Shown: one piece after another, positions 1-64,000 of the stretch
Numbering within the stretch: position 1 is the first letter of the stretch
How the letters are laid out: each line of letters starts with the position of its first letter
Source: Fimbriimonadales bacterium
GTDB taxonomy: Bacteria; Armatimonadota; Fimbriimonadia; Fimbriimonadales; GBS-DC
Direction: 5' to 3'
DNA length: 64,000 nt
Assembly (NCBI GenBank): GCA_025998675.1
Contig: AP024673.1
Location: forward strand, 1,081,221 to 1,145,220
The notes under the pieces: generated by a model
What the model was told of the DNA's origin: nothing
Database searches by the model: none
The model's input: the letters and a program-made list of their open reading frames with translations, nothing else
Program-made: the position numbers and the translations under genes

Positions 1-267
1 GAAGCGCTGCACGGCAAGGGCATCGACGAACTGATTGCGTTTATCGAGGAACACAAGCAGTACCAGCAGCAATCGGGCGGCTGGGAGGCGCGCCGCCTGC
101 AACAGATCGAGTGGGAGCTGCAGTCGCTGATTCACGACGCGCTGGAGCAGCAGGCGCAGGCGACCACGCGGCAATTGTTCAACGCGGAGACGCTGCAGGC
201 AGTATTGCAGGGCGCCGAAAACCCCTTCCCGAAGATTCGCGCATGGCGGGTGCGTGAAAATCCATAG
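1..267 (+). CDS. MeaB/ArgK-type P-loop GTPase, C-terminal end (partial)
   Basis: The first 88 codons are open in frame 1 and end at TAG 265-267. The translation begins EALHGKGIDELIAFIEEHK and continues with an amphipathic, Gln/Glu-rich helix. This matches the C-terminal end of MeaB/ArgK GTPases, where a GxGIDEL motif is followed by helices used in dimerisation. Family members act as chaperones that protect and reload B12-dependent acyl-CoA mutases such as methylmalonyl-CoA mutase. The G domain lies outside the window, so the assignment rests on the tail alone. No mutase gene is visible here. Confidence 0.6.
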   Translation, partial: EALHGKGIDELIAFIEEHKQYQQQSGGWEARRLQQIEWELQSLIHDALEQQAQATTRQLFNAETLQAVLQGAENPFPKIRAWRVRENP

Positions 268-350
268 GAGTAGGCATTTGCTTCTGAAGTTTCACTTGAT
301 GCATCCGTTTATACCAATCTGCTGGTCATAGTTCGTAAAACGGCGGTTTA

Positions 351-404
351 TGGAGTGCGGAAGCGGAGCTTCCGCATGCTGAAGCTACCGCTTCAGCACT
401 CCAT
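351..404. repeat. Dispersed double-hairpin repeat, copy 1
   Basis: An outer inverted repeat (TGGAGTGC / GCACTCCA) encloses two stem-loops, one with a CGGAAGC stem and one with a CTGAAGC stem, separated by the dinucleotide AT. Related copies lie at 31420-31445 plus 33077-33103 (split by an insertion sequence), 43264-43318 and 45846-45898. Copy 1 has the CGG hairpin first, the opposite orientation to the 43 kb and 45 kb copies. The architecture resembles REP/BIME elements. The rest of 268-485 shows nothing else recognisable. Confidence 0.85.
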
Positions 405-485
405 AGCAGCGGGGCGCAGGCAACAGCACACCTCTGCGGGCGCGTGCGAGGCAATTAACGAACTTTGACTGCGCAGTTGGTATTA

Positions 486-701
486 CTACTTGAGCAATTC
501 TTTGAACTGCTCAATAGTGAGCCCAGCATCACGAATTATCCCGCCCATCGTGTAGGCATTAACAGGATTCGCCCGTGGAATCGTTAGGATACGAGTTCCG
601 TCCGTCATGACGATGTGCTTCCCTTCACGAGCAACCCAAAAACCTGCCTTCTTCAGTGCGCGTACCGCCTGTTGGTGGTTAATCCCAGCCAGTTTAGGCA
701 T
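486..701 (-). CDS. hicA: HicA-type toxin (mRNA interferase)
   Basis: This 71-residue protein has the YcfA/HicA fold signature: a short N-terminal helix, then GFWVAREGKHIVMTDG containing the conserved His of the HicA active site, then RILTIPRA. HicA toxins cleave mRNA during translation and are held inactive by HicB. The ATG overlaps the end of hicB by 8 bp (694-701), so the two are translationally coupled. Here the antitoxin gene precedes the toxin gene. The assignment is strong. No frameshift or truncation is seen. Confidence 0.9.
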   Translation of the reverse strand: MPKLAGINHQQAVRALKKAGFWVAREGKHIVMTDGTRILTIPRANPVNAYTMGGIIRDAGLTIEQFKELLK

Positions 702-915
702 ACTCTATGGAGACCTCAACCTCACGCGCTTCGTCCCCCTCGCGATGCAGCCGACTCGCAACTTCGAGATACTGCTGAATGGCGTCGCGAATATTCTCCA
801 GCGCTTCCTCCTCCGTTGCCCCCTGCGACCAGCAGCCAGGCAATCCAGGGCACCATACGGCATACCCCTCATCGGTTTTGCTAAGCATCACCATGTAACG
901 AGTAGATCGTTTCAT
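694..915 (-). CDS. hicB: HicB-type antitoxin
   Basis: This 73-residue protein shows the HicB partial RNase-H-like fold: YMVMLSKTDEGYAVWCPGLPGCWSQGATEEEALENIRDAI. It is short; there is no C-terminal ribbon-helix-helix or HTH domain of the kind many HicB proteins carry, so DNA binding and autoregulation may be weak or need another factor. It precedes and overlaps hicA. A TATAAT element ends 10 nt before the ATG with no Shine-Dalgarno sequence between, suggesting a leaderless transcript. Confidence 0.88.
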   Translation of the reverse strand: MKRSTRYMVMLSKTDEGYAVWCPGLPGCWSQGATEEEALENIRDAIQQYLEVASRLHREGDEAREVEVSIEYA

Positions 916-925
916 CCCGCGCAGA

Positions 926-931
926 ATTATA
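926..931 (-). promoter_or_regulatory. -10 element of hicBA (likely leaderless)
   Basis: TATAAT on the minus strand is followed by 10 nt and then the hicB ATG (915). The expected transcription start falls within a few bases of the start codon, and no ribosome-binding site fits in the gap. Confidence 0.6.
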
Positions 932-987
932 CACTGCTGAATAGATTCCAGAGCAAGCGGAAGCGCAAACTTCAGTCTCGGAGCGAC

Positions 988-1809
988 TCAGTCCTGGTAG
1001 CTATACCAAATACCCGCGAACACCAGTTCCGCATCTCCCGTTAGCCAGAGCGTGTCGTCGGGGCGCCATTCCACTTCCAGCGCGCCGCCAAGCATCTGCA
1101 CGCGCACCGCTCGACCAAGCCTGCCCATGTGCGCGCCCGCAACCACAATCGCGCACGCGCCTGTGCCGCACGCCAGGGTCGCGCCCGCGCCCCGTTCCCA
1201 CACCCGCGCCCGCACGCAGTCGGGCGACTCCACCTGCGCGACCGACACATTCACACGGTCGGGAAACTGCGGATGACGCTCCAGTTGGGGACCCACCGTC
1301 TCCAGCGGGAAGGCGTCCACCGAGTCGACGAACAGCACGAGGTGCGGCGCGCCCGTATGGACGAAAAGCCAATCCTGCGCGGAAGCGTGCTGCAGCGAAG
1401 CTTCAACAGATTCCCCCTCAGGCAGACGCGCCGCTTGCGGCGTTCCCATCTCCACCTGAAACTGCCCGTCGCCGAGCCGATGCACGCGCCGTATGCCTGC
1501 GCCCGTCTCTATCGTGAAGCTGGTCGCGTCGGGATTGTGAAACTCCCACACATAGCGTGCGAAACAGCGGACGCCGTTGCCGCACATGGTCGCCTCAGAG
1601 CCGTCGGCGTTGTAGATGTGCATGCGGTAGTCCGCATGCGGCGACGACGCCACAACCAGCAACCCATCCGCCCCAACGCCGAACCTGCGGTCGCAGAGCC
1701 GTCGCGCCAGTGATGACCACTCACTCACCGCAAGCGGCTGCGTCAGCGTGTCCAGCAGTACGAAGTCGTTGCCTGCGCCTTGCAGTTTGAAGAAGCGAAG
1801 CGCGCTCAC
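988..1809 (-). CDS. dapF: Diaminopimelate epimerase
   Basis: This 273-residue enzyme interconverts LL- and meso-diaminopimelate in lysine and peptidoglycan synthesis. Both catalytic cysteines are present in their family motifs: Cys76 in [15 protein letters not shown] and Cys214 in [12 protein letters not shown]. The length is normal for the family. Translation starts at GTG (1807-1809), which overlaps the hfq stop codon (GTGA), with GAGGAG just upstream inside hfq. It is the last gene of a miaA-hfq-dapF operon read on the minus strand. Confidence 0.96.
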
Positions 1810-2078
1810 TCCTCGAAATCCGACTCTCCCTGCTGCGCTTGCGGACGCCCGGTCGGACCGTAGCCCGGCACGGGACGCGCAGGCACGATGGAGGTAATAG
1901 CGTGCTTGTAGACCAGCTGCACGGGCTTACCGGGGCTTTCCAGCAGCACCGTGAAGGCGTCGAACCCGCGCACCGTCCCGCGCAGTTGCAGCCCGCCGCT
2001 GAGGTAGATCGTTACGCCGATCCCTTCCTTGCGCACCTGATTCAAAAACATATCCTGCAAGTTAATCGATTTCGGCAT
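1806..2078 (-). CDS. hfq: RNA chaperone Hfq
   Basis: This 90-residue Sm-like protein has the Sm1 motif ([13 protein letters not shown]...VTIYLSGG), a variable loop with [16 protein letters not shown], and the Sm2 signature [12 protein letters not shown], close to the canonical YKHAIST. The C-terminal tail is short and acidic (GESDFEE), the region that helps release RNA in known Hfq proteins. Hfq forms a hexameric ring that pairs small RNAs with mRNAs. The gene overlaps miaA by 17 bp and has a good GGAGG site 8 nt before its ATG. The miaA-hfq order is conserved in many bacteria. Confidence 0.96.
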
Positions 2079-3003
2079 CAGTTGTTCCTCCCTGCTCCAT
2101 CAAAAGTTTTTCAACAAGGCGCGCCGTTGGTTCAATCCCCGGGCTTGCATCGACCCAGTGGACGCCCGGCTCTTTGCGGAACCAGGTCATTTGACGCTTT
2201 GCGAACCGCCGTGTATCGCGTTTCCACAGGCGCACCGCCTCGTCCCACGAGACGCGCCCATGAAGATACCCGATAAGATGGCGGTAGCCCAACCCTTTCA
2301 AGGCAGGTTGCTCAGGATTATACCCCTTTTGCAAGAGTGTTTGCACTTCGTGCAACATGCCCTGCGCAATCATTTTCTCGACGCGCTGGTCGATTCGGGC
2401 GTAGAGTTGCGCGCGGGGCATCGTCAGCCCGATTTTGAGGGCGGGCAGTTCGGTCGCCGCGCGCTGCTGCCACTGGCTCATCGGGACGCCCGTCATTTCG
2501 TACACTTCAAAGGCGCGTGTGATGCGCACGGCGTCGTTCGGATGAATGCGCGCGGCGGCGACGGGGTCAATTTGCTGGAGTCGCGCGTGCAGCGCGGGCG
2601 CGCCGACGCGCTCGACCTCTGCCTTCCAGCGGGCGCGCACTTCGGGGTCGGCGGGCGGCGGCGCAAGGCTGAACCCGTGCAGCAGCACGCGCAGGTACAG
2701 CCCCGTGCCGCCGACAATCAGCACGCGCTTGCCCCGCGCCCGAATCGCGTCCATTGCCTGCAGCGCCTGCTCGCGAAACCGCGCCGCCGTGAACACCTCG
2801 TCCGGGTCGGCGACATCGATCAGGTGAAACCGCACGCGCTGCTGCTCTTCAGGGGTCGGCTTCGCCGAGCCGATGTCCAGCCCCCTGTAGACCGCACTCG
2901 AATCGGCGGAGATAATCTCGCCGTTCCAGCGCTCCGCCAGCCAGATTCCGACATCCGTCTTGCCAACTGCCGTCGGACCCAGAATCACCCACGCGCGCGC
3001 CAT
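2062..3003 (-). CDS. miaA: tRNA dimethylallyltransferase
   Basis: This 313-residue protein transfers a dimethylallyl group to A37 of tRNAs reading UNN codons. The P-loop GPTAVGKT is at residues 9-16, followed by [16 protein letters not shown] and [13 protein letters not shown], all typical of MiaA. The frame stays open upstream to 3276, but the first plausible start is ATG 3001-3003: it begins [11 protein letters not shown] and has a GGGAG site and a TATACT -10 element upstream. The earlier codons look like random Arg-rich translation and would overlap the divergent protease promoter region. Confidence 0.95.
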
Positions 3004-3087
3004 CGCTCCCACCCGAAGCCGAGTATACCCGCAATCCGTCGGGGCATGTGGGGCGCATGGTGTGGAACAACCTGCTGGAGGCGTTGT

Positions 3088-5157
3088 ATGCGAGTGGGGT
3101 TGGCGATTTTGGGAACGATTCTGTGCGCGTGTGCGCTGGCGCAACCTGTGCGTCTTGCGCCGATTGCCTACGATTCCGAGCGCGATGCGTACTACATCGC
3201 CGATGAGCTGGTGGTGGGGCTGGAGCCTGATGCGCCCACCGCGCTGGCGTCTGAGGTGATGCGCTGGACGGCGCACACGCGCGAGCCGCTGTCCGCGCTG
3301 GATGCGACGGTCATGCGTCTCGCGCCGCAGATGAACCCCGACAGCGTGCGCGAACTGCTGCTCTCACTGCCCGGCGTGCGCTATGTGGAGCGCAACTACC
3401 TCGTGTTTGCGTGCAACGACCCGATGCAGGGGCAGCAGTGGGGGCTGACGCGCGTTCAGGCGGCGCAGGCGTGGGCAATCGCGTCGCCCCAGCGCACAGT
3501 GTATATTGCGATTATCGATACAGGCATGGACGCCAGCCATCCCGACCTGTCGCAGCGCGTGCGGCGCTACAGCAACGGCGTGGTCTATGGCTACAACACC
3601 CAGCTGAACAACTCGAACACAAGCGACTTTCACGGGCATGGCACGCATTGCGCTGGGATTGCCGCCGCGCACGCGGGCAACGGCGTCGGGATTGCGGGCG
3701 TCGCAGGCACTGCCCCTGTGCAGCTGATGCCCGTCAAGGTGCTGAACGACCAGGGCTACGGCACGATGACCGATGTGGCGCGGGGCATCACATGGGCGGC
3801 GGACAACGGCGCGCATGTGCTGAGCCTGAGTCTGGGCGGCGCGGCAGGCACGCAGCAACTCGCCGACGCGGTGAACTATGCGTGGAATCGGGGCTGTCTG
3901 GTGGTCGCGGCGGCGGGCAACAACGGCACAAACGCGCCCTTCTACCCTGCGTACTATGAAAACGCGCTTGCCGTCGCCGCGACTGACCCCACCGATCGGT
4001 TGACCAGCTTCTCGCAGTACGGCGCGTGGGTGGACATCGCCGCGCCGGGCAGCGAGATCCTTTCTACCGTGTCCGGCAACCGCTACGAGGCGTGGAGCGG
4101 CACTTCGATGGCGTGCCCGCATGTGGCGGGCGCGGCGGCGCTGTTGTGGGCGTGCGCGCCCAGCCTGACCAATCAGCAAATCCGCGCCGCGCTCGAAAAC
4201 AACGCCGACCCGGTGCAGCCCTACTGGTTCGGGGGCATCGGCGACGGCAAGGGACGATTGAACCTGCATCGCGCCCTGCAAGCCGCCCAGCAGATGGAGA
4301 ACACGCCCTCCATCAGCCAGCTGAGCCTGAACCCCACCTCTGTAACGGCAGGCAGCGCTTCGCGGGGCACAATCACCCTCTCGCGTCCTGCAGGCGCGGG
4401 TGGCGTGGTCGTGCAACTGCGCAGCAGCCAGCCGAGTCTGGCGTGGTGCGCCGCACAAATCACCATCCCGCAGGGGCAGTCTACAGGCACATTCACCATC
4501 AACACCGCCGCGAACGGCTTCGGCAGCGCGACAATCACCGTCAGCGCAGGAGGTACTTCCCGCGCGGCGACGCTGCAGGTCGTGTCGGCGTTTCGTGTGC
4601 AGTCGGTCTCGCTCACGCCAGCGGTGGTCGCAGGCGGACAGCGTGCGACTCTCACTGTGCGCCTGAGCGCGCCTGCGCCTGCGGGCGGCGTGCAGGTGTC
4701 GCTCAGCAGCAGCGCCTCGCAAGCCTCGTTGCCCGCCAGTGTCGTTGTGCCTGCGGGTCAATCCAGCGCAAGCGTGCAGGCAGCGACCAGCCCCGTCGCC
4801 CAGCGCGTGCGTGCGACGCTCACTGCTTCGCTGGGCGGCGCGCAAGCCAGCGCGGAGCTGACCATCAACCCGCCTGCGCCGGTGTCGCTGACCCTTTCGC
4901 CCAGCGCCGTGCCCGGCGGACGCAGCGCGACGGCGAGTGTGTTTCTCAACGCCAGCGCGCCCCCCGGTGGGATGTGGCTGCGCGTGAGCAACAACAACCC
5001 GACCCGCGTGTGGACGCCCGGTCAGGTGTATGTGCCCGCTGGTACACGCTCCGCGCAGTTCACGGTGTATACCTATCGCGGGCGCGGCGCGACCAGCGTG
5101 CAGATCACAGTGGCGACGGACGGCGGGGCGCGTTCAGCGACGCTCACCGTGCGCTAA
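3088..5157 (+). CDS. Secreted subtilisin-like serine protease with three C-terminal Ig-like repeats
   Basis: This 689-residue protein starts at ATG 3088, preceded by GGAGG. A signal peptide (residues 1-18, ending CACALAQ) is followed by an inhibitor-like prodomain (about 30-110) and the S8 catalytic domain with Asp144 (IIDTGMD), His184 (GHGTHCAG) and Ser340 (SGTSMACPH). Three beta-sandwich repeats of about 95 residues follow, each opening with a SLxPxxVxxG pattern and closing with TITV or TLTV. These are probably bacterial Ig-like or adhesion modules. The likely role is extracellular proteolysis for nutrients. The long open frame before 3088 has no signal peptide logic and is antisense to miaA. 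Confidence 0.93.
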   Translation: MRVGLAILGTILCACALAQPVRLAPIAYDSERDAYYIADELVVGLEPDAPTALASEVMRWTAHTREPLSALDATVMRLAPQMNPDSVRELLLSLPGVRYVERNYLVFACNDPMQGQQWGLTRVQAAQAWAIASPQRTVYIAIIDTGMDASHPDLSQRVRRYSNGVVYGYNTQLNNSNTSDFHGHGTHCAGIAAAHAGNGVGIAGVAGTAPVQLMPVKVLNDQGYGTMTDVARGITWAADNGAHVLSLSLGGAAGTQQLADAVNYAWNRGCLVVAAAGNNGTNAPFYPAYYENALAVAATDPTDRLTSFSQYGAWVDIAAPGSEILSTVSGNRYEAWSGTSMACPHVAGAAALLWACAPSLTNQQIRAALENNADPVQPYWFGGIGDGKGRLNLHRALQAAQQMENTPSISQLSLNPTSVTAGSASRGTITLSRPAGAGGVVVQLRSSQPSLAWCAAQITIPQGQSTGTFTINTAANGFGSATITVSAGGTSRAATLQVVSAFRVQSVSLTPAVVAGGQRATLTVRLSAPAPAGGVQVSLSSSASQASLPASVVVPAGQSSASVQAATSPVAQRVRATLTASLGGAQASAELTINPPAPVSLTLSPSAVPGGRSATASVFLNASAPPGGMWLRVSNNNPTRVWTPGQVYVPAGTRSAQFTVYTYRGRGATSVQITVATDGGARSATLTVR

Positions 5158-5174
5158 CCCCAGCGCGGCGCGCC

Positions 5175-6332
5175 CTACAGCGGACGCCAATAGATGTCGC
5201 GCGTCTCGATAATCGTGAACGGGTCATGGCACTGGAGGGCAATCCGCCCCGACGCAAAATCGCCGTTGCGGGTGTCCACCACCTTCTGCCCGTTCACGAA
5301 AATCTGGATATGGTCGCCCTTCGCGCGGATGCGCATCGAGAACCAGTCGCCGTCGCGCGTGAGCAGGCGGCTCGCCATCACGCGATTGTAGAGCGACCCC
5401 GTGATATAGTCGCGCCCTGCATGATTGAACACCTGCGCCTCGAAGCCGACGGGCCAGTTGTTAGGATTGTCGGGATTGGGCTGCGCACGGAAGTAGACGC
5501 CGTTGTTCGGGCGCATCGGGCTATCCTCTTTGAACGGGCGAATGCGAATCATCGCGCGCAGTTCGAAGTCGGTGAAGGTCTTTTCCGTGAACAGGTGTCC
5601 CATGCCCGCCTCGCCGACAATCGCGCCGTCTTTGACGCTCCAGCGCGCCATACCCGTTGCGTACCAGCCCGACAGGTCTTTGCCGTTGAACAGCGGCTGC
5701 CAGCCCTCGTCGCACGACTCCAGCCGTTTGATGCGCAGGTTCCGATACTTCACCGTGACGCCCGCGTGGTGCTGCTGTAGCCCAATCACGCCTTTTTTGA
5801 ACTCGTGCAGGTCGCAGTCCTGCACCATTTCGCCGTTGATGGTAATCTGGATATGGGAGCCGCAGGCGCGTATCTCAAACGCGTTCCACCGCCGTTCGGG
5901 GGCAATTTCGCGCATGCGCTCCAGATGGGTGGGCACACGGTTGTAAATGCTGCCCGTCGGGTTGCGGGCGTCCTGAAGGCTGATTTGCATCTCGTAGCCG
6001 TCGTTCCAGGGGGTGGCGGTGCGCTGTGCGCGGAAAAAGACGCCGCTGTTGCTCTCGTGCGTGTCGCCTTTGTCGATCCAGTATTCCCCGCGCAGGATGA
6101 AGTTCTCGTATTCGTCGGTGGTGCCTATCCAGCCTGCGCTGTCGGTCGGTCCAACGAGTTCGCCGTTCTGCACGCGCCAGTTCGCGCCTGCATACACCTT
6201 CCAGCCGTTGAGGGTGCGCCCGTTGAACAGCGGTCGGAACCCCTCGCGACGCTCCTGTGGCGTGAGTCCCTGCGCGTGCGCCGCCGCCAGCAGGCAGAGC
6301 CATCCAGACAATAAAGCCCCTCGCATGCGCAT
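5175..6332 (-). CDS. Secreted protein with two DUF1080 (3-keto-disaccharide hydrolase) domains
   Basis: This 385-residue protein has a short signal peptide (RGALLSGWLCLLAAAHA) and two tandem DUF1080 domains, about 25-205 and 210-385. Each begins with GFRPLFNGRTLNGW or GWQPLFNGKDLSGW and contains NSGVFFRAQ or NNGVYFRAQ. DUF1080 is a concanavalin-like sandwich; some members hydrolyse 3-keto-glycosides. A CAGGAAT-N14-CGTATT element lies so close upstream that transcription would begin near 6328. The internal ATG 6324-6326 is therefore an alternative start that still leaves a complete signal peptide. Confidence 0.9.
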   Translation of the reverse strand: MRMRGALLSGWLCLLAAAHAQGLTPQERREGFRPLFNGRTLNGWKVYAGANWRVQNGELVGPTDSAGWIGTTDEYENFILRGEYWIDKGDTHESNSGVFFRAQRTATPWNDGYEMQISLQDARNPTGSIYNRVPTHLERMREIAPERRWNAFEIRACGSHIQITINGEMVQDCDLHEFKKGVIGLQQHHAGVTVKYRNLRIKRLESCDEGWQPLFNGKDLSGWYATGMARWSVKDGAIVGEAGMGHLFTEKTFTDFELRAMIRIRPFKEDSPMRPNNGVYFRAQPNPDNPNNWPVGFEAQVFNHAGRDYITGSLYNRVMASRLLTRDGDWFSMRIRAKGDHIQIFVNGQKVVDTRNGDFASGRIALQCHDPFTIIETRDIYWRPL

Positions 6333-6334
6333 GG

Positions 6335-6361
6335 AATACGGGGCGTCGAGAGAAATTCCTG
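6335..6361 (-). promoter_or_regulatory. Bipartite promoter-like element, site 1 (CAGGAAT-N14-CGTATT)
   Basis: Read on the minus strand, CAGGAAT (6361-6355) is followed after 14 nt by CGTATT (6340-6335), 2 nt before the DUF1080 ATG at 6332. It is one of seven similarly spaced pairs found in front of minus-strand genes in this window. Confidence 0.55.
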
Positions 6362-6378
6362 TAGCGCGGCGCGCGTCT

Positions 6379-8133
6379 TCAGCGTCGCAACAGCTCGTCC
6401 AGCGCCTGTTCGAACTTCTGCTGCGCCTCGCGGGCTTCGGGCGTGCCTGGCGCCAGCTCCACCGCCGTTTGCCATGCCTGCAGGGCGCGCTGAAGATCGC
6501 CGCGTTGATACGCTTCGTCGCCGATGGCAATCTGCGCGCGGGCGGCGTTGCGCTGATACTCCTGCGCCTGCGCGCCGCGACTGTGCTTAGCAGCGGACGC
6601 CCAGTGGTTAATCGCGCCTTCACGGTTGCCCAGCTGCGCCTCCGCCGCCGCCATGCCCGCGTAAGCCTCAGGCAGCGGCTCGTACATGACTGCTCCCTGA
6701 TATATGCGCAGGGCAGCCTCATAGCGGCGCGCCTCCAGCAACTGGTTGCCGTACATCGTCAGCGCGCTCGCCGTGTTGCGACGAAACTCGTCCTTCCACT
6801 TCGTCGATTGCGCACTGCGGTAGAGTTCGTCATAGATACCCGCCGCCTTCAGGTACTGCCCCTTGCGAAAGAGCGTCTCCGCCTCTTTCGCGCGGGCGAC
6901 AATCTTTTCGTCAATCTGCTGCAGTTGATACTCCCGATATGCCTGAGTCGCGCTGAACACCCCCAGAATCACGACGCTCAGCACCGCGCCGCCAATCAGC
7001 ATCACCGCCAGAATCTTGCCCACAGCGGCGCGTGTCGCGGGAGACAGCATGGGCTTGGGCATCGGCGGCGGCGCATACGGCGCAGGCGCGGTATTCACTG
7101 GCGCGGGCGCAGGGGGTGGCGGGAGCGCGCTCCCTGTCGGCTGAGGCGCACCATACGGCGACGGGTAGCTCCCTGACGGCTGAGGCGCGCCATACGGCGA
7201 CGGGTAGCTCCCTGACGGCTGAGGCGCGCTGTAGGGCGAGGAATAGCCTCCCGTTGGCTGGGGCGCGCCATACGGCGACGGCATCCCCATCGGCGTCGCT
7301 ATCACCGGCGGCGCGTTCACCTGCGCCAGCGCGCTCTCCAGCGCCTGTTTCATCTCCAGCGCGGAATGGAACCGCTCCATTGGGTTCTTGCGCAGCGCAC
7401 GGCGTATCACCCACTCCAGCGGCGCGGGAATGCTCGGCGGCGACGGCGGCTCGGTATGCACGATGTTATAGGTAATCGTGATCACCGAATCGCCCTGAAA
7501 CGGCTTGTAGCCCGCCAGCATCTCGTACAGAATCACGCCCACCGAAAACAGGTCGCTGTGTTCGTCAATCGCGCCGCCCTGCACCTGCTCTGGCGACATA
7601 TAGCTCGGCGTGCCGAAAATCTGACCGTCCATCGTCAGGTTCGGCTCGTATTTCAGGCGGGCGATCCCGAAATCGGTAATCTTGACCAGCCCCGTCGGTA
7701 AGATGTGAATGTTTTCGGGCTTGATGTCGCGATGGATGACGCCTTTACTGTGCGCGTGCGCCAGCCCCTCCAGCACCTGACAGGCGATTCGAACGGCTTC
7801 TTCGGGAGACAGCGGTCCCTCGCGATCCATCTTCTGGCGCAGGTTGTCCCCCTCCAGATACTCCATCACGATAAAGTAGCGCCCGTTCTCGGTCTCGGTC
7901 TCGAAAATCGTGACGATATTCGGGTGCGTGAGCGACCCTGCCGCGCGCGCCTCCCGCTGGAAACGGGCGATGCGATCCTGCCGCACAGCGTCCGTCGCAC
8001 CTGGGGGCATCATCAGTTCCTTGATGGCGACGCGGCGGTTGATGCGCGTGTCTATCGCCTCGTAGACCGCATCGTTGCTGCGGGCGATTTCACGGATAAT
8101 CCGATAGTGCCCCAGTACCGTCTCCAGCGCCAT
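6379..8133 (-). CDS. Membrane-anchored Ser/Thr protein kinase with C-terminal TPR domain
   Basis: This 584-residue protein has an N-terminal Hanks-type kinase domain (10-270) with Lys38 (VAIKEL), Asp136 (HRDIKPEN) and DFG 154-156. The glycine-rich loop is missing: ARSNDAVYEA stands where GxGxxG is expected. A Pro/Gly/Tyr-rich linker encoded by four 39-bp DNA repeats follows, then one membrane segment (about 370-395, ILAVMLIGGAVLSVVILGV) and an extracytoplasmic TPR region. The topology suggests a receptor kinase whose TPR part senses or scaffolds outside the cytoplasm. No partner phosphatase is adjacent. Confidence 0.93.
   Translation of the reverse strand: MALETVLGHYRIIREIARSNDAVYEAIDTRINRRVAIKELMMPPGATDAVRQDRIARFQREARAAGSLTHPNIVTIFETETENGRYFIVMEYLEGDNLRQKMDREGPLSPEEAVRIACQVLEGLAHAHSKGVIHRDIKPENIHILPTGLVKITDFGIARLKYEPNLTMDGQIFGTPSYMSPEQVQGGAIDEHSDLFSVGVILYEMLAGYKPFQGDSVITITYNIVHTEPPSPPSIPAPLEWVIRRALRKNPMERFHSALEMKQALESALAQVNAPPVIATPMGMPSPYGAPQPTGGYSSPYSAPQPSGSYPSPYGAPQPSGSYPSPYGAPQPTGSALPPPPAPAPVNTAPAPYAPPPMPKPMLSPATRAAVGKILAVMLIGGAVLSVVILGVFSATQAYREYQLQQIDEKIVARAKEAETLFRKGQYLKAAGIYDELYRSAQSTKWKDEFRRNTASALTMYGNQLLEARRYEAALRIYQGAVMYEPLPEAYAGMAAAEAQLGNREGAINHWASAAKHSRGAQAQEYQRNAARAQIAIGDEAYQRGDLQRALQAWQTAVELAPGTPEAREAQQKFEQALDELLRR
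7127..7282. repeat. Four tandem 39-bp repeats in the kinase linker
   Basis: Four in-frame 39-bp units encode 13-residue PYGAPQPxGSYPS-type repeats between the kinase domain and the membrane segment. The two middle boundaries are nearly identical, which fits recent slippage or unequal exchange. The number of units may vary between strains. Confidence 0.85.
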
Positions 8134-8141
8134 AGTCCCCT

Positions 8142-8152
8142 ACTATAGTATA
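8142..8152 (-). promoter_or_regulatory. -10 elements of the kinase gene
   Basis: Overlapping TATACT (8152-8147) and TATAGT (8147-8142) lie 13 and 8 nt before the ATG at 8133. No clear Shine-Dalgarno sequence lies in the gap, so the transcript may be leaderless. Confidence 0.5.
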
Positions 8153-8165
8153 ACACAAACCCCAC

Positions 8166-9452
8166 TCAGAGACTGGTCAGCTCGCCCAGCACGCCGTCGG
8201 GCGCGAGGTCGGTGATTCGCACGGGAACCAGTTGCCCGACCATGCTCGGGGGCGCGGCGAACTCCACCTGCAGGTAGCGGTCGCTCGTGCCCATCATCAG
8301 CCCCGACAGCTTGGAGCGGGTCTCCACCAGCACGCGCTCAACGGTTCCCAGCAGGCGCGAAGCGTACCGTTGCGCCGCCGCCTTGCTCACCTGCTGGAGC
8401 CGCTGCATACGCTCCGCCTTCACGGGGTCGGGAACCTGCACGCGCATCGCCTCGGCGGGCGTGTCGGGGCGCGGCGAGTAGCGGAACAAATGCGCCCGAC
8501 AGAACTCGACCTGCTCCACCACAAAACAGGTGTTCTGGAACGCCGCGTCGTCCTCGCCCGGAAAGCCGACCATGATGTCGGTGCTGACGGCGCAGTTGGG
8601 AATGCGCGCGCGCAGGCGGCGAATCAAATCCAGATAGAACGCCTGGTCGTAGGGACGGTTCATCGCCTGCAGCACGCCCGAATCGCCGCTCTGCAGCGGG
8701 ATATGCAGGTGCGGGCACATCTTCGGATGCGTCGCGATGAGTGCAATCAGGCGATCGGTGACCAGCGTCGGCTCGATGGAGCTGATGCGGATGCGCTCCA
8801 GCCCCTCAATCGCGCCCAGCAGTTCGCACAATTCGGCAAGGTCGGGACCGCCGCTGCCTGTGTCGGGTCCGTAGTCGCCAATCAGCACCCCCGTCAGCAC
8901 GATTTCGCGGTAGCCGTCTTCGACCATCGCGTGCGCCTCCTCCAGCACTTCTGTGTAGGGCGTGCTGCGCATTACGGGGCGCGTGTAGGGGATGGAGCAG
9001 AAACTGCAGTAGACATTGCAGCCGTCCTGAATTTTCAGCACGGCGCGGCTGCGGCGACGGACGGGCGCCTCGCCCGCCTGACGCGCCTGCGCAAGCTGTT
9101 CCTTGAAGCGCGGGAACTGCTCCAGCAGGTACTCCGCCGTGCGCAGCTTGTCGGGGTTAGGTACCACCAGATGCGCCTCGTCGAGCGTCTCGCCGCGCCG
9201 AATGGTGAACTGCGCGTAGCAGCCCGTCATCACCACGACGGCGTTCGGGTTCTGACGCGCCGCGCGGCGCACCGTCTGGCGCGACTTCGCCTCCGCCGAC
9301 TGCGTCACCGAGCAGGTGTTAATCACATACACATCGGCGGGCGCGTCAAACGGCACGATTTCGAAGCCCAGCGCCTCGAACCGTTCCAGAATCTTCTGCG
9401 TCTCGTACTGATTGACCTTGCACCCCAGCGTGGTGAACGCAGCGGTCGGCAT
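8166..9452 (-). CDS. mtaB: tRNA threonylcarbamoyladenosine methylthiotransferase
   Basis: This 428-residue radical-SAM enzyme adds a methylthio group to t6A37 of tRNA. It has the N-terminal UPF0004 domain (FTTLGCKVNQYET and VINTCSVT supply cluster cysteines), the radical-SAM motif CNVYCSFCSIPY and a C-terminal TRAM-like region. The GCKVNQYE opening distinguishes MtaB from MiaB and RimO. A TACAAT element ends 9 nt before the ATG without a ribosome-binding site. The 128 bp downstream (9453-9580) contain this promoter and nothing else obvious. Confidence 0.94.
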   Translation of the reverse strand: MPTAAFTTLGCKVNQYETQKILERFEALGFEIVPFDAPADVYVINTCSVTQSAEAKSRQTVRRAARQNPNAVVVMTGCYAQFTIRRGETLDEAHLVVPNPDKLRTAEYLLEQFPRFKEQLAQARQAGEAPVRRRSRAVLKIQDGCNVYCSFCSIPYTRPVMRSTPYTEVLEEAHAMVEDGYREIVLTGVLIGDYGPDTGSGGPDLAELCELLGAIEGLERIRISSIEPTLVTDRLIALIATHPKMCPHLHIPLQSGDSGVLQAMNRPYDQAFYLDLIRRLRARIPNCAVSTDIMVGFPGEDDAAFQNTCFVVEQVEFCRAHLFRYSPRPDTPAEAMRVQVPDPVKAERMQRLQQVSKAAAQRYASRLLGTVERVLVETRSKLSGLMMGTSDRYLQVEFAAPPSMVGQLVPVRITDLAPDGVLGELTSL

Positions 9453-9461
9453 AGCGCACGA

Positions 9462-9467
9462 ATTGTA
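9462..9467 (-). promoter_or_regulatory. -10 element of mtaB (likely leaderless)
   Basis: TACAAT within the context GTCAGGTACAAT lies 9 nt before the mtaB ATG. The same extended form recurs before hpt and thiE, and as TCAGGTACACT before parB and the GH10-like gene. Confidence 0.6.
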
Positions 9468-9580
9468 CCTGACGGGCGCACACGCCGCGTTGCAGGTACA
9501 GCGCGTATCGGCTCAGGCGCGGCTCCGCTGTGTCGGCGCGCGCGGGAACCGCAGGGCGTCGCTGTTATGAAGGCATGGCT

Positions 9581-11266
9581 CTAACACCCCTGACCAAAGT
9601 TAAACAGCACGGTGAGCAGGTCGCTGTCGTCCACCACGCCGTCGCCGTTCACATCTTCCGCCAGGCTGCCGCCCGACTGCCCGAACGCGAACAGCACAGC
9701 TAACACATCCGAATCGTCCACGCAGCCGTCGCCGTTCACATCGCCCTGCTGATAGGGGTCTGCATAAACGGCGTACAGATAGCAATACGGCTCCTGATTG
9801 TTCTGTCCCAGGATTGTGGTGCCGAAGTAGACGACGCGCCCATTGTGGGAGAAGCGTGGGCGCGCGAACACCACCTGGTTGCCGCCGTTTTCGCTGCCCA
9901 GCGGCGTCTCCCAGAGCAACTGCCCGTTGGTAGGATTATAACCGCGCGCCGCGCCGGGCGCACCCAGCTGCGGCTGCTGTCCCGTCACCAGTACACGGTT
10001 GCTCGGACTGACGATGGGGTATCTCAAAACGCCCTGATTGGAAATCCGCCATAGGAGCGCGCCGTTGGAGGCATACGCGCTCAGATGTGCCAGCGCATGC
10101 ACGACATAGAGAACGCCGTCTATGCCCACATCGGGCGCGGATACATCGTTGCCTGGGTCAAAGGTAGTCGCCCAGCGGAACGAGCCGTTCGAAGGATTCA
10201 CCGCCTGCAGCTGATGACCCGCTGACGACGAAAAGGCTGTGAGATAGACGGTACCGTCGGGTCCCACCGCGGGCTGGCACTGCTGCTGCGAAAATCCGCT
10301 CTGGCTCTGTCCGCCTGTGAAGACTGACCATCGTTGCCCGCCCGTCATCCGAAAGGCAGCAAGGAATGAATTGGTTCCCCCGCCATCGAACGCCACATAG
10401 AGCTGGTCTGGCGACTGCCCCGATTGAGAGGCGCCAAAGACGATTTCAGCGCCCACGGAGCCATATTCAAACACATTCGGGTCGCCGCGCGCGCTCCAGC
10501 GGAGTTGTCCCGCAGGCGTGAGCGAGAAGACGCCCAGCCCGCCGCCCGATGGAGAGGTATTGGTCGCTGCGTAGATGTTTCCGTCAGGACCCACCGTCGG
10601 TCCAGCAAAGAGCCAGAGCGCGCCCGATGTGCTGTCTGTGAACTGCCAGCGGAGTGCGCCGGTTTCGCCGTTGATTGCCTGAACGGTGCGCCCCGTGCCC
10701 ACATAGACCGTGCCGTCGCCGCCGATGGAGGGCGGTCCGTAAGGGAAGCCCGAAGCGAAAATCCATTTCAAGCCCCCATCAGGGCTAAGCGCGTAGACAT
10801 AGCCGCGCGAGTCGTGAACCACGACCGTGCCGTCCGGTCCCACAGCGGGGCGCTGATGAATATAGTCCGCATCCGCCTGAAAGCGCCACAGCACGCGCCC
10901 CTGCGGTGTGCGCGCCGTAACCTGCAGGGGGATCGTGTTGCTCGCGCCTGCGGGGGTCGTCACTTGCACGGGATGGCTGCCCAGCGCGAGCGATTCGGGC
11001 ACATAGGCGGTGATCGCAGTGTTGGTCCATCGCGTTGTCCAGCAGCGCACACCGCCAATCGTCACGAAACTGCTGGACGAAGGCGCGCCGAACCCTGTAC
11101 CGAAGATGCGCAGTCGCCCGCTGTGGGGCAGGCTGGCGGCGGAAAGCGACTGAATCAGCGGCTGCGCCAGCCCCGACGACCAGCACAGCGCCAGACACAC
11201 GATGAGGCTCCCCCGCCGCTCGAAGCCTTCGCGTTTCCAGTATACCCAAAACCAACGAATAGGCAT
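9581..11266 (-). CDS. Secreted PQQ-type beta-propeller protein with IPT/TIG and dockerin domains
   Basis: This 561-residue protein starts at ATG 11264-11266 behind a strong GGAGG; an upstream in-frame start is less likely. A signal peptide (about 15-40, ending SSGLAQ) is followed by an IPT/TIG domain (about 42-125), PQQ-like propeller repeats recognisable from recurring VGPDGTVY and NGALLW patterns, and a C-terminal type I dockerin pair (DVNGDGCVDDSDVLAVL and DVNGDGVVDDSDLLTVL) ending FGQGC. It lies 17 bp after a dockerin protein with which it shares 132 identical bases. Its ligand is unknown; no cohesin gene is in the window. Confidence 0.88.
   Translation of the reverse strand: MPIRWFWVYWKREGFERRGSLIVCLALCWSSGLAQPLIQSLSAASLPHSGRLRIFGTGFGAPSSSSFVTIGGVRCWTTRWTNTAITAYVPESLALGSHPVQVTTPAGASNTIPLQVTARTPQGRVLWRFQADADYIHQRPAVGPDGTVVVHDSRGYVYALSPDGGLKWIFASGFPYGPPSIGGDGTVYVGTGRTVQAINGETGALRWQFTDSTSGALWLFAGPTVGPDGNIYAATNTSPSGGGLGVFSLTPAGQLRWSARGDPNVFEYGSVGAEIVFGASQSGQSPDQLYVAFDGGGTNSFLAAFRMTGGQRWSVFTGGQSQSGFSQQQCQPAVGPDGTVYLTAFSSSAGHQLQAVNPSNGSFRWATTFDPGNDVSAPDVGIDGVLYVVHALAHLSAYASNGALLWRISNQGVLRYPIVSPSNRVLVTGQQPQLGAPGAARGYNPTNGQLLWETPLGSENGGNQVVFARPRFSHNGRVVYFGTTILGQNNQEPYCYLYAVYADPYQQGDVNGDGCVDDSDVLAVLFAFGQSGGSLAEDVNGDGVVDDSDLLTVLFNFGQGC
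9617..9748. repeat. 132-bp exact duplicate of the dockerin-coding DNA (copy A)
   Basis: Bases 9617-9748 are identical to 11320-11451. Both encode the dockerin calcium-binding loops at the ends of adjacent genes that otherwise differ. Exact identity, including silent positions, indicates a recent duplication or gene conversion. Confidence 0.95.
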
Positions 11267-11283
11267 GGAATTGCACCTCCTTC

Positions 11284-12816
11284 TCAACAGCCACTGCCGA
11301 AGTTGAACAGCGCCATCAACAGGTCGCTGTCGTCCACCACGCCGTCGCCGTTCACATCTTCCGCCAGGCTGCCGCCCGACTGCCCGAACGCGAACAGCAC
11401 AGCTAACACATCCGAATCGTCCACGCAGCCGTCGCCGTTCACATCGCCCTGAGGGCGCGTCAGGGAGCGATATTTGATGACGGTCAGCTCCCGCGCTTCG
11501 GTGTTCAGGTTCCTGAACACGGCGCCCACATAGAGGTTTTCACGGCTGTCCAGCCGCAGAATACTGGGATCCACGCCCCAGATGAGGCTGCCGCTATCCA
11601 CCACGCTCCGATTTTGCTCCTGACCTGTCTGGGCGCTCAGCACGAATAGAATCATGTCGTTCACTAAGGGCGGGGAGCTGGTTCGCCCGACCACAAACAC
11701 ATGTCCTGCAGAATCGACGGCGATATCGACAGGCACATCGAAGCAGTTCACGCAGTTTTGCCCGTAGAGGTGGCTCCACAAGCGCGGCGCGCCCGTCGCG
11801 CCCTCACGCTTCAGGGTGTAGAAGTTGTCGTTGAAGTTGCTCTCGTTGCCTTCGGGGTCGACGCTGCCCGTGATGTAGACATTGCCCTGCGCGTCGAGCG
11901 CGAGGCTACGCCCGATATCGCGAAGCGCCTGCACATCAACCTGCTCCCACAGCAGTTGCCCGTCGACGCCCCGCAGTTTGATGGTACCATAGGCAAGGAT
12001 TCCATTGCTGGTGGTAGCCCCCGTCACATAGAGGTCGTCGCTGGCGTCCATCACCATTTTCATCGGCGTATCGCCCGCGCGCGTGCCCCAGTTCTGCTGC
12101 CAGAGGAGAGCGCCGCTGGGACTGTATTTGACGACCATATAGTCTGGCTGGTTGTCTGCCATTACTGCCCCTATGAGTAGCACGGGATTGCCTGCCGAGT
12201 CCAGCAGCATCTGCACGCTGCTATCCTGCGAGTAGGGCGCGCTGGCGGGACCATCCCAGACCTGCGTCCACTGCAGCTGTAGGCTGGCGTCGAGTTTGAG
12301 CAGCAGCACATCCGCGCCATCGCCCACCGTGCTGCCCATGATATAGAGGTTGCCCTGAGCGTCCACCGCCACAGCCCCACCGCTCGTGGCAACGCCAGCG
12401 CCCCGACGGTACCGATAGGTCTGCAGCAGGTCGCCCGTGCTGGCGTCGCATTGGAGCAGCAGCAGTTCGGAGACGCCTCCCTGCCCTGGGACGCTGCCCG
12501 CGATGTAGAGGGCGCCATCCGCGCCGAGCGCCGCGCCGCTTGCCTGCCCATGACTCAACACGCTCGACCAGCGAATCGTACCGTCGGGGTCAAGCGCGGC
12601 GGCGCGGACGCTGCGATTGCTGGGGACGCCCGTGGAACCGACGATATAGACCCGACCCGCGCGATCCACCAGCACGCTGGTTAGACTATCGGAGTAGCTG
12701 GAAGCGATCCGCGTGAGCCATTCAGGGGTCAGATCCGCCCCTGCCACAGCCAGGCTGCTGACAACGCTTATCAGTAGCCACCCACCAAGCCTGAAAAAAC
12801 GGCTCTCGCTTTGCAT
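11284..12816 (-). CDS. Secreted SBBP-like beta-propeller protein with C-terminal dockerin
   Basis: This 510-residue protein starts at ATG 12814-12816, with GGAGGGG 7 nt upstream. A signal peptide (FRLGGWLLISVVSSLAVAGA) precedes propeller repeats of the SBBP type with recurring DAQGNLYI, DSAGHVFV and GDDLYVTGAT-like strands, and a C-terminal dockerin pair ending FGSGC. It is the first gene of a two-gene operon with the PQQ-type protein. A TATAAT promoter lies 20 nt upstream. The role is probably surface display or attachment; the substrate is unknown. Confidence 0.85.
   Translation of the reverse strand: MQSESRFFRLGGWLLISVVSSLAVAGADLTPEWLTRIASSYSDSLTSVLVDRAGRVYIVGSTGVPSNRSVRAAALDPDGTIRWSSVLSHGQASGAALGADGALYIAGSVPGQGGVSELLLLQCDASTGDLLQTYRYRRGAGVATSGGAVAVDAQGNLYIMGSTVGDGADVLLLKLDASLQLQWTQVWDGPASAPYSQDSSVQMLLDSAGNPVLLIGAVMADNQPDYMVVKYSPSGALLWQQNWGTRAGDTPMKMVMDASDDLYVTGATTSNGILAYGTIKLRGVDGQLLWEQVDVQALRDIGRSLALDAQGNVYITGSVDPEGNESNFNDNFYTLKREGATGAPRLWSHLYGQNCVNCFDVPVDIAVDSAGHVFVVGRTSSPPLVNDMILFVLSAQTGQEQNRSVVDSGSLIWGVDPSILRLDSRENLYVGAVFRNLNTEARELTVIKYRSLTRPQGDVNGDGCVDDSDVLAVLFAFGQSGGSLAEDVNGDGVVDDSDLLMALFNFGSGC
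11320..11451. repeat. 132-bp exact duplicate of the dockerin-coding DNA (copy B)
   Basis: This is the partner of 9617-9748, with identical sequence over 132 bp. It lies at the 3' end of the upstream gene of the pair. Confidence 0.95.
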
Positions 12817-12836
12817 GGACTTCCCCTCCAAAAACA

Positions 12837-12842
12837 ATTATA
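12837..12842 (-). promoter_or_regulatory. -10 element of the dockerin operon
   Basis: GGGTATAAT on the minus strand lies 20 nt before the ATG at 12816, with a GGAGGGG ribosome-binding site in between. No good -35 hexamer is visible, so this looks like an extended -10 promoter. Confidence 0.6.
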
Positions 12843-12882
12843 CCCGATCATAGAGCTATATTTTGCAGCGCGGTGAATGAGT

Positions 12883-14832
12883 TCATATATAAATCCGATA
12901 GGTCGGCACTTCGAACAGCAGCGTGATGAGCGACCAGAGCGACCCCATCGTGAAATCGCCCAGAATCAGCCCCAGCGCGAACTGAATCCCCTGCCGATGC
13001 ACATGCCAGCCCCCGAAGCGCAACAGACACACCTTCAGCAGCCAGCCCAGCAAAAAGGGGAACCAGAAGTAGTCCACCGCAAAACTCACGCCGAGCGCGT
13101 AGCCCGTCGGGTGGAGCGGGAACGCGGGCAGCAGCGTGCGCACGCCCTTCAGCCCCAGCACCATCAGCGCGCCGCCCGCCAGATAGTACCAGCGGTCGGG
13201 ATGGCGCAGCGGCTCGTCGGTCAGCCAGCTGTTGAGCCGACTGAACGACTCCTGCCCCAGCCAGAACTTGAAGCCCTGACACGCGCCCTCCGCCCCGTAC
13301 CGATAGGTCACATGCAGATTCGCCCAGCACACCAGCACGAACGCCAGCACGGAGACGCCCAGAATCAGCCCGCCCAGCCACAGCGGCGAGAGCGCATACT
13401 GCTGTCCCATGCGCAGCGCCTCCAGCTGATTGGGCATCGGATGGCAGCGGTAGCCACGATTGAACCAGTAGAGCGACTGCAACACGGTCAGATTGTCCAC
13501 GCCCAGCCCGCGCAGGGTGAACACATCGAACAGAATGCGCTGCGGGTTCACGAAGTAAATCTCGTGCGGCGCGCCCAGCTCCGCCCGCACGCGCGTAATC
13601 GTGAGCGCGAGCAGGAAGTAGATGCCAAAAAAGAGCGCGGCGACCCAGAAGTCCATCCGCAGCAGCAGCGCGTTGTAGAGCGCCAGCACAACCACGCCGC
13701 CGCCCAGCCCCAGCCAGCTCAGACGGTAGAGCGTGCGTTCGGGATGGTCAGGCGTCCACGCGGCGCGCCACGCCTCGCGAAAAGTTGCCCGTGCGCCCCA
13801 CAGCAGCATCAGCCCCAGCATCAGCCACGCGCCCGCCGCCTGCTCGTTCAGAAACGGGAAGCCGCGCCCCGCCGCCGCGTCCCAGCCCATCGTCGCGCCC
13901 AGCACCTGAAAGCCCTTGCGCGCCAGCATGAAAAACCACGCCGAAAACGCCAGCTCCGCAGGCATCAAATACGCCAGCCCCACCGCGAACGGATACGCCG
14001 ACATATTGAACGGCGCGGCGGCGCTCCACGGGCGAGTCGTCAGAAACTGACCGATGTTATATTGCTTAATCCACTCCACATGGGGCATCGCAGGGAACAG
14101 CACATGCAGCCCATTCAGCCCACTGATGGAGAGCGCGACGTTGAAGCCCGCCCACATCCAGCGCGACCCCCAGAACGCGCCCGACGGCTCCGCCATCGCC
14201 AGCGGCAACTGAATCAGCGGGAACGCCAGCTTCTCCCCCTGAGTCCACTGCTTCAGCACCAGATAGTTCAGACACAGACACATCACCACCAGCGTCAATA
14301 TCAGCCCTGCCCAGAGCGCGAGCGGCTTCGCCCACAGCACAAGCCAGTCCCAGCGGTAGGGCGAGACGCCGCCGTTGTAGTAGGCGCGCACGGCGTCCTC
14401 GTCCCACAGAAAGAGCGCATGGGGCACATAATCAAAAAACCGCTCGCGCCAGCCCGTTTCGGGCGTCCCGTGCCGCTGGAGATAGGCGATCGTCCCGAAC
14501 AGGTTCTGCAGCATATCGTGCCCCGCGAACACCGCGCCCGTGACGACGATAATGTAGACCACCGTCAACTCCGCGCCCGTGAATAGCCCCGCGCCCCGAT
14601 GCACGCGCAGCAGCCAGTTCAGCAGCGCGACCACGAACAGCGTGAAAATCGGCGTGATGAAAATCGGCAGACTGGTGATATCGAGCGTGTACCAGCGCAC
14701 CTCAATCACGGTAATCCAGTAGATGTTGAGCGTCATCAGGGCGAAACCGAGCGCAAGCGCACGGGGACGCACGCGCGCCGTTGCCGCGCCTTCATCGGGC
14801 GGCGCGACTGGTCTTCGTCGCAGAATCGCCAT
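12883..14832 (-). CDS. Polytopic membrane protein, DUF6785-like
   Basis: This 649-residue protein has about 12-14 predicted membrane segments, for example ALALGFALMTLNIYWITVIEV, IIVVTGAVFAGHDML and LALWAGLILTLVVMCLCL. Soluble loops carry GGVSPYRWDWLVLW and EKLAFPLIQLPLAM. The latter resembles oligopeptide-transporter-like membrane proteins, and the whole matches the uncharacterised DUF6784/DUF6785 proteins common in Armatimonadota and Planctomycetota. The ATG 14830-14832 has a GGAG site; a GTG at 14859 is an alternative. The substrate is unknown. It is divergent from the sensor kinase gene. Confidence 0.75.
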   Translation of the reverse strand: MAILRRRPVAPPDEGAATARVRPRALALGFALMTLNIYWITVIEVRWYTLDITSLPIFITPIFTLFVVALLNWLLRVHRGAGLFTGAELTVVYIIVVTGAVFAGHDMLQNLFGTIAYLQRHGTPETGWRERFFDYVPHALFLWDEDAVRAYYNGGVSPYRWDWLVLWAKPLALWAGLILTLVVMCLCLNYLVLKQWTQGEKLAFPLIQLPLAMAEPSGAFWGSRWMWAGFNVALSISGLNGLHVLFPAMPHVEWIKQYNIGQFLTTRPWSAAAPFNMSAYPFAVGLAYLMPAELAFSAWFFMLARKGFQVLGATMGWDAAAGRGFPFLNEQAAGAWLMLGLMLLWGARATFREAWRAAWTPDHPERTLYRLSWLGLGGGVVVLALYNALLLRMDFWVAALFFGIYFLLALTITRVRAELGAPHEIYFVNPQRILFDVFTLRGLGVDNLTVLQSLYWFNRGYRCHPMPNQLEALRMGQQYALSPLWLGGLILGVSVLAFVLVCWANLHVTYRYGAEGACQGFKFWLGQESFSRLNSWLTDEPLRHPDRWYYLAGGALMVLGLKGVRTLLPAFPLHPTGYALGVSFAVDYFWFPFLLGWLLKVCLLRFGGWHVHRQGIQFALGLILGDFTMGSLWSLITLLFEVPTYRIYI

Positions 14833-14846
14833 CGCTTCTCCGCTTG

Positions 14847-14874
14847 AATACGCCACCACTGGCAGGAATCCCTG
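14847..14874 (-). promoter_or_regulatory. Bipartite promoter-like element, site 2 (CAGGGAT-N15-CGTATT)
   Basis: On the minus strand CAGGGAT (14874-14868) is followed after 15 nt by CGTATT (14852-14847), 14 nt before the ATG at 14832. The -35-like half is nearly palindromic, so a CAGGAAT also faces the divergent kinase gene, but without a matching CG(A/T)A half at the usual spacing. Confidence 0.45.
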
Positions 14875-14900
14875 CCCATGCGTGGAATAAGAGCGTCGGA

Positions 14901-17399
14901 ATGGATTGGGTAGCGTCGGCGCTGGAGGGCGCCGCGACGGGGGTGGGCACGGAAGCCCTGACGAACCTGATACGCACGGTTGCGACTCTGGGCGGCGTCT
15001 GGAACGGACTGGTCTTGCAAACGGGGCGGGGCGCGCCGTATGTGATTGCGCACGCGCCGCACGAATCGAATCGGCGCATCCCCGAAGAACTCTTGCACGG
15101 CGGAGCCACTGCGGAGTGGCGCTGCATGGACGGCTATGCGTGGCTGGTCACGCCGCTGCCCGTGCCTGAGTTGTTTTATGTGCTGCGCACGACGCCCGAC
15201 CAGCAATCCCGCACAGAGTGGCGCATCGCGGCGCAACTGGCGCACCTGCTGGGACAGCACGAGAAGTTCCACCGCGAAATCAACGCGCTCAAGCGGCTCT
15301 CGGAGCAGCGGCTCACGGCGCTGGGCACGCTGTATGAGACCGCCATCGCCAGCGAGCGGGGCGGGCTGGAGCATTTTCTGAACCTGGCGACGCGACGCGC
15401 CGCGCAGGCGATGGACGCGCAAGCCTGCACGCTGATGCTGCTCGACGAGGCGCGCCAGACGCTCTCCATCGCCGCCAGCTACGGGCTGCCCGAAAAACTC
15501 ATCGCGGAGACCTGCGTCCCCCTCGGCGCGGGCGTTGCAGGACAGGTCGCCCTCACGGGCGAGCCGATACTGCTCAACGAACTGGACGCTGAACCGAGCC
15601 TGCGCCACCTCCCCAAACGCGCCGAGATTAGCAGCTCCATCTGCGTGCCGCTGCGCAATCAGGAGAATCAGGTAGTGGGCGTGCTTGCCATCCGACGCCT
15701 GAAACCCGCGCCCCCCTTCACGCAGGAAGACCTGCGCCTGTTTGTCATCTTCGCGAACCAGATTGCCAACGCACTGGAGAACGCCCGCCTCTATCAGCGG
15801 CTTAAGCAGAATGTGGCGCAGCTCACAACGCTGGTCGAGCTGACGCAGCTGGTGACGGCGGTGCTGGATGTGGACACGCTCCTGCAGACCGTTGCCCGTC
15901 AGATACGCGAGAAGGTCGGCTTCATACGGTGCGCGATTTTCCTGTCGGGCGACGCCGCGCGTATTTATCAGCCCCGCCTGATTGAAGGCTATCGCGCCGA
16001 GATGTTCCCCGTGCGCGGCTTCCGCAGGGGGCAGGGCGTGATTGGCATGGTCGCCAAACTGCGCCTGCCGCTGGTGGTCGCCGACGCGCAGCACGAAGTG
16101 CAACCGATGCGCGGATTCGGACGCGCGCTGGGCACGAACCAGTATTGCGTGATGCCCATCGTGGTGCATGGCAGCTGCATCGGCGTCGTGCTGGCGGATC
16201 GGCAGAACGAGCCGTTCACCCCAGAGCAGGTGGAGCTGCTGATGGCGTTTGTGAATCAGGCGGGGATTGCGCTGGAGAACGCGCGCCTGTACCGCGAGAA
16301 GGAGCGCCGCTATCAGGAGATACAGGAGCTGGCGGCGTTCCGCGACAACATCCTGCGCAGCCTCCGCTCAGGGATGTTCACCGTCGACGAGACGGGGCGA
16401 ATCACGACATGGAACCGCGCAGCGCATCGCCATCTGGGCTTCCCCGCACGCGAGAGCGTCGGACGCCACTACACGGAAGTGCTGAACCGAGCGGTCTGCC
16501 CCATCGTCGCCGCGCACTGCGAGCAGCTATGCCAGGCGATTCAGGAAGTGCTTGACGGCGCGAGCGGGCGCACGCTGTATAAGACGCCCGTGCAACGACA
16601 CGGGGAGACCCATGTGCTGAACTTCTCCGTCTCGCCCCTGATTGCGCGCGGGCGACACACGCAGGGCGCGGTGGTGCTATTCGAAGACATCACGGAGTAC
16701 CTGCGCCTGGAAGCGCGCCTGCACGAGATGGAACGGCTGGCGACCGTCGGGCAGATGACCGCCACTATCGCGCATGAACTGCGCAACCCGCTCACTGCGC
16801 TGCGCGCCGCCGCCGACCTGCTGATGCAGGAAGACGCGCTCTCCGACTCGCAACAGCTCTACATGGAGGTCATCCACGACGAGTCGCGCCGCCTGGCGGA
16901 GCTGGCGGACGAATTTCTGGAGTTTGCCCGACCGTTCCAGCTCACGATTCAGCCCACCACGCTCAAGCCACTGCTGCAGCGGGTTCTCTCGGTGCAGGAG
17001 CCGTACCTGAAGTCGGTGGGCGTGCAGGCGCGTCTGGAGTGCCCCGACGACCTGAGTGCGCCTGTGGACGCCGCCCGCCTCGAACAGGCGCTGCGCAACC
17101 TGATTCAGAACGCCGCGCAAGCGATGCCCAACGGCGGCGCGCTCACCCTCCGCGCCCAGGAAACCAGCGAATGGATTACCCTCGCCGTGCAGGACACGGG
17201 CATGGGCGTGCCCGAATCGATGCGCGAGCGCATCTTCACCCCCTTCTACACCACGCGCACACGGGGAACCGGACTGGGGCTGAGCATCGTCAAAAAGATT
17301 GTGGAGGGACATAATGGCAGGGTGACCCTTGAGTGTCCCCCAGAAGGAGGCTCCATCTTCACACTGTGGCTTCCGAAAATACACCTGAACGGCTCATAA
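14901..17399 (+). CDS. Soluble sensor histidine kinase (GAF-GAF-PAS-HisKA-HATPase)
   Basis: This 832-residue protein has a GAF domain at about 153-270 (LEHFLNLATRRAAQAMDA...LGVGVAG-like core), a second GAF at about 310-450, a PAS domain at about 480-590 (GMFTVDETGRITTWN), HisKA with His625 (AHELRNP) and an HATPase with NLIQNAAQAM, DTGMGVP and GTGLGLSIVKK. No membrane segment is present, so it probably senses a cytoplasmic signal. This is NtrB-type architecture and it directly precedes an NtrC-type regulator, its likely partner. The start at ATG 14901 has only a weak GGA site; the frame is open to 14781. Confidence 0.92.
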   Translation: MDWVASALEGAATGVGTEALTNLIRTVATLGGVWNGLVLQTGRGAPYVIAHAPHESNRRIPEELLHGGATAEWRCMDGYAWLVTPLPVPELFYVLRTTPDQQSRTEWRIAAQLAHLLGQHEKFHREINALKRLSEQRLTALGTLYETAIASERGGLEHFLNLATRRAAQAMDAQACTLMLLDEARQTLSIAASYGLPEKLIAETCVPLGAGVAGQVALTGEPILLNELDAEPSLRHLPKRAEISSSICVPLRNQENQVVGVLAIRRLKPAPPFTQEDLRLFVIFANQIANALENARLYQRLKQNVAQLTTLVELTQLVTAVLDVDTLLQTVARQIREKVGFIRCAIFLSGDAARIYQPRLIEGYRAEMFPVRGFRRGQGVIGMVAKLRLPLVVADAQHEVQPMRGFGRALGTNQYCVMPIVVHGSCIGVVLADRQNEPFTPEQVELLMAFVNQAGIALENARLYREKERRYQEIQELAAFRDNILRSLRSGMFTVDETGRITTWNRAAHRHLGFPARESVGRHYTEVLNRAVCPIVAAHCEQLCQAIQEVLDGASGRTLYKTPVQRHGETHVLNFSVSPLIARGRHTQGAVVLFEDITEYLRLEARLHEMERLATVGQMTATIAHELRNPLTALRAAADLLMQEDALSDSQQLYMEVIHDESRRLAELADEFLEFARPFQLTIQPTTLKPLLQRVLSVQEPYLKSVGVQARLECPDDLSAPVDAARLEQALRNLIQNAAQAMPNGGALTLRAQETSEWITLAVQDTGMGVPESMRERIFTPFYTTRTRGTGLGLSIVKKIVEGHNGRVTLECPPEGGSIFTLWLPKIHLNGS

Positions 17400-17455
17400 C
17401 AGCCAGCAAAGTTGCTAACAGGCGCACGGTGCGTCTGGTATAGGTGTTGGTTCCT

Positions 17456-18649
17456 ATGGCGGCAACGATTCTGATAGTGGACGACGAACTGAACATTCGC
17501 CGCGTGCTGGAGCGCGCCTTTGCTAAGGAAGGCTACCAGGTCTACACGGCGGAGGGCGGGCATCAGGCGTTGCGACTCCTTGCTGAGACGCCCTGCGATT
17601 TGATGCTCACCGATGTGGTCATGCCCGACATGACGGGGCTGGAGCTGCTCAAGCGCGCCCGCAAGCAGCACCCGAACCTGCAGGTGGTGCTGATGACCGC
17701 CTACGGCACCATTCCAACGGCGGTGGAGGCGATGCGGGCAGGCGCGTATGATTTCCTGACCAAGCCGCTGGATATGGAAGTGCTGCGCAAAGTGACGCGC
17801 AACGCGCTGCGTGAGACCAGCAGCCCTTCCAAGCCCGCCGCACGCAAAACCGTCGCGCGCAAGCAGATTACATTCATCGGCGAGAGCCCCGCCATCCGCA
17901 AGGTGCTGGACATCGTCGAGCGAGTCGCGGATACGCGCACAACAGTTCTCATCACGGGCGAGAGCGGCACGGGCAAGGAGCTGATTGCCCGCATGCTGCA
18001 CGAGCGCAGCAGCCGCGCCGAGAAGCCGTTTGTTGCGCTCTCGTGCGCCGCTATCCCCGAAACGCTGCTGGAAGTCGAGCTCTTCGGCGCGGTTAAGGGC
18101 GCGTACACGGGCGCGGACGCCGACCGAATCGGCAAATTCGAGGCGGCGAACGGCGGCACGCTCTTCCTGGACGAAATCGGCGACATCCCGCCTGTGATTC
18201 AGGTCAAACTGCTGCGCGTGCTGCAGGAGCGCGAGATCGAGCGACTGGGCAGCAACACGCCCGTGCCCATCGATGTGCGCCTGATTACGGCGACCAATCG
18301 TGACCTGCAGGCGGCGGTCGATTCGGGCGTGTTTCGCAGCGACCTCTATTATCGCCTGCAGGTGGTGCATATCCACCTGCCCCCGCTGCGCGAGCGACGC
18401 GAAGACATCCCCCTGCTGGCGACGCACTTCCTCAACAAGTTCGCCGCCGAGAACGGGCGCGCCCTGCGCGAAATTAGCCCCGACGCGATGCGCCTCCTGC
18501 AAAACGCCTGCTGGAAGGGCAATGTACGCGAGCTGGAGAATGTCATCGAGTCGGCGGTGGTCTTAGCCCCGCCCGATGCAACGGTCTTACTGCCTGAACA
18601 CCTCCCTGCTCATCTCGCCGCCAGTGCAAAGGAACACCAGGCGGTATAA
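17456..18649 (+). CDS. NtrC-family sigma-54 activator lacking the DNA-binding domain
   Basis: This 397-residue protein has a receiver domain (1-120, phospho-acceptor Asp53 in LTDVVMPD) and an AAA+ sigma-54 interaction domain (about 140-370) with Walker A GESGTGKE and the sigma-54 loop GAYTGA (canonical GAFTGA). The protein stops about 20 residues after the end of the AAA+ domain ([19 protein letters not shown]). The usual Fis-type HTH is absent, and no HTH is found in other frames downstream. FlgR-like regulators are known to work without this domain. It lies 56 bp after its likely cognate kinase. Confidence 0.92.
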
Positions 18650-18650
18650 T
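18645..18650 (+). promoter_or_regulatory. -10 element of the Gfo/Idh/MocA gene (likely leaderless)
   Basis: GCGGTATAAT overlaps the stop codon of the sigma-54 activator and lies 9 nt before the ATG at 18660. No Shine-Dalgarno sequence is present between them. Confidence 0.65.
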
Positions 18651-18659
18651 TCAGCCGTT

Positions 18660-19889
18660 ATGAGCCTGACTCGTCGCGAGTTTTTGAAGCGGAGCGCGGT
18701 TGCGGCGGCGGCAGCCTCGTTCAGCACGCTGATTGCACGCGCCAGTTCGCAGGAGAAGGTGCGGGTGGGCGTGATCGGCGCGGGCGCACAGGGACAGAAC
18801 CTCCTCCGCCAGCTGATGAGCATGCCCAGCGCCGAGGTGGTCGCCGTGTGCGATGTGTACGCGCCGAACCGTATCCGCGCCGTTGAGCTGACCCAGTTCC
18901 GCGCGCAGGGCTACAGCGACTACCGCGCCCTGCTGGAGCGCAACGACATCGAAGCGGTCGTGATTGCCACCCCGCTCCACCTGCACGCGCCGATGACCAT
19001 CGACGCGCTGCAGGCGGGCAAGCATGTGTTCTGCGAGAAGGCAATCGCCTACAGCGTCGACGAGGCGCGCCAGATGGCGCAGACCGCCCAGCGCACGGGC
19101 AAAATCCTGCAAATCGGGCACCAGCGCCACTACAACGACACCTACACGCAGGCGTACTGGCTCATCAAAGAGGGCGCCATCGGCAAAATCACCCATGTGC
19201 GCGTGCTGTGGCATCGCAACAACAGCTGGCGACGCTCCGTGCCCGACCCGAAGTTCGAACGGCTGCTCAACTGGCGGCTCTACAAAGACTTCTCGCACGG
19301 GCTACTGACCGAGCTGGCGAGCCACCAGCTCGATGTGGTCAACTGGTTCCTGGGCGCGTTGCCGATCTCGGTGATGGGCTTCGGCGGCGTCGACTACTGG
19401 AAGGATGGGCGCGAGGTGTACGATAATGTGGAGCTGATTTTCAACTACCCCGGCGGCGTGCGCGTGATGTATACCAGCATCACCACGAACGCTTACGATG
19501 GGTACGGCGAATGGTTTTTCGGCGACAAGGGCACGATGGTGCTGACGAACGAGACTTCGGGGCTGCTGTTCCGCGAGCGCAACGCCGAGAAGCTGGAATG
19601 GGAGGACGACGCGAACACGGTGCAGGTGGATGGTCGCCGTGCGGTGGTGATTGAGCCGACGCCGACGCGCCGCGCCCCGCAACGCGGCGAGCAACTTGCG
19701 CAGGCGGGACAGCGCAACGCCTACTATGCCGAGCTGGAACACTTTTTGCAGTGCGTGCGCACGGGCGAGACGCCGAAATGCACCGCCGCCGACGCGCTGC
19801 CCGCGCTTACCTGTGTGCTGGGCGCGAAGACCGCCATCGAAACGGGCGCCGTCTACGAATTCAAGCCCGACGAGTTCCGTATCACATAG
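18660..19889 (+). CDS. Gfo/Idh/MocA family oxidoreductase with Tat signal
   Basis: This 409-residue protein opens with a twin-arginine signal (TRREFLKRSAVAAAAASF), followed by a Rossmann dinucleotide fold (VRVGVIGAGAQGQ) and the family motif CEKAIAY, a variant of the common CEKP(L/M). His in GHQRHYN is typical of the catalytic region. Such enzymes oxidise or epimerise sugars or inositols with NAD(P); the Tat signal indicates folding with cofactor before export. The frame is open to 18576, but the Tat motif and the promoter fix the start at 18660. Confidence 0.92.
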   Translation: MSLTRREFLKRSAVAAAAASFSTLIARASSQEKVRVGVIGAGAQGQNLLRQLMSMPSAEVVAVCDVYAPNRIRAVELTQFRAQGYSDYRALLERNDIEAVVIATPLHLHAPMTIDALQAGKHVFCEKAIAYSVDEARQMAQTAQRTGKILQIGHQRHYNDTYTQAYWLIKEGAIGKITHVRVLWHRNNSWRRSVPDPKFERLLNWRLYKDFSHGLLTELASHQLDVVNWFLGALPISVMGFGGVDYWKDGREVYDNVELIFNYPGGVRVMYTSITTNAYDGYGEWFFGDKGTMVLTNETSGLLFRERNAEKLEWEDDANTVQVDGRRAVVIEPTPTRRAPQRGEQLAQAGQRNAYYAELEHFLQCVRTGETPKCTAADALPALTCVLGAKTAIETGAVYEFKPDEFRIT

Positions 19890-19953
19890 GAGCTTGTATC
19901 GAGGCGCGCAGTATCTTAACACGCCCTTAACATCCGAAGCGGGTATCCTGTAA

Positions 19954-20769
19954 GTGGTGGAGCGAATCACTTTGGACACACAGTCGGCAACCTCAGCAGG
20001 GCAGCAGGCGACGCCTCCCGCGCGGATGTCGGCGCGTCAGCTCAACCTCTACTATGGCGACTTCCACGCGCTCAAGGATGTCAATCTGGACATTCGCTCC
20101 AACAGCATCACCGCGCTGATTGGTCCTTCGGGCTGCGGCAAAAGCACTTTTTTGCGCTGCCTCAACCGCATGAACGACCTCATCGAGGGCGTGCGAATCA
20201 CGGGCACAGTCACGCTGGATGGCAAAGATATCCGCGACCCCGATGTGGATGTGGTGGATCTGCGCAAGCGCGTCGGGATGGTGTTCCAGAAGCCGAACCC
20301 GTTCCCGATGAGCATCTACGACAATGTTGCCTACGGTCCGCGCATGCATGGCATCCGCGACAAGCGCGTGCTGGACGAGATTGTGGAGACCAGCCTGCGG
20401 CAGGCGGCGCTGTGGAACGAGGTGAAAGACAAACTCAAGCAGTCGGGCATGGCGCTCTCGGGCGGGCAGCAGCAGCGCCTGTGCATCGCCCGCGTGCTGG
20501 CGGTCAACCCTGAAGTGATTCTGATGGACGAGCCGACCTCTGCGCTTGACCCGACGGCGACCTTCTACATCGAGGAGCTGCTGGCGGAGCTGAAGAAGGA
20601 CTACACCATCGTAATCGTCACGCACGGGATGCAACAGGCGGCGCGCATCTCGGACTACACGGGCTTTTTCATGATGGGCGCGCTGCACGAGTTCGACGCG
20701 ACCGAGAAAATCTTCACCAACCCCAGCAAAAAAGAGACCGAAGACTACATTCGCGGGCGGTTCGGTTAA
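19954..20769 (+). CDS. pstB: Phosphate ABC transporter ATP-binding protein
   Basis: This 271-residue ATPase energises high-affinity phosphate uptake. It has Walker [10 protein letters not shown], the Q-loop in [15 protein letters not shown] (characteristic of PstB), signature LSGGQQQR, Walker [14 protein letters not shown] and the switch His in IVTHGMQQA. No pstS, pstC, pstA or phoU is next to it, so the permease must be encoded elsewhere. The start is GTG 19954 or GTG 19957; a TATCCT element at 19944-19949 places the likely transcript start at the second GTG. Confidence 0.94.
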
Positions 20770-20774
20770 GCGGG

Positions 20775-20780
20775 TACAAT
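20775..20780 (+). promoter_or_regulatory. -10 element of accC (likely leaderless)
   Basis: GGGTACAAT lies just after the pstB stop codon and 10 nt before the GTG start of accC. There is no ribosome-binding site in the gap. Confidence 0.55.
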
Positions 20781-20790
20781 ACCCCCTGCT

Positions 20791-22158
20791 GTGTTCCGTA
20801 AAATCCTGATTGCCAATCGTGGCGAGATTGCCGTGCGCGTGATTCGCGCCTGCAAGGAGCTGAGCATCCAGAGCGTGGCGGTCTACTCGGAGGCGGACCG
20901 CGACGCGCTGCATGCGCAACTGGCGGACGAGGCGGTGTGTATCGGCGCGCCGCCCAGCGCGGAGAGCTACCTGAACATCCCGCATATTCTGATGGCGGCG
21001 CAAATCACGGGCGCGGAGGCGGTTCACCCGGGCTATGGCTACCTCTCCGAGCGCGCCAGCTTCGCCGAAGCGTGCGCCGCGCAGGGGATTAAGTTCATCG
21101 GTCCGACGCCCGACGCCATCCGAAAGATGGGCGACAAGTCGCTGGCGCGCGCGATTGCCCATCAGGCAGGCGCGCCTGTGCTGCCCGGCACGGAACACGC
21201 GCTGCAGAGCGAGGATGAAGCCATCGCCGCCGCGCGGGAGATCGGATTCCCCCTGCTGATTAAGGCGGCGGCAGGCGGCGGCGGACGGGGCATCCGCCGC
21301 GTGATGAGCGAGGACGACCTGCTGCCCGCGCTGCGTATTGCCCAGTCGGAAGCGCAAGCCGCCTTCGGCTCGCCCGAAGTCTATCTGGAGAAATACATCC
21401 CCGAACCGCGCCATATCGAAGTGCAGATTCTGGCGGACGAACACGGCAAGGTGTTGCACTTGCACGAGCGCGAGTGCTCCATTCAGAACCCGCGCCACCA
21501 GAAGATGATTGAGGAAGCCCCTGCGCCGAACCTGCGCCCCGAAACGCGCCGCGCGCTCGGCGACGCGGCGGTCAAAGTCGCCCAGGCAGTCGGCTACCAG
21601 AACGCAGGCACGATAGAGTTTCTGGTGGACGCCGACGAAAACTTCTACTTTATCGAGATGAACACACGCCTGCAGGTGGAACATCCCGTCACCGAGGCGA
21701 TTACAGGCATCGATATTGTGCAGTGGCAGATTCGGATTGCGGCAGGCGAACCGTTGCCTTTTGAACAGAGCGACATCCGGGTCAACGGGCACGCCATCGA
21801 GGCGCGCCTGACCGCCGAAATCCCCGAACAGGACTTCACCCCCTCTACAGGGCGCATCAGCGAGTGGACGCCGCCGGGCGGACCCGGTGTGCGGGTGGAC
21901 AGCCATCTCTACACGGGCTACAGCATCCCGCCGTATTACGACCCACTGCTGGCGAAGATTATCGTGCATGCGCCCACGCGCGAGACGGCGGTGGCGCGGC
22001 TGGCGCGCGCGCTGCACGAGACGCGCATCGCAGGCGTGCAGACCTGTCGCGACTTTCTGCTGCGGATTGCGCACACCGACGAGTTCCGAGCAGGCGCGGT
22101 TTCCACGCCGTTTGTGCCGCGCCTGCTGCGGGGTGGGGTTGCAGGAGGCGCGCGATGA
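20791..22158 (+). CDS. accC: Biotin carboxylase subunit
   Basis: This 455-residue protein is the ATP-grasp subunit that carboxylates biotin on the carrier protein, the first step of acetyl-CoA (or another acyl-CoA) carboxylase. It has MFRKILIANRGEIAVRVIRACKEL, the ATP loop KAAAGGGGRGIRR, and the catalytic EMNTRLQVEHPVTE stretch with Arg and Glu residues. The length matches stand-alone AccC. No accB, or any carboxyltransferase gene, flanks it, which is unusual. It is coupled to nusB by an ATGA overlap. Confidence 0.95.
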   Translation: MFRKILIANRGEIAVRVIRACKELSIQSVAVYSEADRDALHAQLADEAVCIGAPPSAESYLNIPHILMAAQITGAEAVHPGYGYLSERASFAEACAAQGIKFIGPTPDAIRKMGDKSLARAIAHQAGAPVLPGTEHALQSEDEAIAAAREIGFPLLIKAAAGGGGRGIRRVMSEDDLLPALRIAQSEAQAAFGSPEVYLEKYIPEPRHIEVQILADEHGKVLHLHERECSIQNPRHQKMIEEAPAPNLRPETRRALGDAAVKVAQAVGYQNAGTIEFLVDADENFYFIEMNTRLQVEHPVTEAITGIDIVQWQIRIAAGEPLPFEQSDIRVNGHAIEARLTAEIPEQDFTPSTGRISEWTPPGGPGVRVDSHLYTGYSIPPYYDPLLAKIIVHAPTRETAVARLARALHETRIAGVQTCRDFLLRIAHTDEFRAGAVSTPFVPRLLRGGVAGGAR

Positions 22159-22607
22159 ACGGCAAGCCGACGGGCAGACGCGCCGTGCGGGAATGGGCGC
22201 TGCGCGCGCTCTACCAGATAGACCTCGGCGGCAAGCCCGCTGAAGAGGCGGTCGAAGAGGTACTGAGCGTCGCCGCACTGGAGACCGACGACGCCAGCGC
22301 CGTGCGCGAACTGGTGCTGGGGACCACGCGCGCCCAACACACCGAGTTAGACCCCCTCATCCAGCAGTACGCCCGCGGCTGGACCATCGACCGCATGGCA
22401 GTGATTGACCGCAACATCCTCCGCCTCGCACTCTACGAGCTGCGCCATCACCCGGAGCAGCCGTTCAAAGTGGTCATCAACGACGCTATCGAACTGGCGA
22501 AGAAATACAGCACGGCTGAATCGGGGCGATTCGTGAACGGCATTCTGGGCGCGATTGTGCGCCAGATGTACCCCGACGAGGCAGGCGAATCGCAGGAACA
22601 GGGCTAA
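22155..22607 (+). CDS. nusB: Transcription antitermination factor NusB
   Basis: This 150-residue all-helical protein binds boxA RNA with NusE (S10) and supports rRNA antitermination. It has GRRAVREWALRALYQID near the N-terminus and the C-terminal signature VVINDAIELAKKYSTAESGRFVNGILG. ATG 22155 overlaps the accC stop, with GGAGG 7 nt upstream. The frame remains open upstream inside accC but carries no NusB sequence there. It ends head-on against the glycosyltransferase gene with no spacer. Confidence 0.96.
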   Translation: MNGKPTGRRAVREWALRALYQIDLGGKPAEEAVEEVLSVAALETDDASAVRELVLGTTRAQHTELDPLIQQYARGWTIDRMAVIDRNILRLALYELRHHPEQPFKVVINDAIELAKKYSTAESGRFVNGILGAIVRQMYPDEAGESQEQG

Positions 22608-23954
22608 CTACGCCGCCTGAAGCGTGCGTCCCAGCAGCAACTCGAACATCGCTCGATTCAAATCGGCGCCCTGCATACCCGACTCGACCAGCCTCCAGTA
22701 GCCCTCGACGCGGAGCAGCTCCGACTCGCGATACAGGTGCAGCGGCGGTAAGGTAGCGTCGGCAAAGAGGCGGAGTCCCAGCGACTCGGCGCGCAGGCAA
22801 AGGTGGCGATCTTCGCCTGTATGCAGGCTCCCGCGCAACTCGCTGAAGCCGACGCCCGCTTCTATCGCGCGACGCGAAATCAGCGTACACGCGCCCAGCC
22901 CGCTCACGCGATAGACGCCCGAATAGAACGCCAGCGCGCTCAGGAACGCCTCTGTGCGCCGCACTTGCTCGTCGCGCTCCAGCGTCTGCTTGCGGCGCAC
23001 CCGATACAGGTTGTAATGGTCAGCGTACCACACATTCGGCAGGGGCGGCTTGTCGTGCGACCATACCGTCCAGAAGACCTGCGCGAGGATGTCCCGCTGA
23101 CAACTTACCATGCGGCGCAGCGTCTGGGGATGCAACACAAGGTCGCTATCCACCAGAAACACATAGTCGTAGTCATGCTGCAAGGCGGCGTGTAGCATGC
23201 CGTCCTTGATGGCTGCCAGTCGCCAGATGAGGCTCTCCGTCCAGTGGTGGCTGGCTTCCGTGCGCTGGTATGGTTCGGCGACGGGCAGGCGCAGGCAGTG
23301 TACGGGCGCGCTCACCTGCCCCTTGAAGGCGCGAAGCATCTGCGACGCCTGTGCGTCGTCGTTATTGTCCACAAACAGGTAGGCGATCTCCAGCCCCGTT
23401 GTGTCCAGACGCCTGAGTCCCTCCAGAAAGTGTTGCAGGATAGCAGGCTTCTGGCGCACGGGCGAGGCAATCAACACGCGCGGCGTGGCAGCGCTTGTCT
23501 GGTGCTGCGCTTCCCGGTCGCGCACGGCGACGACAATCACGCCGTCGTCGGGTTCTTCGGTCATCTCGTTGTGCGTTTGATAGCCCAGCGCCTGCCAGTC
23601 GATAGAGTGCGCCGCCTGCCAGGGCGCCAGTATCAACTCCCAGCGCGCATTCACCGTGCGCACGGCGTTCAGAATCGGCGCCAGCGGCTGCGACGCCTCC
23701 ACGAGGGCAACGACACAGTCGCACCGAAACCCGCTGGGCAGCGCCGCGAGATATTTCTGTCCGCATGCGGGCAGTGTCGGACTGGGAGGGTCTGCTGTCA
23801 GCCCAAACACCGTGCTGTAGGGCATGAAGTATTGCAGGTATTGCGTTGTCGCGCCGTCGGCGGCATGTAAATCCAACACGGTGCGACTCTGGTGCAACGG
23901 GAAGGGCATATTCTCCAGCGCCAGTTGCGCCAAGCGTAGCCTGCGGGTATGCAT
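22608..23954 (-). CDS. Glycosyltransferase-like protein with degenerate N-terminal methyltransferase-like domain
   Basis: This 448-residue protein has two parts. Residues about 1-150 resemble a Rossmann SAM-binding fold (VLDLHAADGATTQYLQYF) but lack clear catalytic motifs. Residues about 155-430 look like a GT-A glycosyltransferase: VLIASPVRQKP at the start, VDNNDD, DYDYVFLVDSDLVL carrying the DxD metal site, and RRAIEAGVGFSELRGSLHTGEDRHLCLRAESLGLRLFAD, arranged like GT2 enzymes. It probably modifies a surface glycan or glycoprotein. GATAAT lies 7 nt before the ATG. The acceptor is unknown. Confidence 0.65.
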   Translation of the reverse strand: MHTRRLRLAQLALENMPFPLHQSRTVLDLHAADGATTQYLQYFMPYSTVFGLTADPPSPTLPACGQKYLAALPSGFRCDCVVALVEASQPLAPILNAVRTVNARWELILAPWQAAHSIDWQALGYQTHNEMTEEPDDGVIVVAVRDREAQHQTSAATPRVLIASPVRQKPAILQHFLEGLRRLDTTGLEIAYLFVDNNDDAQASQMLRAFKGQVSAPVHCLRLPVAEPYQRTEASHHWTESLIWRLAAIKDGMLHAALQHDYDYVFLVDSDLVLHPQTLRRMVSCQRDILAQVFWTVWSHDKPPLPNVWYADHYNLYRVRRKQTLERDEQVRRTEAFLSALAFYSGVYRVSGLGACTLISRRAIEAGVGFSELRGSLHTGEDRHLCLRAESLGLRLFADATLPPLHLYRESELLRVEGYWRLVESGMQGADLNRAMFELLLGRTLQAA

Positions 23955-24006
23955 AGGTAAAATTATCGGTATTGTGGGTGAGAATCGCTATCCCCCGCGT
24001 ATCCCC

Positions 24007-24034
24007 TTGACATGCCTGTGGTTTGGGGTATAAT
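24007..24034 (+). promoter_or_regulatory. Strong sigma-70 promoter of the prepilin gene
   Basis: TTGACA (24007-24012), a 16-bp spacer and TATAAT (24029-24034) form the best housekeeping promoter in the window. It is followed by AAGGAGG (24055-24061) 6 nt before ATG 24068. Both promoter and ribosome-binding site predict very high expression. Confidence 0.85.
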
Positions 24035-24067
24035 AGGGAATCATACACCATCTTAAGGAGGTTCTCT

Positions 24068-24889
24068 ATGATGCATCGTCGTGGCTTTACACTGATTGAG
24101 TTGCTGGTCGTGATTGCGATCATCGCCATTCTGGCGGCGATCCTGTTCCCTGTGTTTGCGCAGGCGCGTGAGCAGGCGCGCAAGACCCAGTGTCTGTCCA
24201 ACGGGCGTCAGCTTGGAACTGCGATTATGATGTACGCCCAGGACTATGACGAAGCCATCGTCGGATGGTTCAAGGTCACCGAGTACGCTGGGCAGCCCCT
24301 GTGGGAGCGCTTCTGGATCGGCATGCTGAACCCGTATGTCAAGAGCGAGGTGAACCGCCCGCCTGCAGGACAGCGCTGGGTGGCTGGCGGCACGCCGAAA
24401 GGGATGTACGCATGCCCTTCGTGGAGCCAGAGCAACTACCTGCGCGGCGCGAACATGCCGGACTGCTACCCCGGCGCGCTGGATCCGTACTTCCCGCCCA
24501 CGGAAGTCTTCTCGCACTACGGGATGGTCTTCCAGATGGCGCAGCGCGGCGGCGCGGGCACCCAGCAGAACCCCTACTACCACTATGCGGGTAGCCTTGT
24601 GTACCCTGCCGCCAGCGGCGGTCTGACCCGCTATCTCGCGGAGATTCGCCGACCGGGTGAGACCATCCTGATGGGTGATGGCATCACCATGCTCGATCGC
24701 GGTCCGACCTATGTGGTCATCTCGCTGGGTTGCGAGTCGCAGTTCATCCACCAGGAAGGCAGCAACTTCGTGTTCCTGGATGGGCACTCCAAGTACATCG
24801 CGCGCAACTCGGAGCGCTACCTGCAGTCCACGACCGAGAACGGGCAGACGGTCTACTTCATGCGCTACTACACCTTCTCGATGGAGTAA
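24068..24889 (+). CDS. Type IV prepilin-like / DUF1559-like protein with H-X9-DG motif
   Basis: This 273-residue protein has the class III signal [19 protein letters not shown], with cleavage expected between Gly and Phe, and the [12 protein letters not shown] helix typical of Armatimonadota pseudopilins. The C-terminal half has an [13 protein letters not shown] stretch that fits H-X9-DG. Such proteins are abundant in this phylum and in Planctomycetota and are probably secretion pseudopilins or pilus subunits. It is followed at once by a lipoprotein gene (3 bp gap). Strong promoter and ribosome-binding site. Confidence 0.92.
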
Positions 24890-24892
24890 ACC

Positions 24893-25078
24893 ATGCGAAC
24901 GACTATGCGCAAACTGTTGCTGTGCCTGACGGCGTTGCTGAGCGTGTTGCTGGCGTTCGGTCTCAGCGCGTGTGGCAGCTCGTCTGAAGAGAAGCAAGCA
25001 GAGGGCTACTACGAAGGTCCGATGCAGCCGAAGAGCGACCGCGTCGGCTCGCCCGGACAGCAACAGGGCGGACAGTAA
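24893..25078 (+). CDS. Small lipoprotein sharing a GYYEGPM-x-PKS motif with the next gene
   Basis: This 61-residue protein has a lipoprotein signal peptide ending in LSAC (lipobox, Cys27). The mature part is only about 35 residues and contains EGYYEGPMQPKSDRVGSPG, then a Gln/Gly tail. The next-but-one small gene repeats the motif as GYYEGPMLPKSQRMGPPG. GGAG at the end of the prepilin gene serves as the ribosome-binding site, so the two are probably co-translated. I do not recognise the family. The position suggests an accessory to the pilin-like protein. Confidence 0.75.
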   Translation: MRTTMRKLLLCLTALLSVLLAFGLSACGSSSEEKQAEGYYEGPMQPKSDRVGSPGQQQGGQ

Positions 25079-25088
25079 ACTCCTTCTA

Positions 25089-25118
25089 CCGTCGCGCTCC
25101 CAGTAGGGGGCGCGACGG
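25089..25118 (+). terminator. Stem-loop between the two small genes
   Basis: A perfect 9-bp stem (CCGTCGCGC / GCGCGACGG) closes a 12-base loop. There is no U-run, so it may be a weak terminator or an mRNA-stabilising hairpin that sets the ratio of the two small proteins. Confidence 0.45.
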
Positions 25119-25128
25119 CTCTCGGGCT

Positions 25129-25350
25129 ATGGAAACCACAAAGCGCAATCTGGGCATTTTGCTGGTGTTAGGCGTTGTGCTGGCAGCGGTCGCTTTCTTT
25201 CTGCGCTACCGTGCGGAGCAGCCTCCGCCTCCCTCGGCGCCGGGCTACTACGAGGGACCGATGCTCCCCAAGAGCCAGCGCATGGGACCACCAGGCGGCG
25301 GTGCGCCTGCCGCGGCGCCGCAGCAGCCTCCCGCGCCTTCAGGGAAATAG
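25129..25350 (+). CDS. Small single-pass membrane protein with GYYEGPM-x-PKS motif
   Basis: This 73-residue protein has an N-terminal membrane anchor (LGILLVLGVVLAAVAFFL), a short basic stretch, then the motif GYYEGPMLPKSQRMGPPG and a Pro/Ala tail. The motif is shared with the lipoprotein 50 bp upstream although the membrane anchors are unrelated. That suggests a short ligand-like peptide delivered by two different anchoring modes. The last 12 bp overlap the convergent PilZ gene. The function is unknown. Confidence 0.65.
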   Translation: METTKRNLGILLVLGVVLAAVAFFLRYRAEQPPPPSAPGYYEGPMLPKSQRMGPPGGGAPAAAPQQPPAPSGK

Positions 25351-25890
25351 CTTCCGCAGCCAGAGCGCGTCGGAGCGGTTCAGCTCCACAAACACGGCGC
25401 CGATGTAGAACTGCGCGTCGCCGTTCGGTCGACAGTGGCGCGCCTCGATAGTACTTATCAGCGGCTCGCCTAATCCCACCAGATTCATTTGCAGGCGACC
25501 GCGCGTCCCGATCTCTATCGACACGGGCGCGAGGATGCCTACACCGCTTACACTGATATTCACCACACTGACCGTTAGCGTTGCGTCCCCCAGCTGCAGC
25601 TGCGCCTCGGCGCGAATGCTGTAGCGCTTGCGGGTGCGCCGCTCTGCATGCCGGGCAGGTGTAATCGGCGTCAGCAGAACGGAAGTGGGGTCTATGATTG
25701 CCGCCTGCGCCGTCAACTGGCGCGGCGCGCCTCCCACGCACAGCGTAGCCTGCACCAGGCCGCCGCTCCGACCGATGAGCGCCGCATTCTCGACATGCAC
25801 GACAAAGCTCTGGCGCTCCGAGTCCACCCGCGCCAGCCGCCCCTCACAAGTATTGCCCGTTTGCGGCGAGTAGATTTGCACCTGCATCAT
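25339..25890 (-). CDS. PilZ domain protein (c-di-GMP effector)
   Basis: This 183-residue protein has an N-terminal beta-rich YcgR-like part and a C-terminal PilZ domain with both c-di-GMP motifs: RRTRKRYSIR (RxxxR type) and NISVSGVGI ((D/N)xSxxG). PilZ proteins bind cyclic di-GMP and alter motility, pili or polysaccharide export. It is divergent from the chemoreceptor gene and lies next to a pilin-like gene, which fits a motility role. ATG 25888-25890 is chosen; an upstream in-frame TTG at 25902 is less likely. Confidence 0.85.
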   Translation of the reverse strand: MMQVQIYSPQTGNTCEGRLARVDSERQSFVVHVENAALIGRSGGLVQATLCVGGAPRQLTAQAAIIDPTSVLLTPITPARHAERRTRKRYSIRAEAQLQLGDATLTVSVVNISVSGVGILAPVSIEIGTRGRLQMNLVGLGEPLISTIEARHCRPNGDAQFYIGAVFVELNRSDALWLRKLFP

Positions 25891-25920
25891 GACGCCTGAC
25901 AAGTTATTCCATATCCCCCC

Positions 25921-25948
25921 TCAAGATTTTGTGCCCCACGCCGAATAA
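25921..25948 (+). promoter_or_regulatory. FliA (sigma-28)-type promoter of the chemoreceptor
   Basis: TCAAGATT, an 11-bp spacer and GCCGAATAA resemble the consensus TAAAGTTT-N11-GCCGATAA. Only one extra A is inserted in the -10 part. It lies 28 nt before the ATG of the methyl-accepting protein. A FliA-type sigma factor is encoded at 46095-46874. Confidence 0.55.
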
Positions 25949-25976
25949 TTCTCCCGACGAACAAGGACGGTGCGCC

Positions 25977-28271
25977 ATGTGGAAACGACTGACTGGATTA
26001 AGCTGGGTCGGAAGACAGAAACTCATGGTCTTCGCGGCAATCGCTTCACTGTTGCTCGTGGCTTTCCTGAGCCTGTCGACCTTGAGTGTTGTTGGGGTTC
26101 ATGGACCGCTGTACGACGAGATTATGAAGGGCAGCGACTACCACGCCGACATCCTGCCGCCCCCAAACTACATCGTCAGTGCGCAGTTGCACGCGCTGGA
26201 GGCGTGCAACTATCTCAAGTCAGGCGACCTCGCGAAGGCGCAGCGGCGCCTGCAGCAGATCGAACAGGAGCGTCAGGCGTATTACGAACGCTACCGCCAC
26301 TGGCAGGAGCATATGACCAACGCGCAGATTCGCGAGGTTATCCAGACGCGCTCCCACCCGCCTGCGGAGCGCTTCTTCAAGGTTGTCGACGCCGAACTGC
26401 GCCCCGCCGTCGCGTCGGGCAATGGGCGCGTCGCCGACGCCATTGCCGCCAAACTGAATCAGATGTTTGAGCAGCACGAAGCAGGCATACTGGAGGCGGT
26501 GCGTCTTTCGGAAGCCTGGGTTAAGGAAACAGAAACTCGAGCCGAGGGGATTCTGCGCGCACGCCGAACCTTACTGTGGGCGCTTGTGATTCTTGCAGCG
26601 GGGGTTATGACTGTAATCAGCATCATCTCCGTTCGCAACTCGCGCGCGGTGGTCGATGCGCTGAACGCGCTCAATCACGCCTTTGAACAACTCAAGAACG
26701 GCAACCTGACCTATCGGATTCCCGTGCAGGGGAACGGGTATCTGGAGCAGGCGCTGCGCAAATACAATCAGGGCATCGACGAGCTGACGAACGCGCTGAA
26801 TCAGACGCGCCAGACCGCCAAGCTGGTGCTGGGCGGGATTCAGGAGAGCGCGTCGGGCGTCAAGCAGCTGGCGGGCGACGCGCACGAGATGGGCGACGCC
26901 GTGTCGCAGAGCGCGGAGGGCGTGCGCCACATCGCACAGGAGATCGAGCGAATCGCCGAGAGCGTGCGTCAGGTGCAGCTGGCGGCGCAGGAGGTCGCGC
27001 AGGGCGCCGAGAACACCGCCCAGTCGTCGAACCGCGGCGTCGATCAGGTGAACCACATCAACCGCCTCATCCAGAGCGCGTTCACCCAGCTGGGTCAGGC
27101 GGAAGATGCAGCGATTCAGGCGTCGCAGATGACCAGCGAGGGGCGTCAGGCAATGCTGCGCTCCGAACAGGTGATGCAAGCCATCGAGTCGCAGACCGAG
27201 CAGACCGCCCGCGAGGTGCAGCAACTGGCGGAGATGTCGGCGGCGGTGTCCAAGATTGTGTACAAAATCGAGGACATCTCGCGCCAGATTAACCTGCTCT
27301 CGCTGAACGCGGCGATAGAGGCGGCGCGCGCGGGCGAGGCGGGACGCGGATTCGCCGTCGTCGCCGACGAGGTTCGCCGACTCGCCGAACGCTCCGCCCA
27401 CTCCAGCCAGGAGATCCAAGCCATCCTGGAGCAGGTGGTCGAGAAGACGAACGAAATCGTGCAGGCGATTCAGCAGAATCTGGAGATTGTGCAGGAGGGC
27501 GGCGCGGTCTCCCAGCAGGTCGCTGCCAATATGCAGGCGGTGTTGAGCAAGGTGGACGGCATCACGCAGCAGACGCAGGAGTCGGTACAGATGATGCAAC
27601 AGGTGCTGCAGGCATCGGAGGAGATGCTTGCCGAGATAGAGCAAATCGCGGCGATTGCGGAGCAGTCCAGCGCCGCCAGCGAGCAGATGCTTGCCAGCGC
27701 TGAGACCACCTCCGACGCGCTGCAGCAAATCGCCGCTATCTCCGAGCAGGCGGCGGCGACCGCTGACCAGACCAACACCATCGTCGCCAATCAGATTAAG
27801 GTCGTCGAGTCGCTCAACCGCACGACCTCCGAAGCCGCCGCGCATGTGGAAAAGCTGATGTTCTCGCTCGGCAGGTTCCAGCTCAGCGACGAGGAGACCT
27901 TCGAGGAGAAAATCATGACCTTCAAGCGCGCGCATCTGAAGTGGGTCGAGCGCGTGGAGCGGATGGTGCATCACGGCGAGATGATTCCGCGCGATCAGCT
28001 GGTCTCCCACAAAAAGTGTGCGCTGGGCACATGGTACTACTCGGTCGGTCAGCAGCAGTTCGGGCATCTACCGGAGTTTCAGGCGATTGAGCCGCCGCAC
28101 GAGCGCCTGCACGAGATTGCCGCGCAGGCGGTGGAGGCGATGGAGAAAGGACAGCGCGAGCGCGCCGAGCAGCTGCTGGAAGAGATCCGCGGCGTCAGCC
28201 AGGAGATTGTCAGCTGGCTTGACAAGCTCTACACGCGCGTGACGGTCAGCGAGACGCGGCAGGCGGCGTAG
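25977..28271 (+). CDS. Methyl-accepting chemotaxis protein with C-terminal zinc-binding CZB domain
   Basis: This 764-residue protein has TM1 (17-40), a periplasmic helical sensor, TM2 (197-219), HAMP, a long coiled signalling domain with the hairpin tip around [20 protein letters not shown] (about 437-457), and a CZB domain from about 649 with His653, and His678 and Cys681 in [11 protein letters not shown], plus a later HERLHEI. CZB domains bind zinc and can respond to reactive chlorine or thiol oxidation. ATG 25977 has an AAGGAC site. A FliA-type promoter lies upstream. No che genes are adjacent. Confidence 0.93.
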
Positions 28272-28935
28272 GCGTCTGCGCCGTTTGCCAGCCGATATGC
28301 GCCTGCTCGAAGCCCAGCATTTCGAGCAGGCGCGTGAGTTCATGGGCGGCGTTCTGGCGCGCCTGTGCCAGCAGGTCGCCTTGCAAAGCCGCCTGACGCG
28401 CCTCCAGCCACGCCTGCGCGCGCGCCCGCTGCTCTATGGTACGGTCCGGACGGAACACCAGCCAGCCCCGCTCGCGATGGTAAATCTCCGCGCTCCCCTC
28501 GCGAATGTTAATCTCGAACAGCTGCGGGTCGGGCAAAATCAGGCGCACATGCTTCCCTGACGCCTGCACATGCTCCGGGCGCAGTTTGGAGAGATCTATC
28601 CCCGCCGACGCCTCCGCGACGACCCGCATCCGTAGGCGCTCACCCGCCAGCCACACAGGCAAGCCGTTCGTCGCCTCGACCGCCACATCGTGCAGTGTGG
28701 TCTGGCGCGCGGTCTCCAGCCGCCGCATCGCCTGCAGGCGTTCCACAATCACCACCGGGCTGGGCTGCGTGCGATACACCGGCGCGCCCAGCGCCTGCAG
28801 GCGGCTCAGCAGCCACTCGCGCCCCGCCTCACGACTGACCAGCAGGAACGCCAGCAGCGCCACCGCGCTTATCCCCACCACTTTCGCGCCGCGCCAGAGG
28901 GGGCGACGCAGCCGCCAGAGTATTCGAAGCCACAT
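28246..28935 (-). CDS. DUF4230 membrane-anchored protein
   Basis: This 229-residue protein has one N-terminal membrane segment ([16 protein letters not shown]), then the DUF4230 pattern: [49 protein letters not shown] and a helical tail [12 protein letters not shown]. The function of this family is unknown. It is the third gene of the parB-cmk-DUF4230 operon, with 2 bp between the cmk stop and its ATG. Its 3' end overlaps the convergent chemoreceptor gene by 26 bp. Confidence 0.8.
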
Positions 28936-28937
28936 AC

Positions 28938-29612
28938 CTATACCATACCCAATCGCTCACGGCAGAGTTCCAGAGCGTACTCGAAGGTTTGCTCCTTGCT
29001 CCAGCCGTCATTCTGAATGACAATCGCGTCGTCGGCGATACGCAGGGGCGAGTCGGCGCGTGCGGCGTCGCGGGCGTCGCGTTCCAGAATCGCCTGCAGC
29101 ACTTGCTCGTAGGGTTCGTCGATGCCCTGTTGCTGGAGTTGCTGCTGACGGCGGCGGGCGCGCTCCTGCGGCGAGGCGTCGAGGTAGAGTTTGACCGCCG
29201 CTTCGGGGAAGACGACGGTGGTGGTGTCGCGCCCTTCGGCGACGACGCCGTGCGCCTGTTGCGCCAGCGCGCGCTGCTGAGCGACCATCGCACGGCGCAC
29301 GCCCGCATGCACCGAGATGCGCGAGGCGAGGTCGCTGATTTCGGGCGTGCGTATCGCCTCCGACACATCCGCGCCGTCCAGCAGCACGCGCTGGGAGTCG
29401 CCGTCGGGCGTGAAGCGAATCTCGATTTGCTGCGCAAGCTGGGTCAGTCCGTCGGCGTCGTCGGGGTCGATGCCCCTGCGCGCCGCCGCCAGCGCCAACG
29501 CACGGTACATCGCGCCCGTGTCGAGGAACACGAATCCCAGCGCGCGCGCCAGGTTACGCGCTAAGGTGCTTTTGCCCGACCCAGCGGGACCGTCTATCGC
29601 AACGACGGTCAT
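28938..29612 (-). CDS. cmk: Cytidylate kinase
   Basis: This 224-residue protein phosphorylates CMP/dCMP. It has the P-loop IDGPAGSGKSTLAR, FLDTGAMYRALAL, VVAEGRDTTTVVFPEA and the lid Arg-rich ERARRRQQQ. The length is normal. ATG 29610-29612 overlaps the parB stop (ATGA), with a GGAGGTGGG site. It is in an operon with an upstream parB-like gene, an unusual neighbour. Confidence 0.96.
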   Translation of the reverse strand: MTVVAIDGPAGSGKSTLARNLARALGFVFLDTGAMYRALALAAARRGIDPDDADGLTQLAQQIEIRFTPDGDSQRVLLDGADVSEAIRTPEISDLASRISVHAGVRRAMVAQQRALAQQAHGVVAEGRDTTTVVFPEAAVKLYLDASPQERARRRQQQLQQQGIDEPYEQVLQAILERDARDAARADSPLRIADDAIVIQNDGWSKEQTFEYALELCRERLGMV

Positions 29613-30454
29613 CCCACCTCCGCGCGAATGCTCTGCAACTGCTCGGCGATAATCTCCAGCAACAGCTCCAGCTCCTCTTCCAGCGGGGACAGGTGGCTGG
29701 GGTGCAGCGCGGACACATCCAGCCCTTCGAGGTAGCGTCGGAATCGGCGCACCTCCAGCGCGGGTCCGCGCACATCGGCGGCGGCAAGCACCTGCTCGGC
29801 GGGCTGGTCGAGAATCTCGTCGGCGCGGTCGGGTTCGTCGCGCAGGGTGCGCACCAGCGCGGCGGTCTCGTCGCTGGTGAGTTCCTCATCGCGGATTTTC
29901 TCGGCGACGCGCGTCTGCAGTTCTGGGTCGTCCAGCTCCAGCAGGCTGCGGGCGTGGCTCTCGGTGATGCTGCCTGCAGGGGGGCGTCCGCTGGCGGCAA
30001 TCACCTGCTCGCCCACCTCTTCGGGCAGCTCCAGCAGCCCCAGCCAGATGCCGATGGTACGCTCGCTCAGCCCCAGCATCTGCGCCAGCTCGCGATTGGT
30101 GAGGCGGCGGCTCTCCTTGAGGCTCTTGAGGGCGCGCGCCTTGTCGATGGGCGCGAGGTCTTCGCGTTGCAGGTTCTCAATCAGTTGCTCGGTGGTTACG
30201 GAGTCCTGCGCGATTTGCTTCACGATGCAGGGAATCTCGGTCAGTCCCGCGCGTTGCGCGGCGCGCCAGCGTCGCTCGCCCGTCACAATCTGGTAAGTTT
30301 CGCCGTCGGGCAGCAGTCGCACCGTAATCGGGTTAATCAGTCCGTAGCGGCGGATGCTCTCCGCCAGCCCCTCCAGGCTCTCCTCGTCGTAGCCCCGTCG
30401 GGGCTGGTCAGGGTCTTCCACAATCTGGTCAATCGGGATGAGTTTGACCTCCAT
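29609..30454 (-). CDS. ParB/RepB/Spo0J-family protein
   Basis: This 281-residue protein has the ParB N-terminal nuclease/CTPase fold (IPIDQIVEDPDQPRRGYDEESL, GERRWRAAQRAGL with the GERR-type motif) and a central HTH (RLTNRELAQMLGLSERTIGIWLGLL). The C-terminal dimerisation region is short and acidic/Leu-rich. ParB proteins bind parS and spread along DNA; Noc-like paralogues prevent division over the nucleoid. There is no parA beside it and I saw no parS-like palindrome, so it may be a non-segregation paralogue. Confidence 0.88.
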   Translation of the reverse strand: MEVKLIPIDQIVEDPDQPRRGYDEESLEGLAESIRRYGLINPITVRLLPDGETYQIVTGERRWRAAQRAGLTEIPCIVKQIAQDSVTTEQLIENLQREDLAPIDKARALKSLKESRRLTNRELAQMLGLSERTIGIWLGLLELPEEVGEQVIAASGRPPAGSITESHARSLLELDDPELQTRVAEKIRDEELTSDETAALVRTLRDEPDRADEILDQPAEQVLAAADVRGPALEVRRFRRYLEGLDVSALHPSHLSPLEEELELLLEIIAEQLQSIRAEVG

Positions 30455-30476
30455 ATCTTGCGCCTCCTGCCTGAGA

Positions 30477-30482
30477 AGTGTA
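30477..30482 (-). promoter_or_regulatory. -10 element of the parB operon
   Basis: TCAGGTACACT on the minus strand lies 22 nt before the ATG at 30454, with GGAGG (30467-30463) in the leader. This shows that the TCAGGTAC(A/C) type of -10 also drives leadered genes. Confidence 0.5.
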
Positions 30483-30544
30483 CCTGATTTGGGAGGCGCG
30501 ATGGGCGCAGGTAAAAATTAATGATGTACGCTGAGGAGGCTATG

Positions 30545-31372
30545 ATGAACCCGATTGAGCAGATTCGCAACAGTGCGTTGGCGTCGTATGCCGAGACTCT
30601 GGAACGCCTGCTGAAGCCCGCGATTGCAATCGTGCACGCGCCTGCTGATTCGCCTGCACCTATCGGCGCGTCCAAGCTGGGCGGCGAACCCGACCTGCCC
30701 CCCGATTTCGTGTGGCCCGAATGGCAGGGCACGCCCCTTGCGTTTCTGGAGCAGGTCAATCTGGAGCAGGTTGCGCCCTATGACACGGAACGCTTGCTGC
30801 CGCCGTCGGGGATGCTCTACTTTTTCTACGAGGCGAACGAGCAGCCGTGGGGGTATTATCCCGACGATGCAGGCAGCTGGCGAGTCGTTTACTATGCCGG
30901 GCGCGCGGACACGCTCGTGCGCACGCCGCTCCCCGAAGCGATGCCCGAATACCCCCGCATCCCGGAGGTTCCCGTCGCCTTTGAACAGCGGTCTATGCTC
31001 CCGCTCGATTCCGAGGAGCTGGAACTGCTTGCGCCCGAGCTGGAGTTGACCGACGAGATGTGGGACGAGTATACGGAACTGGCGCATCGGATTGCGCAGA
31101 TTGAGGAAGACCAGCCCAAGAACTGGTTGCTGGGGTACCACGCCTCGATTCAAGGCGCCGCAAGCGCAGACGCTATCCGTGCGCAGTATGAGATGTCCTG
31201 GCAGGAGGCGCTTGCGCGGGGGCAGGAGCTGATTTTGCTGCTCCATCTGGACTCGGACGTAACCATCGAGATGGAGTGGGGCGATGTGGGCACGCTCTAC
31301 TTCTGGATTCATCGCAACGACCTCGCCGCGCGACGGTTCGATAAAGTGTGGATGATTCTACAGTGCTACTAA
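30545..31372 (+). CDS. YwqG-like protein (DUF1963)
   Basis: This 275-residue protein has the YwqG pattern: GASKLGGEPDLPPDFVWPEWQGTPLAFLEQVNLE, LPPSGMLYFFYE, then in the C-terminal half WLLGYHASIQGA and LLLHLDSD-(V)-TIEMEWGDVGTLYFWI. The family function is unknown. Two adjacent ATGs exist; ATG 30545 is 5 nt after AGGAGG and is preferred over 30542. It is monocistronic. About 50 bp after its stop begins the repeat that hosts the insertion sequence. Confidence 0.85.
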   Translation: MNPIEQIRNSALASYAETLERLLKPAIAIVHAPADSPAPIGASKLGGEPDLPPDFVWPEWQGTPLAFLEQVNLEQVAPYDTERLLPPSGMLYFFYEANEQPWGYYPDDAGSWRVVYYAGRADTLVRTPLPEAMPEYPRIPEVPVAFEQRSMLPLDSEELELLAPELELTDEMWDEYTELAHRIAQIEEDQPKNWLLGYHASIQGAASADAIRAQYEMSWQEALARGQELILLLHLDSDVTIEMEWGDVGTLYFWIHRNDLAARRFDKVWMILQCY

Positions 31373-31419
31373 GTGTCTTTGCACGAGAATTGCGACATGC
31401 GCGTGCAGCACCGTCTTTA

Positions 31420-31445
31420 TGGAGTGCGGAAGCGGAGCTTCCGCG
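31420..31445. repeat. Dispersed double-hairpin repeat, copy 2, left part
   Basis: TGGAGTGC and the complete CGGAAGC hairpin are present and end in CGCG, where the insertion sequence begins. The other half of this copy resumes at 33077. Confidence 0.85.
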
Positions 31446-31498
31446 CTGATGTTTGTCATTTCTCCTCACCCGCTGCGCCCACCCCTTGACAGAAAAAC

Positions 31499-31565
31499 GC
31501 TCCATCGGGTATCTCCTGCACACTATGAAAACACCAATCCACACACAGGAGCAACCCGATGGAGC
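31499..31565 (+). promoter_or_regulatory. Inverted repeat spanning the transposase promoter and start codon
   Basis: Two 20-nt arms (31499-31518 and 31546-31565) pair at 18 of 20 positions around a 27-nt loop containing the ATG at 31525. The left arm overlaps the -10 element (TATCTC 31510-31515; TTGACA at 31486-31491). Transcripts from this promoter would start after the left arm and be unstructured. Read-through transcripts from outside would contain both arms and fold. IS10 and IS50 use such a scheme to block translation of read-through RNA. Confidence 0.6.
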
Positions 31566-32958
31566 TAACCCAATAACACACCCAGTATACCACCTCCAGC
31601 AACTCCTCCAACAACTCCCCACACGCACCCAACGCCCAGAACCTAACCAAACCCTCCGACAACTCCTCTACGCCGAACTCCTCGCACCCACCCACAAAAC
31701 CATCGCCCAACTGGAACGCACCCACCAGCCCCACCGAACCCACCCACGCCCCGCCGCCTATCGCCTCTTCCAACGCTACTTCCAACCCGACGACGCTTTT
31801 CACACCCTGCGCCTGCACACCCTCCAACACTGCCCGCCCGAACAGCCCTACTGCGTCATCGCCGACGGCACGACCGTCCCCCGAACAGGCAAGTCTATTC
31901 CCGGCGCCTTCTGGCGACAAAACCCTCAAAACGCCCCCTTCGCGCGCGGACTACGCTGGGCGCAGAGCTTTGTGATGCTCGGCGCGCTTGTGCCCCCCGA
32001 CGACGGCAACGCCCGCTGCGTCCCGATTGAGTGGCTGCCTGCATTCTCCCAACGCTGCGCCCGTGCCCAAGAGGGTTCCCGTCGCTCGGAGATAGCGGGC
32101 TGGATAGAAGGCGTGCGACGGGTGCGTGCGACGCTGGATGCGGCAGGGCGCACGCAGCAGTTGTTGGTCTGCGTCGGCGACGGGCGGGGCGACACGAAAG
32201 CGTGGGGTACGCTGCTGTTGCCCAACACGGTCTGTTGTGCCCGTGCGCGGCGCGACTCGCTCTGGTGCGACCTGCCTGAGGCGCACACGGGTCGGGGGCG
32301 TCGGCGGGTGTATGGGGCGCGTTGGTGGCGTCCGTGCGAGGTGTGGCAGGGGCGCACAGGCTGGCAGATGGTTCAGATACACGCGCGGGGGCGCGCGATA
32401 CGGGTTCCTGTGCGGGTGCTGGGTCCGTGTCGTCGCAAAGACTGGGGGGCGCCGGTGTTTTTCGTGATTCTTGTGCGGGGGCGTCGCAAGCGGCGCAAGC
32501 GAGAGAAGACCCGTGCGCCGCAGGCGTTCTGGGTGCAAGCGGTTGGGGATGGTCAGGGGGGCTGGCAGTTGCCGTTGGCGTTGGAGCGGTTGGTGGGGTT
32601 GTTGTGGCAGCGTTGGGAGATAGAGGTGTGTTTTCGGAGCCTCAAGAGCGGGTTTGGGCTGGGGGAGAAGCCGTGCTGGGGGTTGGTGAGTGGGGAGCGG
32701 AGCGTGTCGTGGAGCGCGTGGGTGTATGGGGTGTTGGTGTTGAGCGGGTATCGGGCGTGGGGGTGGTTGCGGGCTGGGGGTGAGCGTCGTTGGACTTTGC
32801 GGGAGGTGTTGCGGGATGTTCGTTGGGGGGTGTTGTTGGAAAACTGGGCTTCAGGGGGCTGTGGGTGCTGTTTGGGTAAAGGGGCGAAAAATGGGTTGTG
32901 TGGGTGTTGGTGGTGTCGGGAGGGGCTATGGATCTGGTTGGGGGCGTTTCGTTGGTGA
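31525..32958 (+). CDS. IS4-like DDE transposase
   Basis: This 477-residue protein has catalytic residues Asp114 (IADGTT), Asp219 (GDGRGD) and Glu367 in RWEIEVCFRSLK. The last region fits the IS4 signature R-(3)-E-(6)-K exactly (Arg363, Glu367, Lys374). The protein is full length with no internal stop, so the element may be active. ATG 31525 is 9 nt after TATCTC with no ribosome-binding site. An alternative ATG at 31559 has AGGAG upstream but opens a five-codon frame (MELTQ) one base out of register, so an ancestral start followed by a frameshift is possible. Confidence 0.9.
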   Translation: MKTPIHTQEQPDGANPITHPVYHLQQLLQQLPTRTQRPEPNQTLRQLLYAELLAPTHKTIAQLERTHQPHRTHPRPAAYRLFQRYFQPDDAFHTLRLHTLQHCPPEQPYCVIADGTTVPRTGKSIPGAFWRQNPQNAPFARGLRWAQSFVMLGALVPPDDGNARCVPIEWLPAFSQRCARAQEGSRRSEIAGWIEGVRRVRATLDAAGRTQQLLVCVGDGRGDTKAWGTLLLPNTVCCARARRDSLWCDLPEAHTGRGRRRVYGARWWRPCEVWQGRTGWQMVQIHARGRAIRVPVRVLGPCRRKDWGAPVFFVILVRGRRKRRKREKTRAPQAFWVQAVGDGQGGWQLPLALERLVGLLWQRWEIEVCFRSLKSGFGLGEKPCWGLVSGERSVSWSAWVYGVLVLSGYRAWGWLRAGGERRWTLREVLRDVRWGVLLENWASGGCGCCLGKGAKNGLCGCWWCREGLWIWLGAFRW

Positions 32959-33076
32959 GGGATTGGGTGTGTTTGGGGGTGTTTTTGGGGTTTTGTGGGG
33001 CGTTTTGAGCGGACTTTTGGGTGGATTCTGGGGTCTGCGGCATATGTTCACGCCTGATGGAAATGACAAACATCAG

Positions 33077-33103
33077 TGCGGAAGCTCCCGCTTCAGCACT
33101 CCC
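33077..33103. repeat. Dispersed double-hairpin repeat, copy 2, right part
   Basis: Immediately after the right terminal repeat of the insertion sequence comes a slightly mismatched second hairpin and GCACTCCC, completing copy 2. The DNA from here to 33157 shows no other feature. Confidence 0.8.
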
Positions 33104-33157
33104 AAATTACGCGCATGCCCAGACAGGGGAGTCGCTGAAAATTCACTGCAACGACAC

Positions 33158-33793
33158 TTAAATCCCAATCGCCTCACGAATCAGCCGCGCCAGGCGCAGC
33201 AGCGCTTCCAGCCCCAGCGCGACAATCAGCGCGACGGCGACGCCAATCAGCCAGCCCGCCGATAGGAAGTAGATGTCGTGGTTCGCCAGCCCGACGCCAA
33301 TCAGCAGCACGCCCAGCGCGGGCAGCGAGTTCATAAACGGCATCGGCGAGGACAGCACCACTGCCAGCCCAATCACCACCAGCGCGCTGATTCGCAGAAT
33401 CAGCCCGTTGCGCGTGAAGCGCCTGCCGCGCGGGTGCGAGATGCGCTCGATCTTGCGCAGCATGGCGACCCCACGCGTCTGAATCGCCTGCACCACCTTC
33501 GGCGACAGCACCTTCTGTCGCCAGCGCCTGGGGAACCACGGCTGCTTGAGACCGAACAGCATCTGCAGCGCGACGATGCTCATCAGCGCGCCCAGCACGC
33601 CCGAAGTGCCCGGCGGCAGAATCGGGATGAACGCGGGGATTGCCAGCAGAATCAGCAGGAAGCCGTAGCCGCGGTCGCCTGCTTTGTCCAGCACTTCCCC
33701 CAACACCACCACCCCGTCAGCGTTCGCGTCAAGCGTGCGGGCGAAAATCTCCGACAGGCGCGGCTCCGATGTGTGCGTGTGCGTACCCACCAT
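33158..33793 (-). CDS. ExoD-family membrane protein
   Basis: This 211-residue protein matches exopolysaccharide-synthesis ExoD proteins: a helical N-terminus with LDANADGVVVLGEVLDKAGDRGYG, then LLILLAIPAFIPILPPGTSGVLGALMSIVALQMLFG, and two to three more membrane helices near the C-terminus. In rhizobia ExoD affects exopolysaccharide and alkali tolerance; the molecular role is unclear. TATAAT lies 4 nt before the ATG at 33793, so translation is likely leaderless. The long open frame upstream is antisense to rnpB. Confidence 0.85.
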   Translation of the reverse strand: MVGTHTHTSEPRLSEIFARTLDANADGVVVLGEVLDKAGDRGYGFLLILLAIPAFIPILPPGTSGVLGALMSIVALQMLFGLKQPWFPRRWRQKVLSPKVVQAIQTRGVAMLRKIERISHPRGRRFTRNGLILRISALVVIGLAVVLSSPMPFMNSLPALGVLLIGVGLANHDIYFLSAGWLIGVAVALIVALGLEALLRLARLIREAIGI

Positions 33794-33797
33794 ACCG

Positions 33798-33820
33798 ATT
33801 ATACCGCAATCGGGTAGAAT
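33798..33820. promoter_or_regulatory. Back-to-back promoters of exoD and rnpB
   Basis: Within 32 bp lie the minus-strand TATAAT of exoD (33803-33798) and the plus-strand GGGTAGAAT of rnpB (TAGAAT 33815-33820). Each -35 position must lie in or next to the other's transcribed region, so the two promoters probably compete. Confidence 0.6.
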
Positions 33821-33825
33821 TAATT

Positions 33826-34162
33826 GCCTGCTGGCTGGGCGGCGGCGCCCGATTGGGCGAGGAAAGTCCGGGCTCCACAGGAGGCTGTGCTGGGTAACCC
33901 CCAGGCGCTGGAGCGCCAGCGACGGAAAGCGCCACAGAAACGCAAACCGCCCCTTCGGGGGTAAGGGTGCAACGGTGCGGTAAGAGCGCACCAGCGTTCG
34001 CGCGAGTGAACGGCTGGGCAAGCCCCACAGGGAGCAAGGTCGTGTAGGGAGGGGATGACGCGCTCCGCCGACCCTCCGGGTAGACCGCGCGAGGCTTCGC
34101 GTAAGCGAACGCCCCAGAGAGATCGCCGCCTCGAACAGAACCCGGCTTACACGCCAGCAGGC
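33826..34162 (+). ncRNA. rnpB: RNase P RNA (type A)
   Basis: The universal core is present: GAGGAAAGTCCGGGCTCC near the 5' end, ACAGAAA, GCGGTAAGAGCGCACC, AAGGTCG, and the 3' GACAGAACCCGGCTTA-type element (here CGAACAGAACCCGGCTTAC). The ends pair as P1: GCCTGCTGGC (33826-33835) with GCCAGCAGGC (34153-34162). It is the ribozyme that trims 5' leaders of pre-tRNAs. The length of about 337 nt is typical. Confidence 0.97.
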
Positions 34163-34179
34163 GCACAACGAGGCATACC

Positions 34180-37532
<3,353 letters not shown>

Positions 37533-37544
37533 TCAGAGCCGCGG

Positions 37545-38765
37545 TTAGCGATCAATCTCGCCCAGCACGATGTCGATGCTGCCAATCAGGGCGACCATAT
37601 CGGCGATGAGCCTGCCGACCGCCATCTTCTCCAGCGCCTGCAGGTTCATAAAGCTCGGCGCGCGGGTGTGCATCCGATAGGGGCGGTTCGTGCCGTCGCT
37701 CACGAAATAGAAGCCGAGCTCGCCCTTGGGCGATTCAATCGGTACATACGCCTCGCCCACAGGGGGACGGAAGCCCTCTGTGTGTATCTTGAACCAGTGA
37801 ATCAGCGACTCCATCGAGTTGTCAATCGCCTCGCGCGGGGGCGGGACGACCTTCAGGTCGCTGGTGTTAATCGGACCGCCGGGCAGCCCGTCAATCGCCT
37901 GCTGCAGGATTTTGAGGCTCTCGCGCATCTCCGCCATGCGCACGAGGTAACGGTCGTACACATCGCCGTGCTTGCCGACGGGGATGTTGAACTCGAACTG
38001 CTCGTAGCCGCTGTAGGGGTTGGACTTGCGGATGTCCCATGCGAAGCCCGTGGCGCGGATGTTGGGACCGCTCACGCCCAGCGCGAAGCACTCTTCGGTG
38101 GTCAGCGCGCCGATGCCCATGGTGCGCTCGCGCCAGATGGGGTTCTGCGTGAGCATGCCCTCGATATCGTCAATCGCGCGGGGCAGCTCTTTGAGCAGCT
38201 GGCGCAGGCGGTCTTCAAACCCGTCGGGCATGTCGCCGCGCAGCCCGCCGGGGCAAATCCAGCTGGGCATCATGCGCACGCCCGACATCATCTCGAACAG
38301 GTCCAGTATCTTCTCGCGCTCGCGGAAGGCATAGAAGAAGATGGTCATCGCGCCCAGATCCATCGCGTGCGTGCCAATCCACACCAGATGGCTCGCCAGA
38401 CGCGACAGCTCCGCCAGAATCACCCGCAGGTACTGTCCGCGCGGGGGAATCTCCACCCCCAGAATCTTCTCGATGGAGAGCGAGAAGGCAAGATTGTTGT
38501 TGTTCGCCGACAGGTAGTCCATGCGGTCGGTCATCGGGAGCGCTTTGTGATAGGTGAGGTACTCCGCCTCTTTCTCCATGCCCGTGTGCAGGTAGCCAAT
38601 CACGCATTCCGCTTTGACGATGCGTTCCCCCTCCAGCTCGCACACGACGCGCAGCACGCCGTGGGTGCTGGGATGCTGGGGACCCATGTTGATAATCATC
38701 GTGCCCTCTTCGGTGCGCTCCACATGCGTAGCAACCGCTTCCGATGGAATATACGCCTGTCGCAT
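37545..38765 (-). CDS. nuoD: NADH-quinone oxidoreductase subunit D
   Basis: This 406-residue 49-kDa-type subunit of complex I has the N-terminal INMGPQHPSTHGVLR, GYLHTGMEKEAEY, TDRMDYLSANNNN and the C-terminal SFMNLQALEKM ... DIVLGEIDR. It contributes to the quinone site at the NuoB/D interface. No other nuo gene flanks it; in most genomes it sits in a nuoABCD cluster. TACAAT lies 9 nt before the ATG with no ribosome-binding site. Confidence 0.96.
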   Translation of the reverse strand: MRQAYIPSEAVATHVERTEEGTMIINMGPQHPSTHGVLRVVCELEGERIVKAECVIGYLHTGMEKEAEYLTYHKALPMTDRMDYLSANNNNLAFSLSIEKILGVEIPPRGQYLRVILAELSRLASHLVWIGTHAMDLGAMTIFFYAFREREKILDLFEMMSGVRMMPSWICPGGLRGDMPDGFEDRLRQLLKELPRAIDDIEGMLTQNPIWRERTMGIGALTTEECFALGVSGPNIRATGFAWDIRKSNPYSGYEQFEFNIPVGKHGDVYDRYLVRMAEMRESLKILQQAIDGLPGGPINTSDLKVVPPPREAIDNSMESLIHWFKIHTEGFRPPVGEAYVPIESPKGELGFYFVSDGTNRPYRMHTRAPSFMNLQALEKMAVGRLIADMVALIGSIDIVLGEIDR

Positions 38766-38774
38766 AGCGGGGGA

Positions 38775-38780
38775 ATTGTA
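38775..38780 (-). promoter_or_regulatory. -10 element of nuoD (likely leaderless)
   Basis: GGTACAAT on the minus strand, 9 nt before the nuoD ATG. It faces the TATACT promoter of the divergent LolA-like gene 10 bp away. Confidence 0.6.
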
Positions 38781-38789
38781 CCCTGTGGG

Positions 38790-38795
38790 TATACT
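38790..38795 (+). promoter_or_regulatory. -10 element of the LolA-like gene
   Basis: GGGTATACT lies 23 nt before ATG 38819, with a GGAGGTG ribosome-binding site in the leader. Confidence 0.55.
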
Positions 38796-38818
38796 CTCGT
38801 GTGGAGGTGAGGCAACCG

Positions 38819-39481
38819 ATGAATCGCGAGTTTGTGGCGCTGGCGCAGGACAAGTTGCGCGATCTGCAGATGGAGGCGCGCGCCGAGGGCGTGCGCCTGG
38901 GCGAACTGCGCAAGATCAACAAGGACTTCGCCAACGCCTACCGCTTCCGACGCATGACGGTCTACTACAAAGAGCCGTTCAAGCTCCGTCTGGAGTCGGA
39001 GGTGCAGTCGCAACGGATTACCTACATTTTGAACGCGGGTCAGAAGCTGGTGATCGCCCCGCGTCAGCGCGTGCGCGAGGATGTGCGCAACTCGCCGGGC
39101 AAGCAGCAGACGCCGATGGACTTCGGCTTTTTCACGCCGTCGGTCGCGCGCCAGTTCGATGTGAAGTTTTTGCGCGAGGAGCGCGAGAATGGCGCGCTCT
39201 ATCTGGTGTACGAGCTGCAGTGGAACTACGGCGACGACGACGCGCGACACATCGTGTGGATCGACCCCGAAAAACGCTATTCGGCGCGGCGCGTGTGGTA
39301 CAGCCGCACCGGACGCTACCGCGCCCGATTCGAATACAAAGACCCCGTGCAAGCCGCGCCCGGAATCTGGATCCCCAGCAAGGTGGAGGTCTATAATGTC
39401 GACCAGCGCTTCGGTGGGCGCACGGTGAACACCAACATTCGCGTCAATCAGGGACTGGATGACCAGCTCTTCAGCGTCTGA
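38819..39481 (+). CDS. LolA-like (outer-membrane lipoprotein carrier fold) protein without signal peptide
   Basis: This 220-residue protein has an amphipathic start, then the LolA/DUF1571-like strand pattern: YYKEPFKLRLESEV, ITYILNAGQKLVIAP, FDVKFLREE, YLVYELQW, HIVWIDPEKRYSARRVWY and PGIWIPSKVEVYN. The fold is a half-barrel that holds acyl chains in LolA. No export signal is visible, so it may be cytoplasmic or exported by an unusual route. A second, shorter LolA-like protein is at 59480-60064. ATG 38819 has a strong GGAGGTG site. Confidence 0.6.
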   Translation: MNREFVALAQDKLRDLQMEARAEGVRLGELRKINKDFANAYRFRRMTVYYKEPFKLRLESEVQSQRITYILNAGQKLVIAPRQRVREDVRNSPGKQQTPMDFGFFTPSVARQFDVKFLREERENGALYLVYELQWNYGDDDARHIVWIDPEKRYSARRVWYSRTGRYRARFEYKDPVQAAPGIWIPSKVEVYNVDQRFGGRTVNTNIRVNQGLDDQLFSV

Positions 39482-40217
39482 ACCCTTCGCAGCGGTCGCG
39501 CCGTATTACGATCAGCTGATGCAGAGCATCCCCTACCTGTGGTGGATGCACTATGTAGAGACGCTGCTGGACTACTTCGATCGCCCCGCACAGAAGATTC
39601 TCGATTTGTGCTGCGGCACGGGCAATCTCAGTGAGCTGCTGGCGATGAGCGGCTACGAGGTGGTGGGCGTAGACCGCTCCGCAGCGATGATTGAGCAGGC
39701 GATTCGCAAGGCAGAGCAACACCAGTCCCGCGTCCGCTACTTTGTGCAGGACGCCGCCGCGCTGGAGCTGGGCGAGACTTTCGACGGCATCGTGAGCCTG
39801 TTCGATAGCCTCAACAACATCACCGAGCCGCAACGGTTCGCGGAAGCGATGCGCCGCGCCTATCGGCATCTGAACCCCGACGGAATCTTCATCTTCGACC
39901 TGAACACGGAGTACGCCTTCGTGCGCAAAATGTTCGACCAGGCGCTTTTGGAGCCGAGCGCGCCGCTGCGCTACCGCTGGCGCAGCCAGTACGACCGCGA
40001 GACGCGCCTGTGTACGGTGCATATGGAGTTCTGGGTACGCGAGGGAACAGGAGAGCGCTCCTTCACCGAGATTCACACCCAGCGCGCCTACACGGAGAGC
40101 GAGGTGCGCGACATGCTCTATGCGGCGGGCTTCCCGGAGGTGCATGTGCTGGACGCCTACACGCTCCATCCGCCCGAACGACGGAGCGATCGGGTGTTTT
40201 ATGTGGCGTTGCGGTGA
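39459..40217 (+). CDS. Class I SAM-dependent methyltransferase
   Basis: This 252-residue protein has motif I LDLCCGTGNLSELLA, an acidic residue at the end of strand 2 (VVGVDRS), motif II/III FDGIVSLFDSLNNI and a small C-terminal beta domain (YRWRSQYDRETRLCTVHMEFWV). This is the architecture of YjhP/YodH-like methyltransferases. The substrate is unknown. It overlaps the LolA-like gene by 23 bp and is translated from ATG 39459 inside that gene. Confidence 0.88.
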   Translation: MTSSSASEPFAAVAPYYDQLMQSIPYLWWMHYVETLLDYFDRPAQKILDLCCGTGNLSELLAMSGYEVVGVDRSAAMIEQAIRKAEQHQSRVRYFVQDAAALELGETFDGIVSLFDSLNNITEPQRFAEAMRRAYRHLNPDGIFIFDLNTEYAFVRKMFDQALLEPSAPLRYRWRSQYDRETRLCTVHMEFWVREGTGERSFTEIHTQRAYTESEVRDMLYAAGFPEVHVLDAYTLHPPERRSDRVFYVALR

Positions 40218-40223
40218 AAAGGC

Positions 40224-40541
40224 TCAACGGGTCTGCGCTTGAGACAGTACCCTTTCAATAAATCTCTCGATGGCGTGAGGTTTCTCGTCTATGCGAATAC
40301 GCGCCACATAGCCTGCGGCATAGCCGCGCACGATGTCTGCCTCCGGATTGTCCAGAATCACGATAGGCGTGTCGCGCCACGCACTTTGTTGCAAAGGGGC
40401 GACTATCTCCGCAACGGTAGCCTCGTCTCCACACAGCGCAGTGGCGTCAATAAAGACAAGTGTGGGTAAACGCTTGTCCACAAGGTCGCAAACACTGCCC
40501 ACGCGGATGTTGGCGGGACGCTTGCCAATCGCAAGTTCCAC
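40224..40541 (-). CDS. CheY-like receiver domain, possibly truncated
   Basis: This 105-residue product from GTG 40541 has the second half of a receiver fold: LVFIDATALCGD with a possible phospho-acceptor Asp, TPIVILDN, AGYVARIRIDEKPHAIERFIERVL where the conserved Lys could be in the DEKP turn. The first strand and the acidic pocket of a complete receiver are not evident. The frame is open back through 40542-40654 into the aldehyde dehydrogenase gene but contains no ATG, GTG or TTG codon, so the true N-terminus is uncertain. A TACAAT lies at 40646-40641. Confidence 0.5.
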   Translation of the reverse strand: MELAIGKRPANIRVGSVCDLVDKRLPTLVFIDATALCGDEATVAEIVAPLQQSAWRDTPIVILDNPEADIVRGYAAGYVARIRIDEKPHAIERFIERVLSQAQTR

Positions 40542-40654
40542 GGCTTGCTTACCGCGCCCACCAGCGGGTACGCCTGCAGAGCGAATGTAGATATACTCTC
40601 CGTCAGAGAAGTCGACAGGGCGACCACTGGTAAGAATCTGATTGTATGTTTTGC

Positions 40655-42025
40655 TTACTCCACGATATACACCGTCTTGATATTCACAAACTCGCGCAAA
40701 CCGAACACGCTCAGCTCGCGTCCGAAGCCGCTCTCGCGCACGCCGCCAAACGGCAGGCGCGGGTCAGAAAACACATGGTGATTGACAAACGCGCTGCCGA
40801 CTTCGAGGCGGTTGCAGGCGATGTCCTCACCGACGCGCAGGTTCTCGGTGAACACGCTCGCGCCCAGCCCGTAGCGCGTGGCGTTGGCGACCTGCACGGC
40901 TTCGTAGCGGCTGTTGACCGGATAAATCGGCGCGACGGGTCCGAAGGTCTCCTCGCTCCAGACGGGCATCATCGGCGCGATGTTGGTCAGCACGGTCGGC
41001 GGGTAGAAGTAGCCCTTGCCGTCAGGGAGAGCGCCGCCCAGTCGCACCTCCGCGCCCATCTCGACGCTCTCCTGCACCTGGCGGTGCAGGTTCTCGCGCA
41101 GGTCGGCGCGCGCCAGCGGTCCGAGATCGGTCGCCTCGTCGCGCGGGTCGCCCATGCGCAGCGCACGGCTCTGCTCGAGAAACCGCTCCACGAAGTCGTC
41201 GTACACCAGCGAGTCGACGATGAAGCGTTTGATGGCGATACAGCTCTGCCCCGTGTTCTGGTAGCGTCCCTGAATGCACTGGGGCACGGCGCGGCTCAGG
41301 TCGGCGTCGTGCAGGATCAGCGCGGCGTCGCTGCCGCCCAGCTCCAGCACGCACTTTTTGAGCGACTCGCCCGCCAGACGCGCCACTTCCCGCCCCGCGC
41401 GCGTGCTGCCCGTGAAGGTCACCGCTGCGACCGCGGGGTGGCGAATCACTTCGGGAATCATCTCCGTCTCAGCGAGCAACGGAAAGAGCAGCTGCTCCTC
41501 GCTCTCGCTCTGGTCGAAGGCGTCTTTGAGCATCAGGGCGCAGGTGGGCGTGCTGGGCGCGGGCTTGACCACGACCACATTCCCGGCGGCAATCGCGGGC
41601 GCGGCGAAGCGCACCACCTGCCAGAAGGGGAAGTTCCAGGGCATAATCGCCAGTATCACGCCCAGCGGTTGGAAGGCGATATAGCTCTTGTCGGCTTCGG
41701 TCTCCACCTCGATGGGCTGGAGCATGCGATCGAGGTTGTTCGCGAAGTATTCCAGCCCACGGGCGCACTTTTCGATTTCGGCGCGCGCCTGCTTGATGGG
41801 CTTGCCCATCTCAAGGGTAATCTGCTGGGCGTAGGTTTCGAGGTCGTCGCGCAGCGCCTGCGCGACGCTGGTGAGGGCGCGGGCGCGTTCGGCGGGGGTC
41901 GTCTCGCGCCAGCGCAGGAACGCCAGCCGCGCCGCCGCCAAACGCGCCTCGATGTCGTCCCAGGTGTCCGCGGGATACTCCCGCGCCACCTCTTCCGTGT
42001 ACGGATTGCGCGAGATAAAGGGCAT
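40655..42025 (-). CDS. NAD(P)-dependent aldehyde dehydrogenase (succinate-semialdehyde type)
   Basis: This 456-residue enzyme has the fold and motifs of the superfamily: MPWNFPFWQV, the NAD loop VTFTGSTRAG, catalytic Glu228 (LELGGSD), nucleophile Cys262 (NTGQSCIAIKR) and EETFGPVAPI. The short form beginning RNPYTEEV resembles GabD/Sad-like succinate-semialdehyde dehydrogenases. It is coupled to the upstream outer-membrane protein gene by a one-base stop/start overlap (TGATG). The exact substrate cannot be told from sequence. Confidence 0.9.
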   Translation of the reverse strand: MPFISRNPYTEEVAREYPADTWDDIEARLAAARLAFLRWRETTPAERARALTSVAQALRDDLETYAQQITLEMGKPIKQARAEIEKCARGLEYFANNLDRMLQPIEVETEADKSYIAFQPLGVILAIMPWNFPFWQVVRFAAPAIAAGNVVVVKPAPSTPTCALMLKDAFDQSESEEQLLFPLLAETEMIPEVIRHPAVAAVTFTGSTRAGREVARLAGESLKKCVLELGGSDAALILHDADLSRAVPQCIQGRYQNTGQSCIAIKRFIVDSLVYDDFVERFLEQSRALRMGDPRDEATDLGPLARADLRENLHRQVQESVEMGAEVRLGGALPDGKGYFYPPTVLTNIAPMMPVWSEETFGPVAPIYPVNSRYEAVQVANATRYGLGASVFTENLRVGEDIACNRLEVGSAFVNHHVFSDPRLPFGGVRESGFGRELSVFGLREFVNIKTVYIVE

Positions 42026-43110
42026 CAGAAGTTCAGCGTGCGCGACACGACCACGGGCAGCGAGTCGGAGTAGGCAATACTGAACCCACCAATGCCCAGT
42101 CCCGCCGTCCAGCCCGTTTTGGAGGCGTAGCCCGTGCGGAGCGCAATCCCGCCCAGCCGCTGCTCGTAGCCCAGCCGAATCTCGCCCCTGCCCGCGTTAT
42201 TGCCAATGTCGATAAAGTCCACGGCAATCAGCGAGCCTGTCTCCAGCTCAACGGCGATGCCCGCGTGGTAAGCGCGATTGAGCGGCTTGAAGTTGAACAC
42301 CTGTCCGTCGCGGTCGGTCGCCTGAAATCGGATGTTCGGCTCGACGAAGTTCTCCACGACCAACGCGAGGGTATAGGTTCGGTCGCCCGTCGGTCGCCAC
42401 AGGAAGCCGAGGTCGACGCCCGTCGCGCTGAATTCGCGGTAGTCGCGTCCCTGCAGTTCGGGCGCGCGGGTGGCGTTGTTGCCTGCCTGCAGTTGCGCCT
42501 GGTCGGCGAAGTAGTGCGTGTAGTAGAGTTTCAGGTTGCGCAGGCGCACGCCGACGGCGAGGTCGCCCTGTTCGGAGGGCAGGCGCACGCCCGTCGTGAT
42601 GTCGGGCAGGCTCACCACGCCCACGGCAATCACATCGGCGCGCGCGTTGGCGGGGATGTTATTGGGGTTGCCGTCCGTGCGCGCCCAGTTCTGCAGCGGC
42701 GCGTTCGGCAGCAGCCGCGCGTCCACAATCCCACCCACAGAAATCCCGACGCCGCTGGCGATAATGCCAAAGTCGCCCGTGAGCAGCAGGCGCGTGTCCC
42801 GACCCGCATATTTGCGCAGCAGTCCTGCCGCCGTCGCGATGTCCGCCGCGCTTCCCTGTTGAACCTCGAGGTCGTCAATCAGGCGGCTGAGGGATGCGCC
42901 CTGCGCCGTTGTGTCGATGTTGCCTGCGCCAAAGCGGAAACCCTGCACATAGGCAATCACCGCGGGGTTCTGGAACGACTGCGCAGTGGGACGACGGATG
43001 ACCGCCAGCCCTGCGCCGCCCATCCCCGCCGACGGCGAGCCGCCAAACGACAGATCCGCCCAAACGGGCAACGCAATTACACCCAGCAACCAGATGGCAA
43101 TCCTTCGCAT
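42025..43110 (-). CDS. Outer-membrane beta-barrel protein (TraF/PorV-like)
   Basis: This 361-residue protein starts at ATG 43108-43110 with GGAGG upstream. A signal peptide (RRIAIWLLGVIALPVWA) is followed by GGSPSAGMGGAGLAVIRRPTAQSFQNPA, the start pattern of TraF/PorV-type barrels. Alternating strands and a C-terminal aromatic residue (VSRTLNF) suit barrel insertion. It probably sits in the outer membrane; this agrees with a diderm envelope. A CAGGAAC-N14-CGAACA element lies upstream. Confidence 0.75.
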   Translation of the reverse strand: MRRIAIWLLGVIALPVWADLSFGGSPSAGMGGAGLAVIRRPTAQSFQNPAVIAYVQGFRFGAGNIDTTAQGASLSRLIDDLEVQQGSAADIATAAGLLRKYAGRDTRLLLTGDFGIIASGVGISVGGIVDARLLPNAPLQNWARTDGNPNNIPANARADVIAVGVVSLPDITTGVRLPSEQGDLAVGVRLRNLKLYYTHYFADQAQLQAGNNATRAPELQGRDYREFSATGVDLGFLWRPTGDRTYTLALVVENFVEPNIRFQATDRDGQVFNFKPLNRAYHAGIAVELETGSLIAVDFIDIGNNAGRGEIRLGYEQRLGGIALRTGYASKTGWTAGLGIGGFSIAYSDSLPVVVSRTLNF

Positions 43111-43128
43111 GCGAATCCTCCGCGAAAT

Positions 43129-43155
43129 TGTTCGCACCACGCGGGGATGTTCCTG
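43129..43155 (-). promoter_or_regulatory. Bipartite promoter-like element, site 4 (CAGGAAC-N14-CGAACA)
   Basis: On the minus strand CAGGAAC (43155-43149) and CGAACA (43134-43129) are separated by 14 nt and end 18 nt before the barrel gene ATG. A perfect-stem hairpin of about 8 bp lies just upstream at 43162-43186. Confidence 0.5.
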
Positions 43156-43263
43156 CCCGCGCCCCTGCAAAATTAGGGGGCGCACGCCTACAATTCAGAG
43201 GGCATGCGTGCGGCATAAAGCCTCTGCACGCGAAGCGCCGTTGCAGTGAGTTTTTGCGCGTAT

Positions 43264-43318
43264 TTGGAGTGCTGAAGCGGAAGCTTCAGCATGCGGAAGC
43301 GGAGCTTCCGCACTCCAA
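43264..43318. repeat. Dispersed double-hairpin repeat, copy 3
   Basis: TTGGAGTGC and GCACTCCAA flank a CTGAAGC hairpin and a CGGAAGC hairpin joined by AT. The orientation is opposite to copy 1. It lies between the divergent barrel gene and the hypothetical gene at 43348. Confidence 0.85.
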
Positions 43319-43347
43319 AATACAGGTCAGCGCTCCCAAAAGTGGCG

Positions 43348-43941
43348 ATGAGTGTTGCATTGGTTGATCAGGCAAGCGGTCTGCGGGCGCGGGTGTCGGC
43401 GCAGTACCCCCTGCGCCTGCCCGTGCTGTACGCCGATTTCCTGCTCTTTTCAGGAGTGCAGGTGCAGCTCCCGCCGACGACGCTGGTGTGGCACTGGCGT
43501 GCGCGCGTCGCGCCCGCCGTCGGGTGGGATTTGCAGTCGCGCCTGCATGTGGTGGGCAGCCCTGCGCAGTTCGACCTACTGGATCTCCAACGGTGGCGCG
43601 CCCTGTTCCCCCAGTGGCGGCTGGTGGGGCGGCGACTGGAGCTGCTGCAAATCGCCGATGTCGCCTGCATCTGGCTCAAAACGGGCGTGGAATTGACCCC
43701 ACGCCTGCACATTCTGCTGGGCTGGCTCTGCAGAAGCCGACCCCAGATGCCAATAATTCTGGCAGGTATCGGGAGCGGCGCCGCGCAGCGACTTCAACAG
43801 TGGGTGCATTCCAGGTATCCTCTGGAGTGCCTGACGCAGGAGCAGGCAAATCTGCTGGGCAACCCGCCCACGGAGGGCTACACGCGACTCCTCCAATGGG
43901 CAACGGCGTCCCAGCGCGCCGGAGCGGCTTCCGAGCTGTAG
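43348..43941 (+). CDS. Hypothetical protein upstream of glgA
   Basis: This 197-residue product begins MSVALVDQASGLRARV and is rich in Leu, Arg and Trp. It has strands such as VLYADFLLFSGVQVQLP and helices such as RPQMPIILAGIGSGAAQRL. I do not recognise a family and see no signal peptide. The stop codon overlaps the ribosome-binding site of glgA, so the two are coupled. The start is uncertain: no ribosome-binding site precedes ATG 43348, and the frame is open back into repeat copy 3. Confidence 0.55.
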   Translation: MSVALVDQASGLRARVSAQYPLRLPVLYADFLLFSGVQVQLPPTTLVWHWRARVAPAVGWDLQSRLHVVGSPAQFDLLDLQRWRALFPQWRLVGRRLELLQIADVACIWLKTGVELTPRLHILLGWLCRSRPQMPIILAGIGSGAAQRLQQWVHSRYPLECLTQEQANLLGNPPTEGYTRLLQWATASQRAGAASEL

Positions 43942-43950
43942 GAGGCGTGT

Positions 43951-45441
43951 ATGCAAGAACAATCCTATCGTATTCTGATGATTTCGGCGGAGGTTGCGCC
44001 ATTAGCGAAGGTTGGCGGACTGGCAGATGTTGCGGGCGCACTGCCCAAAGCCCTGCTTCATTCAGGACACGACGCGCGAATCCTCATGCCCGCCTACCCG
44101 ATGATAGAAGCGGACACACGCTGGCAGATAGAACCCCAAACGCAGTTTCAGGTCGCCATCCGCCCCGACTGGACAGAAACCGCGACCGTCTCGCTGCTGA
44201 CCCTGCCGTCGGGTGTGCGCGTCTATCTGCTGCAGGTGGGCGACTGGTTCACCAACGCGACGGAGTCGACGAAGGTGTACGCCGTCGACCCGCGCGCGTA
44301 TGTCGCGTTCTGCCGCGCCGCAGTGGAATGGCTCGCGCATCATGCCGACTGGACGCCGCAGGTGGTTCACTGCAACGACTGGCACACCGCGCTGGTTCCC
44401 GTCTACCTGCGCACGCATCGTACCGAGCGCACCGACGCGCTGGCGACCGTGTTCACGATTCACAATCTTGCCTATCAGGGCGTGTTCGAACAGGCGTTCT
44501 TCAGCGAGCTGGGACTGCCCGATTACCTGTTCGACATCGAAGGGCTGGAGTTTTACGGCAAGGTGAATCTGATGAAGGGCGCGCTGCTCTACAGCGACCG
44601 CATCAACACGGTCAGCCCGACCTACGCCGCCGAGATTCAGACGCCCGAATACGGCGAGCGGCTGGAAGGGCTACTGCGCCGCCTCGCCGACGAACGCCGT
44701 CTGTCGGGCATCCTCAACGGCATCGACTACGACGAGTGGAACCCCGAAACCGACCCGCACATCCCCGCGCACTACGCCGCGACCAACCTGCAGGGCAAGG
44801 CGACCTGCAAGGCGGAGTTGCAGCAGGCGTGCGGCTGGCAGCCCGACCCCAGCAAGGCGGTCATTGGGCTGGTCTCGCGCCTGACCGACCAGAAGGGGCT
44901 CGACCTCATCAAGGCGCTGGGCGCGAAGCTGCTGCAGATGCCCATTCAATTGGTGCTGCTGGGCACGGGCGACCCCGCGTATGAACGGTTCTTCCGCTCG
45001 CAACACAAGCGGCACCGCGCAAAAGTGCATGCGACCATCGGCTTCGACAACGCATGGGCGCATCGCATCTATGCAGGCGCGGACATGTTCCTGATGCCCT
45101 CGCGCTTCGAACCGTGCGGACTGGGGCAGATGATTAGTTTAAGGTATGGAACAATCCCCATAGTGCGACAGACAGGCGGATTAGCGGACAGCATCGCGCC
45201 GTATGACGCCGCGCGCGGCACAGGAAACGGGTTTGTGTTCCGCGAATACAGACCCGAAGCGCTCCATGAAGCGGTGCGTCAGGCAGTGGAAGCGTTCCAG
45301 GACGCTCAGGGGTGGCGCACACTCGTGGCGCGTGTGATGCAGCAGGACTGGTCGTGGAGTCGCTCGGCAGGCGCCTATGCCGCGCTCTATGCGGAGGCGC
45401 TGGAGCTGCGCGCGGGGCGCGCGCCCGCCTATTCGCGCTGA
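43951..45441 (+). CDS. glgA: Glycogen synthase (ADP-glucose type, GT5)
   Basis: This 496-residue enzyme extends alpha-1,4-glucan chains from ADP-glucose. Lys20 lies in the substrate motif KVGGLADVAGALP; HCNDWHTALVPVYL and FTIHNLAYQG are typical; the C-terminal GT-B half has GLVSRLTDQKGLDL and MPSRFEPCGLGQM with the catalytic Glu. The length is normal. AGGAGG precedes the ATG. No other glg genes are adjacent, but the pathway for glycogen storage is implied. Confidence 0.96.
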   Translation: MQEQSYRILMISAEVAPLAKVGGLADVAGALPKALLHSGHDARILMPAYPMIEADTRWQIEPQTQFQVAIRPDWTETATVSLLTLPSGVRVYLLQVGDWFTNATESTKVYAVDPRAYVAFCRAAVEWLAHHADWTPQVVHCNDWHTALVPVYLRTHRTERTDALATVFTIHNLAYQGVFEQAFFSELGLPDYLFDIEGLEFYGKVNLMKGALLYSDRINTVSPTYAAEIQTPEYGERLEGLLRRLADERRLSGILNGIDYDEWNPETDPHIPAHYAATNLQGKATCKAELQQACGWQPDPSKAVIGLVSRLTDQKGLDLIKALGAKLLQMPIQLVLLGTGDPAYERFFRSQHKRHRAKVHATIGFDNAWAHRIYAGADMFLMPSRFEPCGLGQMISLRYGTIPIVRQTGGLADSIAPYDAARGTGNGFVFREYRPEALHEAVRQAVEAFQDAQGWRTLVARVMQQDWSWSRSAGAYAALYAEALELRAGRAPAYSR

Positions 45442-45492
45442 TGGTCGCCATCCAGGCGCGCCCGCGGCTCCTGGAGGAACGCATGAGAACGC

Positions 45493-45759
45493 ATGAACTG
45501 GACGGTCGTGCCCCGCATCACGGGCGGGCTGGGATGTATGATTGTGCTGGTGCTGGGCATCGCCTCAGGAGTGGAGCCGCTGCTCTGCACCCTGCGCGGG
45601 CTGATTGGCGGCATGGTCGGCTGGATTGCCGGCGCGCTCTGGGCGGCGGTGATGAGCCAGCTCCTACCCCCCGAAGCGACTGCCGCCCCCGAATCGCCAG
45701 CCCCAGCGCCCGCCGCTGCCAACGAGACCGACGCCGAATCGTCCGAGGAGGCGGCATGA
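45493..45759 (+). CDS. Small membrane protein
   Basis: This 88-residue product has two closely spaced hydrophobic segments (LGCMIVLVLGIASGVEPLL and LIGGMVGWIAGALWAAVM), the second with glycine-zipper spacing, and a Pro/Ala/Glu-rich tail. GGAGGA precedes an out-of-frame ATG at 45483, ten bases before the chosen ATG 45493; the frame from 45483 yields an Arg/His-rich sequence unlike a protein. The function is unknown. Confidence 0.55.
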   Translation: MNWTVVPRITGGLGCMIVLVLGIASGVEPLLCTLRGLIGGMVGWIAGALWAAVMSQLLPPEATAAPESPAPAPAAANETDAESSEEAA

Positions 45760-45845
45760 CCGCTGTTTGCACTCCAGCGACTAAGTGCTGTTGCAGCAAT
45801 TTTCCAGCAGTCCCTCTACCAGCGCACGCGCACAGGCAGGTTCTT

Positions 45846-45898
45846 TGGAGTGCTGAAGCTCCCGCTTCAGCATGCGGAAGCTCCGCTTCCGCACTCCA
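45846..45898. repeat. Dispersed double-hairpin repeat, copy 4
   Basis: TGGAGTGC and GCACTCCA flank CTGAAGC and CGGAAGC hairpins in the same orientation as copy 3. It lies in the 335-bp gap (45760-46094) before the sigma factor gene. The remaining leader from 45899 to 46094 has no recognisable riboswitch, only a ribosome-binding site GGAGGGAGG at its end. Confidence 0.85.
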
Positions 45899-46094
45899 CA
45901 CAGCCCGTACTTCGTGCGTGTGTTGCAAATGTCGCGTGAAGGCACTTATTCCCCCTCTCTTGCAGGTTCCCAGTGGCGGGAGTCCGAAAGAAGCGGGCGA
46001 ATCGAATATATCGGCTGCCTGTTTGCAAATGTGCAGGCGCAACTCGACGGAGAGCGGAGCAGCATAACACAAGCGGAGGGAGGTTGTTGTAGTC

Positions 46095-46874
46095 ATGATG
46101 GATGGATTTCAGATACAGGAGGCTTGGAAACAGTTCAAGGTGTACGGCGACCCGCATGCACGCGAACAGCTGATTCGGCAATACGCGCATCTGGTCAAGC
46201 TGACCGTCGCCCGCGTCGTGCCCTACCCCCCCAACGGCATGGAGTGGGAAGACCTCTACAGCTACGGCGTGATGGGGCTGATCCGCGCCGTCGATATGTT
46301 CGATCCGACGCGCAATGTGAAGTTCGAGACCTACGCGATTGCGCTGATCCGCGGCGCGGTGCTGGAAGCGTTGCGCTCGGAAGACTGGGTGCCGCGCTCC
46401 GCGCGGGACAAGCTGCGCCAGCTCGAGCGCGTGTGGGTGCGCCTCGAGGCGAGCCTCGGGCGCCCGCCAACAGACGAGGAAGCCGCCGAGGCGCTGGGTA
46501 TCTCGGTGGAGGATTACCGCCAGCTGCTTATCGACTACGCCCGCACCAACACCGTCTCGCTGGAGGCGTGCCTGATTAACGGCGACGAGGACGAGAACAA
46601 CAACCTGCTCGAGACGCTCGCCGACGCGGAGGACCCCTATGAGGAGCTGCTGGAGCGCGAGCGCACTCAGGCGCTCGCCACTGCCATCGAGAACCTTGCA
46701 GACCGCGAACGACAGGTGATTCAGCTCTATTATTACGAGGGGCTGACTTTCAAAGAGATTGGGCAGGTGATGAGCATCTCCGAGTCGCGCGTGTATCAGA
46801 TTCACACCCGCGCGCTGGCGCGCCTGCGCGAGCAACTCTGCGGTTCGGTGGTGGATCCCAGCGCGCACGAATAG
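46095..46874 (+). CDS. RNA polymerase sigma factor, FliA/WhiG (sigma-28) type
   Basis: This 259-residue group 3 sigma factor has region 2 (YAHLVKLTVARVVPYPPNGMEWEDLYSYGVMGLIRAVDMFDP with the core-binding and -10 helices), region 3 (ARDKLRQLERVWVRLEASLGRPPTDEEAAEALG) and region 4 (LADRERQVIQLYYYEGLTFKEIGQVMSISESRVYQIHTRALARLR). This pattern is that of FliA/WhiG factors, which drive flagellar and chemotaxis genes. A chemoreceptor with a FliA-like promoter is in the same window. Two adjacent ATGs (46095 and 46098) are possible starts. Confidence 0.92.
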   Translation: MMDGFQIQEAWKQFKVYGDPHAREQLIRQYAHLVKLTVARVVPYPPNGMEWEDLYSYGVMGLIRAVDMFDPTRNVKFETYAIALIRGAVLEALRSEDWVPRSARDKLRQLERVWVRLEASLGRPPTDEEAAEALGISVEDYRQLLIDYARTNTVSLEACLINGDEDENNNLLETLADAEDPYEELLERERTQALATAIENLADRERQVIQLYYYEGLTFKEIGQVMSISESRVYQIHTRALARLREQLCGSVVDPSAHE

Positions 46875-46917
46875 CAAAAACGCGCCCAATTGTGGAAAAT
46901 CTCCCACTGAGGGAGAT

Positions 46918-49224
46918 ATGCAATCCCGCAAATCATTTGTGGGGACGCTGTGCAGTCTGACGCGCCCGTTCGTGGCAGTGTTTGTGCTGCAGTTAATTGC
47001 GTTGCGCTGGGGGATGGGCGTGCCGCTCACGCCGATGCTCTACCTGCAGACGCTGGTGATTGCGCTGGGCGTGGTGGGCGTCATCGGCGCACTGCTCTAT
47101 CGAGTAAACAGCCGCGCCTACGACACGGCGAAACTGCAACATACGCAACTAACGCGCCTGCAAAAGGCGATTGAATCCTCGCCCGCCGCTGTGTTGATTA
47201 CCGACCCCGAGCAGCGGATTGTGTATGTCAACCCCGCCTTCACCCAGCTCACAGGCTACACGCCCGAAGAAGCCATCGGACAGCGCCCGAATATCCTCAA
47301 GAGCGGCATGATGCCCGATTCGTTCTATCAACAAAAGTATGAAACCCTGCGACGGGGCGAGCAGTTTCGCGGGAGAGTGCTGAACCGCAAAAAGGGAACC
47401 GCTATCAAGACGCCCGACAACGGCGTCGAGTTCAGCCCGCACACGCACTACTGGGCAGAAAGCATCGTCTCGCCTATCCTTGACGAGAAGGGCGCACTGC
47501 TGGGCTACCTGAGTATTCAGACGGACATTACTGAGCAGGTGATGCGCGAGCAAGCGGAGGCGCAACGCAAGCAACTGAACCAGACCCTGACGCGCCTGGC
47601 GATTGCCCTCCAAGCCGAGACGCCGTTTGCCCAGCGCCTCGCGCAGGTTCTGGAGACGCTCACGCGCGAAGGCGTCGTGGGCGAACACAGCGCGCTGGCG
47701 TTGTGGGAGCAACAGGGCGAGTCGCTGATGCTGGTCAGCGCCGCGGGCGCGCTGCAGGATTACTTCGGAGCAGGCTGGCGCGCCCTCATCGCCAGCGAGT
47801 GGGACTACGCCCAGCCATGCCCGATGCAGCTCACGGTTCACGGACGCCCCATGAACGCCGTCGCCGCGCCCCTGCGATGGATGGAGCAGCGGCTGGGGCT
47901 GCTTATCCTGGTCTGCGACCGCTGCCGAATCGATCGGCAGGGGCTGAGCGTTGCGATGCGCGAGTTCTGCGAGTCGCTGGGCGAGTTGCTGGCGATGGCG
48001 CTCATGCGCGATCGCTCGCTACGGGCGCTGCTGGAAGCCAAACATGAGGCGGAGCGGCTCGCGCAGGCGCGCAGCGAGTTCCTCGCCAACATGAGCCACG
48101 AAATCCGCACCCCGATGAACGGCGTCATCGGAATGCTACACCTGCTCAAGGATACGCCGCTCAGCGAGGAACAGCGCGACCTGCTGCACACCGCCGAGAC
48201 CAGCGCCCAGCATCTGCTGGAGATTCTGAACGACATCCTGAACCTCGCGAAGATTGAGGCAGGGCAGATGAAGCTGGAGCGCACGCCAACCGACCTGCGG
48301 CGGCTGGTGAAAGAGACCTGCGAAATGGTGCGCCCGCAGGCGCGGCTGAAGGGCATTCTGCTGCGCGAGGAGCTGCCCGAAGCCGACCTCTACGCCCTCG
48401 CCGACCCGACACGCCTGCGCCAAGTTCTGCTCAACCTGCTTAGCAACGCCATCAAATTCACCGAGCACGGCGAGGTCGTCGTGCGCCTGACGCAACTGCC
48501 CACGCCCGCCGACGCCGCAGACCATCTCGTCCTGCGCTTCGAAGTCCAGGACACAGGGGTCGGCATTCCCCCCGAAAAGCAGCAGCAGATTTTCGAACCG
48601 TTCCGCCAGGCGGACGGCTCCACCACGCGCAAATACGGCGGCACGGGGCTGGGGTTGGCAATCTCTCGCAAACTGGTGGAACTCATGGGGGGGCAGATGG
48701 GCGTGGTCAGCGCAGTCGCCGCAGGCGCCACCTTCTGGTTCGAACTTGCCCTGCCCGCTTCGGAAGCCCCCGCGCATGTGCAACTGGAGAAACAACTGCG
48801 CGCCGCCGAGCCCACCGCGCTCACAGGCTTGCGCGTGCTGGTCGCCGAAGACACCTATGTCAATCAGAAGGTCATTCGCCGCACGCTGGAGAAGTGGGGC
48901 GTCGAAGCGCAAATTGCCAGCAACGGACGCGAGGCGCTGGAGTGGCTCTCGCGCGAGCCGTTCCACCTCGTGCTGATGGATTGCCAGATGCCCGAAATGG
49001 ACGGCTATGAGGCGACGCGCCGCATTCGCGCTTACGAGCAGCCGCGCGGACTGCATATCCCCATCATCGCCCTCACGGCGAACGCGCTGGAGGGCGACCG
49101 CGAAAAGTGCCTCGAGTGCGGCATGGACGACTACCTCACAAAGCCCCTCAACCCCGACCTGCTGTGGGAGAAACTGATCCACTGGGGCGTCCCCCGCTTG
49201 CACCAGGCGACGCCTGCGGCGTGA
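46918..49224 (+). CDS. Hybrid sensor histidine kinase (TM-PAS-GAF-like-HisKA-HATPase-REC)
   Basis: This 768-residue protein has two N-terminal membrane helices (about 17-62), a PAS domain with PAC (about 80-205, AVLITDPEQRIVYVNPAF ... SIQTDITEQV), a degenerate GAF-like region, HisKA with His394 (NMSHEIRTPMNGVIGML), an HATPase (NLLSNAIKFTEHG, DTGVGIP, GGTGLGLAISRKL) and a C-terminal receiver with Asp688 (LMDCQMPEMDG). This is a BarA-like phosphorelay kinase, but there is no Hpt domain, so the next step must be a separate Hpt protein. GGGAGAT precedes the ATG. Confidence 0.94.
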   Translation: MQSRKSFVGTLCSLTRPFVAVFVLQLIALRWGMGVPLTPMLYLQTLVIALGVVGVIGALLYRVNSRAYDTAKLQHTQLTRLQKAIESSPAAVLITDPEQRIVYVNPAFTQLTGYTPEEAIGQRPNILKSGMMPDSFYQQKYETLRRGEQFRGRVLNRKKGTAIKTPDNGVEFSPHTHYWAESIVSPILDEKGALLGYLSIQTDITEQVMREQAEAQRKQLNQTLTRLAIALQAETPFAQRLAQVLETLTREGVVGEHSALALWEQQGESLMLVSAAGALQDYFGAGWRALIASEWDYAQPCPMQLTVHGRPMNAVAAPLRWMEQRLGLLILVCDRCRIDRQGLSVAMREFCESLGELLAMALMRDRSLRALLEAKHEAERLAQARSEFLANMSHEIRTPMNGVIGMLHLLKDTPLSEEQRDLLHTAETSAQHLLEILNDILNLAKIEAGQMKLERTPTDLRRLVKETCEMVRPQARLKGILLREELPEADLYALADPTRLRQVLLNLLSNAIKFTEHGEVVVRLTQLPTPADAADHLVLRFEVQDTGVGIPPEKQQQIFEPFRQADGSTTRKYGGTGLGLAISRKLVELMGGQMGVVSAVAAGATFWFELALPASEAPAHVQLEKQLRAAEPTALTGLRVLVAEDTYVNQKVIRRTLEKWGVEAQIASNGREALEWLSREPFHLVLMDCQMPEMDGYEATRRIRAYEQPRGLHIPIIALTANALEGDREKCLECGMDDYLTKPLNPDLLWEKLIHWGVPRLHQATPAA

Positions 49225-49234
49225 GCCTATCAGG

Positions 49235-49240
49235 TACAAT
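49235..49240 (+). promoter_or_regulatory. -10 element of hpt (likely leaderless)
   Basis: ATCAGGTACAAT is followed after only 6 nt by the GTG start at 49247, leaving no room for a ribosome-binding site. Confidence 0.65.
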
Positions 49241-49246
49241 TGCGCT

Positions 49247-49825
49247 GTGCAGACGATTACGCTGCCCGAGCCGACGCTGCCGCCGATTATCCAGCGCGTG
49301 TGGCTCGATGAACGCAAAATCAAGCGCAAGGTCCGACGCATCGCGCAGCAGATTGACCGCGACTACGCGGGGTTGAATCCGCACCTGGTCACGGTTATGA
49401 AGGGCGGGCTGTTTTTCCTGACCGACCTCGCCCGCGCGATGACCATCCCCCACACGCTCGACTTCCTCGCCATCACCAGCTACGGTCCCCAGGCGCAATC
49501 GGGCGAGGTGCGCATCACCAAAGACCTCGACGAGCCGATTGCAGGACGCCATGTGATTATCGTGGAGGACATTCTGGACACGGGGCTGACCCTGGCGTAC
49601 ATCTACAAAAATCTGGAGCGTCGCAAGCCTGCCAGCCTCAAAGTGTGCGTGTTTTTGGACCGCCCCTACCGACGGCTCATCGACATCCCGATTGCCTACA
49701 AGGGCTTCGATGCGCCCGACGAGTTCCTGGTGGGCTATGGGCTGGACTGGCGTCAGCAGTATCGGAGCCTGCCCTACATCGGGATTATCAAGCCCGAAGT
49801 GCTTCGGGCGGAGATGCAGGGGTGA
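49247..49825 (+). CDS. hpt: Hypoxanthine phosphoribosyltransferase
   Basis: This 192-residue purine-salvage enzyme has the PRPP-binding motif VIIVEDILDTGLTLAY, the N-terminal VTVMKGGLFFLTDLARAM, the flexible loop SYGPQAQSGEVRITKDLD and the C-terminal VGYGLDWRQQYRSLPYIGII. All are diagnostic. It starts at GTG 49247 just after a TACAAT element. It converts hypoxanthine (and guanine) to nucleotides in the cytoplasm. Confidence 0.96.
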   Translation: MQTITLPEPTLPPIIQRVWLDERKIKRKVRRIAQQIDRDYAGLNPHLVTVMKGGLFFLTDLARAMTIPHTLDFLAITSYGPQAQSGEVRITKDLDEPIAGRHVIIVEDILDTGLTLAYIYKNLERRKPASLKVCVFLDRPYRRLIDIPIAYKGFDAPDEFLVGYGLDWRQQYRSLPYIGIIKPEVLRAEMQG

Positions 49826-49829
49826 GCGG

Positions 49830-50312
49830 ATGCGGGCGACCGTTGCGCTGTGGGCGGCGTTTCTGGTGATTATCGTGCTGTTTGCGGCGTCGCTGATGGC
49901 GGCGCATCAAGCAGGCGGCGGCGCGCTTGCCCGCGCGAACGCGCCCACGATTCCTCCCGACCACCTCATTCTGGACACGGGCGACCTGATGGTTGAGGGC
50001 TGCCTCGCGCCGTTGCCCTCAGGCGAGCAGGAAGTACGCCTGAAACTGCACAACACGGGGCTGAGCGCGCTGCGCAACCTGCGGCTCGAAGTCGAGCTGG
50101 GGGGCAAGCCGCCGAAAGCGCCCGCCGCGCCCATTTCCATCCGCCGATTCCCGCGCAAGCCACAGCCAGAGGTCGTGCTGCTGTTCGAGCCGACCACGAG
50201 CCGTCAACTGCGCGTGAAGGCAAGCTATCAATGGGGGCTGCTGGGTTCGGGCGCAGGCGGCGGCGAGGCGACCAGAACGCTCGCCCCGTGTCAGAGCGCG
50301 CCAAGCCAGTGA
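49830..50312 (+). CDS. Hypothetical single-pass membrane protein
   Basis: This 160-residue product from ATG 49830 has one N-terminal anchor (VALWAAFLVIIVLFAASLMAA) and an extracytoplasmic beta-rich domain: EQEVRLKLHNTGLSALRNLRLEVELGG, a Pro-rich loop, then PEVVLLFEPTTSRQLRVKASY. The latter resembles a small Ig-like or CARDB-type fold, but I cannot name a family. It follows hpt by 4 bp and probably shares its transcript. The 3' end overlaps the convergent GH10-like gene by 22 bp. Confidence 0.6.
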   Translation: MRATVALWAAFLVIIVLFAASLMAAHQAGGGALARANAPTIPPDHLILDTGDLMVEGCLAPLPSGEQEVRLKLHNTGLSALRNLRLEVELGGKPPKAPAAPISIRRFPRKPQPEVVLLFEPTTSRQLRVKASYQWGLLGSGAGGGEATRTLAPCQSAPSQ

Positions 50313-52030
50313 ACCTGCGCCTGCTCAAGCACAAGCGCGCCGCCTGCCCCTCGGCGCAGCACACCCAGCACCGCGACCCGATCGCCCTGTAGCAGCGGAA
50401 GCGCAGGCGCGCTCACCTGCACGGCGACCGTCGCCTCGCCCAGCGCGTCGCGCACAATGAGCGGCGCGTCTGCCTGTAGCCAGTCCCCCGCGACGACCTT
50501 GTTCAGCAGCAGCACAGGCGTCCCGTCGGGCAGTTGCGTGAGGCTCTCGAGGCGGCGCACGACCTGCGCCTCCGTATCGCCCAGCAGCACAGGCAGGTTC
50601 ACGCCCAGCCCCGCCGCGACCCACACCGCGCCCAGCGACCGCGCAGGCAGCCCTTCCCCGCGGGCAATCAGCGTGTAGGCGCCCGGGGGCAGATGCACCG
50701 CCGCGAAAAAGCCATTGCCGTCCGTTGTGAGCGTGCGTACAAGCGAGCCTTCGCGATAGACCTCCACCGTCGCGCCGTCCACAGGCGAGAGGCTCCGCGC
50801 ATCCAGCACCGTGCCCATCAGGTGTCCTGCGGTGGGCGCAAGCTTCCACGGGAGGGGCGGCGTCGGAACCCACGCGCCGAAGTAGTCGCCCAGCGCACGG
50901 TAAAACGCCTCGTCGTAGCGGCGCGCGCCCTCCTCCGTACCCACGCCTGTCGTCGCCGCATATGAGAAAAAGTTCACCCCCTGCACGCGGTTGCCCGCAG
51001 GCGACGGCGCACGCGCAAACTCAATCTGCTTCAGCGTGTTCTCCAGGCTGTTGAGATAGTTGCCAATCCCCACCACGCCGATGCGCCCGTGCTGATGGTC
51101 TTTCAAAAAGGTCGCCCAGTTGCGGAAGAACGCCGCACGCGACGGGTTCGACTCGTCGTAATAGACCATCGGGATTGCCATGTCCAGAATGCCCTCTTTG
51201 AGCCAGCCCTGCCAGTCCTGAAACACGGCGCGGTAGGCGGAGCGGTTCACCCAGTCGTCGCTGGTCTGCGGTCCGTCGCCCCATGTGATGAGCGCGGCGC
51301 TGACCCGCAGGCGGGGCTTGAGCGCGGTCGCCTGCGCGTAGATTTTGCGCACCACCGCCGACACCTGATCGCGCCGCCACTGCTTCCAGAGCGGGTCGGT
51401 CGGCTCAGGCTTGCCCGTGCGCCCATACCGCTGATTGAACCGCGCCACGCTCACGGGATTGTAGCCCCAGCGCTCGCCCGTGTAGCGAATGTAGTCGAAG
51501 TGAACGCCGTCCACATCGTAGCGGCGCACGATGTCCAGCACGACTTTCGTGAACCACTCGTGATAGCGCGGGTGTCCCCAGTCGCCCCCGTAGCCCACTT
51601 CCGTGACGCGATTGCCGTCGTAGTCCTCGGTCTGGATTTCGGGCAGGCGGTTCAGGATATGCTTTGGGTCGTTGGGCCAGCCGCTGCCGGGCCAGATGGG
51701 ATGGCTATTGACCCACACATGCACCTCCACGCGCGGGGTTTCGGAATGCGCCTTCTCGATGAGGTACGCCAGCGCGTCGAAGTCCGCCTGCTGCTGCGTC
51801 GCGAACGGCTCCAGCGCGGAGCGATAGTGCGCGTCGCCGCGTTTGCGCATCTGCACAATCACGGCGTTCATATGCGCCGCCCGCACCCGCCGCAGGAGCG
51901 TATCCACCTGTTCGGGCGTATGGAACCCCTCGTTGAAGCCGTCTACCCAGAAGCCTCGAAACTCCGCCTGCGCCTGTCCCAGTGCAAATGTCATGGCAAT
52001 CCCTACCGCCAGCGTCCATCCGTATCGCAT
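50291..52030 (-). CDS. Secreted glycoside hydrolase-like 10 (GHL10) protein with carboxypeptidase-regulatory-like domain
   Basis: This 579-residue protein has a signal peptide (WTLAVGIAMTFALGQAQA) and a TIM barrel starting EFRGFWVDGFNEGFHTPEQVD, with VDGVHFDYIRYTG typical of GHL10/DUF187 proteins. At about 395-470 there is a carboxypeptidase regulatory-like beta domain (GTVLDARSLSPVDGATVEV), and the C-terminus may be OB-like. GHL10 proteins are thought to act on cell-wall or surface glycans. TACACT lies 8 nt before the ATG with no ribosome-binding site. Confidence 0.88.
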   Translation of the reverse strand: MRYGWTLAVGIAMTFALGQAQAEFRGFWVDGFNEGFHTPEQVDTLLRRVRAAHMNAVIVQMRKRGDAHYRSALEPFATQQQADFDALAYLIEKAHSETPRVEVHVWVNSHPIWPGSGWPNDPKHILNRLPEIQTEDYDGNRVTEVGYGGDWGHPRYHEWFTKVVLDIVRRYDVDGVHFDYIRYTGERWGYNPVSVARFNQRYGRTGKPEPTDPLWKQWRRDQVSAVVRKIYAQATALKPRLRVSAALITWGDGPQTSDDWVNRSAYRAVFQDWQGWLKEGILDMAIPMVYYDESNPSRAAFFRNWATFLKDHQHGRIGVVGIGNYLNSLENTLKQIEFARAPSPAGNRVQGVNFFSYAATTGVGTEEGARRYDEAFYRALGDYFGAWVPTPPLPWKLAPTAGHLMGTVLDARSLSPVDGATVEVYREGSLVRTLTTDGNGFFAAVHLPPGAYTLIARGEGLPARSLGAVWVAAGLGVNLPVLLGDTEAQVVRRLESLTQLPDGTPVLLLNKVVAGDWLQADAPLIVRDALGEATVAVQVSAPALPLLQGDRVAVLGVLRRGAGGALVLEQAQVHWLGAL

Positions 52031-52038
52031 CGGGCGAT

Positions 52039-52044
52039 AGTGTA
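52039..52044 (-). promoter_or_regulatory. -10 element of the GHL10 gene (likely leaderless)
   Basis: GTCAGGTACACT on the minus strand, 8 nt before the ATG at 52030. Confidence 0.55.
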
Positions 52045-52052
52045 CCTGACGC

Positions 52053-53177
52053 TCAGTAGCGGAACTCCAGCAGTTCCACGGGCGCGTGCGTGAGCAGCTC
52101 GCAGCCGTTGTCGGTCACCAGCACATCCTGCTCGATGCGCACGCCGCCCAGCCCCGGCACATAGACGCCCGGCTCGACGGTGAGCGCCATGCCCGCCTCC
52201 AGCGGTTTTTTGTCGCGGAACGAGAGACCCGCGCCGTCGTGAACCGCAATCCCGAGGGAGTGCCCCAGCCCGTGCCCGAAGTAGTCCGCCAGCCCGTACC
52301 CGTCCAGCGTTTTGCGGGCGAGGGCGTCCACCTGTTTGCCCTTCACGCCAGGGCGGATGGCGTCAATCGCGCGGTTCAGGGCGTCCAGCACGGCGGTATA
52401 GATTTTGCGCTGTTCGGGCGACGCGCTGCCAATCACCACCGTGCGCGTGAGGTCGGAGCAGTAGCCGTTCAGCCGCGCGCCGAAGTCCACCGTCACGAAG
52501 TCGCCGTTTTGCAGGCGTCGCTCGGAGGGCTTCCCGTGCGGCAGAGCGGAGCGCTCGCCCGACACAGCGATGGTCTCAAACGCGGGGTACGCGCCCTGAC
52601 GACGCAGGTAGAAGTCGATCTCCATCGCGATGTCCCACTCGGCGATGTCGGGCTGAAAGAGCCGCTGGATATGCTCGAAGGTCGCATCGGCGAGTTGCGC
52701 GGCGGCGCGCAGATGGGCAATCTCGTCGGCGTCTTTCACGCGGCGCAGCTTATCGACGGGCGCGCCCGCAGGCTTGAGGCGTATGCCCACCTTGCGCATC
52801 GGCTTGCGCATCCCCTGCAGCCACGCGACCGACACCGTGTTCTCCACGCCCAGCGTGCGCACGCCCAGCGCCTGCGCCGTCTCCGCCACCGTCTCGCCGA
52901 ACTCCTTCAGCGTCGGGTTCACGAGGATCGGGAGGTCCGCCACCTCGCCCTGCGCCTGAGTCGCGTAGATGCCGCCCGTCAGGAACCGCGCCTCGTCGGG
53001 GGCCAGCAGCAGCGCGCCGAACGAACCCGTGAAACCCGTCAGGTAGAACAGGTTGCCCGCGTTCACAATCAGCAGCGCGTCAGGCGGGTTTTTGCCGCCG
53101 AAGACCGCCTCCCGCAGCTTCGCCCGCCGCGCCGCGTAGCCTAATCCAGCGGCTTGAGCTTGATGTTGCGATACCAT
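52053..53177 (-). CDS. M24 family Xaa-Pro aminopeptidase
   Basis: This 374-residue protein has an N-terminal creatinase-like domain and a C-terminal pita-bread domain with all five metal ligands: Asp in VTVDFGA, Asp in DLTRTVVIG, His in FGHGLGHSLGI, Glu in TVEPGVYV and Glu in RIEQDVLV. Such enzymes remove N-terminal residues preceding proline. The chosen ATG (53177) makes the first 37 bp overlap the preceding DUF1080 gene. The conserved part begins at ARRAKLREAVFGG, so translation may start a little later. Confidence 0.92.
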   Translation of the reverse strand: MVSQHQAQAAGLGYAARRAKLREAVFGGKNPPDALLIVNAGNLFYLTGFTGSFGALLLAPDEARFLTGGIYATQAQGEVADLPILVNPTLKEFGETVAETAQALGVRTLGVENTVSVAWLQGMRKPMRKVGIRLKPAGAPVDKLRRVKDADEIAHLRAAAQLADATFEHIQRLFQPDIAEWDIAMEIDFYLRRQGAYPAFETIAVSGERSALPHGKPSERRLQNGDFVTVDFGARLNGYCSDLTRTVVIGSASPEQRKIYTAVLDALNRAIDAIRPGVKGKQVDALARKTLDGYGLADYFGHGLGHSLGIAVHDGAGLSFRDKKPLEAGMALTVEPGVYVPGLGGVRIEQDVLVTDNGCELLTHAPVELLEFRY

Positions 53178-53842
53178 ATCGGGTCGCTGTGATTCTGGAG
53201 CGCGATGTAGCCGGGGCGCGTCATCGTGTTGTAGGCGTACTTGAACTTGTTCGGCGTGCCGTCGGGATTGCGCCCTGCCTCTGTCCAGCGGCTGAGGTCC
53301 ACCTCGTTCACCTTCTCGCCGTTCAGGTAGACGACAATCTGATTATCCTTGCAGATGATGTGATAGCTGTTCCACTCGCCCGCGGGTTTGACGGCGTTTT
53401 TGCTGGGCGCCTGAATATCGTAAATCGCGCCGCAGTCGTGCTTGCTGGGCTTCTCCTTGCCGTAGCTGTCCAGCACCTGCACCTCGATGCCTGTGTGTAC
53501 GGGGTCGTTCTTGTCCCATGTGCGCAGGAACACGCCGCTGTTGCCCCGCGGGGCGACCTTGAACTCCAGCTTCAGCTCGAAGTTTTTGTAGACGCCGTCG
53601 GCGTAAATCATCCCGCCGCCGCCCTTGCCCGTGCAGTGCAGGGTTCCGTCCTCCACCACCCACGAGCCGTCGACGCCTGCGACTGTCCAGCCCTTGAGGC
53701 TCTCGCCGTCAAAGAGCAGTTTCCAGCCGTCTTTCATCTCCTGTTCGCTCAGATGGTTCGCCTGCTGCAGCGCGACGGCGACGCCGACCAGCAGCGCGAA
53801 CACGCCTATCAGAAAGGCAACGGGTTGAATTCTGGGTCTCAT
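53141..53842 (-). CDS. Secreted single-domain DUF1080 protein
   Basis: This 233-residue protein has an N-terminal signal or anchor (VAFLIGVFALLVGVAVALQQA) and one DUF1080 domain: DGWKLLFDGESLKGWTVAG, PRGNSGVFLRTWD, EVQVLDSYGKEKPSKHDCGAIYDI and WYRNIKLKPLD. Its family includes 3-keto-disaccharide hydrolases. Like the two-domain paralogue at 5175, it is preceded by a CAGGAAT-N14-CGAAAT element, so the two may be co-regulated. ATG 53840-53842 has no evident ribosome-binding site. Confidence 0.9.
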   Translation of the reverse strand: MRPRIQPVAFLIGVFALLVGVAVALQQANHLSEQEMKDGWKLLFDGESLKGWTVAGVDGSWVVEDGTLHCTGKGGGGMIYADGVYKNFELKLEFKVAPRGNSGVFLRTWDKNDPVHTGIEVQVLDSYGKEKPSKHDCGAIYDIQAPSKNAVKPAGEWNSYHIICKDNQIVVYLNGEKVNEVDLSRWTEAGRNPDGTPNKFKYAYNTMTRPGYIALQNHSDPIWYRNIKLKPLD

Positions 53843-53850
53843 AGGCAAGC

Positions 53851-53877
53851 ATTTCGCGCGGCGCACGCGAATTCCTG
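53851..53877 (-). promoter_or_regulatory. Bipartite promoter-like element, site 5 (CAGGAAT-N14-CGAAAT)
   Basis: On the minus strand CAGGAAT (53877-53871) and CGAAAT (53856-53851) are separated by 14 nt and end 8 nt before the DUF1080 ATG. Confidence 0.6.
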
Positions 53878-53924
53878 CCGCCTGAATCGGAATTTGGGCA
53901 GGGTTGGCATTCGCGCAAAAGCCC

Positions 53925-55439
53925 TCAAGACCTCTCAATCGGTATCACCACCACATCGCGCCTCTGCCACGGCGGCGTCGGCGGATGGGGCGGCTCCCTA
54001 TCCCCATACTGCCACAGCGCCCATATCACCACCGTATCCTTCGGACGCTCCGTCGGAAAGGGCGTGTACCCATCCGTCAGCACTATCACCGCGTCGGGCT
54101 TCGGCGTCAACGCCAGCGCCGCCTGCAACCCCGCCACCATATCCGTACCCCCGCCCCCGCGCAACCCTTCGCGTACCTTCAGCCAGTCGGAGCCGCGCAT
54201 CACCTGTATCGCCTCATACGGCACGGCGTCGCACGGGATAATCGTGATGGGCACCCGCAACTGCTCCAGCACCGCCCGCACCTCCGCCAGCGCCTGCGTC
54301 AACTCGCGGACGCTGATAGACCCCGAAGTGTCCACTACGCACGCCACGCGCGGGCGGTACTCGCCCTGCAGCGAGGGCAGGTACAGCGGGTGATAGACGC
54401 TCAGGCGTCGGTTCGGGCGGCGCAGGCTGTAGTCCAGCCGTTGCCCGAAGCCCTCGCTGATGGCTCCGCGCACGACGCGCTTGAGCTGCTCGCGCCAGTT
54501 GACTTTGGGCTTGAGGATTTCTTCTGCCCAGCGCACCATCGCGGCGGGAAGCGTTCCCCGATTTTTCTGGTGTTTTATGATGTTGTGCGCGACGGTTTCG
54601 CGGATGGCGTGTCGGTCGAAGTCGGAGAGTGCGGGCGCGTCGGGGCTGTCGGCGGGCAGTTCCCACGGGCGCGTCTGTCCGTGAACCCCGCTGCCCTCGT
54701 CCCAGACGCCGTTCGTCTGCGCCTGCTCGCCTGCGCCGCCTCCGCCCGCCTGCTTCTGCTCTTGCTCGCCAGAGCTGCCCCCGCCTGCCTGCTGCTCCTG
54801 CTCTTGTTCGCCTGCGCCGCCTCCGCCCGCCTGCTGCTCTTGCTCTTGCTCGCCAGAACCACTCCCGCCTGCTTGCTCTTGCTCTTGTTCGCCTGCGCCG
54901 CCTCCGCCCGCCTGCTGCTCTTGCTCTTGCTCGCCAGAACCACTCCCGCCTGCCTGCTGCTTGGATTGCCCCTGCGCCTGCAATCGCCGATAGTACCACT
55001 CCGCCGTGTGCCCCTCCTCCAGCCCGTAATCGCGCGGAAACACCGCCCGAAACGCCCTGCCAAAATCGGGATACGCCAGACCCGCTGGCAGGTAGTCGTT
55101 AATCTCCATATCGCAGGCGAGGTTCCACACCTCAGGCACGGCGCGGATGTCCGCCGCGCGCGCCTCGTGCTGGCGCAGCCAGTGCATCACCTCGTGATAC
55201 CACAGGTAGCCCAGCTGCTGCACCAGCGCGCGCCTGTCCTGTCCCGTCTGTTCGTAGAGGCGGGCGACCCAGCGGGGGTTGAAGTAGACGCGCCCGTGCG
55301 TATCGATGGCGGCGGGCGCGGGCAGTTGCTCGCTCAGGCGCATCGGGGCGGCGTAGAGGGCGGGCGCGAACCACGCCGCCTGCTCCGCCGCGTACACCCG
55401 CGCCGCGCGCACCCACGCCTCAATCGGCAACTGGCTCAT
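53925..55439 (-). CDS. DUF2201-type protein: putative metallopeptidase domain fused to a vWA domain
   Basis: This 504-residue protein has an N-terminal putative zinc metallopeptidase domain with HEVMH at 82-86 and the downstream ACDMEINDYL typical of DUF2201, a low-complexity linker of Gly/Ser and EQEQEQ repeats (about 162-241), and a C-terminal vWA domain with an intact MIDAS: DTSGS at 370-374, Thr432 (GGGGTD) and Asp456 (LTDG). vWA proteins commonly work with MoxR ATPases. It is the third gene of the MoxR-HEAT-vWA operon, coupled by an ATGA overlap. No signal peptide, so it is cytoplasmic. Confidence 0.88.
   Translation of the reverse strand: MSQLPIEAWVRAARVYAAEQAAWFAPALYAAPMRLSEQLPAPAAIDTHGRVYFNPRWVARLYEQTGQDRRALVQQLGYLWYHEVMHWLRQHEARAADIRAVPEVWNLACDMEINDYLPAGLAYPDFGRAFRAVFPRDYGLEEGHTAEWYYRRLQAQGQSKQQAGGSGSGEQEQEQQAGGGGAGEQEQEQAGGSGSGEQEQEQQAGGGGAGEQEQEQQAGGGSSGEQEQKQAGGGGAGEQAQTNGVWDEGSGVHGQTRPWELPADSPDAPALSDFDRHAIRETVAHNIIKHQKNRGTLPAAMVRWAEEILKPKVNWREQLKRVVRGAISEGFGQRLDYSLRRPNRRLSVYHPLYLPSLQGEYRPRVACVVDTSGSISVRELTQALAEVRAVLEQLRVPITIIPCDAVPYEAIQVMRGSDWLKVREGLRGGGGTDMVAGLQAALALTPKPDAVIVLTDGYTPFPTERPKDTVVIWALWQYGDREPPHPPTPPWQRRDVVVIPIERS
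54717..54953. repeat. In-frame tandem repeats encoding the vWA protein linker
   Basis: About five units alternate between GGGGAGEQEQEQQA and GGSGSGEQEQEQQA coding sequences, with long stretches of identical DNA. The regularity suggests variation in linker length by recombination. Confidence 0.8.
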
Positions 55440-57844
55440 CGCTGGTTTCTCTCCCGAATTTTTCGGAGCGCCGATCGAGCAGCTTCGCGTACCCAGCTGT
55501 ATGCATCTTGACTGACAACCCTTTCCAGCGCGGGGATGGCTTGCGAGTCGCCAATCCACCCCAACATCCAACATGCCTGCTGGCGAACCTCTGAATGTCC
55601 ATCTTCAAGCGCTCGTATGAGCGCAGGTACTGATTGGGTATCTCTTATCCACCCTAATGCCTCACACGCTAACTGGCGAACACGGTAATCCTCGTCCTTG
55701 AGCGCTTGAATGAGCGCAGGCACGGCTTGGTAGGCACCAATCCGCCCCAACGCCGCACACGCCGCCCGACGAACATCCTTATCTCCATCCCCCAGCGCCT
55801 GAATGAGCAAAGGCAGGGCAGGCGCGCCCAGTTGCACTACTGCCTCGTGAACAGTCTTGTTGCCTAACGCCCGCTGCACCACGCTCCAATCGCCTGATTG
55901 CAGCAAGCGCGTGATTGCCTCCTGCAACTCCATCGGCGGCTGACCGATGGGCTGAAGCGCGTTTTGCGCCGCCTGCTCGCCCAAAGCCACCCAAACGCTC
56001 AGCGCGGGCACGGCTTGGAGGTCGCCTATCTGCTCCAACGCCTCACACGCCGCCCGACGAACATCCTTATCTCCATCCCCCAGCGCCTGAATGAGCGCGG
56101 GCACGGCAGGTTGTCCAATCTTCACCAACGCCTCACACGCCGCCGAACGAACATTCTTATCCCCCAACGCCTGAATGAGCGCGGGGATGGCTTGCGAGTC
56201 GCCGATTGCACCCAACGCCTCACACGCCGCCCGACGAACATCCTTATCTCCATCCCCCAACGCCTGAATGAGCGCGGGGATGGCTTGCGAGTCGCCGATT
56301 GCCCCCAACGCCCCACACGCCGCCCGACGAACATCCAAATCCCTATCCCCCAGCTTTTTGATGAGCGCAGGCACGGCTTGGGGGTCGCCTATCTTACCCA
56401 ACGCCTCACTCGCCGCCGAACGAACAGCACTCTCCCTATCCCCCAGCGCTTTGATGAGCGCGGGCACGGCTTTGGGGTCGCCTATCTTACCCAACGCCCG
56501 ACACGCCGCCGAACGAACATCCCTATCCCAATCCCCCAACGCCTGAATGAGCGCGGGCACGGCTTGCGGGTCGCCGATTGCCCCCAACGCCGCACACGCC
56601 GCCGAACGAACATCCCTATCCCTATCCCCCAACGCCTGAATGAGCGCGGGCACGGCAGGTTTTCCTATCTTGCCCAACGCCACATACGCCGCCTTGCGAA
56701 CATCTTCATACCTATCCCCCAGCTTTCTGATGAGCGCGGGCACGGCTTGGGGGTCGCCTATCTGACCCAACGCCCGACACGCCGCCAAACGAACATCCCT
56801 ATCCCAATCCCCCAACGCCTGAATGAGCGCGGGCACGGCAGGTTTTCCTATCTGCTCCAACGCCGCACACGCCGCTTCTCGAACATCCCTATCCCCATCC
56901 CCCAGCTTTTTGATGAGCGCGGGCACGGCTTGGGGATCGCCTATCTGACCCAACGCCCCACACGCCGCCACACGAACATTCCTATCTCCATCCCCCAACG
57001 CCTGAATGAGCGCGGGCACAGCAGGCGCGCCCACCTGCGCCACCGCCTCACAAACTGTCTCGTTGCTCAACGCCCGCTGCACCACGCCCCAGTTGTCTGA
57101 GTGCAGCAAGCGCGTGATTGCCTCCTGCAACGCCATCGGCGGCTGACCGATGGACTGAAGCGCGTTTTGCGCCGCCTGCTCGCCTGCCGCCGCCCATACA
57201 CTCAGCGCGGGCACGGCTTGGGGGGCGCCGACTGCCCCCAACGCTTCACACGCCGCCGAACGAACATCCTTATTCCAATCCCCCAGTGCCTGAATGAGCG
57301 CAGGCACGGCTTGGGGGTCGCCGATTTTGCCCAACGCCGCACACGCCGCCGCACGAACATCCCTATCCCCATCCCCCAACGCCTGAATGAGCGCGGGCAC
57401 GGCTTGGGGGTCGCCGATTGCACCCAACGCCGCACACGCCGCCCGACGAACACTGTCCGAACCATCCCCCAACGCCTGAATGAGCGCGGGCACGGCTTGC
57501 GGGTCGCCGATTGCACCCAACGCCGCACACGCCGCCTCACGAACACTGATTGAACCATCCCCCAACGCCTGAATGAGCGCAGGCACGGCGGGCGAACCCA
57601 TCTGTGAAAGCGCATCTACCACGCGCTGTCGCAGGCTATTATCCCGCGCCCACCACTCGCGCTCCTGCAGGTAATGGCTGCACGGAGCCATCCGCGCCAG
57701 CGCCTCGCCCAGCAACTCCACACAGGGGTTGTGAACCACCTCATACTCGCCCCAACCCGTGACGCGCAGGCGCACGGGGTGCTTTTTGCCCTCCGCACAG
57801 GGCGCTTGCAACTCAATCTCAACACCTTCCCACTCCATCCTCAC
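55436..57844 (-). CDS. HEAT-repeat protein with about 19 near-identical repeats
   Basis: This 802-residue protein has an 85-residue N-terminal non-repeat part followed by HEAT/PBS-lyase-like repeats of 28-31 residues (consensus AVPALIQALGDxDxDVRxAACxALGxIGDPQ) from residue 86 to about 800. Two nearly identical 65-residue spacers interrupt the array at 210-274 and 611-675, each reading AVPALSVW ... EQAAQNALQ.IGQPPM ... LQEAITRLL. Such solenoids bind proteins or nucleic acids. It is the middle gene of the operon, with 4-bp overlaps on both sides. No enzymatic domain is visible. Confidence 0.92.
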   Translation of the reverse strand: MRMEWEGVEIELQAPCAEGKKHPVRLRVTGWGEYEVVHNPCVELLGEALARMAPCSHYLQEREWWARDNSLRQRVVDALSQMGSPAVPALIQALGDGSISVREAACAALGAIGDPQAVPALIQALGDGSDSVRRAACAALGAIGDPQAVPALIQALGDGDRDVRAAACAALGKIGDPQAVPALIQALGDWNKDVRSAACEALGAVGAPQAVPALSVWAAAGEQAAQNALQSIGQPPMALQEAITRLLHSDNWGVVQRALSNETVCEAVAQVGAPAVPALIQALGDGDRNVRVAACGALGQIGDPQAVPALIKKLGDGDRDVREAACAALEQIGKPAVPALIQALGDWDRDVRLAACRALGQIGDPQAVPALIRKLGDRYEDVRKAAYVALGKIGKPAVPALIQALGDRDRDVRSAACAALGAIGDPQAVPALIQALGDWDRDVRSAACRALGKIGDPKAVPALIKALGDRESAVRSAASEALGKIGDPQAVPALIKKLGDRDLDVRRAACGALGAIGDSQAIPALIQALGDGDKDVRRAACEALGAIGDSQAIPALIQALGDKNVRSAACEALVKIGQPAVPALIQALGDGDKDVRRAACEALEQIGDLQAVPALSVWVALGEQAAQNALQPIGQPPMELQEAITRLLQSGDWSVVQRALGNKTVHEAVVQLGAPALPLLIQALGDGDKDVRRAACAALGRIGAYQAVPALIQALKDEDYRVRQLACEALGWIRDTQSVPALIRALEDGHSEVRQQACWMLGWIGDSQAIPALERVVSQDAYSWVREAARSALRKIRERNQR

Positions 57845-59019
57845 TTCGCCTCAAGTATCTCAGTTAGCTCTCCAAAGTGCCGACTCAGCGCGCGCAGGGC
57901 GGCGGCGCTCGGCGCGTCGGCAGCCGCGCGCCCCTGCAGCCAGCCGCTCTTGATTAGCTCGCGAAAACAGGTGTAGATACTGTCGCCCTTGCGAGCGTCG
58001 GCGACCACCTGCGCGCCCTGCAAAAAACGCTGGGTACGCGCACTCAAGCGCGGGTCGCTCCCCTCCATCCCCGTCAGCAGGCTCTTCATCGTGTTGAACA
58101 ACACAAACAACTCGTCCTCGCGCAGGCTGGCGTCTACCTGCGCCTTCCCATCCAGCACCGCTTCAGGGTCAGGAATGCGCAGCGTGCGCAGATAATCCAG
58201 AAAACTCGTCGCCGCCCCCGAACCCACCGCCCCCTTGACAAGGTTGATGAACGGCTGCGCATCGCGCGGGGCGGGCTGATTAGGCGTCGGGGCGTAGCCG
58301 TGCAGCTCGCAGGTCGCCATCAGCGCAATCGCGAAGTCCCAGCTGCGCGGCGAGGCGAAAGCGTACTCGTCTTCGGCAGGCTGGGTGTGCGCCAGCGCGG
58401 GGTTGCGCTTGAGAAAGCCCGCCACAAGGTTGCGCCAGTAGACGCTGCGCGCACGATGGCGGTCGGGGTCGGTCTCGGGCAGCGTCGCCGCGCCAAACCC
58501 GCTCTCCAGCGACTGGCGGTAGCGCTCACCGTCAAGGTTCCAGTGAATATGCACAAAACGGTTCGCCAGCGGCGGGCTGAGTTCCCAGCCGACGGCGGCG
58601 AGTTCGGGGGGGTTGGCGGCGGCGGCGATGCGCACCTGCGGGGGCAGGCTATGCGCGCCCACTTTGCGTTCCAGCACCAGTCGCAGCAGCGCCGCCTGCA
58701 CGGTCGGCGGGGCGGTGGTGAGTTCATCCAGAAATAGGATGCCCTGCTGGGACTGTTCGAACACCTCCAGCCAGTCGGGTGGGGCGAAGCGCATGCGTCC
58801 GTTGTGCAGCACGGGCAGCCCGCTGAAGTCGGTGGGGTCGTGCAGGCTGGCAATCATCGTGAAGACGGGGAAGTTTTCGCGCTGGAGGCTTTCGATGAAG
58901 GTGGATTTGCCGACGCCGGGGCGTCCCCACACCAGCGCGGGCGCGCCCCAGTAGCCTTTGGGCGCTGGGGTCGCCAGCGCGAGCAGCAGTTCGGTGGCTC
59001 CTTCAGCGTAGACGGACAT
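57841..59019 (-). CDS. MoxR-like AAA+ ATPase
   Basis: This 392-residue protein has Walker A GRPGVGKST (32-40), Walker B ILFLDE (94-99), sensor 1 AAANPPE (133-139) and the SPPLANRF arginine-bearing segment (148-155). The extended C-terminal lid (about 200-390) is not the standard MoxR helical bundle, which suggests a subgroup. MoxR ATPases remodel or activate vWA-partnered complexes. It is first in the operon and is preceded by a CAGGAAT-N15-CGTATT element 11 nt before its ATG. Confidence 0.92.
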   Translation of the reverse strand: MSVYAEGATELLLALATPAPKGYWGAPALVWGRPGVGKSTFIESLQRENFPVFTMIASLHDPTDFSGLPVLHNGRMRFAPPDWLEVFEQSQQGILFLDELTTAPPTVQAALLRLVLERKVGAHSLPPQVRIAAAANPPELAAVGWELSPPLANRFVHIHWNLDGERYRQSLESGFGAATLPETDPDRHRARSVYWRNLVAGFLKRNPALAHTQPAEDEYAFASPRSWDFAIALMATCELHGYAPTPNQPAPRDAQPFINLVKGAVGSGAATSFLDYLRTLRIPDPEAVLDGKAQVDASLREDELFVLFNTMKSLLTGMEGSDPRLSARTQRFLQGAQVVADARKGDSIYTCFRELIKSGWLQGRAAADAPSAAALRALSRHFGELTEILEAK

Positions 59020-59030
59020 GGTTGTATGTA

Positions 59031-59058
59031 AATACGCGCGTCAGTGGGGGTATTCCTG
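59031..59058 (-). promoter_or_regulatory. Bipartite promoter-like element, site 6 (CAGGAAT-N15-CGTATT)
   Basis: On the minus strand CAGGAAT (59058-59052) and CGTATT (59036-59031) are separated by 15 nt and end 11 nt before the MoxR ATG. Several plus-strand G-runs (59061-59084) lie just upstream. Confidence 0.6.
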
Positions 59059-59141
59059 CTGGGTTTTTTGGGGTTTTGGGGGGGAATTTCGCGCGTCCCG
59101 CTTGCGGCGCAGACGGCGGAAGCCCGTTCCTATCACACCAA

Positions 59142-59452
59142 GCCGACCTGCGTCGGCTCAGCCCCCCCACCCCCGCAGGCAGGTGTAGGGGCGCACTGCC
59201 GTGCGCCCCGGTTCCGTTCCGCCCGCCGCTGCGACGCGCGTTTTCCCCGCAGGCAGGGTGTAGGGGCGCACGGCCGTGCGCCCCCTACATAACCACGCGC
59301 CCCTGCAAAAGGCAACAGCCCGCGCAGGCGGGCTTCGTTTTGTAGGAACGGCTTCAGCCGTCGTGCAGAGGCGTATCGGTACACGCACGGACACACCCAC
59401 AAACGGCGCACGCCCAAAAACCTACCCCATTAAGCCCCCGTAAACGGGGGGC
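59142..59452. repeat. Cluster of palindromes in a 460-bp non-coding gap
   Basis: The gap 59020-59479 holds no gene. Palindromes are: GCCGAC-CTGC-GTCGGC (59142-59157); GGGGCGCAC ... GTGCGCCCC (59188-59209); a 29-bp palindrome GTAGGGGCGCAC ... (59260-59288); ACGGCT-TC-AGCCGT (59348-59361); and GCCCCCG-TAAA-CGGGGGGC (59434-59452). The second and third belong to a direct repeat that starts CCCCGCAGGCAGG (59171 and about 59245). These look like REP-type mobile palindromes. Confidence 0.75.
59317..59342 (+). terminator. Rho-independent terminator-like hairpin
   Basis: AGCCCGC-GCAG-GCGGGCT is followed by TCGTTTTGT on the plus strand. No plus-strand gene leads into it, so it may serve the minus-strand transcripts poorly, or belong to an untranslated or lost plus-strand unit. 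Confidence 0.5.
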
Positions 59453-59479
59453 ACAGTTGAAATAGTAAGACAACGACAT

Positions 59480-60064
59480 TTAAATCTTGAAATCCTCGAC
59501 GGTCAGGTTCGGGAAGGCGTAGTCGGTGTAGAGGCGCAGGGAGCGCACCCCCTTCGCGTCGGCGTACTCGATGCGCAGCGGCATCAGGTCGGTGCGCTCA
59601 AGCGTGAACGCTACTCGCTGCACGGGGTCGTTTCGCGGCGCGAAGATGAGCTGGTAGCCGTTGCGTTGCCCCTGCTGCACGCTTTTGACAGGCTCCGCCT
59701 TCGCGCCGCGAAACAGCCGCTGCAGGTCTTTCAGGATGTACCCCAGATCGGTCTCGAAAAAGCGCGCGATTTCGGGGTCGTTGAGTTCGTACACGCGGCG
59801 GATGAACCCCTTGCGGGCGTGTACCTTTTTCTCCGCGTCGGGGTTATAGGTCAGCACCGCGCCGTTGCTGAAGGCGTCGCGCTGCACGATGGTCATTTTG
59901 CGGTAGTGCGGCTGCAAAAACTCCAGCGTGTAGATTTGCTTCGCGCCGAGCTTGCCCGTGCGCTCCTCGCGCTCCTGAAACTCCCAAGTGTAGCGGTAGG
60001 CGCGTGTGCGGGCGACCTTCTGCGCGAACTGCGCCATCAGTTGCTGCGGGGTTGGGGGTTGCAT
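59480..60064 (-). CDS. LolA-like protein
   Basis: This 194-residue protein has the LolA/DUF1571-type pattern: YRYTWEFQEREERTGKLGAKQIYTLEFLQPHYRKMTI, GAVLTYNPDAEKKVHARKG, NGYQLIFAPRNDP and DLMPLRIEYADAKGVRSLRLYTDY. As in the protein at 38819, no signal peptide is seen. ATG 60062-60064 has GGAGGTG upstream. It follows the sugar isomerase gene by 3 bp on the same strand, so it is in that operon. Confidence 0.65.
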   Translation of the reverse strand: MQPPTPQQLMAQFAQKVARTRAYRYTWEFQEREERTGKLGAKQIYTLEFLQPHYRKMTIVQRDAFSNGAVLTYNPDAEKKVHARKGFIRRVYELNDPEIARFFETDLGYILKDLQRLFRGAKAEPVKSVQQGQRNGYQLIFAPRNDPVQRVAFTLERTDLMPLRIEYADAKGVRSLRLYTDYAFPNLTVEDFKI

Positions 60065-60067
60065 AGC

Positions 60068-60907
60068 TCACACCTCCGGCGCGATGAACTGCTCCAGGTA
60101 GCGTTTGCCGATGAGGAAGCCCTCCTCGCGTCCGACGGCGGCGTCCTCGTGTTCAATCGACAGCACGCCGTTGTAGCCGACGCGGCGCAGCGCGCCGATA
60201 TACTCGCCCCAGCGCACGCTGCCCAGCCCCGGAATCACATACCGCCACCAGCCGCTGCCCTGATTGCCCACATACTCCAGCCGCGTGCGCATCACCTCCG
60301 TGTCTTTCGCGTGCGTGTGGAAGATGCGCGAGCCGAACAGGAACACCGCGTTGATGTAGTCAATCTGCTGCCAGAGCAGGTGCGAGGGGTCGAAGTTCAG
60401 CCCGAAGTTGGGGTGCGGCACGACTTCGAACAGCCGCTGCCAGTGGTCCAGCGCCTGGATGTTGGTCGCGAACCAGTTTTCGAGGGCGATATTCACCCCG
60501 CGCTCGCCCGCGTACTCGCAGAGCGGATGGAACACTTCGGCGCAGTCTTCCTCGATGGTCTGGATTTTGCTCTTGCCGGGCATGGGGTGTCCCGCGAGGG
60601 TGCAGACGACTTCCACGCCCAGCGTGTGCGCAATCTCGATGGCGCGTCGCACGCCCGCGTTGTTGCGCGCGCGCTCGTTCGGGTCGGGATGGGTGTTGTT
60701 CGTGTAGAACGCGACGGCGGACAGGCGCACGCCCGTGCGCTCCATCAGACGCTGCAGCGCGTCCACATCGGGATTGTCCAGATTGAGGTGCGGATGCCCG
60801 TACCCGCACGCGAGCTCGAGCGTTTTGAACCCGTGCTTCTGCGCGAACTCGAAGACCTTCTCCAGCGGCTCGTTCGAAAACGGCGCGGTCAAAATGCCCA
60901 CATGCAT
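60068..60907 (-). CDS. Sugar phosphate isomerase/epimerase (AP-endonuclease-2-like TIM barrel)
   Basis: This 279-residue protein has the TIM barrel and metal ligands of the xylose-isomerase-like family: LENW (Glu), NFDPSH (Asp), FHTHAKD (His) and SIEHED (Glu). The N-terminus MHVGILTAPFSNEPLEKVFEFA and LELACGYGHPHLN support this. Such enzymes isomerise or epimerise keto-sugars or inositols and often work with Gfo/Idh/MocA enzymes. A CAGGAAT-N14-CGAAAC element lies 11 nt before the ATG. Confidence 0.92.
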   Translation of the reverse strand: MHVGILTAPFSNEPLEKVFEFAQKHGFKTLELACGYGHPHLNLDNPDVDALQRLMERTGVRLSAVAFYTNNTHPDPNERARNNAGVRRAIEIAHTLGVEVVCTLAGHPMPGKSKIQTIEEDCAEVFHPLCEYAGERGVNIALENWFATNIQALDHWQRLFEVVPHPNFGLNFDPSHLLWQQIDYINAVFLFGSRIFHTHAKDTEVMRTRLEYVGNQGSGWWRYVIPGLGSVRWGEYIGALRRVGYNGVLSIEHEDAAVGREEGFLIGKRYLEQFIAPEV

Positions 60908-60918
60908 AGTGTATGGGG

Positions 60919-60945
60919 GTTTCGAGGCGCGCGCGGGGATTCCTG
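60919..60945 (-). promoter_or_regulatory. Bipartite promoter-like element, site 7 (CAGGAAT-N14-CGAAAC)
   Basis: On the minus strand CAGGAAT (60945-60939) and CGAAAC (60924-60919) are separated by 14 nt and end 11 nt before the isomerase ATG. Confidence 0.6.
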
Positions 60946-60955
60946 CCGACGGGCG

Positions 60956-61222
60956 TCAGCCGTGCGGATTGCCTTCCAGCAGCAGGTAGCACATCGGGCA
61001 GCCGTACAGCCCGGTTTCGCGAACCTGCTGGGTCGTTGCGCCGCAGAAGGGGCACGCGGGATAGGTCTGGGGCGGCGGCTTCAGGCGGCGCAGCCAGCCG
61101 ACGTGGGGAACGCCCAGCGTGCGGCGGCTCCACGCTTCGGCGCACGAATCGCACAGGCGCAGGCGTTGCAGCCCTGCCTGCGCCTGATAAGTTGCGGGGC
61201 GTTCGCAGTAGGCGCAGCTCAT
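60956..61222 (-). CDS. Small double zinc-ribbon protein (McsA-like)
   Basis: This 88-residue protein has four CxxC pairs: CAYC, CDSC, CPFC and CPMC, arranged as two zinc-binding units. The first resembles the N-terminal ribbon of McsA (activator of the protein-arginine kinase) but the UvrB/UvrC-type tail is missing and no mcsB is near. ATG overlaps the ilvE stop codon by 4 bp, so the two are coupled. The function may be structural or regulatory. Confidence 0.65.
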   Translation of the reverse strand: MSCAYCERPATYQAQAGLQRLRLCDSCAEAWSRRTLGVPHVGWLRRLKPPPQTYPACPFCGATTQQVRETGLYGCPMCYLLLEGNPHG

Positions 61223-62109
61223 CGCACGCCGACGCCAATCCGCACGCCGTCCACACGCACGCGCTGGCGGAACTCGGCGATGATGCGCGTGGTCAGCTCG
61301 CCCGGCTTGCCCTCGCCAATCGGGCGGTGATCCAGCGCCACCATCGGGATAATCTCCGCCGCCGTGCCCGTCAGGAACGCCTCGTCGGCAGTGTAGACAT
61401 CGTGCAGAGTCAGCCAGTCCTCCACGACGGGAATGCCCAGGTCGTGCGCAATCTCCAGCACCGTGCCGCGTGTAATCCCTTTCAGAATCCCACAGGATGG
61501 GTGCGGCGTGCGCAGCACGCCGTCGCTCACGATAAACAGGTTGTCGCCCGTCGCTTCGGCGACATAGCCCTGCGCGTTCAGCATCAAGCCCTCGCCCGCG
61601 CCCTGACGGTTCGCCTCCAGCTTCGCCTGAATGTTCGACACATAGCGACCGATGGACTTGATGCGCGGGTCCAGCGAATCGGGCGTCATCACGCGTGTGG
61701 AGACCGTCACCACCTGCACGCCCGATTCGTACATCTCGGGCGGATAGAGCGCCAGGCGTGTGATAGCAATCATCACATTCGGCGTCTGGTCGATGTTTTC
61801 AGGGTTCAGCCCGATGCCTGTGCCGCGCGAGACCGAGATACGGATATAGGCGTTCTCGGCGTTGGCGGCTTCCGCCGTGTCAATCACGCGCTGCTTGAGT
61901 TCGTCGTAGTCGATCATCCCCCGAATGTCCAGATGGCGCACGCCGTCGTAGAGGCGCTTCAGGTGGGGGTCTAACTTAAAGATATTCCGACTATAGATAC
62001 GGATGCCTTCGAACAGACCGTCTCCATACAGGTAGGCGTGGTCAAAGACGGGCAGGCACGCTTCCTCTAACGGGGTGATACGACCGTTCCAGTTGACCAT
62101 CATGCGCAT
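61219..62109 (-). CDS. ilvE: Branched-chain amino acid aminotransferase (class IV)
   Basis: This 296-residue PLP enzyme catalyses the last step in Val, Leu and Ile synthesis. It has FDHAYLYGDGLFEGIR, the PLP Lys151 in DPRIKSIGRY, KLEANRQGAGEGLMLNAQGYVAEATGDNLFIV and TGTAAEIIPM. D-amino-acid aminotransferase is the main alternative, but GDGLFEGIR and the length favour IlvE. An 82-nt leader separates it from a TATAAT promoter and ends with AAGGAGG; no leader peptide rich in branched-chain codons is seen. Confidence 0.92.
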   Translation of the reverse strand: MRMMVNWNGRITPLEEACLPVFDHAYLYGDGLFEGIRIYSRNIFKLDPHLKRLYDGVRHLDIRGMIDYDELKQRVIDTAEAANAENAYIRISVSRGTGIGLNPENIDQTPNVMIAITRLALYPPEMYESGVQVVTVSTRVMTPDSLDPRIKSIGRYVSNIQAKLEANRQGAGEGLMLNAQGYVAEATGDNLFIVSDGVLRTPHPSCGILKGITRGTVLEIAHDLGIPVVEDWLTLHDVYTADEAFLTGTAAEIIPMVALDHRPIGEGKPGELTTRIIAEFRQRVRVDGVRIGVGVR

Positions 62110-62191
62110 CGTTGCATAGCCTCCTTGTGCAGGCGTCTCGCGGCGGAGGCGTCGGCGCTCCCGCCGACGAGAAGACCGCTCGCCCAGAGGG

Positions 62192-62197
62192 ATTATA
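62192..62197 (-). promoter_or_regulatory. -10 element of the ilvE operon
   Basis: GGGTATAAT on the minus strand starts an 82-nt leader to ilvE. The leader contains a stem GTCGGCG/CGCCGAC around 62150-62170 and an AAGGAGG site. Confidence 0.6.
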
Positions 62198-62202
62198 CCC
62201 TA

Positions 62203-62823
62203 TCACCCCGCCGCGCCTAACATGCGCAGGAACTGTCGGGCGGCGTCGGCGGGGTCGGGCGCGCCCACAATCGCCGAGATGACGCAGATCCCGTCCGCGC
62301 CCGCCTGCAACACTTCGGGCGCGTTCTGCAGGGTAATCCCGCCTATGCCGAACACGGGGACGGCGACCGCCTGCTTGATGGCGCGCAGGCGTTCGGGTCC
62401 AACGGGCGCGCCCGCATCGGGCTTGGTGTGCGTGGCGAACATCGGTCCCACGCCCAGATAGTCCGCGCCGTCCGCTTCTGCCTGACGCGCCTCCTCAATC
62501 GTTTCCGCCGAGACGCCAATCAGCAGTCGCGCGCCCGCAATCCGCCGCGCCTGCGCCACAGGCAGATCGTCCTGCCCCAGATGCACCCCGTCCGCCTCGA
62601 TTGCCAGCGCGACATCGAGTCGGTCGTTCACAATCAGCAGTGCATCGTGCTGGCGCGTAAGAGCCCGCAACTGCTCCCCCATTTGCACAAGTTCGCGCGT
62701 GGTCGCCGTCTTGTCGCGCAGTTGCAGCAGGCGCACGCCCGCCGCCAGAACCTCCCGCGCCGTCTCCACAGGGTCGCGCAGCGCACGCTCGGTAATCACA
62801 TACAGCCCCGAAAGACGCTTCAT
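62203..62823 (-). CDS. thiE: Thiamine phosphate synthase
   Basis: This 206-residue TIM barrel joins the pyrimidine and thiazole moieties of thiamine. It has LLQLRDKTATTRELV, NDRLDVALAIEADGVHLGQDDLPV, GVSAETIEEARQAEADGADYLGVGPMFATHTK and FGIGGI, all diagnostic. Length is normal. TACAAT lies 13 nt before the ATG. No THI-box riboswitch is visible in the 67-bp gap upstream. Confidence 0.96.
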   Translation of the reverse strand: MKRLSGLYVITERALRDPVETAREVLAAGVRLLQLRDKTATTRELVQMGEQLRALTRQHDALLIVNDRLDVALAIEADGVHLGQDDLPVAQARRIAGARLLIGVSAETIEEARQAEADGADYLGVGPMFATHTKPDAGAPVGPERLRAIKQAVAVPVFGIGGITLQNAPEVLQAGADGICVISAIVGAPDPADAARQFLRMLGAAG

Positions 62824-62836
62824 TACCGTGTGCGCG

Positions 62837-62842
62837 ATTGTA
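62837..62842 (-). promoter_or_regulatory. -10 element of thiE
   Basis: GTCAGGTACAAT on the minus strand, 13 nt before the thiE ATG, divergent from the TATACT element of the antitoxin gene. Confidence 0.5.
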
Positions 62843-62876
62843 CCTGACCCTGTAGCTATCGATAGGTATGGTGCGG

Positions 62877-62882
62877 TATACT
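62877..62882 (+). promoter_or_regulatory. -10 element of the VapBC-type pair (likely leaderless)
   Basis: GCGGTATACT is followed after 8 nt by GTG 62891, with no ribosome-binding site. Confidence 0.6.
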
Positions 62883-62890
62883 CTGAATGG

Positions 62891-63166
62891 GTGAGAACTT
62901 TGCCAGAGCTTGAACTTTCAGAAGAGCAAATCGCCGAGCTGGTGAGTCAGCTGCCCCCGGCGGGCAAGCGCCGATTAATGCAGTTGCTCGATCGAATGCT
63001 CAATCAGGAAGCTGAGCCCTATGCGACTGCCAGGATGTCAAGCGAGGAGTTCGCTCGACTCTCCTGCTTTGGCATGTGGGCAGACCACGATGCCATGCTC
63101 GACAGCGTGGCATGGGTGCGCAAGGAGCGTCAACAGTGGCACTCGCGAGTGAGTCCGCGCGATTAA
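62891..63166 (+). CDS. Probable antitoxin of a VapBC-type module
   Basis: This 91-residue product from GTG 62891 has a helical N-terminus (LPELELSEEQIAELVSQLPPAGKRRLMQLLDRML) and a C-terminal region with FGMWADHDAMLDSVAWVRKERQQWH, which resembles short antitoxins encoded before PIN toxins. The C-terminal Trp-rich helix may insert into the toxin groove. It overlaps the toxin gene by 31 bp. The N-terminus shows no classic AbrB or ribbon-helix-helix fold. Confidence 0.7.
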   Translation: MRTLPELELSEEQIAELVSQLPPAGKRRLMQLLDRMLNQEAEPYATARMSSEEFARLSCFGMWADHDAMLDSVAWVRKERQQWHSRVSPRD

Positions 63167-63537
63167 TAGACACTGATATTCTGGTCGATGCGCTGCGCGG
63201 CGTCGCGGATGCCGTCAACTTCCTAACGCTCCAGCATGCACAATCGGTGATACAGCTTAGCGTAGTTTCTGCGATGGAGTTAATCGCAGGGTGCCGCAAC
63301 GCGCAGGAACTTACTCGATTACAACAGTTCCTGCAACAAGCCACGATAATACCGATAGATACCGAAGTTTCTTGGAAAGCGCATCAACTGATGAAAGAGT
63401 TTTTCCTCAGTCATGGGCTTCTGATACCTGATGCCCTAATTGCCGCCACCGCCCTTCAGCACGAACTCACACTTTGCACCAGGAATAGTCGCCACTTCCA
63501 GATGATTCCAGAGCTGAAACTTTTGCGCCCGTATTGA
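63136..63537 (+). CDS. PIN-domain ribonuclease toxin (VapC type)
   Basis: This 133-residue product from GTG 63136, 8 nt after AAGGAG, has the PIN fold: LIDTDILVDALRG (first acidic residue), SVVSAMELIAGCRNAQEL (conserved Glu), HGLLIPDALIAATALQHELTLCTRNSRHFQMIPELKLL (third and fourth acidic and NxxHF). VapC toxins cleave tRNA or rRNA. The upstream, overlapping gene is its likely antitoxin. The open frame before 63136 is inside the antitoxin gene. Confidence 0.88.
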   Translation: MALASESARLIDTDILVDALRGVADAVNFLTLQHAQSVIQLSVVSAMELIAGCRNAQELTRLQQFLQQATIIPIDTEVSWKAHQLMKEFFLSHGLLIPDALIAATALQHELTLCTRNSRHFQMIPELKLLRPY

Positions 63538-63610
63538 GTAAGGGAGCAAAGCCCTATGCATATTTTCCTACACGGCTCTGGTTTCCACACATCTACTCGC
63601 GCATGCGTTC

Positions 63611-64000
63611 TCAACAGACGCTTGCGTTGCCCCGCGTGTTTCGCGCCCACCACGCCGCGATACTGACCGCCGCGCCCAGCGTGAACAGCGGCTGCACAGG
63701 CATCAGCGGGCGACTGCCCCCCGCGTACAGCAGAATCGTCAGCAGCGTCCAGCCCACCAGCAGCGCCGTGAGGAACCCGAACGCCCGCTCTGTGCGCCCC
63801 AGCCGCCACAGCCCGTAGCCCGCCAGCGCAAGGAAGAGCCAGTAGACGCCATCCGCAAGGCGCAACGCCGCCGCAACCCCGCGATTGTCGGGGTTCTGCA
63901 GCCCGAACGCCGAGAGCGTCAGCGCAAGCTTGCGCCCCAGCAGCGCAAGCCACTGAATTGGGTTCTCGCGGATCCACTGCAGCGCGAGGCGCATCGCCTG
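63611..64000 (-). CDS. Membrane glycosyltransferase-like protein, C-terminal part (partial)
   Basis: The frame runs off the window at 64000 and ends at 63611. The visible 130 residues begin within QAMRLALQWIRENPIQWLALLGRKLALTLSAFG, a motif common near the C-terminus of GT39/ArnT-like polyprenol-dependent glycosyltransferases, and have three further membrane helices (for example GVYWLFLALAGYGLWRLG and FGFLTALLVGWTLLTILLYAGG). The catalytic part lies beyond the window. The 73-bp gap 63538-63610 shows no feature. Confidence 0.6.
   Translation of the reverse strand, partial: QAMRLALQWIRENPIQWLALLGRKLALTLSAFGLQNPDNRGVAAALRLADGVYWLFLALAGYGLWRLGRTERAFGFLTALLVGWTLLTILLYAGGSRPLMPVQPLFTLGAAVSIAAWWARNTRGNASVC

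Follow-up and report, generated by a model that had tools for sequence, protein, structure and literature searches.

A MoxR-type AAA+ ATPase, a HEAT-repeat solenoid and a DUF2201 protein are encoded side by side in a hot-spring bacterium of the order Fimbriimonadales (Armatimonadota). Distant bacteria have the same trio in rearranged gene orders, and therefore the three parts probably belong to one machine. We lean, with some reserve, towards an ATP-driven remodelling and proteolysis machine in which the solenoid is an exchangeable target adaptor. At the level of sequence, the architecture of the trio, the conservation of its motifs, its recurrent linkage, the variability of its repeats and its mobility are evident.

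Architecture of the trio

The window is the whole stretch of 64,000 nucleotides that was analysed. The three genes lie on its minus strand in the order MoxR, HEAT, DUF2201, and all are intact open frames (Table 1). An earlier note on this DNA had claimed 4-bp ATGA overlaps throughout; this holds for the HEAT/DUF2201 junction, whereas the MoxR/HEAT junction is GTGA.

Table 1. Positions of the trio and associated features in the window.
Feature	Position	Strand	Remarks
MoxR-type AAA+ ATPase	57841..59019	-	392 aa (59019-57841)
Walker A GRPGVGKST	58900-58926	-	
Walker B LFLDEL	58720-58737	-	
GTGA stop/start overlap, MoxR-HEAT	57841..57844	-	
HEAT-repeat solenoid	55436..57844	-	802 aa from GTG; 800 aa from ATG at 57838
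N-terminal non-HEAT cap, ~60 aa	57665..57838	-	predicted b-b-b-a, low confidence; family-conserved
ATGA stop/start overlap, HEAT-DUF2201	55436..55439	-	
DUF2201 protein	53925..55439	-	504 aa; putative metallopeptidase (HExxH) at the N terminus, then disordered linker and C-terminal vWA
HEVMH, putative zinc-binding/catalytic motif, residues 82-86	55182..55196	-	H91, N106, D110 also conserved
Disordered Gln/Glu/Gly-rich linker, residues 162-247	54699..54956	-	pLDDT <50
MIDAS DTSGS, residues 370-374	54318..54332	-	
Promoter-like octamer GCAGGAAT	59052..59059	-	~33 bp upstream of MoxR
Segment missing from sister genome G008 at homologous site	53881..59481	.	whole cassette + upstream intergenic DNA
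Dispersed short palindromic repeats	59112..59370	.	same repeat family flanks both sides of L016 trio

The MoxR product matched the Pfam family AAA_5 above the cutoff and AAA_3 just under it. Its Walker motifs (GRPGVGKS and LFLDEL) are intact, as had been noted, and the arginines of ANRF and SPRSW are invariant. These features, within an AAA_5/AAA_3-type module, place it among the MoxR AAA+ ATPases. The closest solved AAA modules to the MoxR profile are those of midasin (E 3e-16).

The DUF2201 protein matched DUF2201_N (PF13203, 3e-31) and DUF2201 (PF09967, 7e-18); the remaining Pfam matches were weak VWA ones, VWA_CoxE included. Both HEVMH and the intact MIDAS reported earlier were found. The HExxH, H91 and D110 are conserved, and the assignment as a zinc metallopeptidase is putative. 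In the vWA domain, T432 and D456 are invariant besides the MIDAS, and the linker is encoded by 42/81-bp tandem repeats. Loss of the peptidase residues in close relatives, which the earlier note had named as fatal to its reading, was not observed: HExxH and MIDAS are retained throughout the DUF2201 clade, with a variant MIDAS (DTSAS) in L127. The catalytic Glu is substituted in two actinobacterial homologues (L069 and L071), which counts against the reading as one machine. The AlphaFold2 (AF2) model of the protein was good in the N-terminal domain and mediocre in the vWA (overall pLDDT 72), and a PDB fold search with it gave matches confined to the vWA. By sequence, the best match of this domain was BchD; by fold, it matched NorQD and midasin (the MDN1 MIDAS domain). 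The resemblance of the motor and the vWA to midasin, NorQD and Mg-chelatase speaks for the one-machine reading. Together, the two proteins constitute a MoxR plus metallopeptidase-vWA pair of the DUF2201 type, split in the window by the HEAT gene.

The 802-residue HEAT solenoid of the earlier note was confirmed as an open frame with a HEAT_2 Pfam match (E 7e-229). It consists of about 20 repeat units, with a 93-bp tandem DNA array at 56001-57589, and its AF2 model reached a pLDDT of 85. The closest solved sequences are the alphaRep artificial binders, and four of the five most variable repeat positions are those randomised in alphaRep (18, 22, 26 and 30). The earlier note had given this protein the task of recognising a target, and its variable surface does coincide with the engineered protein-binding surface. 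In the window protein, pN/pS was 1.61 at three helix-B surface positions versus 0.29 in the framework. In the G007 protein, it was 0.64 at the same surface positions, a result that counts against the machine, and the variability of the repeats could represent neutral surface drift. Homology of the N-terminal cap across phyla was dropped as a claim: over 7568 ORFs, the L097 match alone, at E 0.01, was more than suggestive, L127, L068 and L118 scored about as high as the top of the shuffled controls, and L069 did not come near it. The cap model has low confidence, and the relation of the cap to distant third genes is no more than suggestive, which weighs against one machine. Capped HEAT paralogues also stand alone, including in G013, a genome without MoxR and DUF2201, and this weighs against it too.

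Recurrence and mobility of the cassette

A search of genomes for HEAT genes joined to MoxR-DUF2201, proposed in the earlier note, was positive in two phyla. HEAT adjoins the pair in the Armatimonadota families f1, f17 and f19 and also in Bacteroidota. The three genes occur in three different orders and are often translationally coupled, with stop/start overlaps or near-overlaps at the junctions. The HEAT gene recurs as a third partner, and the lack of conservation with the pair that would have spoken against the earlier proposal was not found. The chance of such adjacency was 2.4e-6 with loci counted singly and 1.2e-4 with collapse by family. In a DUF2201 clade with support of 1.00, five of six lineages have a HEAT or weak HEAT-like gene. 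Against the one-machine reading, L067 belongs to this clade and has no repeat gene, and many MoxR-DUF2201 pairs elsewhere have none either, nor do any of the phage pairs checked. Neighbours were scanned with Pfam because our own repeat HMM was blind to divergent solenoids such as that of L114. At two loci (L114 of Allomeiothermus, and L085), LRV solenoids occupy the HEAT slot; WD40-like neighbours possibly do so in L076 and L078, where Pfam scores were weak and carry low weight. The HEAT-containing plasmids L132-L134 had no MoxR-DUF2201 trio. In G016, a tandem duplication kept the HEAT gene and preserved both HEAT-DUF2201 overlaps.

On sequence grounds, the cassette is mobile. Sister genome G008 has an empty site (L137) that joins window positions 50000-53880 to 59482-60949 with 33 bp between. 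Identity between genera is higher in the trio than in the backbone, which is a signal of horizontal transfer. Between the window and G016, identity was 92% for MoxR, 88% for DUF2201 and about 52-67% for the solenoids. A near-identical G016 trio assigned to G008 itself was rejected, because contig C32 appears to be misbinned from a G016-like species: its flank shows 90% identity to G016 and 74% to the genus of the window, and a separate copy, G008's own, lies at another place.

The octamer GCAGGAAT occurs in four copies in the window versus 2.24 expected, and all four fall in gene-start regions, which make up about 5% of the DNA. In L016, L053 and L054, too, it precedes the respective MoxR homologue. 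The shared promoter element of the earlier note is real, yet weak, as 20 of 100 shuffles reach the same count. Stress-type induction, which that note took it to suggest, was abandoned: the octamer is common to metabolic genes and therefore gives no argument for it.

A candidate machine and alternative explanations

We infer complex formation, target binding and proteolysis, in a role of conflict or quality control, as follows. MoxR would form a hexameric ring, and the DUF2201 protein would act as its co-chaperone, with the vWA docking onto the ring and the MIDAS gripping an acidic residue of a partner. The long flexible linker would tie the vWA to a domain at the N terminus that resembles a zinc metallopeptidase. 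As target receptor would serve the HEAT protein, binding the client via its variable positions, and its cap may touch the motor or the vWA protein. ATP-driven pulling or twisting would remodel the client, which the peptidase domain would then cleave. The cassette would be an accessory module that moves horizontally, its solenoid being rapidly altered or swapped for other repeat proteins; with such rapid change, the target is probably host-specific.

Defence is a possible role, although we would not call it likely. The HEAT protein would sense an invader protein and license the MoxR-driven peptidase to attack either the invader or the host. This reading concerns what the machine is for and does not compete with its mechanism. 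The patchy distribution, the insertion at an otherwise empty site and horizontal transfer agree with it, as does the analogy to ternary conflict systems (PMC7159879). The Allomeiothermus locus lies on a plasmid, pSYSA, a plasmid with CRISPR and toxin-antitoxin genes, has a MoxR-DUF2201 pair, and the G007 locus contains inserted VapBC-like PIN pairs, all of which also fit. However, toxin-antitoxin pairs are generally common, and phages themselves carry the DUF2201 pair. The defence-island location raised by the earlier note was rejected for the window, where the neighbours of the trio are housekeeping and metabolic genes. PADLOC gave no match for DUF2201 and weak generic AAA matches for MoxR; among 34 flanking proteins, six scattered single matches were found.

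The metabolic neighbours would suit a chaperone that matures or activates an enzyme, as NorQD, CbbQO, CoxDE and the chelatases do; its HExxH domain would be structural or bind metal for insertion, and HEAT would recognise a single dedicated enzyme of the host. We consider this rather unlikely. The DUF2201 protein does share the layout of NorD (N-terminal domain, disordered linker, MIDAS vWA), and the BchD, NorQD, midasin and VWA_CoxE matches of its vWA point the same way. The constant linkage to a client enzyme expected of a NorQD/CbbQO activase was not found, since the neighbours differ in the window, L016, L068, L091, L097, L077 and L114; moreover, the solenoid diverges fast between close relatives, and HExxH conservation exceeds the need of a structural domain.

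A domesticated phage pair for virion assembly or processing, with HEAT as a later accessory, is improbable. MoxR and DUF2201 both match phage families at about 1e-55 (MoxR matches PHROG 1297, 'ATPase', at 7e-55), such pairs are found in phages and IMG/VR, and virion assembly has been proposed for the jumbo-phage pair (PMC7824862). Yet no other phage genes were seen near the window trio, bacterial homologues are far closer in identity than phage ones, and the repeat gene is absent from all phage MoxR-DUF2201 pairs checked. Least probable of all is a selfish, expanding HEAT family landing by chance in the operon: the genome has 8 HEAT genes, and three capped paralogues stand alone, one beside an IS transposase-like gene, but the recurrent overlapping adjacency and the G016 duplication argue against it.

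Comparison with known systems

The pair of MoxR and metallopeptidase-vWA is already described; the repeat-protein third member is the addition. In group 2.2 jumbo phages, MoxR lies beside a vWA protein that begins with a metallopeptidase domain (PMC7824862). This two-protein core is the same as in the trio, but it has no repeat-protein partner, whereas the trio is bacterial and chromosomal with a coupled HEAT gene. Among open-licence PMC papers, we found none that combines MoxR, HEAT repeats and a metalloprotease.

NorQD and CbbQO chaperones consist of a MoxR hexamer and a vWA partner (PMC13036017, PMC9976466), and the published mechanism of NorQD (PMC13036017) speaks for the one-machine reading. 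NorD has not been described as a peptidase; it serves one enzyme in metal insertion, and there is no HEAT subunit. Midasin (Rea1/Mdn1), to which the MoxR profile came closest among solved structures, is unlike the trio a single giant eukaryotic ribosome-assembly protein without a peptidase. The 31-aa HEAT units of alphaRep and of the trio have very similar consensus sequences and vary at the same surface positions, but alphaRep proteins are artificial library proteins with no motor partner.

A more far-reaching reading, possible rather than likely, is that the trio represents an undescribed class of adaptor-programmed bacterial proteolytic machines, in which a MoxR and metallopeptidase-vWA engine would use exchangeable HEAT, LRV or perhaps WD40 receptors, with specificity from a fast-changing, alphaRep-like solenoid, horizontal spread and a possibly immune-like role. 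Should the solenoid prove to be the receptor through which an ATP-driven peptidase finds its target, the variable positions would be a readable, alphaRep-like specificity code coupled to an engine of destruction or remodelling, the uncharacterised DUF2201 family would gain a role, and client choice by a bacterial chaperone-protease would have a testable model.

MoxR-vWA-centric ternary conflict systems of VMAP, iSTAND, FtsH and beta-propeller kinds have been described (PMC7159879), where the DUF2201 family name is not mentioned. The trio matched none of them: a Pfam scan of the HEAT protein gave repeat families, with nothing annotated VMAP and no P-loop/STAND family, no further AAA+ gene was found beside the trio, and the DUF2201 protein showed PF13203, PF09967 and weak VWA matches in place of a beta-propeller. 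These systems likewise join MoxR and vWA to a third component, but their repeat domains are modules of the vWA protein, whereas in the trio the third component is a separate HEAT solenoid and the vWA protein is a DUF2201 member with its own HExxH. The trio is best read as a HEAT-carrying addition to the MoxR-vWA ternary systems, to which it would add a repeat-protein branch.

Organization, family copies and mobility of the trio

The genome containing the window is a single contig of 2.99 Mb, and its nearest named relatives are metagenome-assembled genomes of Armatimonadetes/Fimbriimonadales. The earlier note had reported ATGA overlaps between the three genes; this is right for the HEAT/DUF2201 junction (ATGA) and nearly right for the MoxR/HEAT junction (GTGA). 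Pfam assigned MoxR to AAA_5, the solenoid protein to HEAT_2 (E 7e-229) and the third product to DUF2201_N plus DUF2201. With PADLOC, MoxR gave weak generic AAA matches, HEAT gave generic repeat matches, and DUF2201 gave none.

Positions of the trio and of related features
Feature	Locus	Position	Strand	Status
MoxR	window	59019-57841	minus	open frame
HEAT	window	57844-55436	minus	open frame
DUF2201	window	55439-53925	minus	open frame
DUF2201 linker repeats	window	54724-54961		
VapBC-like gene pair	window	62699-63537		
Stand-alone capped HEAT gene, own genome	L059	5046-7117		
Stand-alone capped HEAT gene, own genome	L060	4974-6083		
Stand-alone capped HEAT gene, own genome	L061	3870-5624		
PIN toxin-antitoxin pairs, G007	L051	3509-5060		
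Synechocystis pSYSA pair and LRV gene	L130	8267-16631		
Pair beside Hen1-type gene, G118	L096	2778-5338		
Helical repeats, acidimicrobial	L069	6870-8486		

In the AF2 prediction, DUF2201 begins with a confident helical domain that carries HExxH; residues 162-247 form a disordered linker, and the vWA domain lies at the C-terminus. Residues H82-E83-H86, H91, N106, D110 and those of the MIDAS are retained in full-length homologues (60-88% identity). The Gln/Gly-rich linker is encoded by tandem 42/81-bp repeats, and its length varies among relatives.

In G016, a genome of another genus of the same family, the order is MoxR, HEAT (372 aa), an 86-aa DUF2201 N-terminal remnant, HEAT (275 aa) and DUF2201. 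It is a tandem duplication with ATGA kept at both HEAT-DUF2201 overlaps. Protein identity between the window and G016 is 92% for MoxR and 88% for DUF2201, and only ~52-67% for the solenoids. In G007, two PIN toxin-antitoxin pairs separate MoxR from HEAT, and the DUF2201 gene was found on a different contig; next to the PIN pairs, one end of MoxR is present as a duplicate. Decayed remnants are present in G014 and G005.

Only 33 bp separate the window flanks 50000-53880 and 59482-60949 in the sister genome G008. This is an empty site, through gain in the window genome or loss in G008. The trio DNA of the window and G016 is 85-86% identical, against 65% for a backbone protein (50291-52030) and 74% in DNA for a cystathionine-synthase-like gene carried on a G016-like contig, a thin yardstick of one or two genes. 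The G016-like contig C32 (L003), binned in G008, carries a 99.5% identical cassette end at a different location; the gene flanking it shows 90% identity to G016 and 74% to the window genus, and the contig appears misbinned. Short palindromic repeats lie on both sides of the trio in L016, and related ones upstream of the window MoxR. Taken together, the empty site, the trio identity above backbone, the C32 cassette and the repeats point to horizontal movement.

Third genes beside the MoxR-DUF2201 pair

The survey covered 40 DUF2201_N loci from 291 Armatimonadota genomes, with further loci from 350 genomes of the L070 phylum (probably Chloroflexota), 395 of the L068 phylum (Bacteroidota) and named public genomes. 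The HEAT gene recurs beside the pair outside the window family, so the lack of conservation named in the earlier note as a refutation was not seen. The order is HEAT-MoxR-DUF2201 in G122 (L097), G186 (L091) and a Bacteroidota genome (L068), and MoxR-DUF2201-HEAT, with an ATGA overlap, in G180 (L077). A second Bacteroidota genome (L127) has a weak HEAT_2 match (E 0.002) after the pair. Genomes hold roughly 4-15 HEAT genes (distinct frames), so chance adjacency is ~0.2-1.5% per pair. HEAT lies beside the pair at 6 of ~45 loci (P ~2e-6), or 4 of ~30 when collapsed by family (P 1e-4), the totals being approximate counts. In the DUF2201 tree, the window family, L091, L097, L068, L067 and L127 form a clade with support 1.00, of which L067 is the sole member without a HEAT or HEAT-like neighbour. 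HExxH is kept in all inspected clade members, so the other refuting result of the note, loss of the peptidase residues in close relatives, was not seen either.

Other proteins occupy the same place. Plasmid pMESIL01 of Allomeiothermus silvanus carries LRV solenoid-DUF2201-MoxR, the LRV gene being annotated HEAT, and G081 carries LRV-MoxR-DUF2201 with an overlap. Weak WD40 matches lie immediately downstream of the pair in L076 and L078. Many surveyed pairs have no repeat-protein neighbour, and none of the phage or viral-contig pairs checked has one; a third member is therefore frequent in certain clades and not universal. On the CRISPR/toxin-antitoxin plasmid pSYSA, an LRV repeat protein lies ~4 kb from the pair. 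In G118 the pair is directly 3' of a Hen1-type RNA-repair methyltransferase gene (PF12623, 4e-114). At the acidimicrobial locus L069, the protein encoded downstream of DUF2201 has tryptophan-spaced helical repeats and gives no Pfam match.

The HEAT solenoid and its cap

AF2 predicted a continuous solenoid (pLDDT 85) preceded by a low-confidence N-terminal b-b-b-a cap. The cap family is restricted to f1, the family of the window and G016, plus a probable match in L097; matches beyond these are only suggestive. Three further capped HEAT genes, none of them with MoxR, occur in the window's own genome, and a single one in G013 lacks both MoxR and DUF2201 as partners. A transposase-like gene adjoins one of the three.

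Among solved sequences, the artificial alphaRep binders are nearest to the HEAT protein. Across 16 aligned HEAT units, positions 6, 10, 14, 18 and 30 vary most. Counted from the conserved VR, the first four lie at -2, +2, +6 and +10 and, by our own alignment reading, correspond to the randomised alphaRep positions 18, 22, 26 and 30. Between units of the window HEAT, pN/pS was 1.61 at positions 10/14/18 versus 0.29 in the framework. The values at these positions in other trio copies with enough repeats were 0.64 and 1.10, so selection there is suggested, not proven.

Possible role and relation to known systems

The defence-island location predicted earlier fails in the window, where the translated neighbours are housekeeping genes (DNA ligase, NADH dehydrogenase subunit, glycogen synthase, ThiE and others). 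A VapBC-like pair, a small gene followed by a PIN-domain toxin (E 1.4e-14), lies ~3.7 kb from the trio. This failed prediction, hints of conflict and the presence of the MoxR-DUF2201 pair in phages too (PMC7824862) lead us, on balance, to read the trio as a remodelling/proteolysis machine with the solenoid as target adaptor. Defence would be one possible use of the machine; the mobility of the trio, the plasmid copy and the pSYSA pair beside CRISPR-Cas and toxin-antitoxin genes hint at it, and the housekeeping neighbourhood makes it rather doubtful. PHROG 1314, a phage family that bears the name 'HNH endonuclease', gave a match to DUF2201 (1.6e-55); this family and the vibriophage records are probably misannotated.

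The best match of the MoxR profile was to midasin AAA modules (3e-16). The vWA domain matched Mg-chelatase BchD by sequence (0.0018). By fold it matched Rpn10 and the MIDAS domain of MDN1, with NorQD a weaker match. NorD shares the DUF2201 layout of N-terminal domain, disordered linker and vWA. The NorQ ring is proposed to rotate the NorD vWA and thereby remodel the client (PMC13036017), and client activation requires the NorD MIDAS (PMC9976466). The pair of MoxR and metallopeptidase-vWA is already known (PMC7824862), and known ternary MoxR-vWA systems have VMAP, iSTAND, FtsH or beta-propeller parts (PMC7159879). No paper in the literature open to search was found to describe a separate coupled HEAT/LRV protein as the third member on the DUF2201 branch; such a protein would be the new element here.
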